DNA from: a virus
IMG/VR virus record: IMGVR_UViG_3300002917_000005
Coordinates: 1 to 35,522 of that record
Reading direction: 5' to 3' (one strand)
DNA length: 35,522 bases
The notes below the pieces were generated by a model, which saw only the letters and a program-made list of their open reading frames with translations, was not told the DNA's origin and searched no databases. This document shows, one piece after another, positions 1 through 35,522 of this stretch (position 1 is the stretch's first letter; every line of letters starts with the position of its first letter). Position numbers and translations under genes: made by a program.

Positions 1-1062
1 TCGGTGCCGGCCGTGGCGTCTCCGACGGCGGCCGTGATCACCGGCGCCGGTGCGCCGCCGCCGGCTCTCGCCGCCGCTCCGGCGCCGCCGGTGGCCCCGC
101 CGAACGCGATGCCCGCGACGCCGGTTCCAATGCCGACCGTCACACCGGCCCAGATGGGAGTGACCGGCACGCCGGTCCCGATGCCGGCGCCTCCGGCAGG
201 TCTTGCGGCTGGAGCCCCGGTCCCGATGCCCGCCGCACCGCCGGCCGCGTCCATGCCCGCCATCCCGGTCACGCCAGTCACGTCGGCCCCGCTTCCGCCG
301 CCCGCTCCAGCGCCGGCCGCCCCGCAAGGCCGCGTGCTGGTGCCGGCCCAGATGTCGCCGGCCGAGCTGGAGGCGCAGAAGGGCTCGCAGCAGAAATGGC
401 AGGAGATGCGGATCGATTTCCGCAACGCCAACGCCGACTCCGACAAGGTCCTGCAGTCGCTGGAGATCATGTCGAAGGCGCAGCAGCTCGCCAGTTACGG
501 CATGTTCGCGCAGTCGAAGGTGGAGATGCAGCGGCTGGTCAACGCGCTCGGCCTCGGCGACAGCGTGAACGTCGCCAATATCGCCGACACCCAGACCTTC
601 AACAAGGCGGCCTATCAGGTGGCGATCGGCATGACGCGCCAGCTGTCGGCGCGGCCGTCGCAGCTCGAATTCACCGGCGCCTTGCAGAACACGCCCAATC
701 CCGAGATGGACCCGCGCGCGGCCAGTACGTTGATCGACAACATGGCGGCGACGGCATACCACCTGAAGGACCAATACGCCGCCTTCGAGAAGCACGGTAC
801 CGACAACGCCTTTAAATCCGGCACGCCGAATTTCGAGGGCTTCGATCAGAAATGGGCGATTCCGAACCCGCTGTCGAGCTATAGCCCGGGCCAGAGGAAC
901 TATCGCGCCGCGCCGGGCACGGGCGCGAGCGGTGTCCGCATGCTCGGCTTCGATTCTGCCGGCAAGCCGGTCGGGGCCGGGATCAATCCCGCCTACGTGA
1001 TCGAATATCACCGCACCGGTCCCAGCCCGACGGATTGGGCGCCGATCAAGACGTACAAATGA
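1..1062 (+). CDS. Internal virion (ejection) protein, C-terminal part of a gene split by the window ends
   Basis: The open frame enters at base 1 with no start codon and ends at TGA 1060-1062. It is in frame with the gene that runs off the right end (34856-35522) once the shared seven terminal bases are collapsed, giving about 573 aa. This part begins with a Pro/Ala/Met-rich low-complexity linker of about 115 residues with repeated PVPMP blocks. A mostly helical domain of about 230 residues follows, without a recognisable enzymatic motif. Its stop overlaps the start of the next gene (ATGA). Position between a Gly/Gln-rich protein and a 700-aa protein, just before the tail fibre, matches the T7 gp14-15-16 inner-core block. 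I infer an ejected inner-core protein; there is no direct sequence match. Confidence 0.6.
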   Translation, partial: SVPAVASPTAAVITGAGAPPPALAAAPAPPVAPPNAMPATPVPMPTVTPAQMGVTGTPVPMPAPPAGLAAGAPVPMPAAPPAASMPAIPVTPVTSAPLPPPAPAPAAPQGRVLVPAQMSPAELEAQKGSQQKWQEMRIDFRNANADSDKVLQSLEIMSKAQQLASYGMFAQSKVEMQRLVNALGLGDSVNVANIADTQTFNKAAYQVAIGMTRQLSARPSQLEFTGALQNTPNPEMDPRAASTLIDNMAATAYHLKDQYAAFEKHGTDNAFKSGTPNFEGFDQKWAIPNPLSSYSPGQRNYRAAPGTGASGVRMLGFDSAGKPVGAGINPAYVIEYHRTGPSPTDWAPIKTYK

Positions 1063-3161
1063 CCACCATTCCGCCTGCCGCGGTCCCCCCCTCCGGGACC
1101 GCGGGGGCTCTTGCACCGCCGGCCGATCCGTTGTCGCCGGACATCCTGTCGGCGCTCAACGACAACGGCGGGCCGTCGGCCGGCGCCGGGGCGCTGACAC
1201 CCGATGTTCTGACCGCACTCAACTCGCCGCCGTCCGACGTCGGCAAGTCGCCGACCGCCGCCGGCAAGGCATCGCTCGATACCTATGGCCCTCAGAGCCA
1301 GACCATGGACATCGTCATGTCCATCCTGGACGCGCTGCCGAAGGGGGCGGCCAAGCTGTTCGGCGCGCCGGCCGATCTCATCAACCTGGCCACTCAAATC
1401 TCGGACAAGGTCGGCGACATCGACGCGGCGAAGGCCAAGGTTTACGCCAGCGCGCCGCCGACGGCGGCCGATCATAAATCGTTCGGCCCGACGTCGACCG
1501 AGATCAGGTCGGCGATCGAAGGGCTGAGCGGCCAGCCGCTCTACGAGCCGCAGACCGGCGGCGGAAAATACGCGGGCTCGACCGTCGAAGGCGCCGTGTC
1601 GGTGCCGTTCGCGCCCGTCCTGGGGGCCATCTCGGGGTTGGGCGGAGAGGCCGGTGAGCAGCTGGCGGGACCATGGGGCCGGTTCATTGGCGCGCTGGCG
1701 AGCGGCGGGCTCTATTCCTTGGCCAAGTCATTCCTCGGGTCCGCGCCGTCGCGCCAGATCGGCAACGCGCTGCGCGGCGTGTCCGACGTGCAGCTCCACG
1801 AGGCCGACCTGCTGATGCAACAGGCCGAGGCCGCCGGCACGCCGCTCACGGCCGACGAGGCCATCGCCCAAGTCACCGGCGGCAACACGCGGCTGACCAA
1901 TCTGCGCCGCGTCGTCGAGCAGAGTCCGCGCGGCGCCGAAGCGTTCGAGGGCGTCACCGGCCCGCGGGCCGGCGCCAACGAGGCGGCGATGAAGGGTCCG
2001 GGCGGCGCGCTCGAAAACATCGGGCCGGGCACCGCCGAGCCGACCGAGATCGCGCCGAAGGTGCAGGCCGCCGCCGCGGGTGCCGTCAAGCAGGCCCGCG
2101 ACGCGACCAACGCCGCCAGCCAGGCGGCCTATGACGCGACCGCGAACAATCCGGCGGCGCGCCTGTCGCCGGAAGCGTTCGCAGACCTGGCCGACAATCC
2201 GGCCGTTGTCGAGGCGATCAAGTCGGCGCGCGCCAATCCGATCAAGTATGGCGATCTGCGCGGGATGGCGGACCAGTCGGCGCCGGTCCTCGATGCGGCC
2301 AAGAAATATCTCGACGACGTGGCGAGCAGCGCCGAGCGGGCGGGCGAGAATTACGCGGCGACGAACGCGGGCGGTGCGGCGAGGGCGATCACCGACGCGC
2401 TCGACGCCGAAATGGCGCGCTATGCCAGCGCCCGCAATATCCAGTCGACCCGCCAGAAATACGTCGAAGAGCCGCTGTCCCGCTCGCCCATCGGCCAGCT
2501 CGCCGAGGCGAAGAAATTCCCCGAGCAGGCGAAGATCATCTTCGAGACCAATCCGCTGCCGGGCAGCGAGACGCAGATCGGCGACGCGGTGCGCACCGTC
2601 GCCGAAGCCGATCCGGCGGCCGCGCGGATTTTCGTGCGCCTGAAGCTCGAGCAGGCGTTCAACGAGGTGACCCAGCAGCTCAGCGGCGGCGCCAACCGCT
2701 TCGGTGGTGCTGGCTATGCCGCGACCATGACCGGCAACGCGCAGCAGGCGAAGAATCTGCGCGCGGCGATCGAGGCGCTGCCCGATGGTCAGGAGGCCGG
2801 CCGCGCGTTCTTCAACCTGATGCGGATCTTCAAGGCGCAGGGCACGGCACCCCGCGCCGGCTCGATGACCGCTTTCAACGAGGAAATCCAGGCCGAGCTG
2901 TCGCGCGGCGGCACCATCGGCGAGATGTTCAAGACCGCGACCTCGCCGGGCTCGTGGCTCGAGCTGGGCAAGGACATCGGCGCTCGAGCCTCTTACGCCT
3001 TCAACACCCGCCGGCTGGCCGACATCCTGACCAGCCCGAACGCCATCGAGCAGATGCGCACCCTCGCCAGGATCGGGCCCGACAGCCCGGCCGGGCGCGC
3101 CCTGTTCGGCCTGCTCGTCGCCGGGACCGAGAACGCGCCGCCATCCAAGCCGCCGCAGTAA
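1059..3161 (+). CDS. Large internal virion / DNA ejection protein (T7 gp16 position)
   Basis: 700 aa from an ATG that overlaps the upstream stop (ATGA), which decides the start over an upstream TTG. The N-terminus is Pro/Ala-rich and contains two near-copies of a ten-residue block (LSPDILSALN and LTPDVLTALN). Residues about 170-230 are Gly/Ala-rich and moderately hydrophobic. The rest is Ala-rich and strongly helical, with no lytic transglycosylase or peptidase motif that I can see. It is the last and largest of three consecutive proteins before the tail fibre, as the ejection proteins are in T7-like phages. A strong terminator follows 30 bases after the stop. The function is inferred from position, size and composition. 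Confidence 0.6.
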   Translation: MTTIPPAAVPPSGTAGALAPPADPLSPDILSALNDNGGPSAGAGALTPDVLTALNSPPSDVGKSPTAAGKASLDTYGPQSQTMDIVMSILDALPKGAAKLFGAPADLINLATQISDKVGDIDAAKAKVYASAPPTAADHKSFGPTSTEIRSAIEGLSGQPLYEPQTGGGKYAGSTVEGAVSVPFAPVLGAISGLGGEAGEQLAGPWGRFIGALASGGLYSLAKSFLGSAPSRQIGNALRGVSDVQLHEADLLMQQAEAAGTPLTADEAIAQVTGGNTRLTNLRRVVEQSPRGAEAFEGVTGPRAGANEAAMKGPGGALENIGPGTAEPTEIAPKVQAAAAGAVKQARDATNAASQAAYDATANNPAARLSPEAFADLADNPAVVEAIKSARANPIKYGDLRGMADQSAPVLDAAKKYLDDVASSAERAGENYAATNAGGAARAITDALDAEMARYASARNIQSTRQKYVEEPLSRSPIGQLAEAKKFPEQAKIIFETNPLPGSETQIGDAVRTVAEADPAAARIFVRLKLEQAFNEVTQQLSGGANRFGGAGYAATMTGNAQQAKNLRAAIEALPDGQEAGRAFFNLMRIFKAQGTAPRAGSMTAFNEEIQAELSRGGTIGEMFKTATSPGSWLELGKDIGARASYAFNTRRLADILTSPNAIEQMRTLARIGPDSPAGRALFGLLVAGTENAPPSKPPQ

Positions 3162-3190
3162 ACCGCCGCTTCATCGCCTGCTTCAACCGA

Positions 3191-3219
3191 ACGCCGCCCC
3201 CCAACCGGGCGGCGTTTTT
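3191..3219 (+). terminator. Rho-independent terminator after the ejection-protein genes
   Basis: A perfect 9-bp stem (3191-3199 ACGCCGCCC pairing with 3207-3215 GGGCGGCGT), a 7-base loop and a T-run at 3215-3219. It lies between the 700-aa protein and the tail fibre, so it probably reduces read-through of the long late transcript before the fibre and lysis genes. Confidence 0.85.
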
Positions 3220-3237
3220 CGTTTCGGGGTCGTCTGA

Positions 3238-4746
3238 ATGACCAATCCGTATTCACCGCAATCAGTCACGAATTACAACACGAGCCCGCCGCCCGACGAC
3301 GGCTCGCGCGTCGCCGCCAACGCGGTCTCGTGGGCGACCATCAAAAACAAGCTGGCCGACCCGCTGCTGAACCTCGCCAACGCCGTCAACACGGCGGCCA
3401 GCAACGCGTTCTTGTCCCTGTTCCTGAACGCGGTCAATCCGCAGAGCGCCAATTACGTCGTCCAGTCGAGCGACCGCGGCAAGCTGATCAATCTGTCGAA
3501 TGGTGCCGTCGCCACGATGATGGCGGCCTCATCGGCGAACGGCAACGCCTTCCCGTTCAAGAATGTCGGCGCGAGCGCAGCCAGCATTGCGCCGAACGGC
3601 ACGGATCAGATTGACGGCACCAACGCCTCGATCACTTTGAACCCCAGCGAGAGCGTAACGCTCGTGTCGGACGGATCGAACTGGTTTGCGGCAGCCGCCG
3701 GGACCTTCATCCGCTGGGGCGTGGTCGGCGGCACGGCCGATGCGCTCACCCTGGCGACGATTCCCCCGCTCAAGGGCGTGGTGGATGGGCAGATCGTTTT
3801 CGGCCGGTTGATCGCAGCGAACGCGACGGGCTCGCCGACGCTTGCGGTCGACGGGTTCACAGCGCGGACCATCACCAAGAACGGCGGCAAATCTCTGGCG
3901 ATCGCCGACCTCGCCGGTGCGGCCGCCGAATGCTTCTGGCGCTACAACCTCGCCAATACACGGTGGGAGCTGCTGAACCCGGCCGGCGGCCCGAATGCGG
4001 CGGCCCTGCGCGGCTTCATCGATGGCCTGGAGATCGGCGCCCCCGGCGGCGCGCAGACGCTGACCATCGGCCCCGGATCGTGCCTCGACAGCACCAACGC
4101 CAGCTTCATGACGGTCACCACGACCTACACGAAGACCATGGCGGCGTGGGCGGTGGGGACTGGGAACGGCGGTCTGGACACGGGCGCGATTGCCGGGACG
4201 ACTCCGTATTTCGTTTGGCAGATCATGCGGCCGGACACGGGCGTGATCGACTACCTGATCTCGCTGAGCGGCACCGCGCCGACGATGCCAACCAATTACA
4301 CGCTAAAACGCGTGATTGGCTGGTTCAAGACGGACGCTACGCCGAACATCCTACAAATCCAGCAGCGCGGCGACACGTTTATTTACGGGACATCGTTCCA
4401 CGATCAGACGGCCGTCGCCGTAACGATGGCCAACCGCACTCTGTTCAGCCTGACCGTCCCGTCCGGGTACATCGTGGAGGCCCTTTTCAGGGTTGGCTAC
4501 GGAAACTCCGCTGGCGCATCCGCAATGATTTTCACGTCGCCCGACGAAACCGACCAAGCGGTGAGCGCAACCGGCGACTTCGGTCCCTCTGACGTCGGCA
4601 ATCAGGTCATTGGCTCGGGTTCGTCTGCGTCGCTTCAGAAGAGAACGAACACGTCGGCGCAGCTCGGCGCGCGTGGTAACTCGACAGCGGCCACTTTCGA
4701 CATCTGGACGTATGGGTTCGTGTGGACCCGCGGCCGCAACTCTTAG
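3238..4746 (+). CDS. Tail fibre / receptor-binding protein
   Basis: 502 aa, starting at ATG 3238. The sequence is rich in Gly, Ala, Ser, Thr and Asn with short beta-type repeats, typical of trimeric phage fibres. The first 90 residues would be the virion-attachment part. Residues 90-250 contain repeats of the kind seen in other phage fibre shafts (for example NPSESVTLVSDGSNWF). The C-terminal half is a beta-rich tip ending in WTYGFVWTRGRNS. No hydrolase motif or cleavable chaperone is visible. It follows the ejection genes, in the position of T7 gene 17, and is separated from them by a terminator. Host receptor binding is inferred from this context. Confidence 0.75.
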   Translation: MTNPYSPQSVTNYNTSPPPDDGSRVAANAVSWATIKNKLADPLLNLANAVNTAASNAFLSLFLNAVNPQSANYVVQSSDRGKLINLSNGAVATMMAASSANGNAFPFKNVGASAASIAPNGTDQIDGTNASITLNPSESVTLVSDGSNWFAAAAGTFIRWGVVGGTADALTLATIPPLKGVVDGQIVFGRLIAANATGSPTLAVDGFTARTITKNGGKSLAIADLAGAAAECFWRYNLANTRWELLNPAGGPNAAALRGFIDGLEIGAPGGAQTLTIGPGSCLDSTNASFMTVTTTYTKTMAAWAVGTGNGGLDTGAIAGTTPYFVWQIMRPDTGVIDYLISLSGTAPTMPTNYTLKRVIGWFKTDATPNILQIQQRGDTFIYGTSFHDQTAVAVTMANRTLFSLTVPSGYIVEALFRVGYGNSAGASAMIFTSPDETDQAVSATGDFGPSDVGNQVIGSGSSASLQKRTNTSAQLGARGNSTAATFDIWTYGFVWTRGRNS

Positions 4747-4754
4747 CCTGGGGG

Positions 4755-4955
4755 CTAATCAGCTCGGCGAACCATAATTTCAGTAAACCGGAGCATCCAC
4801 GAGACAAGATCGCGATGCGCGGTCTCTTCGTCGTAGACGACACACCAGAGGTGATCGGGTGCGCCCGGCGAACGTTGCACGGGCACTCTCACCCTCAAGT
4901 AGACCGTATCCGGCCCGGCAGGCGAGATCTCGAATTTCGGAAGCGGCTTGCTCAT
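4755..4955 (-). CDS. Small hypothetical protein convergent with the fibre gene
   Basis: 66 aa if started at the ATG at 4955-4953, giving MSKPLPKFEIS...; an in-frame start at 5057 would add 34 residues that lie over the repeat-rich regulatory region and look unlikely. A GAGAG sequence about ten bases upstream may be the ribosome site. The product is soluble with a mixed charge pattern (LRVRVPVQRS, VVYDEETAHRDLV) and no recognised domain. It is the only minus-strand gene between the fibre and lysis genes. Its stop and the fibre stop both sit in a TTAGCC/GGCTAA hairpin (4743-4758). Function unknown. Confidence 0.5.
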   Translation of the reverse strand: MSKPLPKFEISPAGPDTVYLRVRVPVQRSPGAPDHLWCVVYDEETAHRDLVSWMLRFTEIMVRRAD

Positions 4956-5022
4956 CGCTGCGCTCTCAGCGGTCGTCGTGATGCTCTTGGCGAGCGTCGC
5001 GGCGCTCGACTTGTCTATAGAT

Positions 5023-5107
5023 GTCATTGATTGACAGTACCTGTAATTACTTGCCATTACTTGACATTAACTCGCTTATATATTGTCAGATATTACGCTT
5101 TTCGTAA
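5023..5107. promoter_or_regulatory. AT-rich regulatory region with decamer repeats before the lysis genes
   Basis: This AT-rich island in otherwise about 65% GC DNA holds GTCATTGATTGAC (5023-5035) and four consecutive ten-base units beginning at 5031, 5041, 5051 and 5061 (TTGACAGTAC, CTGTAATTAC, TTGCCATTAC, TTGACATTAA). A TATATATT run at 5077-5084 and the inverted repeat TTACG-CTTTT-CGTAA (5093-5107) follow. The last element recurs almost unchanged at 9634-9647 next to another promoter. It lies between a minus-strand gene and the lysis operon, so it is probably an operator-promoter for one or both. No canonical -35/-10 pair with good spacing is seen. Confidence 0.55.
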
Positions 5108-5229
5108 AGCGACGCCGTTCACGGTCGGCGATCCTCGCGCGCCTACGAGACAACCCCGAATTCGATTATCGCCGCGAGCATGCCAAGGGGCGGACGCCGC
5201 ACAATCCGTATGTCGGGCCCCGGGAGTAA
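5083..5229 (+). CDS. Possible 48-aa basic protein (TTG start)
   Basis: An open frame from TTG 5083 to TAA 5229, ending seven bases before the first lysis-region gene. The product is very basic at the N-terminus (FVKRRRSRSAILARLRD) and ends with HNPYVGPRE. From about 5110 the codons show the GC3 bias of neighbouring genes. There is no clear Shine-Dalgarno sequence, and the start would lie inside the AT-rich regulatory region, overlapping the inverted repeat. It may be a small phage protein or chance. Confidence 0.3.
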   Translation: MSDITLFVKRRRSRSAILARLRDNPEFDYRREHAKGRTPHNPYVGPRE

Positions 5230-5235
5230 TGCGGA

Positions 5236-5655
5236 ATGTGGAACGCCCGGATCAGTCCGCTGCCGATCTGGGGCGCCGTCGCCCTGCACCTGATCTGGGG
5301 CGGCCTGCTGCTGTTGACCGATGGCGCCAACGGCGTCACGGCGATCTCGTCGCTGTTCTCCGCCATCCCGAGCCGCGCCGGCCTCGGGCTGGCCTTGATT
5401 GGAGCTGCCTTATGCTCGGCCTACGCGCTGGCCGATCGCGGCCTGCCGCCGTTCTTCCGCCTGCTGTGGCTGCTGCCGCAGCAGCTGATCATGACGATCA
5501 CGGCCGCGGGCTGCGTCTATTACATGTGGCTCGGCCGGTTCGCCGACGGGGTGACGCGGCCGACGGCGTTCCTGTTCGCCGACCAGATCCCGGCGGTGAT
5601 CTTCGCGACCATCTATACGCTGGCCGTGCTGCAGCGCGTGCGGGTCGCCGGCTGA
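5236..5655 (+). CDS. Multi-pass membrane protein of the lysis region
   Basis: 139 aa with four likely transmembrane segments (about residues 9-27, 48-66, 73-95 and 108-133) joined by short loops. It is the first gene of a tightly packed + strand set: its stop overlaps the start of a TM/coiled-coil protein (TGATG), which overlaps the SleB-type hydrolase, followed by a 3TM holin. It could be a second holin-like or antiholin protein, or a membrane protein unrelated to lysis. No named family recognised. Confidence 0.6.
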   Translation: MWNARISPLPIWGAVALHLIWGGLLLLTDGANGVTAISSLFSAIPSRAGLGLALIGAALCSAYALADRGLPPFFRLLWLLPQQLIMTITAAGCVYYMWLGRFADGVTRPTAFLFADQIPAVIFATIYTLAVLQRVRVAG

Positions 5656-5930
5656 TGGATATCGCCACCGATGCGGTCCTCGGCATGTGGCTGGCCATCG
5701 CCGCGTTCATCGTCTCGGCCGCCACCCTGATGGTCGCCGGCCTGGCCGGCCGCGACGCGGCGCGCAAATCCTATGTCGACGATCTCGCCGGCCAGGTGAG
5801 CCTGCTGCGCCACGAGGTGTCCCGCTACAAGGACCACGCCGACGAATGCGACCGCCAGCTGGCGTCGCTGAAAGAGGATCACGTCATCCTGATGCGCCAG
5901 ATCCTGCGCGAGCCGCCGCCACATGGATGA
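5655..5930 (+). CDS. TM plus coiled-coil protein, spanin-like
   Basis: 91 aa from ATG 5655, which overlaps the upstream TGA. One N-terminal transmembrane segment (about residues 8-30) is followed by a charged helical region (KSYVDDLAGQVSLLRHEVSR and on) that would form a coiled coil. This is the build of inner-membrane spanins and of some phage DUF2730-like proteins. It overlaps the endolysin start by eight bases, so it is translated as part of the lysis cassette. An outer-membrane partner with a lipobox is not evident. The i-spanin role is inferred. Confidence 0.5.
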   Translation: MDIATDAVLGMWLAIAAFIVSAATLMVAGLAGRDAARKSYVDDLAGQVSLLRHEVSRYKDHADECDRQLASLKEDHVILMRQILREPPPHG

Positions 5931-6348
5931 TCCCTCGTATGACGATCCCGATGTTCTGTCCGATCTCGAGATTGTCGCCCGCACCGTGTGGGGCGAGGCG
6001 CGCGGCGAGGGCGTGGACGGGTGGGTCGCCGTCTCCTGGGTGATCAAGAACCGCGCCGGACACCCCGGTTGGTGGGGTCGCGACCTTAAGAGCGTGTGCC
6101 TGAAGCGGGCGCAGTTCTCGAGCTGGAACATCGACGATCGGAACCGCCCGAAGATGCTGGCGCTGGCGACGAATGATCCGCTGCTCACCCGCATCCGCGG
6201 CACCGTCGCCGAGGTGCTGGCCGGAACCGTTCCCGACCCGACCGGCGGTGCTGCGTACTACCACACCAAGGCGGTGCAGCCGAGCTGGGACGCGGAGATG
6301 ACCAAGACCGCGTCGATCGGCGCCCACGATTTCTTCAAGGACGCATAA
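5923..6348 (+). CDS. Cell wall hydrolase (SleB-type endolysin)
   Basis: 141 aa. The N-terminal half carries the hydrolase family 2 / SleB signature RTVWGEARGEGVDGWVAVSWVI at residues 20-41, followed by KNRA; the Glu in WGEARGEG (residue 25) is the expected catalytic acid. Later signature elements are the FSSW segment near residue 66 and the AAYYHTKAVQPSW block near residue 109. These enzymes cleave peptidoglycan glycan strands and serve as endolysins in many alphaproteobacterial phages. There is no signal peptide, so export depends on the holin encoded next. The start overlaps the upstream spanin-like gene by eight bases. Confidence 0.88.
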   Translation: MDDPSYDDPDVLSDLEIVARTVWGEARGEGVDGWVAVSWVIKNRAGHPGWWGRDLKSVCLKRAQFSSWNIDDRNRPKMLALATNDPLLTRIRGTVAEVLAGTVPDPTGGAAYYHTKAVQPSWDAEMTKTASIGAHDFFKDA

Positions 6349-6350
6349 CC

Positions 6351-6800
6351 ATGCCGGTGTGGCTGGCCAATCTCTTCGGCAGCGGCGTGATCGACAAGAT
6401 CCTGTCGTTCATCCCGAACCCGGCGGAGAAGGCCAAGGCGCAGGAGCAGCTACAGTCGGCGCTGCTGCAGGCGGCGATCGACGCCGACCGCGACCAGCGC
6501 GACATCGACAAGACCGAGGCGGCGAGCCCGCATTGGTTCGTCGCCGCGGCGCGGCCGGCGGTCATGTGGCTGTGCTTCATTGTGCTCGCCCTGAAATGGG
6601 CGGTCTATCCGCTGGCCGGCTGGGTGCTGGCCATCCTGGCCGTGAGCGTGCCGCCGTTTCCGCAGCTCAGCGACAACGACGCGCAGACCCTGCTCTATGC
6701 ACTGCTCGGCCTCGGCGGCCTGCGCACCCTCGACAAGATCTCCGGCAACGACACGACACAGATCGCGTGGACCGGCATCAAGAAGGCTATCGGCCGGTGA
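6351..6800 (+). CDS. Holin, 3TM family
   Basis: 149 aa, starting three bases after the endolysin. The N-terminal 50 residues are amphipathic and charged (PNPAEKAKAQEQLQSALLQA). The Holin_3TM-type core follows (AARPAVMWLCFIVLALKWAV, then GWVLAILAVSVPPFP and QTLLYALLGLGGLRTLDK). It would oligomerise in the inner membrane and release the SleB-type hydrolase. The + strand set ends here: the next gene is convergent, with its stop four bases away, and I see no terminator between them. Confidence 0.82.
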   Translation: MPVWLANLFGSGVIDKILSFIPNPAEKAKAQEQLQSALLQAAIDADRDQRDIDKTEAASPHWFVAAARPAVMWLCFIVLALKWAVYPLAGWVLAILAVSVPPFPQLSDNDAQTLLYALLGLGGLRTLDKISGNDTTQIAWTGIKKAIGR

Positions 6801-6803
6801 AAC

Positions 6804-6998
6804 TTACTCACAGACGACCGTGTAGGGTGACGACGCGCTACCCCGTGAAATACAGACGATGACCTCACCCGTAATTGAATTCAGGCGATAGGCACCGCCA
6901 CCAGCAGCCGAGATTTCGTAATGCGGGATGTAGCGACTGCCGATAATGGCACCCGCGACGATCATGGCTGCGATGATGATAGCCTGCGGAACACTCAC
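6804..6998 (-). CDS. Small membrane-anchored protein (moron candidate)
   Basis: 64 aa if started at GTG 6998-6996, which has an AGGGGG sequence about ten bases upstream. An ATG at 7055 in the same frame has no ribosome site and would add a charged N-terminus before the membrane segment. One TM segment lies at the N-terminus (SVPQAIIIAAMIVAGAIIGS), followed by a short outside domain with two Cys (VIVCIS, TVVCE) that could pair. Gene density, strand and predicted location resemble phage lysogenic-conversion genes. Function unknown. Confidence 0.5.
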   Translation of the reverse strand: MSVPQAIIIAAMIVAGAIIGSRYIPHYEISAAGGGAYRLNSITGEVIVCISRGSASSPYTVVCE

Positions 6999-7085
6999 TG
7001 TTTTTTCGCCCCCTTTCAGTTGCTGCTCCCATGATCCCGTAGCTTTGCCGCCCATGGCGATGCGCGGGTCATTCCACGATTTAGG

Positions 7086-7658
7086 TTAGTCATGTGCCTC
7101 GTCGCGGCGAACGAGTTTAACGCACAAGGGGGCGACGAGGACTGCCTGGAAACAGATTCGATAGGCGCCAGTGTCATGCCCATCCGGGTCGCCGTCGAGC
7201 AGCGCCGTGACTTGGCGCGCGTCCGGTATTTTTCCGGCAGGCGTCAGGCAGCGCGTCGGATCGAATCTCGCGCCACCTTCACGCATGAAGATGGGCGCCT
7301 CGGAACGACAGACAAGCGCATAGTGTCGGTGTTTCCCGGCCGCTCCTCGACTGAGCAGCCTGACATGCGAGGGAATGTCGTGAACTTCCCCATTTGCATC
7401 TTCCCACGCCGTCCATCTCCAAACCGTTGCCGGCGTCGTGTCGACAGGCTTGGCCCGCGAGAGCATCTTCGTAAATAACACCGGCAGGGTTCCGCCGGCC
7501 GCCCGCGCGACTTCGCCTAATTTTGGCCCGAGACTGGTCCCGATCCCCCACCAGAAAATATTGCGCCCGGCTTGGCGCTCAGCTTCTTTGCGGGCAACGA
7601 TCTCCCCCAACTGCTCGCCCGATTCAATCCCCATCTTACTCCAGACGAAGAAACTCAC
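7086..7658 (-). CDS. Hypothetical protein, 190 aa
   Basis: 190 aa from GTG 7658, with AGGTG seven bases upstream. Notable segments are a charged N-terminal helix (EQLGEIVARKEAERQ), an aromatic Gly-rich stretch (NIFWWGIGTSLGPKLG), then GGTLPVLFTKMLSRAK, and a mixed C-terminal region with two Trp in VWRWTAWED. No signal peptide, clear TM or catalytic motif. Composition and codon use match the rest of the window. It lies among small membrane and secreted genes on the same strand and may share their role in the lysogen. Function not recognised. Confidence 0.6.
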   Translation of the reverse strand: MSFFVWSKMGIESGEQLGEIVARKEAERQAGRNIFWWGIGTSLGPKLGEVARAAGGTLPVLFTKMLSRAKPVDTTPATVWRWTAWEDANGEVHDIPSHVRLLSRGAAGKHRHYALVCRSEAPIFMREGGARFDPTRCLTPAGKIPDARQVTALLDGDPDGHDTGAYRICFQAVLVAPLCVKLVRRDEAHD

Positions 7659-7736
7659 GGCAGCACCTGTGCGGGGGGTTCAAATGGGAGCCGATGGCGG
7701 GTCAGGGGTGCCTCGTTTTTCTCGCTTCAGCGCCGC

Positions 7737-8045
7737 TCATTTTTTGTTTTTTAATCTGTTTTTTAATAGGTCCTCCATTTGGTCGTTCATATGTCGGATT
7801 TGGTCCTGCTCAGTCGTCTTGCCCTTCTCCATGCAGGAGTCCTGTGTCACACCAGGTGCGATTGGTTCGTCCGCTTTGCAGTAAAATAGTCGCCCTGTGT
7901 TCGTGTCGAGCAGCCATATATTTGAGTAGGGGCGCGAGCCTCCGCCGCGCACAATTTGCCATGGGCCTTGCGAAGGTTGCTGGGCGAAAGAGGGCTGCGC
8001 CGAAGCCATCATCGCTAACGTTGCGATTGCTGTGGTGATACGCAT
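7737..8045 (-). CDS. Secreted small protein with signal peptide
   Basis: 102 aa from ATG 8045. A GAGGGA ribosome site six bases upstream favours this start over the ATG two codons earlier. The N-terminus is a typical Sec signal (MRITTAIATLAMMASAQPSFAQ) with probable cleavage after SFA. The mature part has GRLFYCKADEPIAPGVTQDS followed by CMEK, with two Cys that may pair, and a Lys-rich helical C-terminus (DQMEDLLKNRLKNKK). A periplasmic protein of this kind fits a lysogenic-conversion or superinfection-exclusion gene. The role is inference. Confidence 0.65.
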   Translation of the reverse strand: MRITTAIATLAMMASAQPSFAQQPSQGPWQIVRGGGSRPYSNIWLLDTNTGRLFYCKADEPIAPGVTQDSCMEKGKTTEQDQIRHMNDQMEDLLKNRLKNKK

Positions 8046-8104
8046 CTGCATTCCCTCTTTTATGCTAGATTGCCCCAACCGCTGAAAACCCTGGTGGTTA
8101 TGCC

Positions 8105-8269
8105 ATGAAGCTCGGCGACGGTGCGGACTCTTCCGGGGGCGAAGCCCCCGGACCCCGGGAGATCATTGTCCCGTTCGCCGGCGCCACGCCGTCCGAGGAC
8201 GAGGATTTCCACCTGTGCTTTTTCGGCGGCAAGGTCCAGTGCTTCTTCGCGCCGCGGTCCGGGGCCTGA
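8105..8269 (+). CDS. Small hypothetical protein, 54 aa
   Basis: An open frame from ATG 8105 to TGA 8269, divergent from the secreted-protein gene. The product is MKLGDGADSSGGEAPGPREI..., with a hydrophobic Cys-containing stretch FHLCFFGGKVQCFFAP near the end. Codons are GC3-rich as in real genes of this window, whereas the overlapping minus-strand frame is less convincing. Only a weak GGTGG stands upstream. Function unknown. Confidence 0.45.
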   Translation: MKLGDGADSSGGEAPGPREIIVPFAGATPSEDEDFHLCFFGGKVQCFFAPRSGA

Positions 8270-8350
8270 TTCTCCCGTCAATTCCCCGTCATTCCGCTCG
8301 CGTGGCGAATGCGCGCCAGCTCTTCGAGCTGCGTGAACTCGTGACGGCCC

Positions 8351-8677
8351 TCACCGGAATCCCCGGCCAACCCAAACCAGCGCGAAGAATGCCAGGACGG
8401 CCCCGACCGGCACCCCAATGCCGGCAGCAACAAAGGCGACCACTAAATTGCGCGCCTCTTCCTGCGACATAGAGGGCTCGTCGTCAAAGCAGTCGAAGGG
8501 GTTTTTTTTCTTATACGCTTCGGGGTCGGCGAAACAGGCTGCGTCTCGCTGCTCTGATCCTACGGAGTGCCACAGGGCTGGGCCGGCCGTCGTCAGGTCG
8601 AAAACAACGCCCGCAAAAGCCACCCACAAAATTGACGCCAGCAGCCACAGTCGTAGGAGGCCGCGCCGCCAGTTCAC
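8351..8677 (-). CDS. Small two-TM membrane protein
   Basis: 108 aa from GTG 8677, with AGG-containing purines not clear upstream. TM1 lies at residues 7-27 (LLRLWLLASILWVAFAGVVF) and TM2 near residues 78-104. Between them is a roughly 50-residue periplasmic-type loop containing Cys residues (DAACFADPEAY, FDCFDDEPS). It belongs to the minus-strand moron group. Function unknown; a membrane role in the lysogen is likely. Confidence 0.55.
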   Translation of the reverse strand: MNWRRGLLRLWLLASILWVAFAGVVFDLTTAGPALWHSVGSEQRDAACFADPEAYKKKNPFDCFDDEPSMSQEEARNLVVAFVAAGIGVPVGAVLAFFALVWVGRGFR

Positions 8678-8739
8678 GGCCGCGCCCGGTATTCTGCCAC
8701 GGAATGATCATCCCTGACGTTGTTGAGCATTTCCCGGCT

Positions 8740-9216
8740 TTAACGGGTACGGATGGTCCCCGCAGCCCCGCAATTATAGTCAGCCGAAATCGGGAAACGG
8801 TAGCAATCGATAGAGCCGCCGCCGTCGGGCTGAATAGTTAGAATTTGCGGCGGCTCCGGGGCTGGCGTCGGCGCGGCCGGCACGGGCACATAAACAGGGT
8901 ATGGCATGGGGACTGGCACCACTCTGGCTGCGGCCGGGGGCGGAGGCGGGAAAAGACAGGCGTTCGCACGGCGATAATTTGGTGACTGCGGCAGGAGATC
9001 GTTGTTGGTGAGGCCGCAGGCGGCGAGCTGTCGCTCGCCATCGCAGCTCGACATGATCGCCCGCAGCTGATCCTGGGTGCAGGGCGGCATGTTGGGCCCG
9101 CAAAGCCCCTGGATGACGAGCCCGACATCGCGGCAGACCGTCATCTCGATTGCGGTCGCGGCGGGCGAGAGCAGGGCGAGAAGCCCAGCGTAGAGAGTGA
9201 CGGCGGCGGTGCGCAT
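8740..9216 (-). CDS. Secreted Cys- and Pro-rich protein
   Basis: 158 aa from ATG 9216 with a strong GGAGGA ribosome site. It has a clear signal peptide (MRTAAVTLYAGLLALLSPA, then ATA). The mature part has many Cys (VCRDVGLVIQGLCGPNMPPC, SSCDGERQLAACGL), suggesting disulfides. A Pro-rich segment follows (VVPVPMPYPVYVPVP), and the C-terminus has two further Cys. It would be periplasmic or surface located. It is the moron gene closest to the XRE-type regulator, transcribed in the same direction 52 bases downstream of it. Function unknown. Confidence 0.65.
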   Translation of the reverse strand: MRTAAVTLYAGLLALLSPAATAIEMTVCRDVGLVIQGLCGPNMPPCTQDQLRAIMSSCDGERQLAACGLTNNDLLPQSPNYRRANACLFPPPPPAAARVVPVPMPYPVYVPVPAAPTPAPEPPQILTIQPDGGGSIDCYRFPISADYNCGAAGTIRTR

Positions 9217-9267
9217 ACTGTCCTCCCTAGTTGCGAAATTGAGGATAGCGCACCGGCAGCGGCATAT

Positions 9268-9510
9268 CTAGCGACGTCTGATTACAACCATCTTGCGCTT
9301 CTCCGTTTTTTCGATGAGATCACAGAAGCGGCTGACCATCGGCGAGATGGACCGCGTGCCCTGTTCCCACTGTCGCACCGCGTAGATGCTCACGCCTAGG
9401 CGATCAGCCGCCTCCGACTGCAGCCAGCCCATACGCTGGCGCCACGCGCGAAATTGTTTCCCCGTTCCAATGACTTCCGCCACGCGGCCCCCCAGTTTGT
9501 GCCACCACAA
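9268..9510 (-). CDS. XRE-family HTH regulator (candidate lysogeny switch protein)
   Basis: 80 aa from TTG 9510; a GTG at 9480 is a possible shorter start. Residues about 20-66 form a Cro/CI-type helix-turn-helix (QFRAWRQRMGWLQSEAADRL, then GVSIYAVRQWEQGTRSISP), with the recognition helix near SIYAVRQWE. It lacks a dimerisation or peptidase domain, so it is Cro-sized rather than CI-sized. It faces a 58-aa + gene across a region with three GTCATTGAC repeats, which are the obvious candidate operators. It is the best candidate in the window for the lysis-lysogeny regulator. That role is inferred from family and context. Confidence 0.75.
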   Translation of the reverse strand: MWWHKLGGRVAEVIGTGKQFRAWRQRMGWLQSEAADRLGVSIYAVRQWEQGTRSISPMVSRFCDLIEKTEKRKMVVIRRR

Positions 9511-9589
9511 TTCACCCTGCTTGATGATGGATTGTTACGCAATACGGAGGGGTGGGGCTGGCCGCGCGGTTTGGGCGTGGCCCTGCTGT

Positions 9590-9647
9590 GTCATTGACCC
9601 GGTGAGTCATTGACACAGTAGGTCATTGACCTATACGATTTTCGTAA
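9590..9647 (+). promoter_or_regulatory. Promoter with three 16-bp-spaced operator repeats
   Basis: GTCATTGAC occurs at 9590-9598, 9606-9614 and 9622-9630. Each is a near-perfect palindrome (GTCA-T-TGAC) and they repeat every 16 bases. A sigma70-like promoter is embedded in them: TTGACA at 9610-9615, 16 bases, then TATACG at 9632-9637. TACGA-TTT-TCGTA follows at 9634-9646, the element shared with 5093-5107. The arrangement would let a repressor at the third repeat, in the spacer, block the 58-aa gene. The XRE protein encoded divergently is the likely ligand. Confidence 0.7.
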
Positions 9648-9686
9648 GGTTGCTCGGCTCAACTCTTTTCAGGGGAGTTCACGCGC

Positions 9687-9863
9687 ATGGCCAGCGAACG
9701 CGTTTTTCGGTCGTCAGTCATCTCCACGACCGATATCAAGATCGCCGACGAAATTTTAGACGCCGCGATTCACCGCCGTCGGACCCTGGAGATCGACGAG
9801 CGGGAATTCCTGCACCGCTATGCGAGCTGGCTCCTTGAGCGGGAGGAGCAATTCGAGAGCTAG
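9687..9863 (+). CDS. Small protein (58 aa) behind the operator region
   Basis: ATG 9687 with AGGGGAG 8-14 bases upstream, ending at TAG 9863. The product starts MASERVFRSSVISTTDIKIA and is rich in charged residues, with a predicted long helix (EFLHRYASWLLEREEQFES). It is the only gene reading rightward from the operator-bearing promoter at 9590-9637, so it may be an early or anti-repressor-type protein. No known family recognised. Sequence after its stop appears to be insertion-sequence remnant, so a longer operon here may have been lost. Confidence 0.6.
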   Translation: MASERVFRSSVISTTDIKIADEILDAAIHRRRTLEIDEREFLHRYASWLLEREEQFES

Positions 9864-9929
9864 GGGAAGCGGGAGCCGGCCGCCCGGTGCGAGCCCGCGC
9901 GACGCCGCCGGCATAAGCGGGTCAAGGCT

Positions 9930-10289
9930 TCATCAACCTGAGAAATGCCTGCGCGGCACCGATGATCCAATCCTGCTCGGCGCGGATTTGACGGCGGAGT
10001 TTGTGACGCTCCGCTTGCGGTTGATCAAGATTGCGGCCCGCGTGGTCGAGGGCACCGCCCGCATCCGCGTCTTAGCTGGACGCTTTGCCGCCTCGGGACC
10101 ATGAACCCCGGGGCGTTGTCGCCCTGCCGAGCCCATTCCGCAACTTCCAACCACGACACAATCAGAACTGAAATCGGCGTCAAACCCGGCGCCACAAACC
10201 AACGCGCTTGCAGCGCTATGAGGTGCCGGCGCGCGTCACATTGCGCTCCCGTGGTGAATAGATGCGGCTAAGTGAATAGATGCGGCTAA
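9930..10289 (+). pseudogene. IS1380-family-like transposase C-terminal remnant and element end
   Basis: An open frame ending at TGA 10104 finishes with FVTLRLRLIKIAARVVEGTA then RIRVLAGRFAASGP. This resembles the conserved C-terminus of IS1380-type (DDE group 1) transposases, with the stretch between RIRV and LAGR apparently deleted. The DDE catalytic domain is absent. The roughly 150 bases after the stop, ending in GTGAATAGATGCGGCTAAG, look like the element's right end, and that end is present twice in tandem. The remnant lies just left of the att site. The family call is from memory of the motif. Confidence 0.5.
10254..10289 (+). repeat. 18-bp tandem duplication left of att
   Basis: GTGAATAGATGCGGCTAA occurs twice without a gap (10254-10271 and 10272-10289). 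It may be a duplicated insertion-sequence end or a pair of recombinase/Xis arm sites about 145 bases from the att core. The exact identity of the copies suggests recent duplication or selection. Confidence 0.75.
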
Positions 10290-10432
10290 GCTGCCTCTAT
10301 TCTAGCTCTAACCGCGTCGACATCCAGATCGGTCCCTCTCGTGGTTTGTCGCTTGTACCGGACCACAAAAACGCGCCCCGTTTATCAAACCTAAGACCCA
10401 AAATACAGGTCTAAATCATTGATAAATAACGC

Positions 10433-10479
10433 GTCTGGGGGACTGGGGGTCGCGGGTTCAAATCCCGCCGCTCCGACCA
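10433..10479 (+). other. attP: Phage attachment site core: 3' half of tRNA-Pro(GGG)
   Basis: Bases 10433-10479 fold as the 3' part of a tRNA. They read as anticodon loop CTGGGGG (anticodon GGG), 3' anticodon stem ACTGG, variable loop GGGTC, T-stem GCGGG / loop TTCAAAT / CCCGC, acceptor CGCTCCG, discriminator A and CCA. A C1-G72 tRNA ending CCGACCA is characteristic of tRNA-Pro. Upstream of 10433 pairing with the 5' anticodon stem is lost, and no 5' half is present, so this is not a gene. The integrase starts 113 bases downstream. A single copy in a window that closes on itself points to attP. Confidence 0.8.
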
Positions 10480-10526
10480 CTTGAAAAACCTCACAAATTC
10501 TGCGATATCCTCGGTCTCGAAAGAGC

Positions 10527-10581
10527 GATTTTTTCCAGTTTCTTTCCGGAAAAAACCGGTTTCTTTCCAGATTTTTTCCAG
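10527..10581 (+). repeat. Paired direct repeats in the integrase leader
   Basis: GATTTTTTCCAG at 10527-10538 is repeated at 10570-10581. Between them TTTCTTTCC occurs at 10539-10547 and 10560-10568, around the palindrome CCGGAAAAAACCGG-like segment. The set lies between the att core and the integrase start and could be arm-type integrase sites or an operator over the int promoter. Confidence 0.6.
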
Positions 10582-10592
10582 GGGAGATTCGC

Positions 10593-12128
10593 ATGGCCGA
10601 TGGTGGTCTTCAGCGGGCGCAAATCAAGCCGCTCCAGCTCGACGGCGTGAAGGTCATCACCTCGCGCTACAAGGGCGCGGTGAAGTTCTACTACCGGCAC
10701 GTCGCGACCAAGACGCAGCTCGGCAGCAGCGACGATCATGAGGCGGTGCAGATCGCACACGACGCTCTGGCCAAGCAGATGCCGGTCATCGACCGCGGCC
10801 GGGCGGGCACCTTCGATCAGATCGTGCGCGACTACTATGCCAGCAGCCAGTTCCTGGAGCGCTGCGACGAGAGCACGCGCGGGTATCATCGCGAGCACCT
10901 GGAGCCGTTGCGCGAGCACTTCGGCCAAACCGGCTGGCATGACCTGACGGCCAAGGCGCTGGAGGACTATCTCAAGACGCTGATCCCCCTGCCGGACACC
11001 CGCTACAAGCGGCTGAAGGCGATGCGCCTGGTCCTGAACTGGGCGGTCGAGCGGCCCAAGGAATACGGGCTGACCTTCAGCGTCGCCGATCAGGTGTTCG
11101 TTCCGAAGCCGCCGCCGCGCACGGCGCGGTGGACGGTGGCGAAGCGCAAGACGATGTACGACGGGCTGCCGGAAGCCGAGCGTCCGGCGCTCTACAAGTC
11201 GGTGGCGGAGCGCAACCGCCAGAAAAAGCATCTCCGCGACGCGCTGCGCGACCTGGGCGTCATCGGCGACGACAAGCCCCGCATCGATTACGATATGACG
11301 ATCGAGGAGCTGGACGCCCTGTACCGCAGCAAATGCGCCGAACTCGGACACGCGCAGCAGAAGATTTTCGACGGGCTGACCCTTCACCAGCGGGCCAAGC
11401 TGTATCCGGCCGCGCTGTTCACCGACGAGGACCGCCGCCGGGCCGACCAGCGCGGCCTCTACATGCGCATCGCGAGCCTCCTGGCCTACTACCTGGCCCA
11501 GCGCCGGGGCGATCTTCTCGACCTGGCGCGCTCGCAAAATATCGCCCTCGCGGCCGGCGGGGCGCCCGACACGTACCTGTTCCAGGCGAATGACATGCGC
11601 GGCCGGCAATGGGTGTTCGCGCATATCGTGCAGAACAAAACCGGCGCCGTCGTCGAGATCCCGCTGCACCCGAAGCTCGAGGCGGCGCTGCGTGAGCATG
11701 TCTGGCGCGGCGACTATCTCCTGTCGTCGCCGGCCGGCGATCACTGGGACGAGCACAATTTCTCGCAGTGCTGGCGAGAGGAATGTGAGCTGCTCGGCAT
11801 CGAGGACGTGACCCTCCACGACCTGCGCCGTACCATCCGCAGCGATCTCGCCGAGGCCGCCTGCACAGACGAGGAAATCTGCGCCATCACGGGGCACAAA
11901 ATCGCCAGCATCAACAACAACGACATGGCTGACATCTACACGGTCCGAAACCGCGAGATGGCCATTAACGCGCTCGAAAAGCTGATCGCCTGGGAGGCGA
12001 AGGTCGAGGAGTTCGCGCTGCGGCGCGAAGCCCTGGGAATCACCGGCGATGAAGTGGGTGACGTCGATTTTCTGCGCCAGCCCAAGTTGCTGCCGGCGCC
12101 GAAGAAGAAAAAGCGCGGCACCGCCTAG
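10593..12128 (+). CDS. int: Tyrosine-type site-specific integrase
   Basis: 511 aa from ATG 10593, preceded by GGGGAG. Catalytic residues of the lambda-Int family are visible: Arg304 in LAQRRGDLLDL, His409 and Arg412 in LHDLRRT, His435 in ITGHK and the nucleophile Tyr449 in DIYTVRN. Residues about 70-150 form the SAM-like core-binding domain (TFDQIVRDYYASSQFLERCD). Between this and the catalytic core is an unusually long charged region of about 120 residues (175-290). The enzyme should recombine the tRNA-Pro att core just upstream with the host gene. A convergent Xis-like gene overlaps its stop by four bases. Confidence 0.93.
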   Translation: MADGGLQRAQIKPLQLDGVKVITSRYKGAVKFYYRHVATKTQLGSSDDHEAVQIAHDALAKQMPVIDRGRAGTFDQIVRDYYASSQFLERCDESTRGYHREHLEPLREHFGQTGWHDLTAKALEDYLKTLIPLPDTRYKRLKAMRLVLNWAVERPKEYGLTFSVADQVFVPKPPPRTARWTVAKRKTMYDGLPEAERPALYKSVAERNRQKKHLRDALRDLGVIGDDKPRIDYDMTIEELDALYRSKCAELGHAQQKIFDGLTLHQRAKLYPAALFTDEDRRRADQRGLYMRIASLLAYYLAQRRGDLLDLARSQNIALAAGGAPDTYLFQANDMRGRQWVFAHIVQNKTGAVVEIPLHPKLEAALREHVWRGDYLLSSPAGDHWDEHNFSQCWREECELLGIEDVTLHDLRRTIRSDLAEAACTDEEICAITGHKIASINNNDMADIYTVRNREMAINALEKLIAWEAKVEEFALRREALGITGDEVGDVDFLRQPKLLPAPKKKKRGTA

Positions 12129-12427
12129 GACACCAGCGGCGGCAGGCCCTTTTTCGCCAGCCGTCGGTTCAACCTCGCGATGACTTCCCGGCGCTTGTCC
12201 AAGGCGTTGGGAGCTGCAGCGGGTGCCTCCGGTTGCGTGTGGCCGAAGATCCGGCGGTAGGCGTTCCGCAGATCGCCCAGCAGAAACTGTGTCGGTGCGC
12301 GGTTGGAACCGCCGAATCGCTTCTCGGTCACATGCGGCCTGATATGCCGGTTAAACTGCGCCCGCGTCATCTTGCAGAACGCGCAGGCTTCCGCCAGCGT
12401 CAGCGGCGTGACGTCGTCGTCGCTCAA
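12125..12427 (-). CDS. Excisionase-like HTH protein
   Basis: 100 aa from TTG 12427, which overlaps the upstream stop (TTGA) and has a strong GGAAGGAAG ribosome site. Residues 8-60 (TLAEACAFCKMTRAQFNRHI, then GDLRNAYRRIFG) look like a winged or MerR/Xis-type helix-turn-helix with TLAEA at the first helix. The tail is Ala/Pro-rich and ends in a basic helix (EVIARLNRRLAKKG). Its position, convergent with and touching the integrase, suits an excisionase or recombination directionality factor. The role is inferred; a general regulator is possible. Confidence 0.55.
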   Translation of the reverse strand: MSDDDVTPLTLAEACAFCKMTRAQFNRHIRPHVTEKRFGGSNRAPTQFLLGDLRNAYRRIFGHTQPEAPAAAPNALDKRREVIARLNRRLAKKGLPPLVS

Positions 12428-13116
12428 AATTCTTCCTTCCGGGGTGGCTCAACATAGGGCCTCACGATCGCTGCGATCCGCGTCCGGTCCTCAGCGCTCA
12501 CGCCCAGCTTGGTCAGATACTCGTCCAACCGACGCCTCCACGAGTGGAGATCAGGCACAGGGGGCTTGTTCCGCCGCGCGAACGCCGTGTAGAGCGGCGC
12601 GTAGCCGTGTTTGCGCAGCAGCTCGCCCGCGTGATCCGGATCGCCATGCGCCATCGCCGCAGCTTGGTCGATGGCGCCGGCAAATTTAGTCAACCGCTGC
12701 CCGAGGCGGCGCATGATGTCGCGGCGTGATCCCTTGGCGGCCGAGAACACCATCGCCTTGGTGATGACGTGGTAGCGGGACTTGGCCCCCGCATGGGGCT
12801 TCACGCCCTGTTCATTGAGCCACTTTAGCCGCCGATCGGCGTGCCGATCCGCGATGACGCAGAACCTTGCCAGCGTGGCGAGGGCGTTCCGTTCGTCGTC
12901 CTCGGTCGCCGCGAGTGCGCCGGTCCACTCGGCGTCGAAGTGTCGGAAGGCTAGTCGGGCATCGTGGTACGCCTGGCCGAACTCGTCCGCCGATTTTGTC
13001 GCCGAGTGCGACAAACCGGGTTTCTCGTCGGCTTTGCTGATCGCCACAGTTTGATTGGCCATCGTTTGCGGGACCATCGCGGACTTGATCGGCACCACGA
13101 TTCGATCGCGAGCCAT
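12424..13116 (-). CDS. Hypothetical protein, 230 aa
   Basis: Start ATG 13116 is chosen for the GGAAGGAG site seven to fourteen bases upstream; the same frame stays open to 13536 but without gene-like composition. The protein is helical and charged. A region near residues 35-90 (DEFGQAYHDARLAFRHFDAE, ERNALATLARFCVIADRHAD) is followed by a basic segment (GSRRDIMRRLGQRLTKFAGA) and a C-terminal block (PDLHSWRRRLDEYLTKLG). No named domain recognised. It is translationally coupled to the Xis-like gene, so it may take part in excision or early regulation. Confidence 0.6.
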   Translation of the reverse strand: MARDRIVVPIKSAMVPQTMANQTVAISKADEKPGLSHSATKSADEFGQAYHDARLAFRHFDAEWTGALAATEDDERNALATLARFCVIADRHADRRLKWLNEQGVKPHAGAKSRYHVITKAMVFSAAKGSRRDIMRRLGQRLTKFAGAIDQAAAMAHGDPDHAGELLRKHGYAPLYTAFARRNKPPVPDLHSWRRRLDEYLTKLGVSAEDRTRIAAIVRPYVEPPRKEEF

Positions 13117-13318
13117 CGCGGACTCCTTCCGTCGAGCGCGTGGCATGCAGCCGCGTGCTCGCAGGAAAATGCAAGTATGGGAGGAGGCCGAGGCTCGCTT
13201 TTGTTCTGGGCTCTGACCCGATGAGGGTTCTGGCCGCTGACGGGCGCGAGAAAACCGCGACGCTCGGCTATCGGAGAAAAAATAACGCCGATGCGGTCTC
13301 GCGGGCAAATGGAAAATG

Positions 13319-13347
13319 TTGACAGTCCGGGGCGACAGCGCCGATAC
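13319..13347 (+). promoter_or_regulatory. Possible promoter for the HTH/zinc-ribbon gene
   Basis: TTGACA at 13319-13324, 17 bases, then CGATAC at 13342-13347. The -35 is consensus and the -10 is weak. A start near 13354 would make the following ATG (13358) almost leaderless. The divergent minus-strand gene starts at 13116; about 240 bases between the two hold no convincing gene. Confidence 0.35.
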
Positions 13348-13357
13348 CGGAAACATC

Positions 13358-13897
13358 ATGACCGATGATCTCACCGACCTCGACGCTCGCAATGAAGTCA
13401 TCATCAAGCTGCGCAACGACGGCGCCCTCCTAAGGCCGCTCGGCGCAGCGTTCGGTCTGTCGCACGAGAGAGTCAGGACGATCGCGTTCGCCGGCGGAGC
13501 GGAAACGGCCGGCGCGCTCGCAGATAAATACCGCACCGCAGAATGGACCTGCCCGCGGTGCGGCGAGACTTACCGGGGGTCGCCGGGGCTGATCGCCAAG
13601 TTGGCGCGGCGACGGCACTGTTCACGAGGCTGCCGCGCCCAGCACCGGCTCCGGATCGGCGCCGACGTTGTGACGCGGCGGCTTGCCGGCGCACGCTGGA
13701 TGGATATCAGGGAGAGCCTCGACGGCAAGCGGCGACGGGACTACAACCGGCTAAGCACACTGGCGAAACAATACCTCGACAATGTCGGCGCGTCTCCCGA
13801 GGTCCGGGGACAAGTGTTTCCCGGCCGGCACGAGCATGACGGGGTCACGAAAACGCGCATGCGTCAGGCGTGGGCTCGGCGACGGGCTCGGCCTTGA
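13358..13897 (+). CDS. Sigma-region-4-like HTH protein with zinc ribbon
   Basis: 179 aa from ATG 13358. Residues 12-42 (NEVIIKLRNDGALLRPLGAA, then FGLSHERVRTIA) match the -35-recognition helix-turn-helix of sigma70 region 4 (FGxSxERVRxI). A zinc-binding pattern follows: Cys65-x2-Cys68 and Cys88-x3-Cys92 in CPRCGETY...HCSRGC. The C-terminus is basic (GKRRRDYNRLSTLAKQYLDN, ARRRARP). This suggests a DNA-binding regulator that may act near RNA polymerase; it is too short to be a full sigma factor. Its 3' end overlaps the convergent gene by 34 bases. Confidence 0.6.
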   Translation: MTDDLTDLDARNEVIIKLRNDGALLRPLGAAFGLSHERVRTIAFAGGAETAGALADKYRTAEWTCPRCGETYRGSPGLIAKLARRRHCSRGCRAQHRLRIGADVVTRRLAGARWMDIRESLDGKRRRDYNRLSTLAKQYLDNVGASPEVRGQVFPGRHEHDGVTKTRMRQAWARRRARP

Positions 13898-14574
13898 TTG
13901 ACTGGGCGCTTCCGGCTGTTGTGGGCAGTCCGACACCCGTCGCTGCAGAACTTCGAGTCCAGCCGACGGCCTGAGCCTGGTCCGACCCCGAAGATGGTCC
14001 CGCAATGCGGGCACTCCTTCTTCTGGTCCATGCGGTCGCCCGCCAGTGCAAGTTGAAGCCAAAGCGCGTCCACGAGGGATCTGGGCGACAGCTTGACCCG
14101 CATGCCGTGGCCATGAGGCAGAGCTTCGATCAGCGCCCCACACGCGTTTAGCTTGACGCCGCCGTCCTTAAAGAGCATGGCGAGCATTTGATGATCGTTT
14201 GCGTGCAAGAGCACAAAACGCATCTGAGATGCCTGCTCGAGAATCTCTCTCAGATCTTCTCCGGGGGCGCCACCCCGACCCAATCGCGTTAGCGGGCCAT
14301 ACTGTGAAGCAAAATCGATGGCCTGGGGGACAGTCTTGACCGCCGAGAAGACCCGATAGAGTAGGGGGGACTCGTCCAGAGGACGGCAGGGTAGCCATCG
14401 TCCTCGACCAACAGGGCGAGTTTCCTGCTCCAGCACGACATCACCGCCGAGGTTCATCATTTCGCGAACAGGGCGCGGCAGATGGAAGCCCTTCTCGGGG
14501 CGCTCCCATTGAAAATCGATCTTCGGTCCAATTCCATTTCCCGACAGATGTTTTGGCTTGTGACGGATAACCAT
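13864..14574 (-). CDS. C-terminal zinc-finger protein, 236 aa
   Basis: Start ATG 14574 with GAGGAAA upstream; the frame remains open to 14745 but lacks a better site. The C-terminus carries Cys188-x2-Cys191 and Cys210-x3-Cys214 (ECPHCGTIFG, KFCSDGCRTAHNSRKR). This closely resembles the CGNR-type zinc finger of chromosomal regulators. The central part is helical with LLHANDHQMLAMLF and SPRSLVDALWLQLALAG. CGNR proteins bind DNA through this finger, so a regulator is the best guess. It is divergent from the GapR-like gene and overlaps the HTH/zinc-ribbon gene tail-to-tail. Confidence 0.6.
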   Translation of the reverse strand: MVIRHKPKHLSGNGIGPKIDFQWERPEKGFHLPRPVREMMNLGGDVVLEQETRPVGRGRWLPCRPLDESPLLYRVFSAVKTVPQAIDFASQYGPLTRLGRGGAPGEDLREILEQASQMRFVLLHANDHQMLAMLFKDGGVKLNACGALIEALPHGHGMRVKLSPRSLVDALWLQLALAGDRMDQKKECPHCGTIFGVGPGSGRRLDSKFCSDGCRTAHNSRKRPVNQGRARRRAHA

Positions 14575-14671
14575 CGCAATTTCCTCGCGGGCCGTGACGG
14601 CTGCATCGCCTTGTGATGGATAAAAAACATGGGCGTTGCGCGGCGTGGTGCAAGGCCCCAGATGGTGGCGC

Positions 14672-15127
14672 ATGACCGAAAAAACAGCCGGATCGGCACC
14701 GGAGCGCCGCATGATGGACGAGTCCTCCGAGGCCAATCTCACCATCGATTTCGCGGAGGCCGCGAGCTGCTATCGCGAGCTGCTCGAACGCCAGCACGAC
14801 CTGGCCCTAGACCTCAAGGGTCTCGCGACCACGTGCAGAGTGAGCGGGATCGATGCGGCGGCGCTCAAGATGTGGATCAAGGCGCAGATCGCCGACGAAC
14901 GCGATGACGGGTCGCGCCGGGTCGAAAAGCTGGTCGCGCAGAGCCGTGATCGAGCGGGCTATGGCGAAAAACTGCGCGAGCTTGGAGTGATTCCAATCTC
15001 GACGAAAAATGTTTTTGCTCCTGGCGAATACGATCCCGAGACCGGTGAATACGACGCGTCGAGCACCGACGAAGATGACCGCAACCGCGAGCTTACTGAT
15101 TCCATTGGGGGGCGGGCGTCACGATGA
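14672..15127 (+). CDS. GapR/DUF2312-like protein
   Basis: 151 aa from ATG 14672; ATG 14711 or 14714 would be shorter alternatives near a weak CGGAG. Residues about 30-80 (SCYRELLERQHDLALDLKGL, then ATTCRVSGIDAAALKMWIKA) follow the helical pattern of DUF2312, the GapR family. GapR clamps overtwisted DNA in alphaproteobacteria; there the pattern is ERxxxLxxDIKxxxxxAKxxGFDxKALKxxI. The C-terminus is acidic (EYDPETGEYDASSTDEDD). A phage-borne GapR-like protein could act on DNA topology during replication or packaging. The match is a pattern by eye. The stop overlaps the next candidate start (ATGA). Confidence 0.5.
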   Translation: MTEKTAGSAPERRMMDESSEANLTIDFAEAASCYRELLERQHDLALDLKGLATTCRVSGIDAAALKMWIKAQIADERDDGSRRVEKLVAQSRDRAGYGEKLRELGVIPISTKNVFAPGEYDPETGEYDASSTDEDDRNRELTDSIGGRASR

Positions 15128-15411
15128 TCCCGCCCGCCCTACGGGTTTTCAAATCCGAGAGCCACGGCCCCACTGGCGGCTCTGCCGCCCGGATCGAGGG
15201 CGAACCCGCGCGGTTCGTCCAGAACTTTCCGTGCCACGTGGGCGAGGCCGATAAAGCGCCGGCTTCGCCGCATCACAGGTTCTCGAGAGCGCTCGACGGG
15301 GATCTTGCCCCAACGACACCGCGACGTCGCGTTCACGGCGCGCGGGTCGTGCCGCCGAGTTGTCCACCAGCACTGACGGGCCACCGCTCGACCGGGTCCG
15401 GCCGCGCCTAA
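15124..15411 (+). CDS. Uncertain small protein, possibly decayed
   Basis: The frame from ATG 15124 overlaps the upstream stop (ATGA). The first 55 or so codons have the GC3 bias of real genes here (MIPPALRVFKSESHGPTGGS and on). After about 15290 the bias is lost and the translation becomes Arg/Pro-rich, as expected from an out-of-frame read. It may be a genuine short protein or a gene with a frameshift. The 15412-15634 stretch holds no clear gene of its own. However, the frame of the next gene is open back to a TAG at 15476-15478 and looks coding (QQWAFYARRPDSPPGKKWKW). Confidence 0.35.
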   Translation: MIPPALRVFKSESHGPTGGSAARIEGEPARFVQNFPCHVGEADKAPASPHHRFSRALDGDLAPTTPRRRVHGARVVPPSCPPALTGHRSTGSGRA

Positions 15412-15634
15412 TCGCGCGGTCAGGTGCTGTGAACGTATGTTCGTCGTCCCGGCGGCTCCGCCTGGGCAAGGAATATAGCTGGCCCAGCAATGGGCCTTCT
15501 ATGCCCGCCGCCCGGACTCACCACCGGGCAAAAAGTGGAAGTGGGATGAGACGGGCCCGAATGGGGCCGACAACATTCAGAGCGCAAGAGCGCAGACGCG
15601 ATTAAACCGGCACGACCACGACGAGGAGCGAGCA

Positions 15635-16207
15635 GTGGGACGTCAGACACAGTTGGATTGGGTGCTGGTGATGGAGCGCATGTTTCTCGACGCGGCGGCG
15701 ACGCTGCGGTGGCTGCCGCAAACCGGCACCCTGCCGTCGACCTTCAGGAGCTGCACGCCCGAACCGTTGCGCGACCGCAGGGACTGGGGACCGCACACAG
15801 CTGAAAGTCAGCGCGAGCGCAACCGGTCTCTCCGCACGGCGACGTCGGCCGCGATCGACCGGCTTGACCGTGCGTTGCACCTGATCAGCGGCGCGTCCCT
15901 GACGGCCGAGGAGCGCAACTTGGTTTGGGGCCGGGCTTTTGGCGCGCCGTGGAAGGCGTTGGCCAACGAATTTGGCTCATCGGTTGCGACGCTGAAACGG
16001 CGCAACCGCGCCGCACTCGCCGAGATCGCCGAGTTTGACGCCCTGATTCGTTACAAAGCGGTGACCCATAATAGACGCGGCGGACATGAGCCAAAAAGCC
16101 GCGGATCAGGTAGAAGGGGCGGTAATCTGGCCAACGGCGTCGGCGATGCGGAGATCACGAGCGCATCGGCCGCGCAGCTCGGCGCCCCGCGTCACCGTCA
16201 CAGCTGA
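15635..16207 (+). CDS. DUF6362-like HTH protein
   Basis: 190 aa from GTG 15635 with GAGGAG 10-15 bases upstream. The N-terminal part (DWVLVMERMFLDAAATLRWL) and middle section (ERNLVWGRAFGAPWKALANE, then FGSSVATLKRRNRAALAEI) resemble DUF6362 proteins of alphaproteobacterial phages. The second block is a sigma-region-4-like helix-turn-helix with a WKxLAxxFGxSxxTLxRR pattern. The C-terminal 40 residues are low complexity. Open frame continues upstream of the GTG to a TAG at 15476-15478 with coding-like codons, so the N-terminus may be truncated or start at a non-standard codon. A regulatory DNA-binding role is inferred. Confidence 0.55.
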   Translation: MGRQTQLDWVLVMERMFLDAAATLRWLPQTGTLPSTFRSCTPEPLRDRRDWGPHTAESQRERNRSLRTATSAAIDRLDRALHLISGASLTAEERNLVWGRAFGAPWKALANEFGSSVATLKRRNRAALAEIAEFDALIRYKAVTHNRRGGHEPKSRGSGRRGGNLANGVGDAEITSASAAQLGAPRHRHS

Positions 16208-16210
16208 AAA

Positions 16211-16444
16211 TTAGGCGCAGCGCGCCCGGACCTTCTCCAGGGCCTTTGCGCACGCGACCTGCTTGCGCTCCAAAAGCTTGCGGATGTCCTGCCACACGCC
16301 GGGAGACGGCTCGACGGTGCCGGCGAACCAGCGCCTTAGCGTCCGGTCGTTGACGTCCAATTGACGCGCCAGCTCGGACTGCCACTGCGGCCCGAAGAGC
16401 GCAAGGCCCGCGATCTCGAGCAGGGTGGGGGTTTGTTCGGCCAT
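16211..16444 (-). CDS. Small XRE-type HTH protein
   Basis: 77 aa from ATG 16444; the frame extends to 16531 without a better start. Residues 8-58 contain a Cro/CI-like helix-turn-helix (LLEIAGLALFGPQWQSELAR, then QLDVNDRTLRRWFAGTVEPS) with the recognition helix at NDRTLRRWF. The remainder is a basic helix (KLLERKQVACAKALEKVRAR). It is the final gene of the minus-strand block but lies beyond the terminator at 16533-16562, so it probably has its own transcription. It could be a Cro-like partner to the XRE protein at 9268-9510. Confidence 0.65.
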   Translation of the reverse strand: MAEQTPTLLEIAGLALFGPQWQSELARQLDVNDRTLRRWFAGTVEPSPGVWQDIRKLLERKQVACAKALEKVRARCA

Positions 16445-16532
16445 GCCCGTAACGTAGGGCACCTCGCCGGCCGGGGCAATCGGCGCCTGCAACCCTTGCG
16501 GCGGTTCTCTTCGGATCACGTGGCGCCTCACG

Positions 16533-16562
16533 AAAAAAAGGGGGCGGCCCTGCGACCGCCCC
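16533..16562 (-). terminator. Rho-independent terminator of the minus-strand operon
   Basis: On the minus strand GGGGCGG (16562-16556) pairs with CCGCCCC (16547-16541) around an 8-base loop, followed by seven T (16539-16533). It stands directly after the zinc-ribbon gene (stop at 16577) and marks the end of the ArdC operon. Confidence 0.85.
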
Positions 16563-16576
16563 GCGTGGTGTAGAAA

Positions 16577-17005
16577 TCAGCAGCCGGGATGTTTCGCGAA
16601 GCAATCGGCGAGGGCCGAGCGCTTGTTGCGGAACGGCCCGAACGGCCCCTTGCCGCGCCCGGCGAGGTTACCCCAGCGGTAGCCGCCCTTGGCTTCGGAG
16701 ACGTAGACGCACCCCGGAAGGTTGCTGATCTTGCTTTCCAGCTCGTCGACGCCTGTCAAGCGGTGCTCTTCGGGCGGCTCGATCTCCGGCAGTGACGGCG
16801 CGGACGGATCAATGATCAGCTCGACGAGCGACGCCTCGCCCTGGCAATGCTGACAATAGCCCTGATCCTGGACCGCGCTCAGTTCCCACGCCTGAGTCTC
16901 GATATTCCAGGATGCGGTTGCGTCGCGGCGGACGTCATCGCTTCCGCAATTGCTGCATACGATGGTCCGGAGTCTGGCGACGTGCTTCGGCTTACGATTG
17001 GTCAT
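16577..17005 (-). CDS. Zinc-ribbon protein of the ArdC operon
   Basis: 142 aa from ATG 17005, whose GGAGG lies in the loop of a leader hairpin. The N-terminal half holds a zinc ribbon, Cys17-x2-Cys20 and Cys51-x2-Cys54 (IVCSNCGSDDVRRDA, WELSAVQDQGYCQHC). Small zinc-ribbon proteins of this type are common in alphaproteobacterial plasmids and phages. The C-terminus has an aromatic Gly/Lys segment (SEAKGGYRWGNLAGRGKGPF) ending in Cys. It is the last gene before the operon terminator. The shared leader implies co-regulation with ArdC. Function unknown. Confidence 0.65.
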   Translation of the reverse strand: MTNRKPKHVARLRTIVCSNCGSDDVRRDATASWNIETQAWELSAVQDQGYCQHCQGEASLVELIIDPSAPSLPEIEPPEEHRLTGVDELESKISNLPGCVYVSEAKGGYRWGNLAGRGKGPFGPFRNKRSALADCFAKHPGC

Positions 17006-17060
17006 GATGGAACGGGCCTCCTAGCCCTGAGATGAGCCGAGCCTGATTGCCCGGCTTGAT
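17006..17060 (-). promoter_or_regulatory. Structured RNA leader, copy A
   Basis: Reading leftward: hairpin AGCCGGGC-AATCAG-GCTCGGCT (17056-17035), a short spacer, then GGGC-TAGGAG-GCCC (17027-17014), with the Shine-Dalgarno purines in the loop, followed by the zinc-ribbon ATG. One of four copies in the operon that share CGGGCA..AGGYCCG and GGGC..GGAGGCCC but differ in the lower stem with pairing kept. Confidence 0.75.
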
Positions 17061-17075
17061 GCGTGGCGCACCCTC

Positions 17076-17101
17076 GGACGGGCGCACGGTGGCGCCCGTC
17101 C
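17076..17101 (-). other. Intergenic hairpin after the 141-aa gene
   Basis: A perfect 10-bp stem (GGACGGGCGC / GCGCCCGTCC) with a 6-base loop begins ten bases after the TGA of the upstream gene. There is no T-run after it. It is the counterpart of hairpins at 17612-17638 and 18610-18641. A processing, stabilising or attenuating element is more likely than a terminator. Confidence 0.7.
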
Positions 17102-17110
17102 TATGCTGCG

Positions 17111-17536
17111 TCATGCGCAACGTGACCAAGCGGCGTCGGCGGCGATATGCCACCGCGCCCGATCGTAGCCGGGCAGTTCATCGACGGGGCGACGCCAGCC
17201 CGGGAACGCGTTCAGCGCGTGAATCTGAATGGCTGCCGTGATCGCGTAGGCCGTGCTGGTCTCGTATCCGGGGTGCTCGCACGATTGATACGCGAGGCAT
17301 TCGGCGGCTTTGATGATTTGCACGGCGGAGAAGCGTTGGAACGTGATCGCGCCACACAGCTCGAACGTGCCGAGTTGCGTCCCATGCCGGGCCGCGTACA
17401 GGTGATTGACGGATTTTAGATTCTCGGAGAGAAATTCCGAGCCGAGGAGTTCAACCGGGATTTTTGAAATCCCGTGCCGATAGGCGTAGACCGCAAGCGC
17501 GGTGATATGCGAGTTGCCGCAAACGAAAGCCGACAT
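17111..17536 (-). CDS. Hypothetical protein of the ArdC operon, 141 aa
   Basis: ATG 17536 is chosen because the ribosome site lies in the leader hairpin loop just upstream; the open frame extends much further only as a shadow of ArdC. The protein begins MSAFVCGNSHITALAVYAYR and contains SEFLSENLKSVNHLYAARHG, a helical Ala-rich middle (AVQIIKAAECLAYQSCEHPG) and a C-terminal WRRPVDELPGYDRARWHIAA. It is predicted soluble with no enzymatic motif visible. Its position between ArdC and the zinc-ribbon gene, with the same leader, suggests an early accessory or anti-defence role. That is inference. Confidence 0.65.
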   Translation of the reverse strand: MSAFVCGNSHITALAVYAYRHGISKIPVELLGSEFLSENLKSVNHLYAARHGTQLGTFELCGAITFQRFSAVQIIKAAECLAYQSCEHPGYETSTAYAITAAIQIHALNAFPGWRRPVDELPGYDRARWHIAADAAWSRCA

Positions 17537-17595
17537 AGGTTCCGGGCCTCCTGCCCTGGGGGTGGTGGCGGGCCTGAGTGCCCGCCACCGGTACG
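17537..17595 (-). promoter_or_regulatory. Structured RNA leader, copy B
   Basis: Hairpin GGTGGCGGGC-ACTCAG-GCCCGCCACC (17589-17564), then GGGC-AGGAG-GCCC (17556-17544) with the Shine-Dalgarno sequence as its loop, then the ATG of the 141-aa gene. The lower stem is GGTGG/CCACC here, against AGC/GCT in copy A: different bases, pairing preserved. Confidence 0.78.
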
Positions 17596-17611
17596 CCTTG
17601 GCGTATCGTTC

Positions 17612-17638
17612 GGAGCGGCGGCCCTTGCGCGCCGCTCC
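17612..17638 (-). other. Intergenic hairpin after ardC
   Basis: A perfect 9-bp stem (GGAGCGGCG / CGCCGCTCC) with a 9-base loop, starting about 12 bases after the ArdC stop codon. No T-run follows. It occupies the same position as the hairpins at 17076-17101 and 18610-18641. Confidence 0.7.
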
Positions 17639-17649
17639 TAGGCGATACG

Positions 17650-18534
17650 TCAAGCCGCGATGGATACCGGCTCGGCGGAGAACTTGCCGAGGAAGTCCGC
17701 CGCGTCGCTCGCCTTGCTCGCGGCGGTAAAGATCGCCTTGCGATCGCCTTTCATGATCTTGAGCCAGGATGCGAGGTATTGCGCGTGATCCTGGCGCGGG
17801 TCCGCCGAGATACCGAGGGAGGCACAAAGGAACGCCGCTCCCAGCTCCGCAACCAGCTCCTCCGCCGCGTAGGCGTCATCGCCGAACCGCTTGCCGAATT
17901 GGCGCGCGCACCGCCGCTCGTGACCGGTCCAATGAACCAGCTCATGGAGGAGGGTTCCGTAAGCCGCCTCCGTCGGCGTGCTGGTCGGGCTGCCGGTGAA
18001 TTGCGCGAAGTCCGGCATGGCGATCATGTCCGGGCCCGGGGCATAGAACGCGCGGTCCGACCCGTAGCGGACGCTGGCGCCCGTGGCCGACACGAATTGC
18101 TCGGCACGGGTGAGACGTTCGGCAAGGGCAGGCATCGCCGGCCGGTCTACCGTGTAGCCGTCGACCTGACACGCGTTGAACACGTGCGAGTATTTGAGAA
18201 ACCGAATCTGTTGCTCGGGCGCGCTGGGGTCCGATCGGTCTTTGACGGCTGTTGTGCCGTAGTAGACGATCATGGTGCCTTTCTCGCCGCGCCGCACCTG
18301 CGCCCCGTGCGCGGCCCATTGCTTGTAAGAAGCCCATTGGTTCCCGCTGAAGCCCTGGACAGCGGCGGAGTTCCACAGCAGCAAGACATTGACCCCGCGA
18401 TAGCGCGCGCTCGTGGTCGCGTTGAATGGCATGCCCTCCGCGCGCGCCGCGGCCCATGGCTTCAGCCATGAGCCGGGGTTGGCTTCAATCTGCGATACGA
18501 TTTTGTCCGTGATCTGCCGATAGAGATCGGTCAT
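17650..18534 (-). CDS. ardC: ArdC-type anti-restriction protein (ssDNA-binding plus zincin)
   Basis: 294 aa from ATG 18534. The N-terminal domain (residues 3-125) is the ArdC ssDNA-binding type, with DLYRQITDKIVSQIE, NPGSWLKPW, YRGVNVLLLW, QWASYKQW and RRGEKGTMIVYY in the usual order. The C-terminal domain carries a zinc metallopeptidase motif, His197-Glu198-x2-His201 in LLHELVHWTGH, with a downstream EELVAELGAAFL helix for the third ligand. ArdC proteins of conjugative plasmids protect incoming DNA from restriction. On a phage this would help early infection or entry into lysogeny. Expression is probably controlled by leader C, with its SD in a hairpin. Both motifs are complete. Confidence 0.88.
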   Translation of the reverse strand: MTDLYRQITDKIVSQIEANPGSWLKPWAAARAEGMPFNATTSARYRGVNVLLLWNSAAVQGFSGNQWASYKQWAAHGAQVRRGEKGTMIVYYGTTAVKDRSDPSAPEQQIRFLKYSHVFNACQVDGYTVDRPAMPALAERLTRAEQFVSATGASVRYGSDRAFYAPGPDMIAMPDFAQFTGSPTSTPTEAAYGTLLHELVHWTGHERRCARQFGKRFGDDAYAAEELVAELGAAFLCASLGISADPRQDHAQYLASWLKIMKGDRKAIFTAASKASDAADFLGKFSAEPVSIAA

Positions 18535-18590
18535 TTACAACGGGCCTCCAGTGCCCAGGGGTGACACCGGACCTAGTTGCCCGGTGTGGC
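18535..18590 (-). promoter_or_regulatory. Structured RNA leader, copy C (ardC)
   Basis: Hairpin ACACCGGGC-AACTA-GGTCCGGTGT (18587-18564) with one G-T pair, then GGGC-ACTGGAG-GCCC (18556-18542) containing the Shine-Dalgarno bases, then the ArdC ATG. The lower stem ACACC/GGTGT differs from copies A, B and D while the CGGGCA..AGGYCCG core is kept. Confidence 0.78.
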
Positions 18591-18609
18591 GCGCGTTGGC
18601 GCAACCCTC

Positions 18610-18641
18610 GGAGACCCGCGAAACCTAGCGCGCGGGCCTCC
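18610..18641 (-). other. Intergenic hairpin after the 97-aa gene
   Basis: An 11-bp stem (GGAGGCCCGCG / CGCGGGTCTCC, one G-T pair) with a 10-base loop, beginning ten bases after the stop codon of the 97-aa gene. It is the longest of three hairpins at equivalent positions in this operon. No T-run follows. Confidence 0.7.
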
Positions 18642-18651
18642 TAAGCTTGCG

Positions 18652-18945
18652 TCAACCGAGGCAATGAACGACGTAATCGAGCACGTCGCCACCGCGCGCC
18701 GTTCCGCCGTAAGTGTCATACGACCATGTGAAGCGGGGGTCGGCGCCCTCGCCGTTGTCATCGCGCGCCACGTCGACAACCCGGAAGCCCTGACTGGCGA
18801 GACCCGAGACGATATTGCGGCAAGCCGTGGCGTCGGTCGCGTCAAGGCCCGAGTAATCATTATTGACCAACGCCGCCGCCCAACACGCGGGAAGCGTCAT
18901 GGTGTCGACGATGAGGAGCGGCGCTGAATTGGGGTTCGGGAACAT
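18652..18945 (-). CDS. Hypothetical protein of the ArdC operon, 97 aa
   Basis: ATG 18945 with AAAGGGG seven to thirteen bases upstream, the site overlapping the end of the previous gene; this decides the start over a longer frame to 19089. The product MFPNPNSAPLLIVDTMTLPA continues with CWAAALVNNDYSGLD, RNIVSGLASQGFRVVDVARD and an aromatic acidic end. This is a small alpha/beta-like protein with no motif I recognise. It is coupled to the 80-aa gene and precedes ardC. Unlike its neighbours it lacks the two-hairpin leader, consistent with coupling. Confidence 0.65.
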   Translation of the reverse strand: MFPNPNSAPLLIVDTMTLPACWAAALVNNDYSGLDATDATACRNIVSGLASQGFRVVDVARDDNGEGADPRFTWSYDTYGGTARGGDVLDYVVHCLG

Positions 18946-18956
18946 TGTGACCCCTT

Positions 18957-19199
18957 TCAAGCGCACGCGCGCCAATCGGCATTCGCGGTGCTGATCACCG
19001 CGAACCCGAGTTGTTCGGCAATCGAGAGCGTGCGAGCCGTGAGCGTCTTTGTTCCCGCCAGCTCCGCGAACAGGTTCGCGTTGATGCAAAGCGGATACGC
19101 CTTGAGGGCGCCGTAAACGTTGCGAACCTCGACGGATACGGTACGCGTCGCCTTGGGGACGGCGCGGAGCGTGGCGTCATGGGGGATAAGGTTATTCAT
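18957..19199 (-). CDS. First gene of the ArdC operon, 80 aa
   Basis: ATG 19199 behind leader D. The product begins MNNLIPHDATLRAVPKATRT, continues VSVEVRNVYGALKAYPLCIN and NANLFAELAGTKTLTARTLS, and ends near DWRACA. It reads as a short beta hairpin region followed by helices. No named family recognised. It is first to be transcribed from the promoter at 19257-19285, with the next gene's ribosome site at its stop codon. Confidence 0.6.
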   Translation of the reverse strand: MNNLIPHDATLRAVPKATRTVSVEVRNVYGALKAYPLCINANLFAELAGTKTLTARTLSIAEQLGFAVISTANADWRACA

Positions 19200-19250
19200 C
19201 GGTTCGGGCCTCCTGCCCTGTAAGCGCCTCGGACCTAATGCCCGTGGCGT
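19200..19250 (-). promoter_or_regulatory. Structured RNA leader, copy D (first gene)
   Basis: The stem CGCC-A-CGG (19249-19242) pairs with CCG-A-GGCG (19232-19225) around a GCATTAGGT-type loop, with one internal mismatch. GGGC-AGGAG-GCCC (19218-19206) with the SD in its loop follows, then the ATG. The predicted transcription start lies at about 19250, so this element forms the very 5' end of the operon mRNA. Confidence 0.7.
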
Positions 19251-19285
19251 GCCCTAATACTAGGGCATGGCTGTACCGGGTTCAA
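19251..19285 (-). promoter_or_regulatory. Operon promoter with palindromic -10 region
   Basis: On the minus strand TTGAAC (19285-19280), 17 bases, then TAGTAT (19262-19257). The -10 lies inside a perfect inverted repeat GCCCTA-ATAC-TAGGGC (19251-19266), a likely repressor site. The direction fits the ArdC operon. The small terminase is divergent. Confidence 0.6.
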
Positions 19286-19332
19286 GCGAAAAGCGGCACA
19301 CGTCACATTTTCTAATTCGCGATGGGGAGGTC

Positions 19333-19809
19333 ATGACGAAGGCTGCCCTAGGCGAGGTTGACGACGACGACACAGAGGTAATCGTCATCGACGGCTTAGG
19401 CCCGATGACGGCGCGACAGAAGCGCTTTGCGGAGGCTTACCACGCGCACGGCAACGGCACGCGCGCGGCCCGGGAAGCGGGGTACGCGGGGGATGACGAG
19501 ACACTAGCGGTTGCGGCGTCGCGGCTGATAAGGAACGTTAAGGTTCGCCGGTACCTTTTGCGGCTTGGCAAAAACGACCAGCTGGACCGTGACGAGATTC
19601 GGAAGTTGCTGGAGCGGGAAGCGTTCACTGGGGACCACGCGGGCGCCCGTGTGCGGGCCGGTGAACTGCTGGGGAAGGCCCTGGGACTCTTCAACGATGA
19701 TTTCACCCTGACCATCAATCGCACGAGTGATGACGAGATCGTCAAGGCGCTGGCTGGCGATGACCCGGTGTTGCAGGCGGGCCTCCTCCGCAAGCTTCGG
19801 GGCGAGTAG
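19333..19809 (+). CDS. terS: Terminase small subunit
   Basis: 158 aa from ATG 19333 with GGGGAGG upstream, preferred over ATG 19267, which lies in the operator of the divergent operon. Residues 25-80 contain the terminase small subunit pattern: MTARQKRFAEAYHAHGNGTR, AAREAGYAGDDETLAVAASR, then LIRNVKVRRYLLRL. This helix-turn-helix domain recognises phage DNA for packaging. The N-terminus is very acidic (GEVDDDDTEVIVID) and the C-terminal half would mediate oligomerisation. The large subunit is 3.8 kb downstream, separated by small genes and a fibre/glycosyltransferase pair, which is unusual spacing. Confidence 0.82.
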   Translation: MTKAALGEVDDDDTEVIVIDGLGPMTARQKRFAEAYHAHGNGTRAAREAGYAGDDETLAVAASRLIRNVKVRRYLLRLGKNDQLDRDEIRKLLEREAFTGDHAGARVRAGELLGKALGLFNDDFTLTINRTSDDEIVKALAGDDPVLQAGLLRKLRGE

Positions 19810-19910
19810 GGACGCTGGAAAGAAACCAGAAAGACCCTTTGATATTGCTGCGCCTTCTTCGGCTCGGCGGACTGGGGGTCAAGCCCCGCGCGCGCCACGG
19901 CCAAGGGAGA

Positions 19911-19922
19911 GCCCCCGGGGGC
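19911..19922. repeat. Perfect GC palindrome downstream of terS
   Basis: GCCCCCGGGGGC, with a second small hairpin (GGGG-TCAAG-CCCC) about 30 bases to its left. The 207 bases between the small terminase and the next gene (19810-20016) contain no gene that I can support. The region could carry a packaging recognition site, since such sites often lie near terS; that is speculation. Confidence 0.4.
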
Positions 19923-20016
19923 ACCCCCACGCCCGTCGCCCCCGCCCCGGTACTGCCCTCATACATCCAGCCACTTCAAAACGGTCCCATTGTCCTGGGC
20001 CGAGAAGGCCACGGGG

Positions 20017-20349
20017 ATGGACGCAGCTCGTCTCCGCCTTCGCTCGGTGACGTTCAAGGCGACCGGTCAGCGGCTTGAGGTGCTGCGGCGAAAACACGGC
20101 AGCGCGACCTACGGGGATCTGCGCCGCGGGTTCGCCGGGTTGCTGGAGTGCGTCGACCCGATGGGTGTTGCCGGCTTCGCGGCGGTGGTCTGGCAGCGCG
20201 ACGGTGCTTACTGGACAACACTCCGCGTGACCGACGGCTCATCTGTTCCCGGCGGCCTTGTGCCGTCGTTCGTGAAGGACGTGCTGATGCGCCGCCTTGG
20301 CGAAGACGACACGCTCGACATTTTACGCGGGCCGTCGCCGTCGGCCTGA
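20017..20349 (+). CDS. Hypothetical protein, 110 aa
   Basis: ATG 20017 (a TTG at 19990 would add nine residues); the ribosome site is weak (ACGGGG). The product MDAARLRLRSVTFKATGQRL continues with a Gly/aromatic centre (GVAGFAAVVWQRDGAYWTTL) and ends MRRLGEDDTLDILRGPSPSA. It is a compact alpha/beta protein with good GC3 bias. It lies between the small terminase and a 38-aa membrane protein. No family recognised. Confidence 0.55.
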   Translation: MDAARLRLRSVTFKATGQRLEVLRRKHGSATYGDLRRGFAGLLECVDPMGVAGFAAVVWQRDGAYWTTLRVTDGSSVPGGLVPSFVKDVLMRRLGEDDTLDILRGPSPSA

Positions 20350-20501
20350 GTGCCCGGGAGATCGCAGGTCAACCGGTAGCCGGGGCTTGAACACCGTTTC
20401 ACGTCAAACGTTTTCTGCTCTCGCCGCCTCATTTCTCTGATCGCATTCACGTTTGGCCGCCCCGTTTATTTCGCGGTGGCGCCACGGGAAGGAACTGCCC
20501 A

Positions 20502-20618
20502 ATGAGTTCGCTCGACATCGTCGTCGGCCTGATCGTCGCGGCGCTCGCCATCTATGGCGGCTTCGTTGGCTGGAAATATTTGAAGCGGCATTGGAGCCAG
20601 AGCACGCCGCCGAAGTAG
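20502..20618 (+). CDS. Single-TM microprotein, 38 aa
   Basis: ATG 20502 with a strong GGAAGGA site, ending at TAG 20618. The sequence MSSLDIVVGLIVAALAIYGG continues FVGWKYLKRHWSQ. One transmembrane helix (residues 5-25) is followed by a basic cytoplasmic tail. It is ten bases upstream of the next gene and probably co-translated. The 150 bases before it hold no gene. It could be a small lysis or membrane-modulating protein. Confidence 0.6.
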   Translation: MSSLDIVVGLIVAALAIYGGFVGWKYLKRHWSQSTPPK

Positions 20619-20628
20619 GGGTGACATC

Positions 20629-20964
20629 ATGACAAGCTCGATCTTGCTCACCGGCGTCGTGCAGGCGCTCCTGGATCATTTCGACGGCGACCGCCGGTCG
20701 GTGTCCCTGGTGATCGCGCCAGGGCCGGACACCGTCATGGCGAACCCCTCGGATCTCCGCGTGCGGCCCGAGGACGTGGCCCGGCTTGGTCTCCGCGTCG
20801 GCAGCCAGCTCGAGATCGGGCTGTGCTCGCCAGCGCCGGCCGGCGAAGTCGCTGAGCCACCTGCGCCGCTGCCGGCCGCAGTCAATGAGCTACCCGCGGC
20901 ACCGGCAGTGACCCCGGCGGCAGAGACCGTTGCGATGCCGGAGCCGCCAGCCGATCCCTCCTGA
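20629..20964 (+). CDS. Hypothetical protein with Pro/Ala-rich tail
   Basis: 111 aa from ATG 20629. The first 65 residues form a small folded domain (LTGVVQALLDHFDGDRRSVS, LRVRPEDVARLGLRVGSQLE). The remaining 45 are low-complexity Pro/Ala (EVAEPPAPLPAAVNELPAAP). No family recognised. It is the last gene before the terminator at 21082-21126. Confidence 0.55.
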   Translation: MTSSILLTGVVQALLDHFDGDRRSVSLVIAPGPDTVMANPSDLRVRPEDVARLGLRVGSQLEIGLCSPAPAGEVAEPPAPLPAAVNELPAAPAVTPAAETVAMPEPPADPS

Positions 20965-21081
20965 TCGCAGGAGCTGACCTAGCCGCCGTCCGAGCACGGC
21001 TCAAGCAACGCCCACGCGCAGTTCCGCGCGGCCGCCGCCACCTAGCGGCGGTCAAACACACCGCACTCGTTGAATTCATCC

Positions 21082-21126
21082 AGCCGGGGTCGAGGTTCCT
21101 GACCCTTCGGGCGTCCCCGGCTTTTT
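21082..21126 (+). terminator. Rho-independent terminator before the fibre-like gene
   Basis: AGCCGGGG (21082-21089) pairs with CCCCGGCT (21115-21122) around a loop of 25 bases that can form an inner hairpin, followed by TTTT. It separates the small-gene group from the structural genes that start at 21153. Confidence 0.75.
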
Positions 21127-21152
21127 CGCGACCCTGAACCAGGAGACTCTTC

Positions 21153-21827
21153 ATGACCGTTTCCGCCGCGTCACTGATGACGCGCATCAGCGAGAACTGG
21201 CCGAAATTCGCCCGCCAGGTGCTCCAGCAATTCGACCGCAAGCTCGACAACACCGGCGACACGCCCGCGAGCGGCACCTACGACTTCTCGGGATGCACGG
21301 TCTTCGAGCCGTCGAACGCGCAGACCGTCTTCGGCAGCGCCGGCACGGGTGCTGCGATGCTCAAGGAAGCCGGCAACATCAACCGGCAGGTCTCGATCGC
21401 GGGTGCCGGCAACGGCGCCGACACGACCGAGGACACGCTGTTCACCTTCACGATCCCGGCCAACGCCTTCGACACGCTCGGTCGCGGCGTCATGGTCTCC
21501 GCGTTCGGCACCACCGGCACCTCGGCGCACACCAAGACCGTCCGCATGTATTTCGGGACCGGCGTGTCGTTCACGCTGGCCATCGGCACAATTGCCAGCT
21601 CGGCATGGAACATGCAGCTCCAGGTCTACAAGGGCTCGGCGGTGAATACGCAGATCGCCCAGGGGCAGAACATCCTCGGCGGCACGCACCAGGGCATCAC
21701 GGCGCCGCTCTCCGGCACCGAGCCCGAGAACGCGGGCATCGTGGTCAAGGTGACGGGCCAGGTCGGCACCGGCGCCGTGGCGAGCGAGGTCACCGCCAAC
21801 CTGTTTGAGGTCGAAGCGTTCAACTGA
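21153..21827 (+). CDS. Beta-rich decoration or fibre-like structural protein
   Basis: 224 aa from ATG 21153 with AGGAGA upstream. A short helical N-terminus (LMTRISENWPKFARQVLQQF) is followed by Gly/Thr/Ser/Ala-rich beta sequence (GVMVSAFGTTGTSAHTKTVR, IGTIASSAWNMQLQVYKGSA). This resembles a tail-fibre tip or head-decoration domain. The fold-like similarity to the tip of the fibre at 3238-4746 is only general. It is followed 15 bases later by a glycosyltransferase-like gene and could be its substrate or a surface appendage. Role inferred. Confidence 0.5.
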   Translation: MTVSAASLMTRISENWPKFARQVLQQFDRKLDNTGDTPASGTYDFSGCTVFEPSNAQTVFGSAGTGAAMLKEAGNINRQVSIAGAGNGADTTEDTLFTFTIPANAFDTLGRGVMVSAFGTTGTSAHTKTVRMYFGTGVSFTLAIGTIASSAWNMQLQVYKGSAVNTQIAQGQNILGGTHQGITAPLSGTEPENAGIVVKVTGQVGTGAVASEVTANLFEVEAFN

Positions 21828-21842
21828 CCCCGCGCCGGGCTG

Positions 21843-22799
21843 ATGCACTTCGCGTGGACCGACGTCAACCATTGCGCCGAAGGCCACGAGACGCTTCACG
21901 ACCCGAAGCTTGCGATCACCGGCATGCTGGTCGATCTCGGGCACACAGTGTCCGACGGCGGCATGACCGTCAGGACGTCGCCGGCCATGAACCTGATTTT
22001 CGAGGGGTTCAACGCCGACGGGGTCGCGTGGGCCCGGGACATGCGACGCGCCGGCTGCCGCTTCACCGTCGTCTGCACGGAACGCTTTGGGGCCTCGGGT
22101 TCGCTCAACGATTCGCCGTATCCGGACATGGCCGAGCGCCAGAAATTCCTGCCGGCGGCGGCCGAGCTGGCGGAGTCCTGCTGGTGCCTGGTGCCAGGCA
22201 TGGCGACGCGGCTCAAGCCGTATTGCAGGAACAGCTTCGATATAGAGCTGGGCTTTAGCGCGGCGCGGGAGCGGCTGCTGCGGACCGACGAGGAGCCCGA
22301 CACCGAATTCTGTTTTCACGGCGGCACCCTCGGCCGGCGCTCTGTCGTGATCAAGCTGCTGCGCGACGCGGGGGCCGGCGTCGTGACGCCGCGCGATCTG
22401 ATGACGCAGGAGCAGAAGGCCCGCATCGACGGGCTGGTCTGGAACGGCGAAGTCCAGATGAGCGATTACGGGCCGTTGTCCGTGCGCAATCGGGCACTGG
22501 CCAAGGCCAAGGTGTCGCTGGGCTTGCGGCCGCTCGACGGCTGGAAGCTCGCGTCTTCCGCCCGCTTCCAGGCCGCCCTTCACGTGGGTCGCCCCGTGCT
22601 CGCCGAGGAAATCGACGACACGGACGCGCCGACGCCCTGGCGCCAGGTCGTCCCGTTCGTCGCCACCGAGGATCTGTATCTCGTCGGCATGAAAATCGCC
22701 GCCCGCTGGCGTGAAGCGCGCGACGCGCAGCTCGCCCGCTTCAAGCACTACCTGTCCCCGGCGCGCGCCATCGGGCACGCGCTCAGCACCATCAACTGA
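21843..22799 (+). CDS. Glycosyltransferase-like protein (GT-B type)
   Basis: 318 aa from ATG 21843. The N-terminal half has a Rossmann-like layout (KLAITGMLVDLGHTVSDGGM, NLIFEGFNADGVAWARDMRR). The C-terminal half has a donor-site-like pattern: TEFCFHGGTLGRRSVVIKLL, RNRALAKAKVSLGLRPLDGW, then ARFQAALHVGRPVLAEEIDD. This last run, ending in a conserved Pro-Val-x-x-Glu, resembles CgeB/GT1-type glycosyltransferases. Possible substrates are virion proteins, phage DNA bases or host surface glycans. It lies between a surface-protein gene and small structural genes. The family is likely but the substrate is unknown. Confidence 0.55.
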   Translation: MHFAWTDVNHCAEGHETLHDPKLAITGMLVDLGHTVSDGGMTVRTSPAMNLIFEGFNADGVAWARDMRRAGCRFTVVCTERFGASGSLNDSPYPDMAERQKFLPAAAELAESCWCLVPGMATRLKPYCRNSFDIELGFSAARERLLRTDEEPDTEFCFHGGTLGRRSVVIKLLRDAGAGVVTPRDLMTQEQKARIDGLVWNGEVQMSDYGPLSVRNRALAKAKVSLGLRPLDGWKLASSARFQAALHVGRPVLAEEIDDTDAPTPWRQVVPFVATEDLYLVGMKIAARWREARDAQLARFKHYLSPARAIGHALSTIN

Positions 22800-22807
22800 G
22801 GCTCCCC

Positions 22808-23083
22808 ATGGCTCGCTCCATCGGCGCGCGCGATCTCCGCGCCACCGGCCCGCTCACGTCGGCGACCCGCGACGCGTTGCCCAAATCCGAGTTCGGCCTG
22901 CCCGGCCGGCGGGCTTACCCGATGCCCGACCGCGCGCACGCCGGCAACGCCAAGGCGCGCGCCGCGCAGGCGGTCAAGGCCGGGCGGATGTCGAAATCGA
23001 CCGAATCAAAGATCGACGCCAAGGCGAACCGCAAGCTCGGCAAGACATCGGCGGCCCGAAAGAAGCGGCGTGGCGTCTACTGA
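22808..23083 (+). CDS. Small basic phage protein, 91 aa
   Basis: ATG 22808, nine bases after the glycosyltransferase-like stop. The protein is strongly basic. Its middle (SEFGLPGRRAYPMPDRAHAG, then NAKARAAQAVKAGRMSKSTE) shows a pattern often seen in phage proteins before the terminase: LPxxxFGLPGxRxYPMPDRAHAxNA. The C-terminus is Lys/Arg-rich (KLGKTSAARKKRRGVY). It probably binds DNA or is a minor capsid-associated protein; the biochemical role is not known. Confidence 0.6.
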   Translation: MARSIGARDLRATGPLTSATRDALPKSEFGLPGRRAYPMPDRAHAGNAKARAAQAVKAGRMSKSTESKIDAKANRKLGKTSAARKKRRGVY

Positions 23084-23113
23084 AACTCAATCCTCACACA
23101 AAAGGAGATGGAT

Positions 23114-23332
23114 ATGAAAAAGGGCGCTCGCGAGAAGGGGTTCGGCAAGCTGGACAGCGACACGCCGGACGGCAAGTTCGCCACAAAGTCCAAGGGACCC
23201 AAGGTCGATGGCACCGGAATGCCGGACGCGGCTGCGCATCACACCGGCGGCAGGCAGCACTTCCAGGCCGAGCATGGCCGCGAAGACATGCCGGCCGTGC
23301 CGTGCGGCAGCCGGAGCCTTGAAGGCGAATAA
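23114..23332 (+). CDS. Small hydrophilic protein, 72 aa
   Basis: ATG 23114 is preferred over ATG 23108 because the AAAGGAG site (23101-23107) is seven bases away from it. The product MKKGAREKGFGKLDSDTPDG has many Gly, Lys and His (AAAHHTGGRQHFQAEHGRED) and is probably disordered. Its stop overlaps the next start by one base. Function unknown; a minor capsid or packaging role is possible from position. Confidence 0.6.
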   Translation: MKKGAREKGFGKLDSDTPDGKFATKSKGPKVDGTGMPDAAAHHTGGRQHFQAEHGREDMPAVPCGSRSLEGE

Positions 23333-23628
23333 TGACCAAGCGCCTTCTGTTGTCAGCCGCAGCCGCAAACGGCAGCGGCCCGGCGCAGTCGCGCCCGAGA
23401 TCCACGGTTCGGCAGAACAAGCTGCTGTGGAGCAAGACGGGCACCGGGACTGCGACGCTTAACCTGATCGACCTGGATTCCGGCGCTGCACTCGTGACGG
23501 CGATCAGCATCTTGGCTGGTGCGCAGTCCGGCGTTGTTGATTTCTTTGCAAGCGACGGCGTACAGGCGAGCCTGACGAGCGTCTCGGGCACCGTGAGCGT
23601 CAATGCTTGGCTTGATGGCTGGGATTGA
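23332..23628 (+). CDS. Small beta-rich protein, 98 aa
   Basis: ATG 23332 overlaps the upstream TAA, and its TGA (23626-23628) overlaps the terminase ATG. The N-terminal 30 residues are basic. The rest is beta-type (NLIDLDSGAALVTAISILAG, SVSGTVSVNAWLDGWD), like a small decoration or jelly-roll protein. Tight coupling to the large terminase suggests head assembly. Function not recognised. Confidence 0.6.
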   Translation: MTKRLLLSAAAANGSGPAQSRPRSTVRQNKLLWSKTGTGTATLNLIDLDSGAALVTAISILAGAQSGVVDFFASDGVQASLTSVSGTVSVNAWLDGWD

Positions 23629-25046
23629 TGCAGATCACGCGCGAGCAGGCGCTCGCGGTTCTTCAGCAGCGCCTGGCTCAGCGCGCGCTTCTGCGATATC
23701 GGCCTTACCCGTGGCAGGCCCGGTTTCATGCCGAGGGAGCGAATAAGTCCCAGCGGATGCTCCGGGCCGCCAACCGGGTGGGCAAGACGCTCTGTGCCGG
23801 GAGTGAGTACGCCTATCACCTGACCGGCCGCTATCCCGAGTGGTGGATCGGCCGGCGCTTCGAGAAGCACACGCTGCAATGGACCGGCTCGCCGACCAAC
23901 GAGACGAGCCGCGACATCGTGCAGAAGGAGCTGCTGGGCGATCCGGCCGAAAGCTTCACCGGCCGGGTGCCCGGCGAGCTGGTCGTCGGCAAGCTCAACT
24001 ACCGGCAGGCGGGCGTGTCGAACGTCGTCGACAGCTTCCGCGTCCGTCACAAGGACGGCGGCCTGTCGACCTGCGTGCTCAAGACCTACGAGCAGGGCTG
24101 GCGCAAGTGGCAGGGCACGAACATCGATGTCGCCTGGCTCGATGAGGAGCCGGAAGACTTTCAGATTTTCACGGAGTCGCTCACCCGCATCCTGACGGCG
24201 AGAGGGCTGCTCATCGTGACATTCACGCCGCTGCTCGGCGAGACCGAGCTGGTCCGGCACTTCGAGCGGCCCGAGCTGGCCGAGATGGTGTCGCTGGTGA
24301 ATGCGACATGGGCCGACGCGCCGCATCTTGACGAAGCGATGAAGGCCCAGCTTCTCGCGTCGTATCCCGATTGGGAGCGCGACGCCCGCACCAAGGGAAT
24401 TCCGATTCTGGGGTCCGGCCGCGTGTTCCCGGTCGACGAAGAGACGATCAAATGCGACCCGTTCCAGGTCCCGGCGTTCTACGCCCAGATCGCGGGTCTC
24501 GATTTCGGCGTCGACCATCCGACCGCCTATGTGGTGCTGGCCTGGGATCGCGACCGCGACATCGTCTACGTCGTCGACGCCTACCGGCAGGGCGGCAAGG
24601 ACGCGCTCTATCACGCGCAGTCGATCAGGCAGCGCGCCGCCTGGGTGCCGGTCTCATGGCCGCATGACGGGCTCGAGCGCGACAAGGGCTCGGGCGAGCC
24701 GCTGAAGAACATCTACCTGGGCCATGGCGTGGCGATGCTCCCCGAGCACGCGACCTACGGCGACGACCGCGGCAACGCGGTCGAGCCCGGCATCGAGGAG
24801 ATGCTGGAGCGGATGCGCACCGGCCGCTTCAAGGTCTTTCGGCATCTCGCCGAATGGTTCGAGGAGTTCCGCTCGTATCACCGCGAGGACGGCAAGGTCG
24901 TGAAGCTCCGCGACGACCTGATGGCCGCCACGCGCTACGCCCTGATGATGAAGCGATACGGGCTCAGTTACGCCGAGGCCAACCGTCCGCTGCGGCCGGC
25001 GGGGCCGCCACCAAGAAAGCTCACGACATGGCGCAAGCAGGCATAA
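23628..25046 (+). CDS. terL: Terminase large subunit (ATPase/nuclease)
   Basis: 472 aa from ATG 23628, which overlaps the upstream stop. Walker A is AANRVGKT (residues 47-54), Walker B IDVAWLDEEP (166-175, Asp172-Glu173), and the coupling motif is near VTFTPLLGE (198-206). The C-terminal RNase H-like nuclease begins IAGLDFGVDHPTAYVVLAWD with Asp292, followed by Asp318 in YVVDAYRQ. This is the DNA-packaging motor that acts at the portal. The domain order and length fit podovirus (T7/P22-class) terminases. The gene overlaps the next by 19 bases. The small subunit is upstream at 19333-19809. Confidence 0.93.
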   Translation: MQITREQALAVLQQRLAQRALLRYRPYPWQARFHAEGANKSQRMLRAANRVGKTLCAGSEYAYHLTGRYPEWWIGRRFEKHTLQWTGSPTNETSRDIVQKELLGDPAESFTGRVPGELVVGKLNYRQAGVSNVVDSFRVRHKDGGLSTCVLKTYEQGWRKWQGTNIDVAWLDEEPEDFQIFTESLTRILTARGLLIVTFTPLLGETELVRHFERPELAEMVSLVNATWADAPHLDEAMKAQLLASYPDWERDARTKGIPILGSGRVFPVDEETIKCDPFQVPAFYAQIAGLDFGVDHPTAYVVLAWDRDRDIVYVVDAYRQGGKDALYHAQSIRQRAAWVPVSWPHDGLERDKGSGEPLKNIYLGHGVAMLPEHATYGDDRGNAVEPGIEEMLERMRTGRFKVFRHLAEWFEEFRSYHREDGKVVKLRDDLMAATRYALMMKRYGLSYAEANRPLRPAGPPPRKLTTWRKQA

Positions 25047-25384
25047 CCGATCTGCATCGCGCCGCGACCCGCAATTTCTTTCGGCTCAGCTTCGAGCAGC
25101 AGCTCGAATACCTCTGCAACAAATGGGAGGTGAAGCCGCTCGGATATTTCGAGGACCGGCGCGGCCGCATCTACGTCGCCGAGGGCTGGTTCGCCAAGCG
25201 GCCCGAAGACGGCCTGCCGGGCTGGACCGTGCTGTGGGCGCTGCGGCGCAAGGGGCCGTGTCTCGGCCAGCCGATTTACATGGCGACCGGTGCCACGCGC
25301 GACCAGCGCCTGCAGGTGGCGCTCGCCGCCGCGGTCTCATTCATGGACGAGGAAGATGGCGAAAAAGCGCGCGCCGCCGGATAA
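25028..25384 (+). CDS. Hypothetical protein between terminase and portal, 118 aa
   Basis: ATG 25028 lies within the terminase 3' end; the frame is open further upstream only as a shadow. The product MAQAGITDLHRAATRNFFRL has an EQQLEYLCNKWEVKPLGYFE segment and an aromatic/Gly middle (GWFAKRPEDGLPGWTVLWAL). It ends with an acidic helix (AAVSFMDEEDGEKARAAG). It overlaps terminase (19 bases) and portal (29 bases), so all three are translationally coupled. No family recognised; a role in packaging or head assembly is implied. Confidence 0.6.
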   Translation: MAQAGITDLHRAATRNFFRLSFEQQLEYLCNKWEVKPLGYFEDRRGRIYVAEGWFAKRPEDGLPGWTVLWALRRKGPCLGQPIYMATGATRDQRLQVALAAAVSFMDEEDGEKARAAG

Positions 25385-27308
25385 GCCGCCCGCGCCGAAT
25401 CCCAAACTCGACCTCTATGGCGGCGGCCGGCTGCTGGCCGACTTCGCCCACTGGGTGAAGCGCGAATACACGCGCCGCAAGGCGGCGCGCCGCCACCTCG
25501 AAACGAAATGGACCGAGGTCGACATGCAGGTGGCGATGATCCGCGACGAGCGGGTCACGCCCGACGGCATGCCGATCGGCAGCACGGACTGGCTGCCGGA
25601 GCTTGACCTGCCGCTGCAGGCGGAATCGCTCGAGGTGCTGGTCACCGATGCGCGCAACCTGCTGTTTTCCGATCAGGGCCGATGGTTCCGGACGCACGCC
25701 GCGCTGACCGACAGCTATCTCGAGCGGTGGGATAAGAAATCCGCCATCGTCGGCGGCGATGACGTCGGCGTCTCGTCGCGGCTGAACCAGTCCGGCGCCG
25801 ACGCGATCACGCGCGCGACGCTCACTCATTTCCACCGCGGGTACGGCTTCGAGGCGCGATGGGATTTGTTCAATGCCGAGTGCTTCAAATACGGCACGGC
25901 GGCGATGCGTTCGGTCCTGGCGCGGCTCGACCTGCAGGACGATTCGACCTATCAGGGCGACGGGGGCCGGCTGACGCCGATCCTCGTCCCGGTGACGATC
26001 CGCAATCTCTTCCTCGACGACGCGGCGATGTTCGCGACGCACGAGGGGCATGTGATCAAGCCCGGCCATATCCGGGAATACTGGCAGAAGCTCGCCGATC
26101 TCCGCCTGGCCGCCTCGCTCGGCGATGAAGAGATGGGCTGGCTGCCGGACACGGTGGCGCGCCTGTCGCCGATGCACCAGGCCAAGCGCGAAGGTGAGCC
26201 GGGGCGCGCCGATCAAGCCGACGATTCGGTCCTGCTGCTGGAGTGGGAGGGCGATCTTACGCACGTCACCGGCTCGAGGAGCGTCTTCGCGCCGGACCTG
26301 ATCATCACGATTGCGGTGGGTGCCGGAGATCCCGCCATCGTCCGCATCCGCGAGAACCCGGTTCCGTTCTGCAGCTACACGATCGGGCATTACCAGCGCG
26401 ACGACCCGACCAGCCCTTACGGCGTCGGCCCGCTGATGAAGGGCGTCCCGATCCAGAAGGCGGCCACCGAAGCGCTCAACGACTACATCCAGGCCGCCGA
26501 CCTGATGGCCCGGCCGCCGGTGAGCTACAACCCGCACGATCCGTGGATCGCCAAGATGGGCGCGCCGCGCTTGGAGCCGGGCGCCTCGTGGCCGGCGATG
26601 TCGCCGCCCACCGTTCACAGGATCGGAAACCCCGGCGCGCTGCTCGAAGGCTTCACGGTGCTGGCCAAACAGCACCAGGATTTCACCGGCGTCAACCAGG
26701 TCCGCCTCGGGGCGTCGACCCAGACGCACAAGTCGGCCTACGCGGTCAATCAAGAGGTCGTGCGCGGGCAAATCCGCACGGTCGACTTCGTCGATGCGCT
26801 GAAAAAAGGCCCGATGCTGGAGTGCCTCAACAAGGAATTCCGCCTCGCCCGGATGGCGCTCAAGGGCGAGCGGCGACTGATCTGGGTCGAGGATTACAAG
26901 GGCTACGTCGAGATCGACGCCGACCATCTGCCCGATGTCGTGACCTTCGACGTGATCGGCGCCGCCGGCCCCCAGGAGGAAGCGCAGGAAAACGCGCTGT
27001 TCATGGGCGTGGCCAAGGCGCTCGTCGAGATGGAGGGGGCCGCGCGCCAGCTCGGCGCCAAGCCGCTCGATCTCGACAAGATCCGTCACGAAGCCCTGAG
27101 GCGAACCAATGTCGAAGATGTCGACGCTTTCTTCAAAGCCGCCGCTCCCGCCCCGGCGGGACTCCCTGCGGGAGCTGTCGGCGGAAACCCAGGCGCTGCT
27201 GTCGTCGCTCCGGGTGGACCCGCGCTTGCCGTCCCTGTTGGAAGACCTGCGGCAGGCCCGCGAGCCCTTGCTCCCGTGGTTCCCATCCTCGGACGGCGAG
27301 GACGCTAA
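25356..27308 (+). CDS. Portal (head-to-tail connector) protein
   Basis: 650 aa. ATG 25356 follows GAGGAAG and starts MAKKRAPP. Features match podovirus portals: an N-terminal region with DLPLQAESLEVLVTDARNLL, and a wing with FKYGTAAMRSVL and VTIRNLFLDDAAMF. A stem/clip region follows (PFCSYTIGHYQRDDPTSPYG, VGPLMKGVPIQKAATEALND, YIQAADLMARPP), with PYGVGP a hallmark. The last about 60 residues are Pro/Ala/Gly-rich and overlap another gene by 200 bases. It would form the dodecameric packaging vertex used by terminase. Position before scaffold and capsid is canonical. Confidence 0.88.
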   Translation: MAKKRAPPDKPPAPNPKLDLYGGGRLLADFAHWVKREYTRRKAARRHLETKWTEVDMQVAMIRDERVTPDGMPIGSTDWLPELDLPLQAESLEVLVTDARNLLFSDQGRWFRTHAALTDSYLERWDKKSAIVGGDDVGVSSRLNQSGADAITRATLTHFHRGYGFEARWDLFNAECFKYGTAAMRSVLARLDLQDDSTYQGDGGRLTPILVPVTIRNLFLDDAAMFATHEGHVIKPGHIREYWQKLADLRLAASLGDEEMGWLPDTVARLSPMHQAKREGEPGRADQADDSVLLLEWEGDLTHVTGSRSVFAPDLIITIAVGAGDPAIVRIRENPVPFCSYTIGHYQRDDPTSPYGVGPLMKGVPIQKAATEALNDYIQAADLMARPPVSYNPHDPWIAKMGAPRLEPGASWPAMSPPTVHRIGNPGALLEGFTVLAKQHQDFTGVNQVRLGASTQTHKSAYAVNQEVVRGQIRTVDFVDALKKGPMLECLNKEFRLARMALKGERRLIWVEDYKGYVEIDADHLPDVVTFDVIGAAGPQEEAQENALFMGVAKALVEMEGAARQLGAKPLDLDKIRHEALRRTNVEDVDAFFKAAAPAPAGLPAGAVGGNPGAAVVAPGGPALAVPVGRPAAGPRALAPVVPILGRRGR

Positions 27309-27387
27309 GCACAACCGATGGATTTACTCGAGCGGTCGCGCCCAAGGCATCGAGGACGCGATTGATTTTCTGAAAGGTGCAAACTAA
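27109..27387 (+). CDS. Small protein overlapping the portal 3' end, 92 aa
   Basis: ATG 27109 with TGAGG about 12-8 bases upstream. It overlaps the portal gene by 200 bases in the +1-shifted frame and continues 79 bases beyond it. The product starts MSKMSTLSSKPPLPPRRDSL. It has a helical middle (SAETQALLSSLRVDPRLPSL) and a C-terminus HNRWIYSSGRAQGIEDAIDF ending LKGAN. The WIYxSGRxxGxxxxIxxLxG pattern recurs in small podovirus proteins next to the portal, supporting a real gene. The portal's low-complexity tail probably exists because this frame is constrained. Confidence 0.65.
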   Translation: MSKMSTLSSKPPLPPRRDSLRELSAETQALLSSLRVDPRLPSLLEDLRQAREPLLPWFPSSDGEDAKHNRWIYSSGRAQGIEDAIDFLKGAN

Positions 27388-27389
27388 GT

Positions 27390-28040
27390 ATGACTACATC
27401 GCAGACCGGCACTGCTCCGGCCCCCAACGCACAGCCCACGGCTGCTGCCGCGGCCCCCCCGGCGAAGAAGCCTGATCTCGACGATTTCCTGAGAGAGTTC
27501 GACACCGCCACGCCTCCGGCAAAACCGGCGGCGCCCGCGGCCTCGTCGGCAGCGGCCCCCGCCCAGAATCCCGGCGGCGCTCCGGCGGCTCCGGCAATCG
27601 ATCCCGACACCGTGAACCGCGTCCTCGGCGCCGCACAGCGCATCGAGCAGCGGGAATCACAGGCCGAGATCGATCACGTCGTCGACACCATCAAAGGTTC
27701 GTCCGAGTTCCTGAAGTCGGTCGATCCCGAAGTCGTTTATGGGTTTTTGCAGGGCCTCGGCGCCCGCGACATCCGCTTCCGCACCGCGTTCATGCAGCGC
27801 GCGCAGAAGCCGGACGTGTGGGCGAACGTGCTGGGCGCCGTCGCGACGAAGCTCGAAGAGAAGCTTCGCCCGGTGGCCTCGGCTCCGAGTGCCGAATCCC
27901 GCGCCGCGGTGCTTGCCGCTGCCCGGGTGTCGAGCAAAGCCCCACCGACGGAACCGGTCGACCCTGCGGCCCTGCGAGCGATGTCCGATTCACAATTCAG
28001 GGCATTCAAGCGGCAACAGGCCGCTCTCGCCCGACGCTAA
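27390..28040 (+). CDS. Capsid scaffolding protein
   Basis: 216 aa from ATG 27390. The N-terminal 70 residues are Pro/Ala-rich and disordered (TTSQTGTAPAPNAQPTAAAA). Charged helices follow (INRVLGAAQRIEQRE-type and AEIDHVVDTIKGSSEFLKSV). The C-terminus is a basic helix (DSQFRAFKRQQAALARR), like the coat-binding tail of scaffolding proteins. It lies exactly between portal and capsid, as in T7 gene 9. It would guide procapsid assembly and be absent from mature virions. The call rests mainly on context and composition. Confidence 0.75.
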   Translation: MTTSQTGTAPAPNAQPTAAAAAPPAKKPDLDDFLREFDTATPPAKPAAPAASSAAAPAQNPGGAPAAPAIDPDTVNRVLGAAQRIEQRESQAEIDHVVDTIKGSSEFLKSVDPEVVYGFLQGLGARDIRFRTAFMQRAQKPDVWANVLGAVATKLEEKLRPVASAPSAESRAAVLAAARVSSKAPPTEPVDPAALRAMSDSQFRAFKRQQAALARR

Positions 28041-28053
28041 CAGGAGAGCCGAC

Positions 28054-29118
28054 ATGGCTGCCCCGATCACCACGACCAGCAATATCGCGGGTCCCGTCAA
28101 CTTCGTGTTCCAGGAGACTCTTCTCCGCACCGCCCGTCCGCGCGCGGTGTATTTCGCCGGCTCCGTGCCGGCCGAGATCGAAGAGCACTCCGGCACCTTC
28201 TCGGCGAAGTGGCGCCGCATCGAGAACCTGACGGCGACGACCACGCCGCTGGCCGAGCTGACCGGCAACGTCTCGTTCCCGACCCGAACCTCGGTCCAGC
28301 CGACCGTCACCGACACCACGGCGACCGTCCAGAAATACGGCAACTTCATCATCTTGTCCGAAGAGGTTGACCTGATCAACTTCAACGGCCAGGCCGATGA
28401 CCTGGTCGTGAAGATGGGCATCAACTCCGGCCAGTCGCTGAACCGCCTGCAGCGCAACATCCTCGAGGCCAACGTCACCATCTACCGCCCGGCCGGCGCC
28501 ACCAACGACGGCACTACCGGCTCGGCGATCACCTCCGGCATCAGCCGAAAGGGCGTCAACGTCCTGCAGAACAACGTCGCGACCGAGTTCATGGGCGAGA
28601 GCCGCGGCGAGCAGGCATTCGGCACGGCACCGGTGCCGACCAGCTTCCTCGGTCTGTGCCATGTCGACGTCGAGGCCGATATCCGGACCTTCGCGGACTT
28701 TATCCCGGTCGAGCGCTACGCCGGCCAGGTGGAGACCTTCCCCGGCGAGTTCGGCATCGACAGCATTGCGCGCATCCGCTGGGTCAGCCATCCGGAAGCG
28801 ACGGTCAGCACGGGGGTCGGCGCGGCCAGCACGACCTTGCGCAACACGACCGGCAACGCCGACCTCTACACCTCGATCGTGATGGGCCAGGACGCGCACG
28901 GCAGCGTCGGTCTCGGCTTTGAACATATCCGGGAAATCTACGAGGCGGGCGACAAGCTGCCGGGCATCCAGCTCATCACCCACGCCCGCGGCTCGGCGGG
29001 CACCGGCGATCCGCTGAACGAGCTGTCGTCGCTCGGCTGGAAGAGCTGGCACACCGGCGCGCTGCTCAACACGAACTGGATTCTCGGAATCCGGTCCGGC
29101 GCCACGCTGCTGCAGTAA
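28054..29118 (+). CDS. Major capsid protein, N4-gp56 type
   Basis: 354 aa. ATG 28054 with AGGAGAG upstream. The sequence follows the N4-gp56 family. It starts with a tag (VFQETLLRTARPRAVYFAGS) and KWRRIENLTATTTPLAELTG. The motif TATVQKYGNFIILSEEVDLI follows, then helical NSGQSLNRLQRNILEANVTI. Later come RTFADFIPVERYAGQVETFP, GEFGIDSIARIRWVSHPEA and the C-terminal SSLGWKSWHTGALLNTNWIL. It is an HK97-fold coat protein. A terminator follows the gene, consistent with high-level expression of the capsid mRNA. Confidence 0.9.
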   Translation: MAAPITTTSNIAGPVNFVFQETLLRTARPRAVYFAGSVPAEIEEHSGTFSAKWRRIENLTATTTPLAELTGNVSFPTRTSVQPTVTDTTATVQKYGNFIILSEEVDLINFNGQADDLVVKMGINSGQSLNRLQRNILEANVTIYRPAGATNDGTTGSAITSGISRKGVNVLQNNVATEFMGESRGEQAFGTAPVPTSFLGLCHVDVEADIRTFADFIPVERYAGQVETFPGEFGIDSIARIRWVSHPEATVSTGVGAASTTLRNTTGNADLYTSIVMGQDAHGSVGLGFEHIREIYEAGDKLPGIQLITHARGSAGTGDPLNELSSLGWKSWHTGALLNTNWILGIRSGATLLQ

Positions 29119-29141
29119 CCGACGATCTGACACCGCACTCG

Positions 29142-29167
29142 GGGCCGCTCGCAAGGGCGGCCCTTTT
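29142..29167 (+). terminator. Terminator after the capsid gene
   Basis: GGGCCGC (29142-29148) pairs with GCGGCCC (29157-29163) around an 8-base loop, followed by TTTT. It begins 24 bases after the capsid stop. It probably raises capsid message relative to the downstream tail genes. Confidence 0.8.
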
Positions 29168-29180
29168 CTTTGGAGAGTCC

Positions 29181-29696
29181 ATGATCACCAGCACCCAGCA
29201 AATCCCCGGCACCGGCGGCCGGGCGAACGGCGCCTTTGGCTACAACCGCCCCGAGATCCAGGACGCGCAGTTCAAGACGCCCTACGACTTCGCCGACCGC
29301 TGGCAGCTTTCGCGGCTCTGCGCCCGGCTCGGGATTGCGCACCGCGACGCCGAGCGCAAAGCCGTGCTGATCAACATGCTCATCAACGCCGAAGAGGCGG
29401 GGAAGATCGAGCATCAGCGCGCGCTGCAGATGCTCGATCAGATCATCCACGCGATGACACGCAAGCCGGAGCACGCGCCGATCCGCGAATTCGTGACGCT
29501 CGAAGCGCCGGATGTGGCCGTGCCCGCGCCCGCGCCGCCGGTGGCGCCGCCGTCGCCGGAAAGCGAGCTGTGGCGCTTCGCCAAGATGACGACCAAGGGT
29601 CTCATCGAGGAAGCCGGGAAGCTTGGTCTCAAGTTCAAGGGTACGGCGAGCCGCGACGAGGTCTTCGAGGCGCTGGAGAAGCACCTGAAGGGCTGA
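29181..29696 (+). CDS. Head-associated protein with C-terminal HeH/SAP-like fold
   Basis: 171 aa from ATG 29181, GGAGAG upstream. The N-terminal part (FKTPYDFADRWQLSRLCARL, then KIEHQRALQMLDQIIHAMTR) is helical. A Pro/Ala hinge (VAVPAPAPPVAPPSPESE) joins it to a C-terminal helix-extended loop-helix (MTTKGLIEEAGKLGLKFKGT, then ASRDEVFEALEKHLKG). That fold type resembles Rho-N/HeH domains which bind nucleic acid. It sits directly after the capsid and before the adaptor, so it may be a head-completion or DNA-contacting protein. The fold call is by pattern. Confidence 0.55.
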   Translation: MITSTQQIPGTGGRANGAFGYNRPEIQDAQFKTPYDFADRWQLSRLCARLGIAHRDAERKAVLINMLINAEEAGKIEHQRALQMLDQIIHAMTRKPEHAPIREFVTLEAPDVAVPAPAPPVAPPSPESELWRFAKMTTKGLIEEAGKLGLKFKGTASRDEVFEALEKHLKG

Positions 29697-29702
29697 CGCG
29701 GC

Positions 29703-29801
29703 ATGAACAACATGGCCGATCTCGGCGCGCTGCTGCTGTTCGGCGTGCCGATCCTGCTGATCGTCGCCCTGATCATCGCCTTCGTCTGGTGGCTGCTGTG
29801 A
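29703..29801 (+). CDS. Single-TM microprotein, 32 aa
   Basis: ATG 29703 to TGA 29801. The product MNNMADLGALLLFGVPILLI continues VALIIAFVWWLL: one long transmembrane helix with a tiny hydrophilic N-terminus. Its stop overlaps the GTG of the adaptor gene (GTGA), which favours real translation. Membrane proteins are unusual between capsid and tail genes; it may be involved in ejection, lysis timing or host membrane remodelling. Confidence 0.6.
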   Translation: MNNMADLGALLLFGVPILLIVALIIAFVWWLL

Positions 29802-30487
29802 GCTATCAGTTCCTCGACGGCGTCAACAAGGTCCTGGAGCGCCTGACCATCGTTCAGGGCGCCGACGGGCTGCTCACCTCGTTCACCGGCGACCCCCGGG
29901 CGAACGACATCAGCGTCTGCATCCAGGCGTGGAACGAAGTCGTCCAGGAGCTGGCCGATTCGGCCGACCTGCTGCCCGGCCTGACGGTGCAGGGGTCGCT
30001 GACGCCCGTGGCGACCCAGCGCGAGTATGCGATCCCGACGACCACGCCGCAGATGGAAATCGTCCGCACGGTCGTCAATCAAACCCGGCGGCTGCCGCTG
30101 CTGCCCTATCCGGGCGGCTTCCAGCAGATGATCATCGACCAGCCGGACCCGACGATCTTCATCGGCACGCCGATCCGCTGGTGCATCTCGGACGTGACCG
30201 GAAAAATCCGGTTCGACTTCACGCCGCAGACCGCCGATCAGTCGGATACCTATCAGGTGTATGGCGAGCCGCGCATCGCGCTCGCGAACACGACCGACAC
30301 ATTCCCGTTCACCGACACCGTCGTCGACCAGCTCATCGAAGGCGTCGCGCAGCGGTGGAAGCGGTCGCGCCGGCCGAGCGAATACGACGAAGCCGAATAT
30401 CAGCGCTCGCAGGCCGCCGCCATCCGCTGGATTCGCCGCGAGACGCCGCCGCAGAGCTACGGCCCGACACGGCGGCGGCGGAGATAG
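29798..30487 (+). CDS. Tail tubular protein A-like head-tail adaptor (T7 gp11 position)
   Basis: 229 aa from GTG 29798, coupled to the upstream microprotein. It begins VSYQFLDGVNKVLERLTIVQ, with a helical region containing IQAWNEVVQELADSADLLPG. A beta-type middle follows (VTGKIRFDFTPQTADQSDTY), then a C-terminal helix (DTVVDQLIEGVAQRWKRSRR, EYQRSQAAAIRWIRRE). This order of helix bundle, beta barrel and terminal helix, with VQxWNE-type sequence, matches podovirus gatekeeper/TubA proteins. It would bind the portal underside. A nozzle-like protein follows. Confidence 0.75.
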   Translation: MSYQFLDGVNKVLERLTIVQGADGLLTSFTGDPRANDISVCIQAWNEVVQELADSADLLPGLTVQGSLTPVATQREYAIPTTTPQMEIVRTVVNQTRRLPLLPYPGGFQQMIIDQPDPTIFIGTPIRWCISDVTGKIRFDFTPQTADQSDTYQVYGEPRIALANTTDTFPFTDTVVDQLIEGVAQRWKRSRRPSEYDEAEYQRSQAAAIRWIRRETPPQSYGPTRRRRR

Positions 30488-30491
30488 TCCC

Positions 30492-32156
30492 GTGACGGCG
30501 CAAAAGACAGGGCAGGCGCCGAACCCCGCGCTGGGGCAAAAGCAAGGCGACGTGCCGGCGATCACGATGCGGTTCGGCGGCGGCATGAACACCCGCGAGC
30601 TGGCCACCGATATCGACGACCGCGAGTGCGCCGACGGCAGCCAGAATTTCGGACTCGACCTGTTTTCGGCCGCGTTCTTTCCGCGGGCGCCGTTCGATCT
30701 CGTCGGCACGGCGCCGAACGGCCAGTCGATCAACGGCTTTGCCCAGCTGCAGAAACAGGACGGGACGCTGTCGACCCTGATCCAGGCCGGGACCGCGCTT
30801 TACAAGTGGGATGGCGTCAGCTTCACCAATATCGCCACGGTGCCCTTCGGGTCGAAGCTGCGGGGCGCCTATAACGCCAACTTCCCGGCGCTCAACAAGG
30901 TGCTGGTGACCGATCTGGCACTCCAGCAGGTCGTCTCGACCTGGGACGGCACAACGTTCGCGGCGCTGGCCCACAATCTCGGTGGCGGCGTCAACTTCTT
31001 CGCCAAATACAGCCTCGTCTCGAAAGAGCGCGCCTGGTTCGCCAACGTCACGGCGGGATCGGCGACACCGCATGTGATCCTGGCCTCGGCGGTTGGCGAC
31101 CCGACGAACCTCACGACCGCGAACAAGCCGTCGCTGTCGCTGGGCGTCGGCGATCCGTTCTTCGTCCAGACGCAGGACATGTCGCCGATCAACGGCTTCG
31201 CCGAGTTCCTGACCGATAAATACGTCTCGACGCAGCGCGGCTCACTGAACTTCATTCACGGCATCGACGGCCGCGACATGCAGATCGACCAGAAGTACCC
31301 GTTCATCGGGGCGGTCGGCGACGAGGCGATGACGTATATCGGCAACGACGTCGCCTATGGCCGCATGGGCCGGATCGAGACGATGTTCGGCACCATCAAC
31401 TACGGCGACGTCGAGACACAGGAGCTGAGCCGCGCCATTCAGAACAAGATCGCGGGCGTGACCGGCTGGACCCTGGTCTACGACCCGATCCTTTACCGGC
31501 TCTATTGCTTCCCGACCGGCGTCTCGCAGTGCTGGGTCTATTACAAGTCGATCACCGACGATTGGGTGAACCGCTATTACCGCAAGGACGGGCTGCCGAT
31601 CCGCTCCTCGGCATGGTCGCTGTGGACGACGGCGCATGCGCTGGCCTTTCAGCCGACAACGGCGTGGATGATGAAGCGCCCGCAGGACGGCCTCATCGGC
31701 GTCTACATGGGCGATGCCAACGGCAAAGTCTACCGCATGGAGGGCACGGGGGCCGGCGACGGCGGTTCGGTGAACATCACGGCGTCGCGACTCTCGAAGA
31801 TGATCGAGCTACCCGAGGGACAGGTTTTCGATGTTGAAGGATACGTCCGTTATCAGCAGCCCCTCGTCAGCTCCGCCCTCACTCTCACGCTCCAGCACAA
31901 CGGACGCCAAATCTTCGACCAGCCCATCACCATCGCGGCCCTCCAGTCCACGGCCGCCGGCAGCTTCTTCAACGACGGAAACACTTACTTTGGCGGCGGG
32001 AGCTACTTCAGCGCGGCGTTCACCGGCCGCGTCGCCCGCAACAAGTTCACCCTTGCCGGCGAATCCGACCTCTTCCAAATCTTCGCCACCGTCACCGGGA
32101 CCAACGCCTTCAACATCAACGAAATCGTCCTCAAGCTCAAAGTCAGCCGGTCTTAA
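30492..32156 (+). CDS. Tail tubular protein B-like nozzle (T7 gp12 position)
   Basis: 554 aa. GTG 30492 is five bases after the adaptor stop and starts VTAQKTGQAPN. The signature MRFGGGMNTRELATDIDDRE, then CADGSQNFGLD, resembles the start of podovirus nozzle proteins. The long beta-rich body (YKWDGVSFTNIATVPFGSKL, IGNDVAYGRMGRIETMFGTI, YYKSITDDWVNRYYRKDGLP) suggests a beta-propeller. The C-terminal third has DNA encoding a second long frame, a shadow. It should form the tail tip and contact the fibres. Confidence 0.78.
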   Translation: MTAQKTGQAPNPALGQKQGDVPAITMRFGGGMNTRELATDIDDRECADGSQNFGLDLFSAAFFPRAPFDLVGTAPNGQSINGFAQLQKQDGTLSTLIQAGTALYKWDGVSFTNIATVPFGSKLRGAYNANFPALNKVLVTDLALQQVVSTWDGTTFAALAHNLGGGVNFFAKYSLVSKERAWFANVTAGSATPHVILASAVGDPTNLTTANKPSLSLGVGDPFFVQTQDMSPINGFAEFLTDKYVSTQRGSLNFIHGIDGRDMQIDQKYPFIGAVGDEAMTYIGNDVAYGRMGRIETMFGTINYGDVETQELSRAIQNKIAGVTGWTLVYDPILYRLYCFPTGVSQCWVYYKSITDDWVNRYYRKDGLPIRSSAWSLWTTAHALAFQPTTAWMMKRPQDGLIGVYMGDANGKVYRMEGTGAGDGGSVNITASRLSKMIELPEGQVFDVEGYVRYQQPLVSSALTLTLQHNGRQIFDQPITIAALQSTAAGSFFNDGNTYFGGGSYFSAAFTGRVARNKFTLAGESDLFQIFATVTGTNAFNINEIVLKLKVSRS

Positions 32157-32223
32157 TAATCGCCTGGGCCGTAGCGGCCCGCGCCTGCGCTGGGCGCTGG
32201 CTCGCGCGGCGACGTCGCGGCCG

Positions 32224-32691
32224 ATGGTGACGGAGGACCTTCGCTACCTGTGGGCCGCCTACCGGGCGGGTGCGATCAAGGGCCTGCCGCCGGGCATCGA
32301 GACGAAAGAGTTCTGGCCGATCTTCACGCAGGGCATCGAGCTGATCCGGCCGGGCGCCGGCGTGACGACCTTGCTGGCGCGCACGGACCGCGGGGTGATC
32401 CCGGTCGGCTGGCTGATCGGCTGGCGCTATGCGCTGTCGAGCGGCCGGGCGATCGAAGTGGAAGCGATGTGGGCGCCGTGGGCGACGCCGCGCAACAAGC
32501 TCGAGGCCGTGGTCGCGTTTCTCTACCGGACGCGGACCGCGGCGCTGGTGCTGTGGTCATGCCGCAAGGCCGAAGCGCGCCTGTTCGAGCACGCGTGCCG
32601 CTACGGCGTTGCGCGCACGGTGGGCACGGTCAAGGACCTGTTTGGCGTCGGTGAGGACGCGCTCGTCTTTCAGTCGGTGGAGATCCGGTGA
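32224..32691 (+). CDS. GNAT-like virion-module protein
   Basis: 155 aa from ATG 32224; no good ribosome site, and the frame is open upstream to the nozzle gene, so the start is uncertain. The product VTEDLRYLWAAYRAGAIKGL includes a central strand region (GVIPVGWLIGWRYALSSGRA, IEVEAMWAPWATPRNKLEAV) and an ending CRKAEARLFEHACRYGVART. This follows the layout of degenerate GNAT folds such as T7 gp13 (DUF2833). A clear acetyl-CoA pyrophosphate loop (Q/RxxGxG/A) is not seen, so catalysis is doubtful. It is coupled to the hydroxylase-like gene (GTGA). Confidence 0.5.
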   Translation: MVTEDLRYLWAAYRAGAIKGLPPGIETKEFWPIFTQGIELIRPGAGVTTLLARTDRGVIPVGWLIGWRYALSSGRAIEVEAMWAPWATPRNKLEAVVAFLYRTRTAALVLWSCRKAEARLFEHACRYGVARTVGTVKDLFGVGEDALVFQSVEIR

Positions 32692-33254
32692 GGAACTTTC
32701 TCGCCATCGCGCACCTGGACACGTTCGACGTGGTCGCGGCGCTGCACCGCCGGCACCCGAAGCATTGGCGGCCGGTCGCCGCGCGCGGCGAGGTCGGGCA
32801 CCCCGAGATCGGGCTCGGCGCGTCGCTGCTGCTGCGCGGCCACGAGGGCATCACAAAGGAGAACTGGCTGCACGACCTGCCGGTGGTCGACCTGCCGGAC
32901 CTCAAGACATGGCCGTCGATGCAACTTCTGCTCAACCAGGCGCGTGACGCCGTCATGGCGAACGACATCGGCAAAACGCTGCTCAGCGGCGAGATGGCGC
33001 GCGCGATGGTCTCGCGGCTCGACCCCGGCTCGACGATCTTCTGGCATGTCGACGACGGCCCGTATCACAAGCGCACGGGCCGGTTCCACGCGGCGCTGGT
33101 CACCAACCCGGGGTGCTTCCTCTATTCGCAGGAGGAAATGCAGCACCTGCCGCAAGGCGTTCTTGCCTACTTCAACAACCATGTCCGGCACTGCGCCGCG
33201 AACTGGGGCCAGTACCCGCGCTGTCACCTGATCTTCGAGATGTACAAGAAATGA
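32688..33254 (+). CDS. Aspartyl/asparaginyl beta-hydroxylase-like dioxygenase
   Basis: 188 aa from GTG 32688, overlapping the upstream stop by four bases. The C-terminal 80 residues fit the AspH-type double-stranded beta-helix. The Fe ligands His120-x-Asp122 lie in STIFWHVDDGPYHKR, with Arg132-x-His134 in TGRFHAALVTN. A distal His168 lies in NNHVRHCAANWG and Arg178 in YPRCHLIFE would bind 2-oxoglutarate. These are all in family order. Such enzymes hydroxylate protein or peptide side chains. It is embedded between two GNAT-like genes within the tail operon, so a virion protein or host factor modified during assembly is a plausible target. That is inference. Confidence 0.7.
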   Translation: MRNFLAIAHLDTFDVVAALHRRHPKHWRPVAARGEVGHPEIGLGASLLLRGHEGITKENWLHDLPVVDLPDLKTWPSMQLLLNQARDAVMANDIGKTLLSGEMARAMVSRLDPGSTIFWHVDDGPYHKRTGRFHAALVTNPGCFLYSQEEMQHLPQGVLAYFNNHVRHCAANWGQYPRCHLIFEMYKK

Positions 33255-33730
33255 GCCTGTCGATCGCCTGGGAACCACTGGCGGGACTGCTCGACGACGG
33301 CCTCGCCGATCTCGTGCGTGCGCACTGGGAAGAAGTCGGCGTCCACAAGGACAAAATGCCGCTCGACGTGAACTGGAAAAAATATCAGGACCAGGAAGAC
33401 GCCCGCGTCCTGCGCATCCTGGCGGCGCGGCTCGACGACAAGCTGATCGGCTACAGCTCGTTCATCGTCGTCGGTGGGCATCTGCACTATTGGTCGACCC
33501 CACACGCGCACGGCGACGCGATCTATGTCGACAAGGCGCTGCGCCACACCGGAGCGGGGATTGCGCTGATCGACCGCGCGGAAACCGATCTCAAGGCGGA
33601 GTTCGCGCCGGGCTACGTGCGCATCCTCTATCACGACAAGGCGTTCCTCGAGTTCCTGGGTCCGGTGCTGAGGAAGCGCGGCTACACGCACCAGGAAAAC
33701 ATCTGGGACAAGATGGCGGGGGGCGCCTGA
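33251..33730 (+). CDS. GNAT-family acetyltransferase (T7 gp13-like position)
   Basis: 159 aa from ATG 33251, overlapping the upstream stop (ATGA). A GNAT-type core is visible: DKLIGYSSFIVVGGHLHYWS (strands 2-4), then AIYVDKALRHTGAGIALIDR with the acetyl-CoA loop Arg98-His-Thr-Gly-Ala-Gly103. The last strand comes near ILYHDKAFLEFLGPVLRKRG, followed by the typical YTHQENIWDKM end. T7 gp13, a small internal virion assembly protein in the same map position, is a DUF2833 GNAT-like protein. This may be its counterpart with a preserved cofactor site. The substrate is unknown. Confidence 0.65.
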   Translation: MSLSIAWEPLAGLLDDGLADLVRAHWEEVGVHKDKMPLDVNWKKYQDQEDARVLRILAARLDDKLIGYSSFIVVGGHLHYWSTPHAHGDAIYVDKALRHTGAGIALIDRAETDLKAEFAPGYVRILYHDKAFLEFLGPVLRKRGYTHQENIWDKMAGGA

Positions 33731-33731
33731 T

Positions 33732-34859
33732 ATGGGTGTCGTAGCGGGCCTCACGGCGGCGGCAGCGGCAGCGGCCACCGCCAATTCAGTCGACCAGATG
33801 GTCAGCGGCCCGAGCGGGGGAGGGGGCGGCGGCTTCATGCCGATGGGCGGCGGCAACGGCTCCCAGCAGCCGAATCTCGGCTCGGCGGCGGGCCAGCTCT
33901 GGGGCTTCATGAATCCGGCGACCAATGCGCTGTCGGGTCTCGGCATCGGCCCGGGCGCGTACCAGCCGATCAGCTCGCTCAATCTGACGACGCCGGGCTT
34001 CTCGAACGATCTCACGGTCAATAACGGCCGGTTGACCTCCAACCTGACGACCAACCCCAGCGACCCTTTCCAGGCATCGCTCACCGGGATCATGCAGAGC
34101 CTCGGCAACCTCTCGGCCAACGCGGGCTCGGCCGGCAATGCGTTCCTGCAGAACGTGCTGGGCACGAACCTCACCGGCGGCGGCTTGGCGCCGATCCTCG
34201 CACCACTGCAGCAGATCGAGATGGCGCGCCAGAAGGGTGTATCCGACATCCAGGGCACCCTCGCCGCGCGCGGCCTCGAAGGCTCCAGCTTCGCCACCAA
34301 CGCGCTGTCGGCCAACGATGCGCAGTTCGGACAGGCATCGGCGTCAGCGGCGCAGCAGCTCGCGCAAGGGCTGTTCTCGAATCAGCTCCAGACCTTGCAG
34401 CAACAGGGCAGTTTCATCAACCAACAGGCCGGTCTCGCGAATTCCGAGCTGGGCCGCGAGATTCAGCAGCTCCAGATTCAGGGCCAGATCGGCACGAGCC
34501 TGCAAAGTTCGCTGACGCAAAATTCAGCGTTCCTCTCTCAGTTGGCCGCGCGCGCGACGGCCGGCCAGGCGGCGGCGCTGACCAATTTGGGGCAGACGCT
34601 CGGCACGAACCTCACCAGCTCGCTCGGCCTCGGCAGCCTCGGCGGCGGCCCGCTCGGCGGCGCGCTGCAAAGTCTGCTCGGCATCGGCGGCTCCAACCCA
34701 CCGCAGGCCCTCGTCGACCAGCTCAATCAGATTCAGCAGAGCCCGGCGAGCTGGAACTGGAACGGCTTCGACCAGGGCGGCGCGGCAGCGCTCAGCCAGC
34801 CGTCGGTCGGGCTTGACGGCACGGTCCTGCCGGGCGCCTTCGGGGAGATGCCGCAATGA
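33732..34859 (+). CDS. Internal virion protein, Gly/Gln-rich (T7 gp14 position)
   Basis: 375 aa from ATG 33732. The N-terminus is Ala-rich and hydrophobic (GVVAGLTAAAAAAATANSVD). A poly-Gly stretch with GFMPMGGGNG follows. The middle and C-terminal parts are Gln/Asn/Leu-rich helical repeats (LQQIEMARQKGVSDIQGTLA, QLAQGLFSNQLQTLQQQGSF, INQQAGLANSELGREIQQLQ). Such composition, with a membrane-interacting N-terminus, is typical of ejection proteins that form a channel across the envelope. It overlaps the next gene by four bases (ATGA-type). No enzymatic motif. Confidence 0.6.
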   Translation: MGVVAGLTAAAAAAATANSVDQMVSGPSGGGGGGFMPMGGGNGSQQPNLGSAAGQLWGFMNPATNALSGLGIGPGAYQPISSLNLTTPGFSNDLTVNNGRLTSNLTTNPSDPFQASLTGIMQSLGNLSANAGSAGNAFLQNVLGTNLTGGGLAPILAPLQQIEMARQKGVSDIQGTLAARGLEGSSFATNALSANDAQFGQASASAAQQLAQGLFSNQLQTLQQQGSFINQQAGLANSELGREIQQLQIQGQIGTSLQSSLTQNSAFLSQLAARATAGQAAALTNLGQTLGTNLTSSLGLGSLGGGPLGGALQSLLGIGGSNPPQALVDQLNQIQQSPASWNWNGFDQGGAAALSQPSVGLDGTVLPGAFGEMPQ

Positions 34860-35522
34860 CCGACATGACGGGCGGCGGCGCCGGTGCGGCCGAGGCATAC
34901 AGCCAGATCCAGGACCGCGGCCTGCGGCTGTTCCAGCTCCAGCAGGAAGGCCAGTACCGGACCCAGGAACTCGGGATGCGGGCGCAGGAGATCATGCACC
35001 AGAACGCGGTGCTGATGCACCAGACGGCGCAGCAGCAATACGCAGCCTTCCATCAGATCGGCGAGGACTGGCGGAAGCTGCTGCCGACCTATGTGCAGAA
35101 TCAGCCCGAGGCGATCTTCGACCCGAACAAGCCGCAGACGGCCGCCGTGATCAACAACCTGATGACACATGCGACCCAGGAAGCCGGCTCGTTCACCAAC
35201 GCCTATGGCGGCGAGTTCAAGACGAACCTGACCACGGTGATGAACTCGTATCTGGCGCCGCTGCAGCTGACGCCGACCAAGGTCAGCGAGGCGATGACCG
35301 AGGCCATCGTGAAGCGCGTTGCCGTCGAAACCGGGCTGAAGTTGAACGTGCCGACGCTCGAGGGCCAGGCCAAGGGCGAAAGCGCTCTTGCCGAGGCGCA
35401 GGGCGGCGGCGCGCGCGCGACCGGGATGAACACGGCCGCGCGCGAAGAGAACACGCCGCAGAGACTTGAGCCGACGCAGCGGCTAGAAACCGTTCCGCCG
35501 GGCAGCCTGCCAGGATCGGTGC
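34856..35522 (+). CDS. Internal virion (ejection) protein, N-terminal part, runs off the window end
   Basis: ATG 34856 overlaps the upstream stop. The frame is open to the last base, and with the terminal seven bases collapsed it continues in frame at base 1 for 353 more residues. The N-terminus is Gly-rich. The next 110 residues are Gln-rich coiled coil (SQIQDRGLRLFQLQQEGQYR, LMHQTAQQQYAAFHQIGEDW) followed by helices to about residue 190. A low-complexity linker begins near TPQRLEPTQRLETVPPG. It lies in the T7 gp15 position among inner-core proteins. Function inferred from context. Confidence 0.6.
   Translation, partial: MTDMTGGGAGAAEAYSQIQDRGLRLFQLQQEGQYRTQELGMRAQEIMHQNAVLMHQTAQQQYAAFHQIGEDWRKLLPTYVQNQPEAIFDPNKPQTAAVINNLMTHATQEAGSFTNAYGGEFKTNLTTVMNSYLAPLQLTPTKVSEAMTEAIVKRVAVETGLKLNVPTLEGQAKGESALAEAQGGGARATGMNTAAREENTPQRLEPTQRLETVPPGSLPGSV

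Follow-up and report, generated by a model that had tools for sequence, protein, structure and literature searches.

The founding Aca2 protein, from Pectobacterium phage ZF40, reportedly represses transcription through a DNA operator and translation through stem-loops in the 5'-UTR. To our knowledge, it is the one structurally studied precedent for dual DNA and RNA repression by a helix-turn-helix (HTH) protein. MS2-type coat-protein operators are short hairpins with a bulged A, by which a phage protein exerts start-site control, and the radC RNA motif (RF01754) is a structured element reported in proteobacteria ahead of genes for DNA manipulation or anti-restriction. Dual DNA/RNA repression by Aca2 is reported (Birkholz et al. 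2024 Nature 631:670, as cited in PMC12456014). The STAXI motif (RF01728), likewise structured, is reported ahead of genes of either kind in proteobacteria (PMC2864571), in a paper that also lists the radC motif.

We analysed the full 35,522-nt stretch of the virus record IMGVR_UViG_3300002917_000005 (the window), in which a two-hairpin leader stands ahead of four minus-strand genes starting at 19199, 18534, 17536 and 17005. It is likely that these leaders are translational operators of an Aca2-type dual-level autorepression circuit, a reading that draws on sequence for leader structure and conservation, shared operators, linkage to an HTH gene and co-variation.

The leader operon and its four leaders

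The features of the locus, in order of transcription, are the following; scores in bits are those of the covariance model (CM) of the leader, and HP1 and HP2 are its first and second hairpins.

19280..19285 (-): -35 box TTGAAC of the predicted leader-operon promoter; relatives have TTGACA or TTGCAA at the equivalent place
19257..19262 (-): predicted -10 box TAGTAT, 17 nt from the -35 box and within the operator, a layout shared by relatives
19250..19267: operator TGCCCTAGTATTAGGGCA, an 18-bp palindrome over the -10 box of the leader operon
19206..19249 (-): leader 1, HP1 19225-19249 and HP2 19206-19218; 39.2 bits
18957..19199 (-): gene 1, 80 aa, no known family, first cistron with a leader
18652..18942 (-): gene 2, 96 aa, leaderless, starting 14 nt past the gene 1 stop
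18598..18654 (-): intercistronic hairpin beginning at the gene 2 stop codon (UGACG..UAGGA-stem-UCCGA)
18542..18587 (-): leader 2, HP1 18564-18587 and HP2 18542-18556; 45.2 bits
17650..18534 (-): ardC, anti-restriction protein with ArdC N-terminal domain and zincin-like metallopeptidase
17597..17652 (-): intercistronic hairpin beginning at the ardC stop codon; spacer z -4.7
17544..17589 (-): leader 3, HP1 17564-17589 (10 bp) and HP2 17544-17556; 59.3 bits; folding z -3.2
17111..17536 (-): gene 4, 141 aa, no known family
17064..17113 (-): intercistronic hairpin beginning at the gene 4 stop codon
17014..17056 (-): leader 4, HP1 17035-17056 and HP2 17014-17027; 52.5 bits; folding z -3.1
16577..17005 (-): gene 5, 142 aa, cysteine-rich N-terminus, weak zinc-finger likeness (phrog_32296 1e-7)
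16533..16562 (-): intrinsic terminator predicted from sequence, GGGGCGG..CCGCCCC followed by T7, ending the leader operon
16444..16461: second operator copy TGCCCTACGTTACGGGCA, with -10 box TACGTT; the HTH start codon takes its A from the final A of this copy
16211..16444 (-): Aca2-like HTH protein of 77 aa, the candidate regulator for both operators and leaders; its gene probably has no leader

The original prediction had described one anti-restriction operon with a leader for each gene. The operon stands, but it comprises five cistrons and only four carry leaders; the label suits ardC, which has the ArdC N-terminal domain and C-terminal metallopeptidase that mark this family (PF08401 5e-35, PF18818 6e-49, phrog_7245 1e-90), but not the other four cistrons, which gave no informative match. 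A PADLOC search gave no match, blastn against phages and plasmids returned ArdC only, and megablast found no near relative among named phages. Spacers of structured RNA, 105-117 nt long, set the leadered cistrons apart, and the leaderless one follows a 14-nt gap. We propose that four leaders are needed because cistrons so far apart cannot be translationally coupled, so that one leader per gene holds for translationally uncoupled cistrons.

Motif counts against expectation confirmed that the same two-hairpin element recurs upstream of the four genes. The hairpin core GGGCA-N1-6-AGGYYCG has 7 copies in the window, all inside the four leaders (0.32 expected; 0 of 100 shuffles), and the Shine-Dalgarno hairpin GGGC-N-GGAGGCCCG has 4 against 0.11 expected, which bears out the proposed GGGC/GCCC second hairpin with the Shine-Dalgarno sequence in its loop. 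In leader 1, HP1 reads CGCC-A-CGGGC attag GTCCG-A-GGCG and HP2 reads GGGC aggag GCCC, with the Shine-Dalgarno sequence in the loop. The formula first given for HP1 is right in its core, but the loop spacer is 2-3 nt rather than 1-3 and the 17005 copy has AGGCTCG, with a G-U pair. Likewise, the lower stems are unequal yet paired, as had been claimed, in AGCC/GGCT, GGTGG/CCACC and ACAC/GTGT, but CGCC/GGCG holds one A.A mismatch. A weak fifth CM match (20319-20360, 15.4 bits) does not rise above chance level, lacks a Shine-Dalgarno sequence and was rejected.

Conservation of the leader among relatives

Phage contigs and two genome bins supplied 77 leader copies in total, and compensatory changes are seen in both stems. 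In a CM-fitted alignment of 60 leaders, 83.7% of the cells are paired and 8 of 12 pairs have changed on both sides; none of 500 shuffles attained any of five measures, and slid controls were far lower. An arm-swap permutation independent of the CM fit gave 0/2000 for HP2 and 0/1000 for HP1. The pairing kept in the alignment, together with this permutation, supports the idea of a selected RNA structure, and the leaders do not vary freely among relatives. For the leaders at 19199 and 18534, the predicted minimum free energy (MFE) fold pairs arms of HP1 with arms of HP2, so single-sequence folding alone is insufficient to establish structure; the two-hairpin structure is established by the comparative sequence data instead.

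Stem-loops conserved over the ribosome binding site in the 5'-UTR, an Aca2-type feature, are present in the leader family. HP1 of relatives has a conserved upper-stem sequence and a bulged A, and begins almost at the predicted +1. Variants occur in several lineages with the operator unchanged (TGGC/GCCA and GGGT/ACCC in HP2, GGGA/TCCC in HP1), so the mimicry between RNA and operator is not strict. The operon of relative L061 carries eight leaders, against four in the window.

Searches of Rfam with the whole window found no known family for the leader, and with positions 17000-19420 no meaningful match, radC included, the hits listed at E 10 or better being just three, all by chance; in 42 loci of relatives from the wider HTH/leader family nothing was found beyond tRNA, suhB and C4. 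Judged by these alignments and searches, the leader is a widespread RNA family that is not in Rfam. The leader was not found with ArdC homologues in viral contigs and thus does not follow ardC. A scan of genome contigs for the leader pattern gave mostly chance matches in coding sequence, with genuine copies in Rhizobium and Rhodospirillales bins.

The HTH protein and its co-variation with operator and hairpins

In the window, the HTH gene lies directly downstream of the leader operon, past the terminator, and carries an operator copy of its own. Of 21 leader-bearing records, 20 contain a homologue, most often as the final gene of the leader operon; the exception is a doubtful match. Conversely, a search with the protein only yielded a leader match at E <= 0.3 in 35 of 59 loci, plus at least 9 more divergent ones. 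With the promoter/operator only, all 20 matches that had the HTH gene also had the leader, while none of 24 matches without HTH and without truncation did. The HTH gene is rare (1/342 genomes) in the order of L123 (Roseovarius), and found in 17/76, many of them distant, in the order of the Rhizobium bin. These data favour the shared trans-acting factor of the original prediction and give it a specific candidate: the regulator of the leaders is very probably the 77-aa HTH protein of the window (16211-16444).

The most telling evidence for the HTH protein acting on the leaders is co-variation in sequence. Where the recognition helix changes from R to Q, the operator changes from TAGG to TACG and both RNA stems from GGGC to CGGC; the three occur together in 4/4 cases, the remainder having R, TAGG and GGGC. 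A prospective search with the TACG operator found five further loci, all with the Q helix and 4/5 with hairpins of the CGG type at HP1 and HP2 alike. Although the change events could be few, the 70-residue HTH tree being poorly resolved, one origin only for the Q type is rejected (p 0.009). The HTH protein probably reads both the DNA operator and the RNA hairpins to shut genes down.

Operator binding, RNA binding, repression of translation and timing are inferred as follows. A strong promoter would fire early and give a single mRNA for five small anti-host proteins, ArdC among them. As the 77-aa protein builds up, it would bind the palindrome over the -10 box, halting transcription, and also the hairpins in the leaders of existing mRNA, where every stem (GGGC/GCCC) would offer one half-site that resembles that of the DNA operator (AGGRCA). 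Since HP2 carries the Shine-Dalgarno sequence, binding is proposed to block ribosome entry.

Less probably, the HTH protein is a transcriptional autorepressor only and the leaders are constitutive elements of translation or mRNA stability, a 5' protective hairpin and a hairpin presenting the Shine-Dalgarno sequence in its loop, both carried along with the operon cassette. Cassette transfer explains linkage alone, and HP1, which starts close to the predicted +1, is in many cases no more than a highly stable stem, capped in L061 by a UUCG loop. This reading is unlikely, as it leaves unexplained the joint change of GGGC to CGGC in both stems with operator and recognition helix, as well as the conserved upper stem and bulged A. 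Far less credible still is that a small RNA or a CsrA/RsmA-like RNA-binding protein from the host binds the Shine-Dalgarno hairpins, with the HTH protein irrelevant to RNA. CsrA sites carry GGA in a hairpin loop, as does the HP2 loop AGGAG, but the loops AGAGA, AAAG and AGAAAG of relatives (L331, L354, L362, L340, L260) have no GGA, no small RNA or leader family of Rfam matches the leaders, and leader presence tracks the phage HTH gene. Equally improbable is a ligand-free switch that hides or frees the Shine-Dalgarno sequence by exclusive pairing of HP1 and HP2 arms (GGGC/GCCC), for example co-transcriptionally or by temperature, since its cross-paired form is the MFE fold of two window leaders but cannot form from the stems of many relatives (HP2 TTGG/CCAA, AGCC/GGCT, AATC/GATT, GGTT/AACC).

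Returning to dual-level autorepression, we give about even chances to a broader proposal: Aca2-like HTH regulators would make up a large, so far undescribed family in phages and recognise one and the same half-site whether in double-stranded DNA or in RNA stems. A two-residue code would carry over to RNA (R,R for DNA GGAC and RNA GGGC; Q,R for CGAC and CGGC), each leader hairpin would present one half-site to the dimer, and the leader would be copied ahead of every translationally uncoupled cistron.

Comparison with known systems

The leader region is not matched by the radC (RF01754) or STAXI (RF01728) models in cmscan at E <= 10, and RF01754 had no match in relatives either, which speaks against the radC kinship once suggested. 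The STAXI motif is a repeated pseudoknot (PMC2864571), unlike the leader. In contrast to MS2-type operators, the candidate regulator is an HTH protein and most window copies have no bulged A.

The HTH likeness to Aca2 is distant and mainly confined to the HTH helices and the following helix. A profile of the HTH family has four Aca2 chains as its best matches in the PDB (E 2e-5 to 3e-4), and in a predicted model (pLDDT 93.8) Aca2 7vjq has the highest query TM (0.70) among the matches listed, at a Foldseek E of about 1; Pfam PF08965 (Aca2_YdiL) matches 7 of 14 members weakly. Identity is about 21% in the Foldseek alignment, and the window protein is about 40 residues shorter than Aca2 (116 aa). 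Operator and RNA sequences differ between ZF40 and the present family, and the leader CM has no match in ZF40. The polarity of the RNA/DNA match also differs, the ZF40 RNA hairpin repeating the left half of the operator first, and the leaders have two hairpins with the Shine-Dalgarno sequence in the second loop, whereas ZF40 has a start-codon hairpin. The proposed targets include ardC rather than a known acr as in ZF40, and an operon can hold as many as four leaders in the window or eight in L061.

The leader/HTH system forms a distinct family, rich in sequences, among phages of alphaproteobacteria and others. Joint changes of protein, operator and RNA hairpins are visible in it, and they make the way in which an HTH reads both DNA and RNA testable by residue and base swaps. 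The CM and operator pattern mark anti-defence operons rich in unknown small proteins and may be used to find new anti-CRISPR or anti-restriction genes. As in ZF40, a small phage HTH protein, here a probable autorepressor, ends an anti-defence operon, the 18-bp promoter palindrome has the 7-4-7 layout of the ZF40 operator (TGTTCGC-GATT-GCGAACA), and, like the acrIF8-aca2 leader, the leaders described here place an inverted repeat in the RNA at the start of translation.

Leaders of one phage operon

The window, a virus record of 35,522 bases, is that of a temperate phage, with integrase and large terminase genes. A sequence resembling a tmRNA 3' end (10431-10479, plus strand; RF00023, 19 bits, E 6e-4, below gathering) ends in CCA immediately upstream of the integrase gene and is probably the attachment site. 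The features discussed below are as follows.

10593-12128: integrase
23625-25046: large terminase
19199 to 16577, minus strand: leader operon, five genes
16533-16562: intrinsic terminator ending the leader operon, read from the sequence
16211-16444: separate gene after the terminator, coding for the 77-amino acid HTH protein
19250-19267: operator, perfect palindrome TGCCCTAGTATTAGGGCA, holding the -10 of the leader-operon promoter
16444-16461: second operator copy TGCCCTACGTTACGGGCA, overlapping both the HTH gene's -10 and its start codon
17064-17113, 17597-17652 and 18598-18654, minus strand: third, long hairpins

The leader operon codes, in order, for proteins of 80 and 96 amino acids, ArdC (domain matches: ArdcN, 5e-35; metallopeptidase, 6e-49) and proteins of 141 and 142 amino acids, the last with a cysteine-rich start. 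This last leadered protein (16577-17005) has a CxxC...CxxC N-terminus and, through a match to phrog_32296, weakly resembles a DNA polymerase zinc finger. The four leaders of the original prediction, each with a first hairpin (HP1) and a second (HP2) that has the Shine-Dalgarno (SD) in its loop, were confirmed in front of genes 1, 3, 4 and 5: the hairpin core pattern occurs 7 times in the window against 0.32 expected, and the SD hairpin 4 times against 0.11. The predicted minimum-energy fold at 19197-19246 and 18532-18592 (minus strand) is a cross-paired form, in which the HP1 5' arm pairs with the HP2 3' arm and the HP1 3' arm with the HP2 5' arm, excluding both hairpins.

In front of each internal leader lies an extra hairpin, which starts at the stop codon of the preceding gene and has the form UGACG-(outer stem)-UAGGA-(variable 9-11 bp stem)-UCCGA. 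These long intercistronic hairpins have no U-tract, and none stands before the first leader; they may be processing sites or insulators. Genes with an internal leader start 105, 113 and 117 nt past the preceding stop, versus 14 nt for the only gene that lies behind another and has no leader, which suggests that leader number tracks how many translation units cannot be coupled. Where a relative has one leader only, its downstream genes mostly start -11 to +12 nt from the preceding stop, with wider gaps (32-61 nt) in the related loci L039 and L069.

Selection on the leader and its distribution

The leader structure is under selection, as originally predicted. Among 60 leaders aligned to the covariance model, 83.7% of cells are paired, and changes on both sides occur in 8 of 12 pairs; none of 500 shuffled controls reached any measure, and sliding the alignment by one column lowers pairing to 59% or 39%. 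Because such an alignment is biased towards its model, arms were also swapped between leaders, at the SD core for HP2, which is independent of pairing, and at the parsed loop centre for HP1. The real mean stem score exceeded all 2000 permutations for HP2 and all 1000 for HP1. HP2 stems include GGGC/GCCC, TGGC/GCCA, GGGT/ACCC, CGGC/GCCG, GGCC/GGCC, AGCC/GGCT, TTGG/CCAA, GGTT/AACC and AATC/GATT, a set picked for pairing and informative for variety only. In most relatives, HP1 carries a bulged A, mostly missing from the window copies, which separates a lower stem that covaries freely from a GGGC/GCCC or GGGG/CCCC upper stem.

Relatives were collected by SD-hairpin scans of viral contigs, and unrelated phages share the order promoter, operator, HP1, HP2, start codon. 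Most have one copy, L330 has two and one L061 operon has eight (8819-12176, minus strand), with stems very different in sequence, one UUCG loop and one degenerate member (11709-11762); the HTH gene of L061, also on the minus strand, is found about 1.4 kb further downstream. The covariance model built from the family, R1, scores true members at 16-63 bits and chance pattern matches at up to about 19 bits. The suggested kinship with the radC RNA motif is unsupported: no Rfam family matches the leader in the window, the region or the relatives. The L069 viral contig holds a suhB/mmgR small RNA (8892-8970; RF00519, 45.6 bits) about 2.8 kb from its leader operon. At L293, a distant HTH relative with an AT-rich SD hairpin has a C4 antisense RNA (1425-1511; RF01695, 55 bits) some 1.5 kb upstream.

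The HTH protein as candidate regulator

The idea of a shared trans-acting regulator gained a candidate. The same HTH protein of about 70 amino acids ends the leader operon in nearly every relative, and it is present in 20 of 21 leader-bearing records searched whole. A protein-only search gave 59 loci. The leader was matched at E <= 0.3 in 35 of these, and at least nine others have a divergent leader (L278, L260, L262, L263, L265, L268, L276, L277, L280). When promoter and operator served as the only query, 46 matches resulted: all 20 with the HTH protein have a leader, two truncated copies carry a leader without it, and the remaining 24 have neither. HTH relatives also occur on 685 plasmid records, chiefly of Klebsiella and Acinetobacter, where most carry the annotation hypothetical.

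Protein, operator and hairpins vary together. The common type combines helix R-T-x-R-R-W, half-site TAGGACA (TAGGGCA in the window) and GGGC/GCCC stems. L260, L262, L276 and L280 combine helix R-T-M-Q-R-W, half-site TACGxCA (one half reads TGCGTCA in L262) and a CGGC 5' arm in both hairpins, a linkage seen in 4 of 4 versus no true case in the rest (readable operators; Fisher 1e-5, kinship ignored), the sole G/C exception being a misparse of L044. A search with the C-type operator only gave 79 matches. The HTH protein was nearby in ten, five of them new (L387, L402, L428, L434, L395). Every new locus has a Q helix; in four of them both hairpins carry CGG-type stems, and L395 has a single CGCC/GGCG hairpin. 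Among the other 69, two truncated copies of L434 and L280 carry a leader and 67 have neither protein nor leader. With trait columns masked, the HTH tree rejects the Q type having arisen only once (AU p 0.009; only 67 columns). A second, weaker correlate links RYW or RQW helices with GGAAC/GGAAG half-sites (L265, L283); L304 has an RYW helix and half-site GGCAA. Such co-variation would be expected if one protein read both operator and hairpins, and an RNA regulator unrelated to the HTH protein would not yield it.

Proposed control and comparison with Aca2

The leader-operon promoter, TTGAAC-N17-TAGTAT, is followed directly by the first leader. The window has only the two operator copies, with none at the three internal leaders. 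We propose from these sequence patterns that the HTH protein binds operator and leaders and represses. After an early burst of transcription the protein would build up, occupy the operator and bind leader hairpins on mRNA already present, keeping ribosomes off each SD. The HTH gene is separated from the operon by the terminator, and its predicted +1 is the A of its ATG (16444), the operator's last base; its mRNA is thus predicted to be leaderless, so its own control would be at the DNA level only.

Against all solved structures, the HTH profile ranked Aca2, an HTH autorepressor, first (E 2e-5). The predicted structure (pLDDT 93.8) gave Aca2 the highest query TM-score (0.70) among the 50 Foldseek matches listed, a search whose E-values do not separate HTH proteins. 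Aca2 also belongs to the weaker helix and half-site correlate above: it has Q and Y at the aligned helix positions, and its half-site in Pectobacterium phage ZF40 reads GCGAACA. Aca2 reportedly acts at both DNA and RNA levels (Birkholz et al. 2024, cited in PMC12456014). The window system probably works in the same way, its HTH protein being a candidate member of the Aca2 family.
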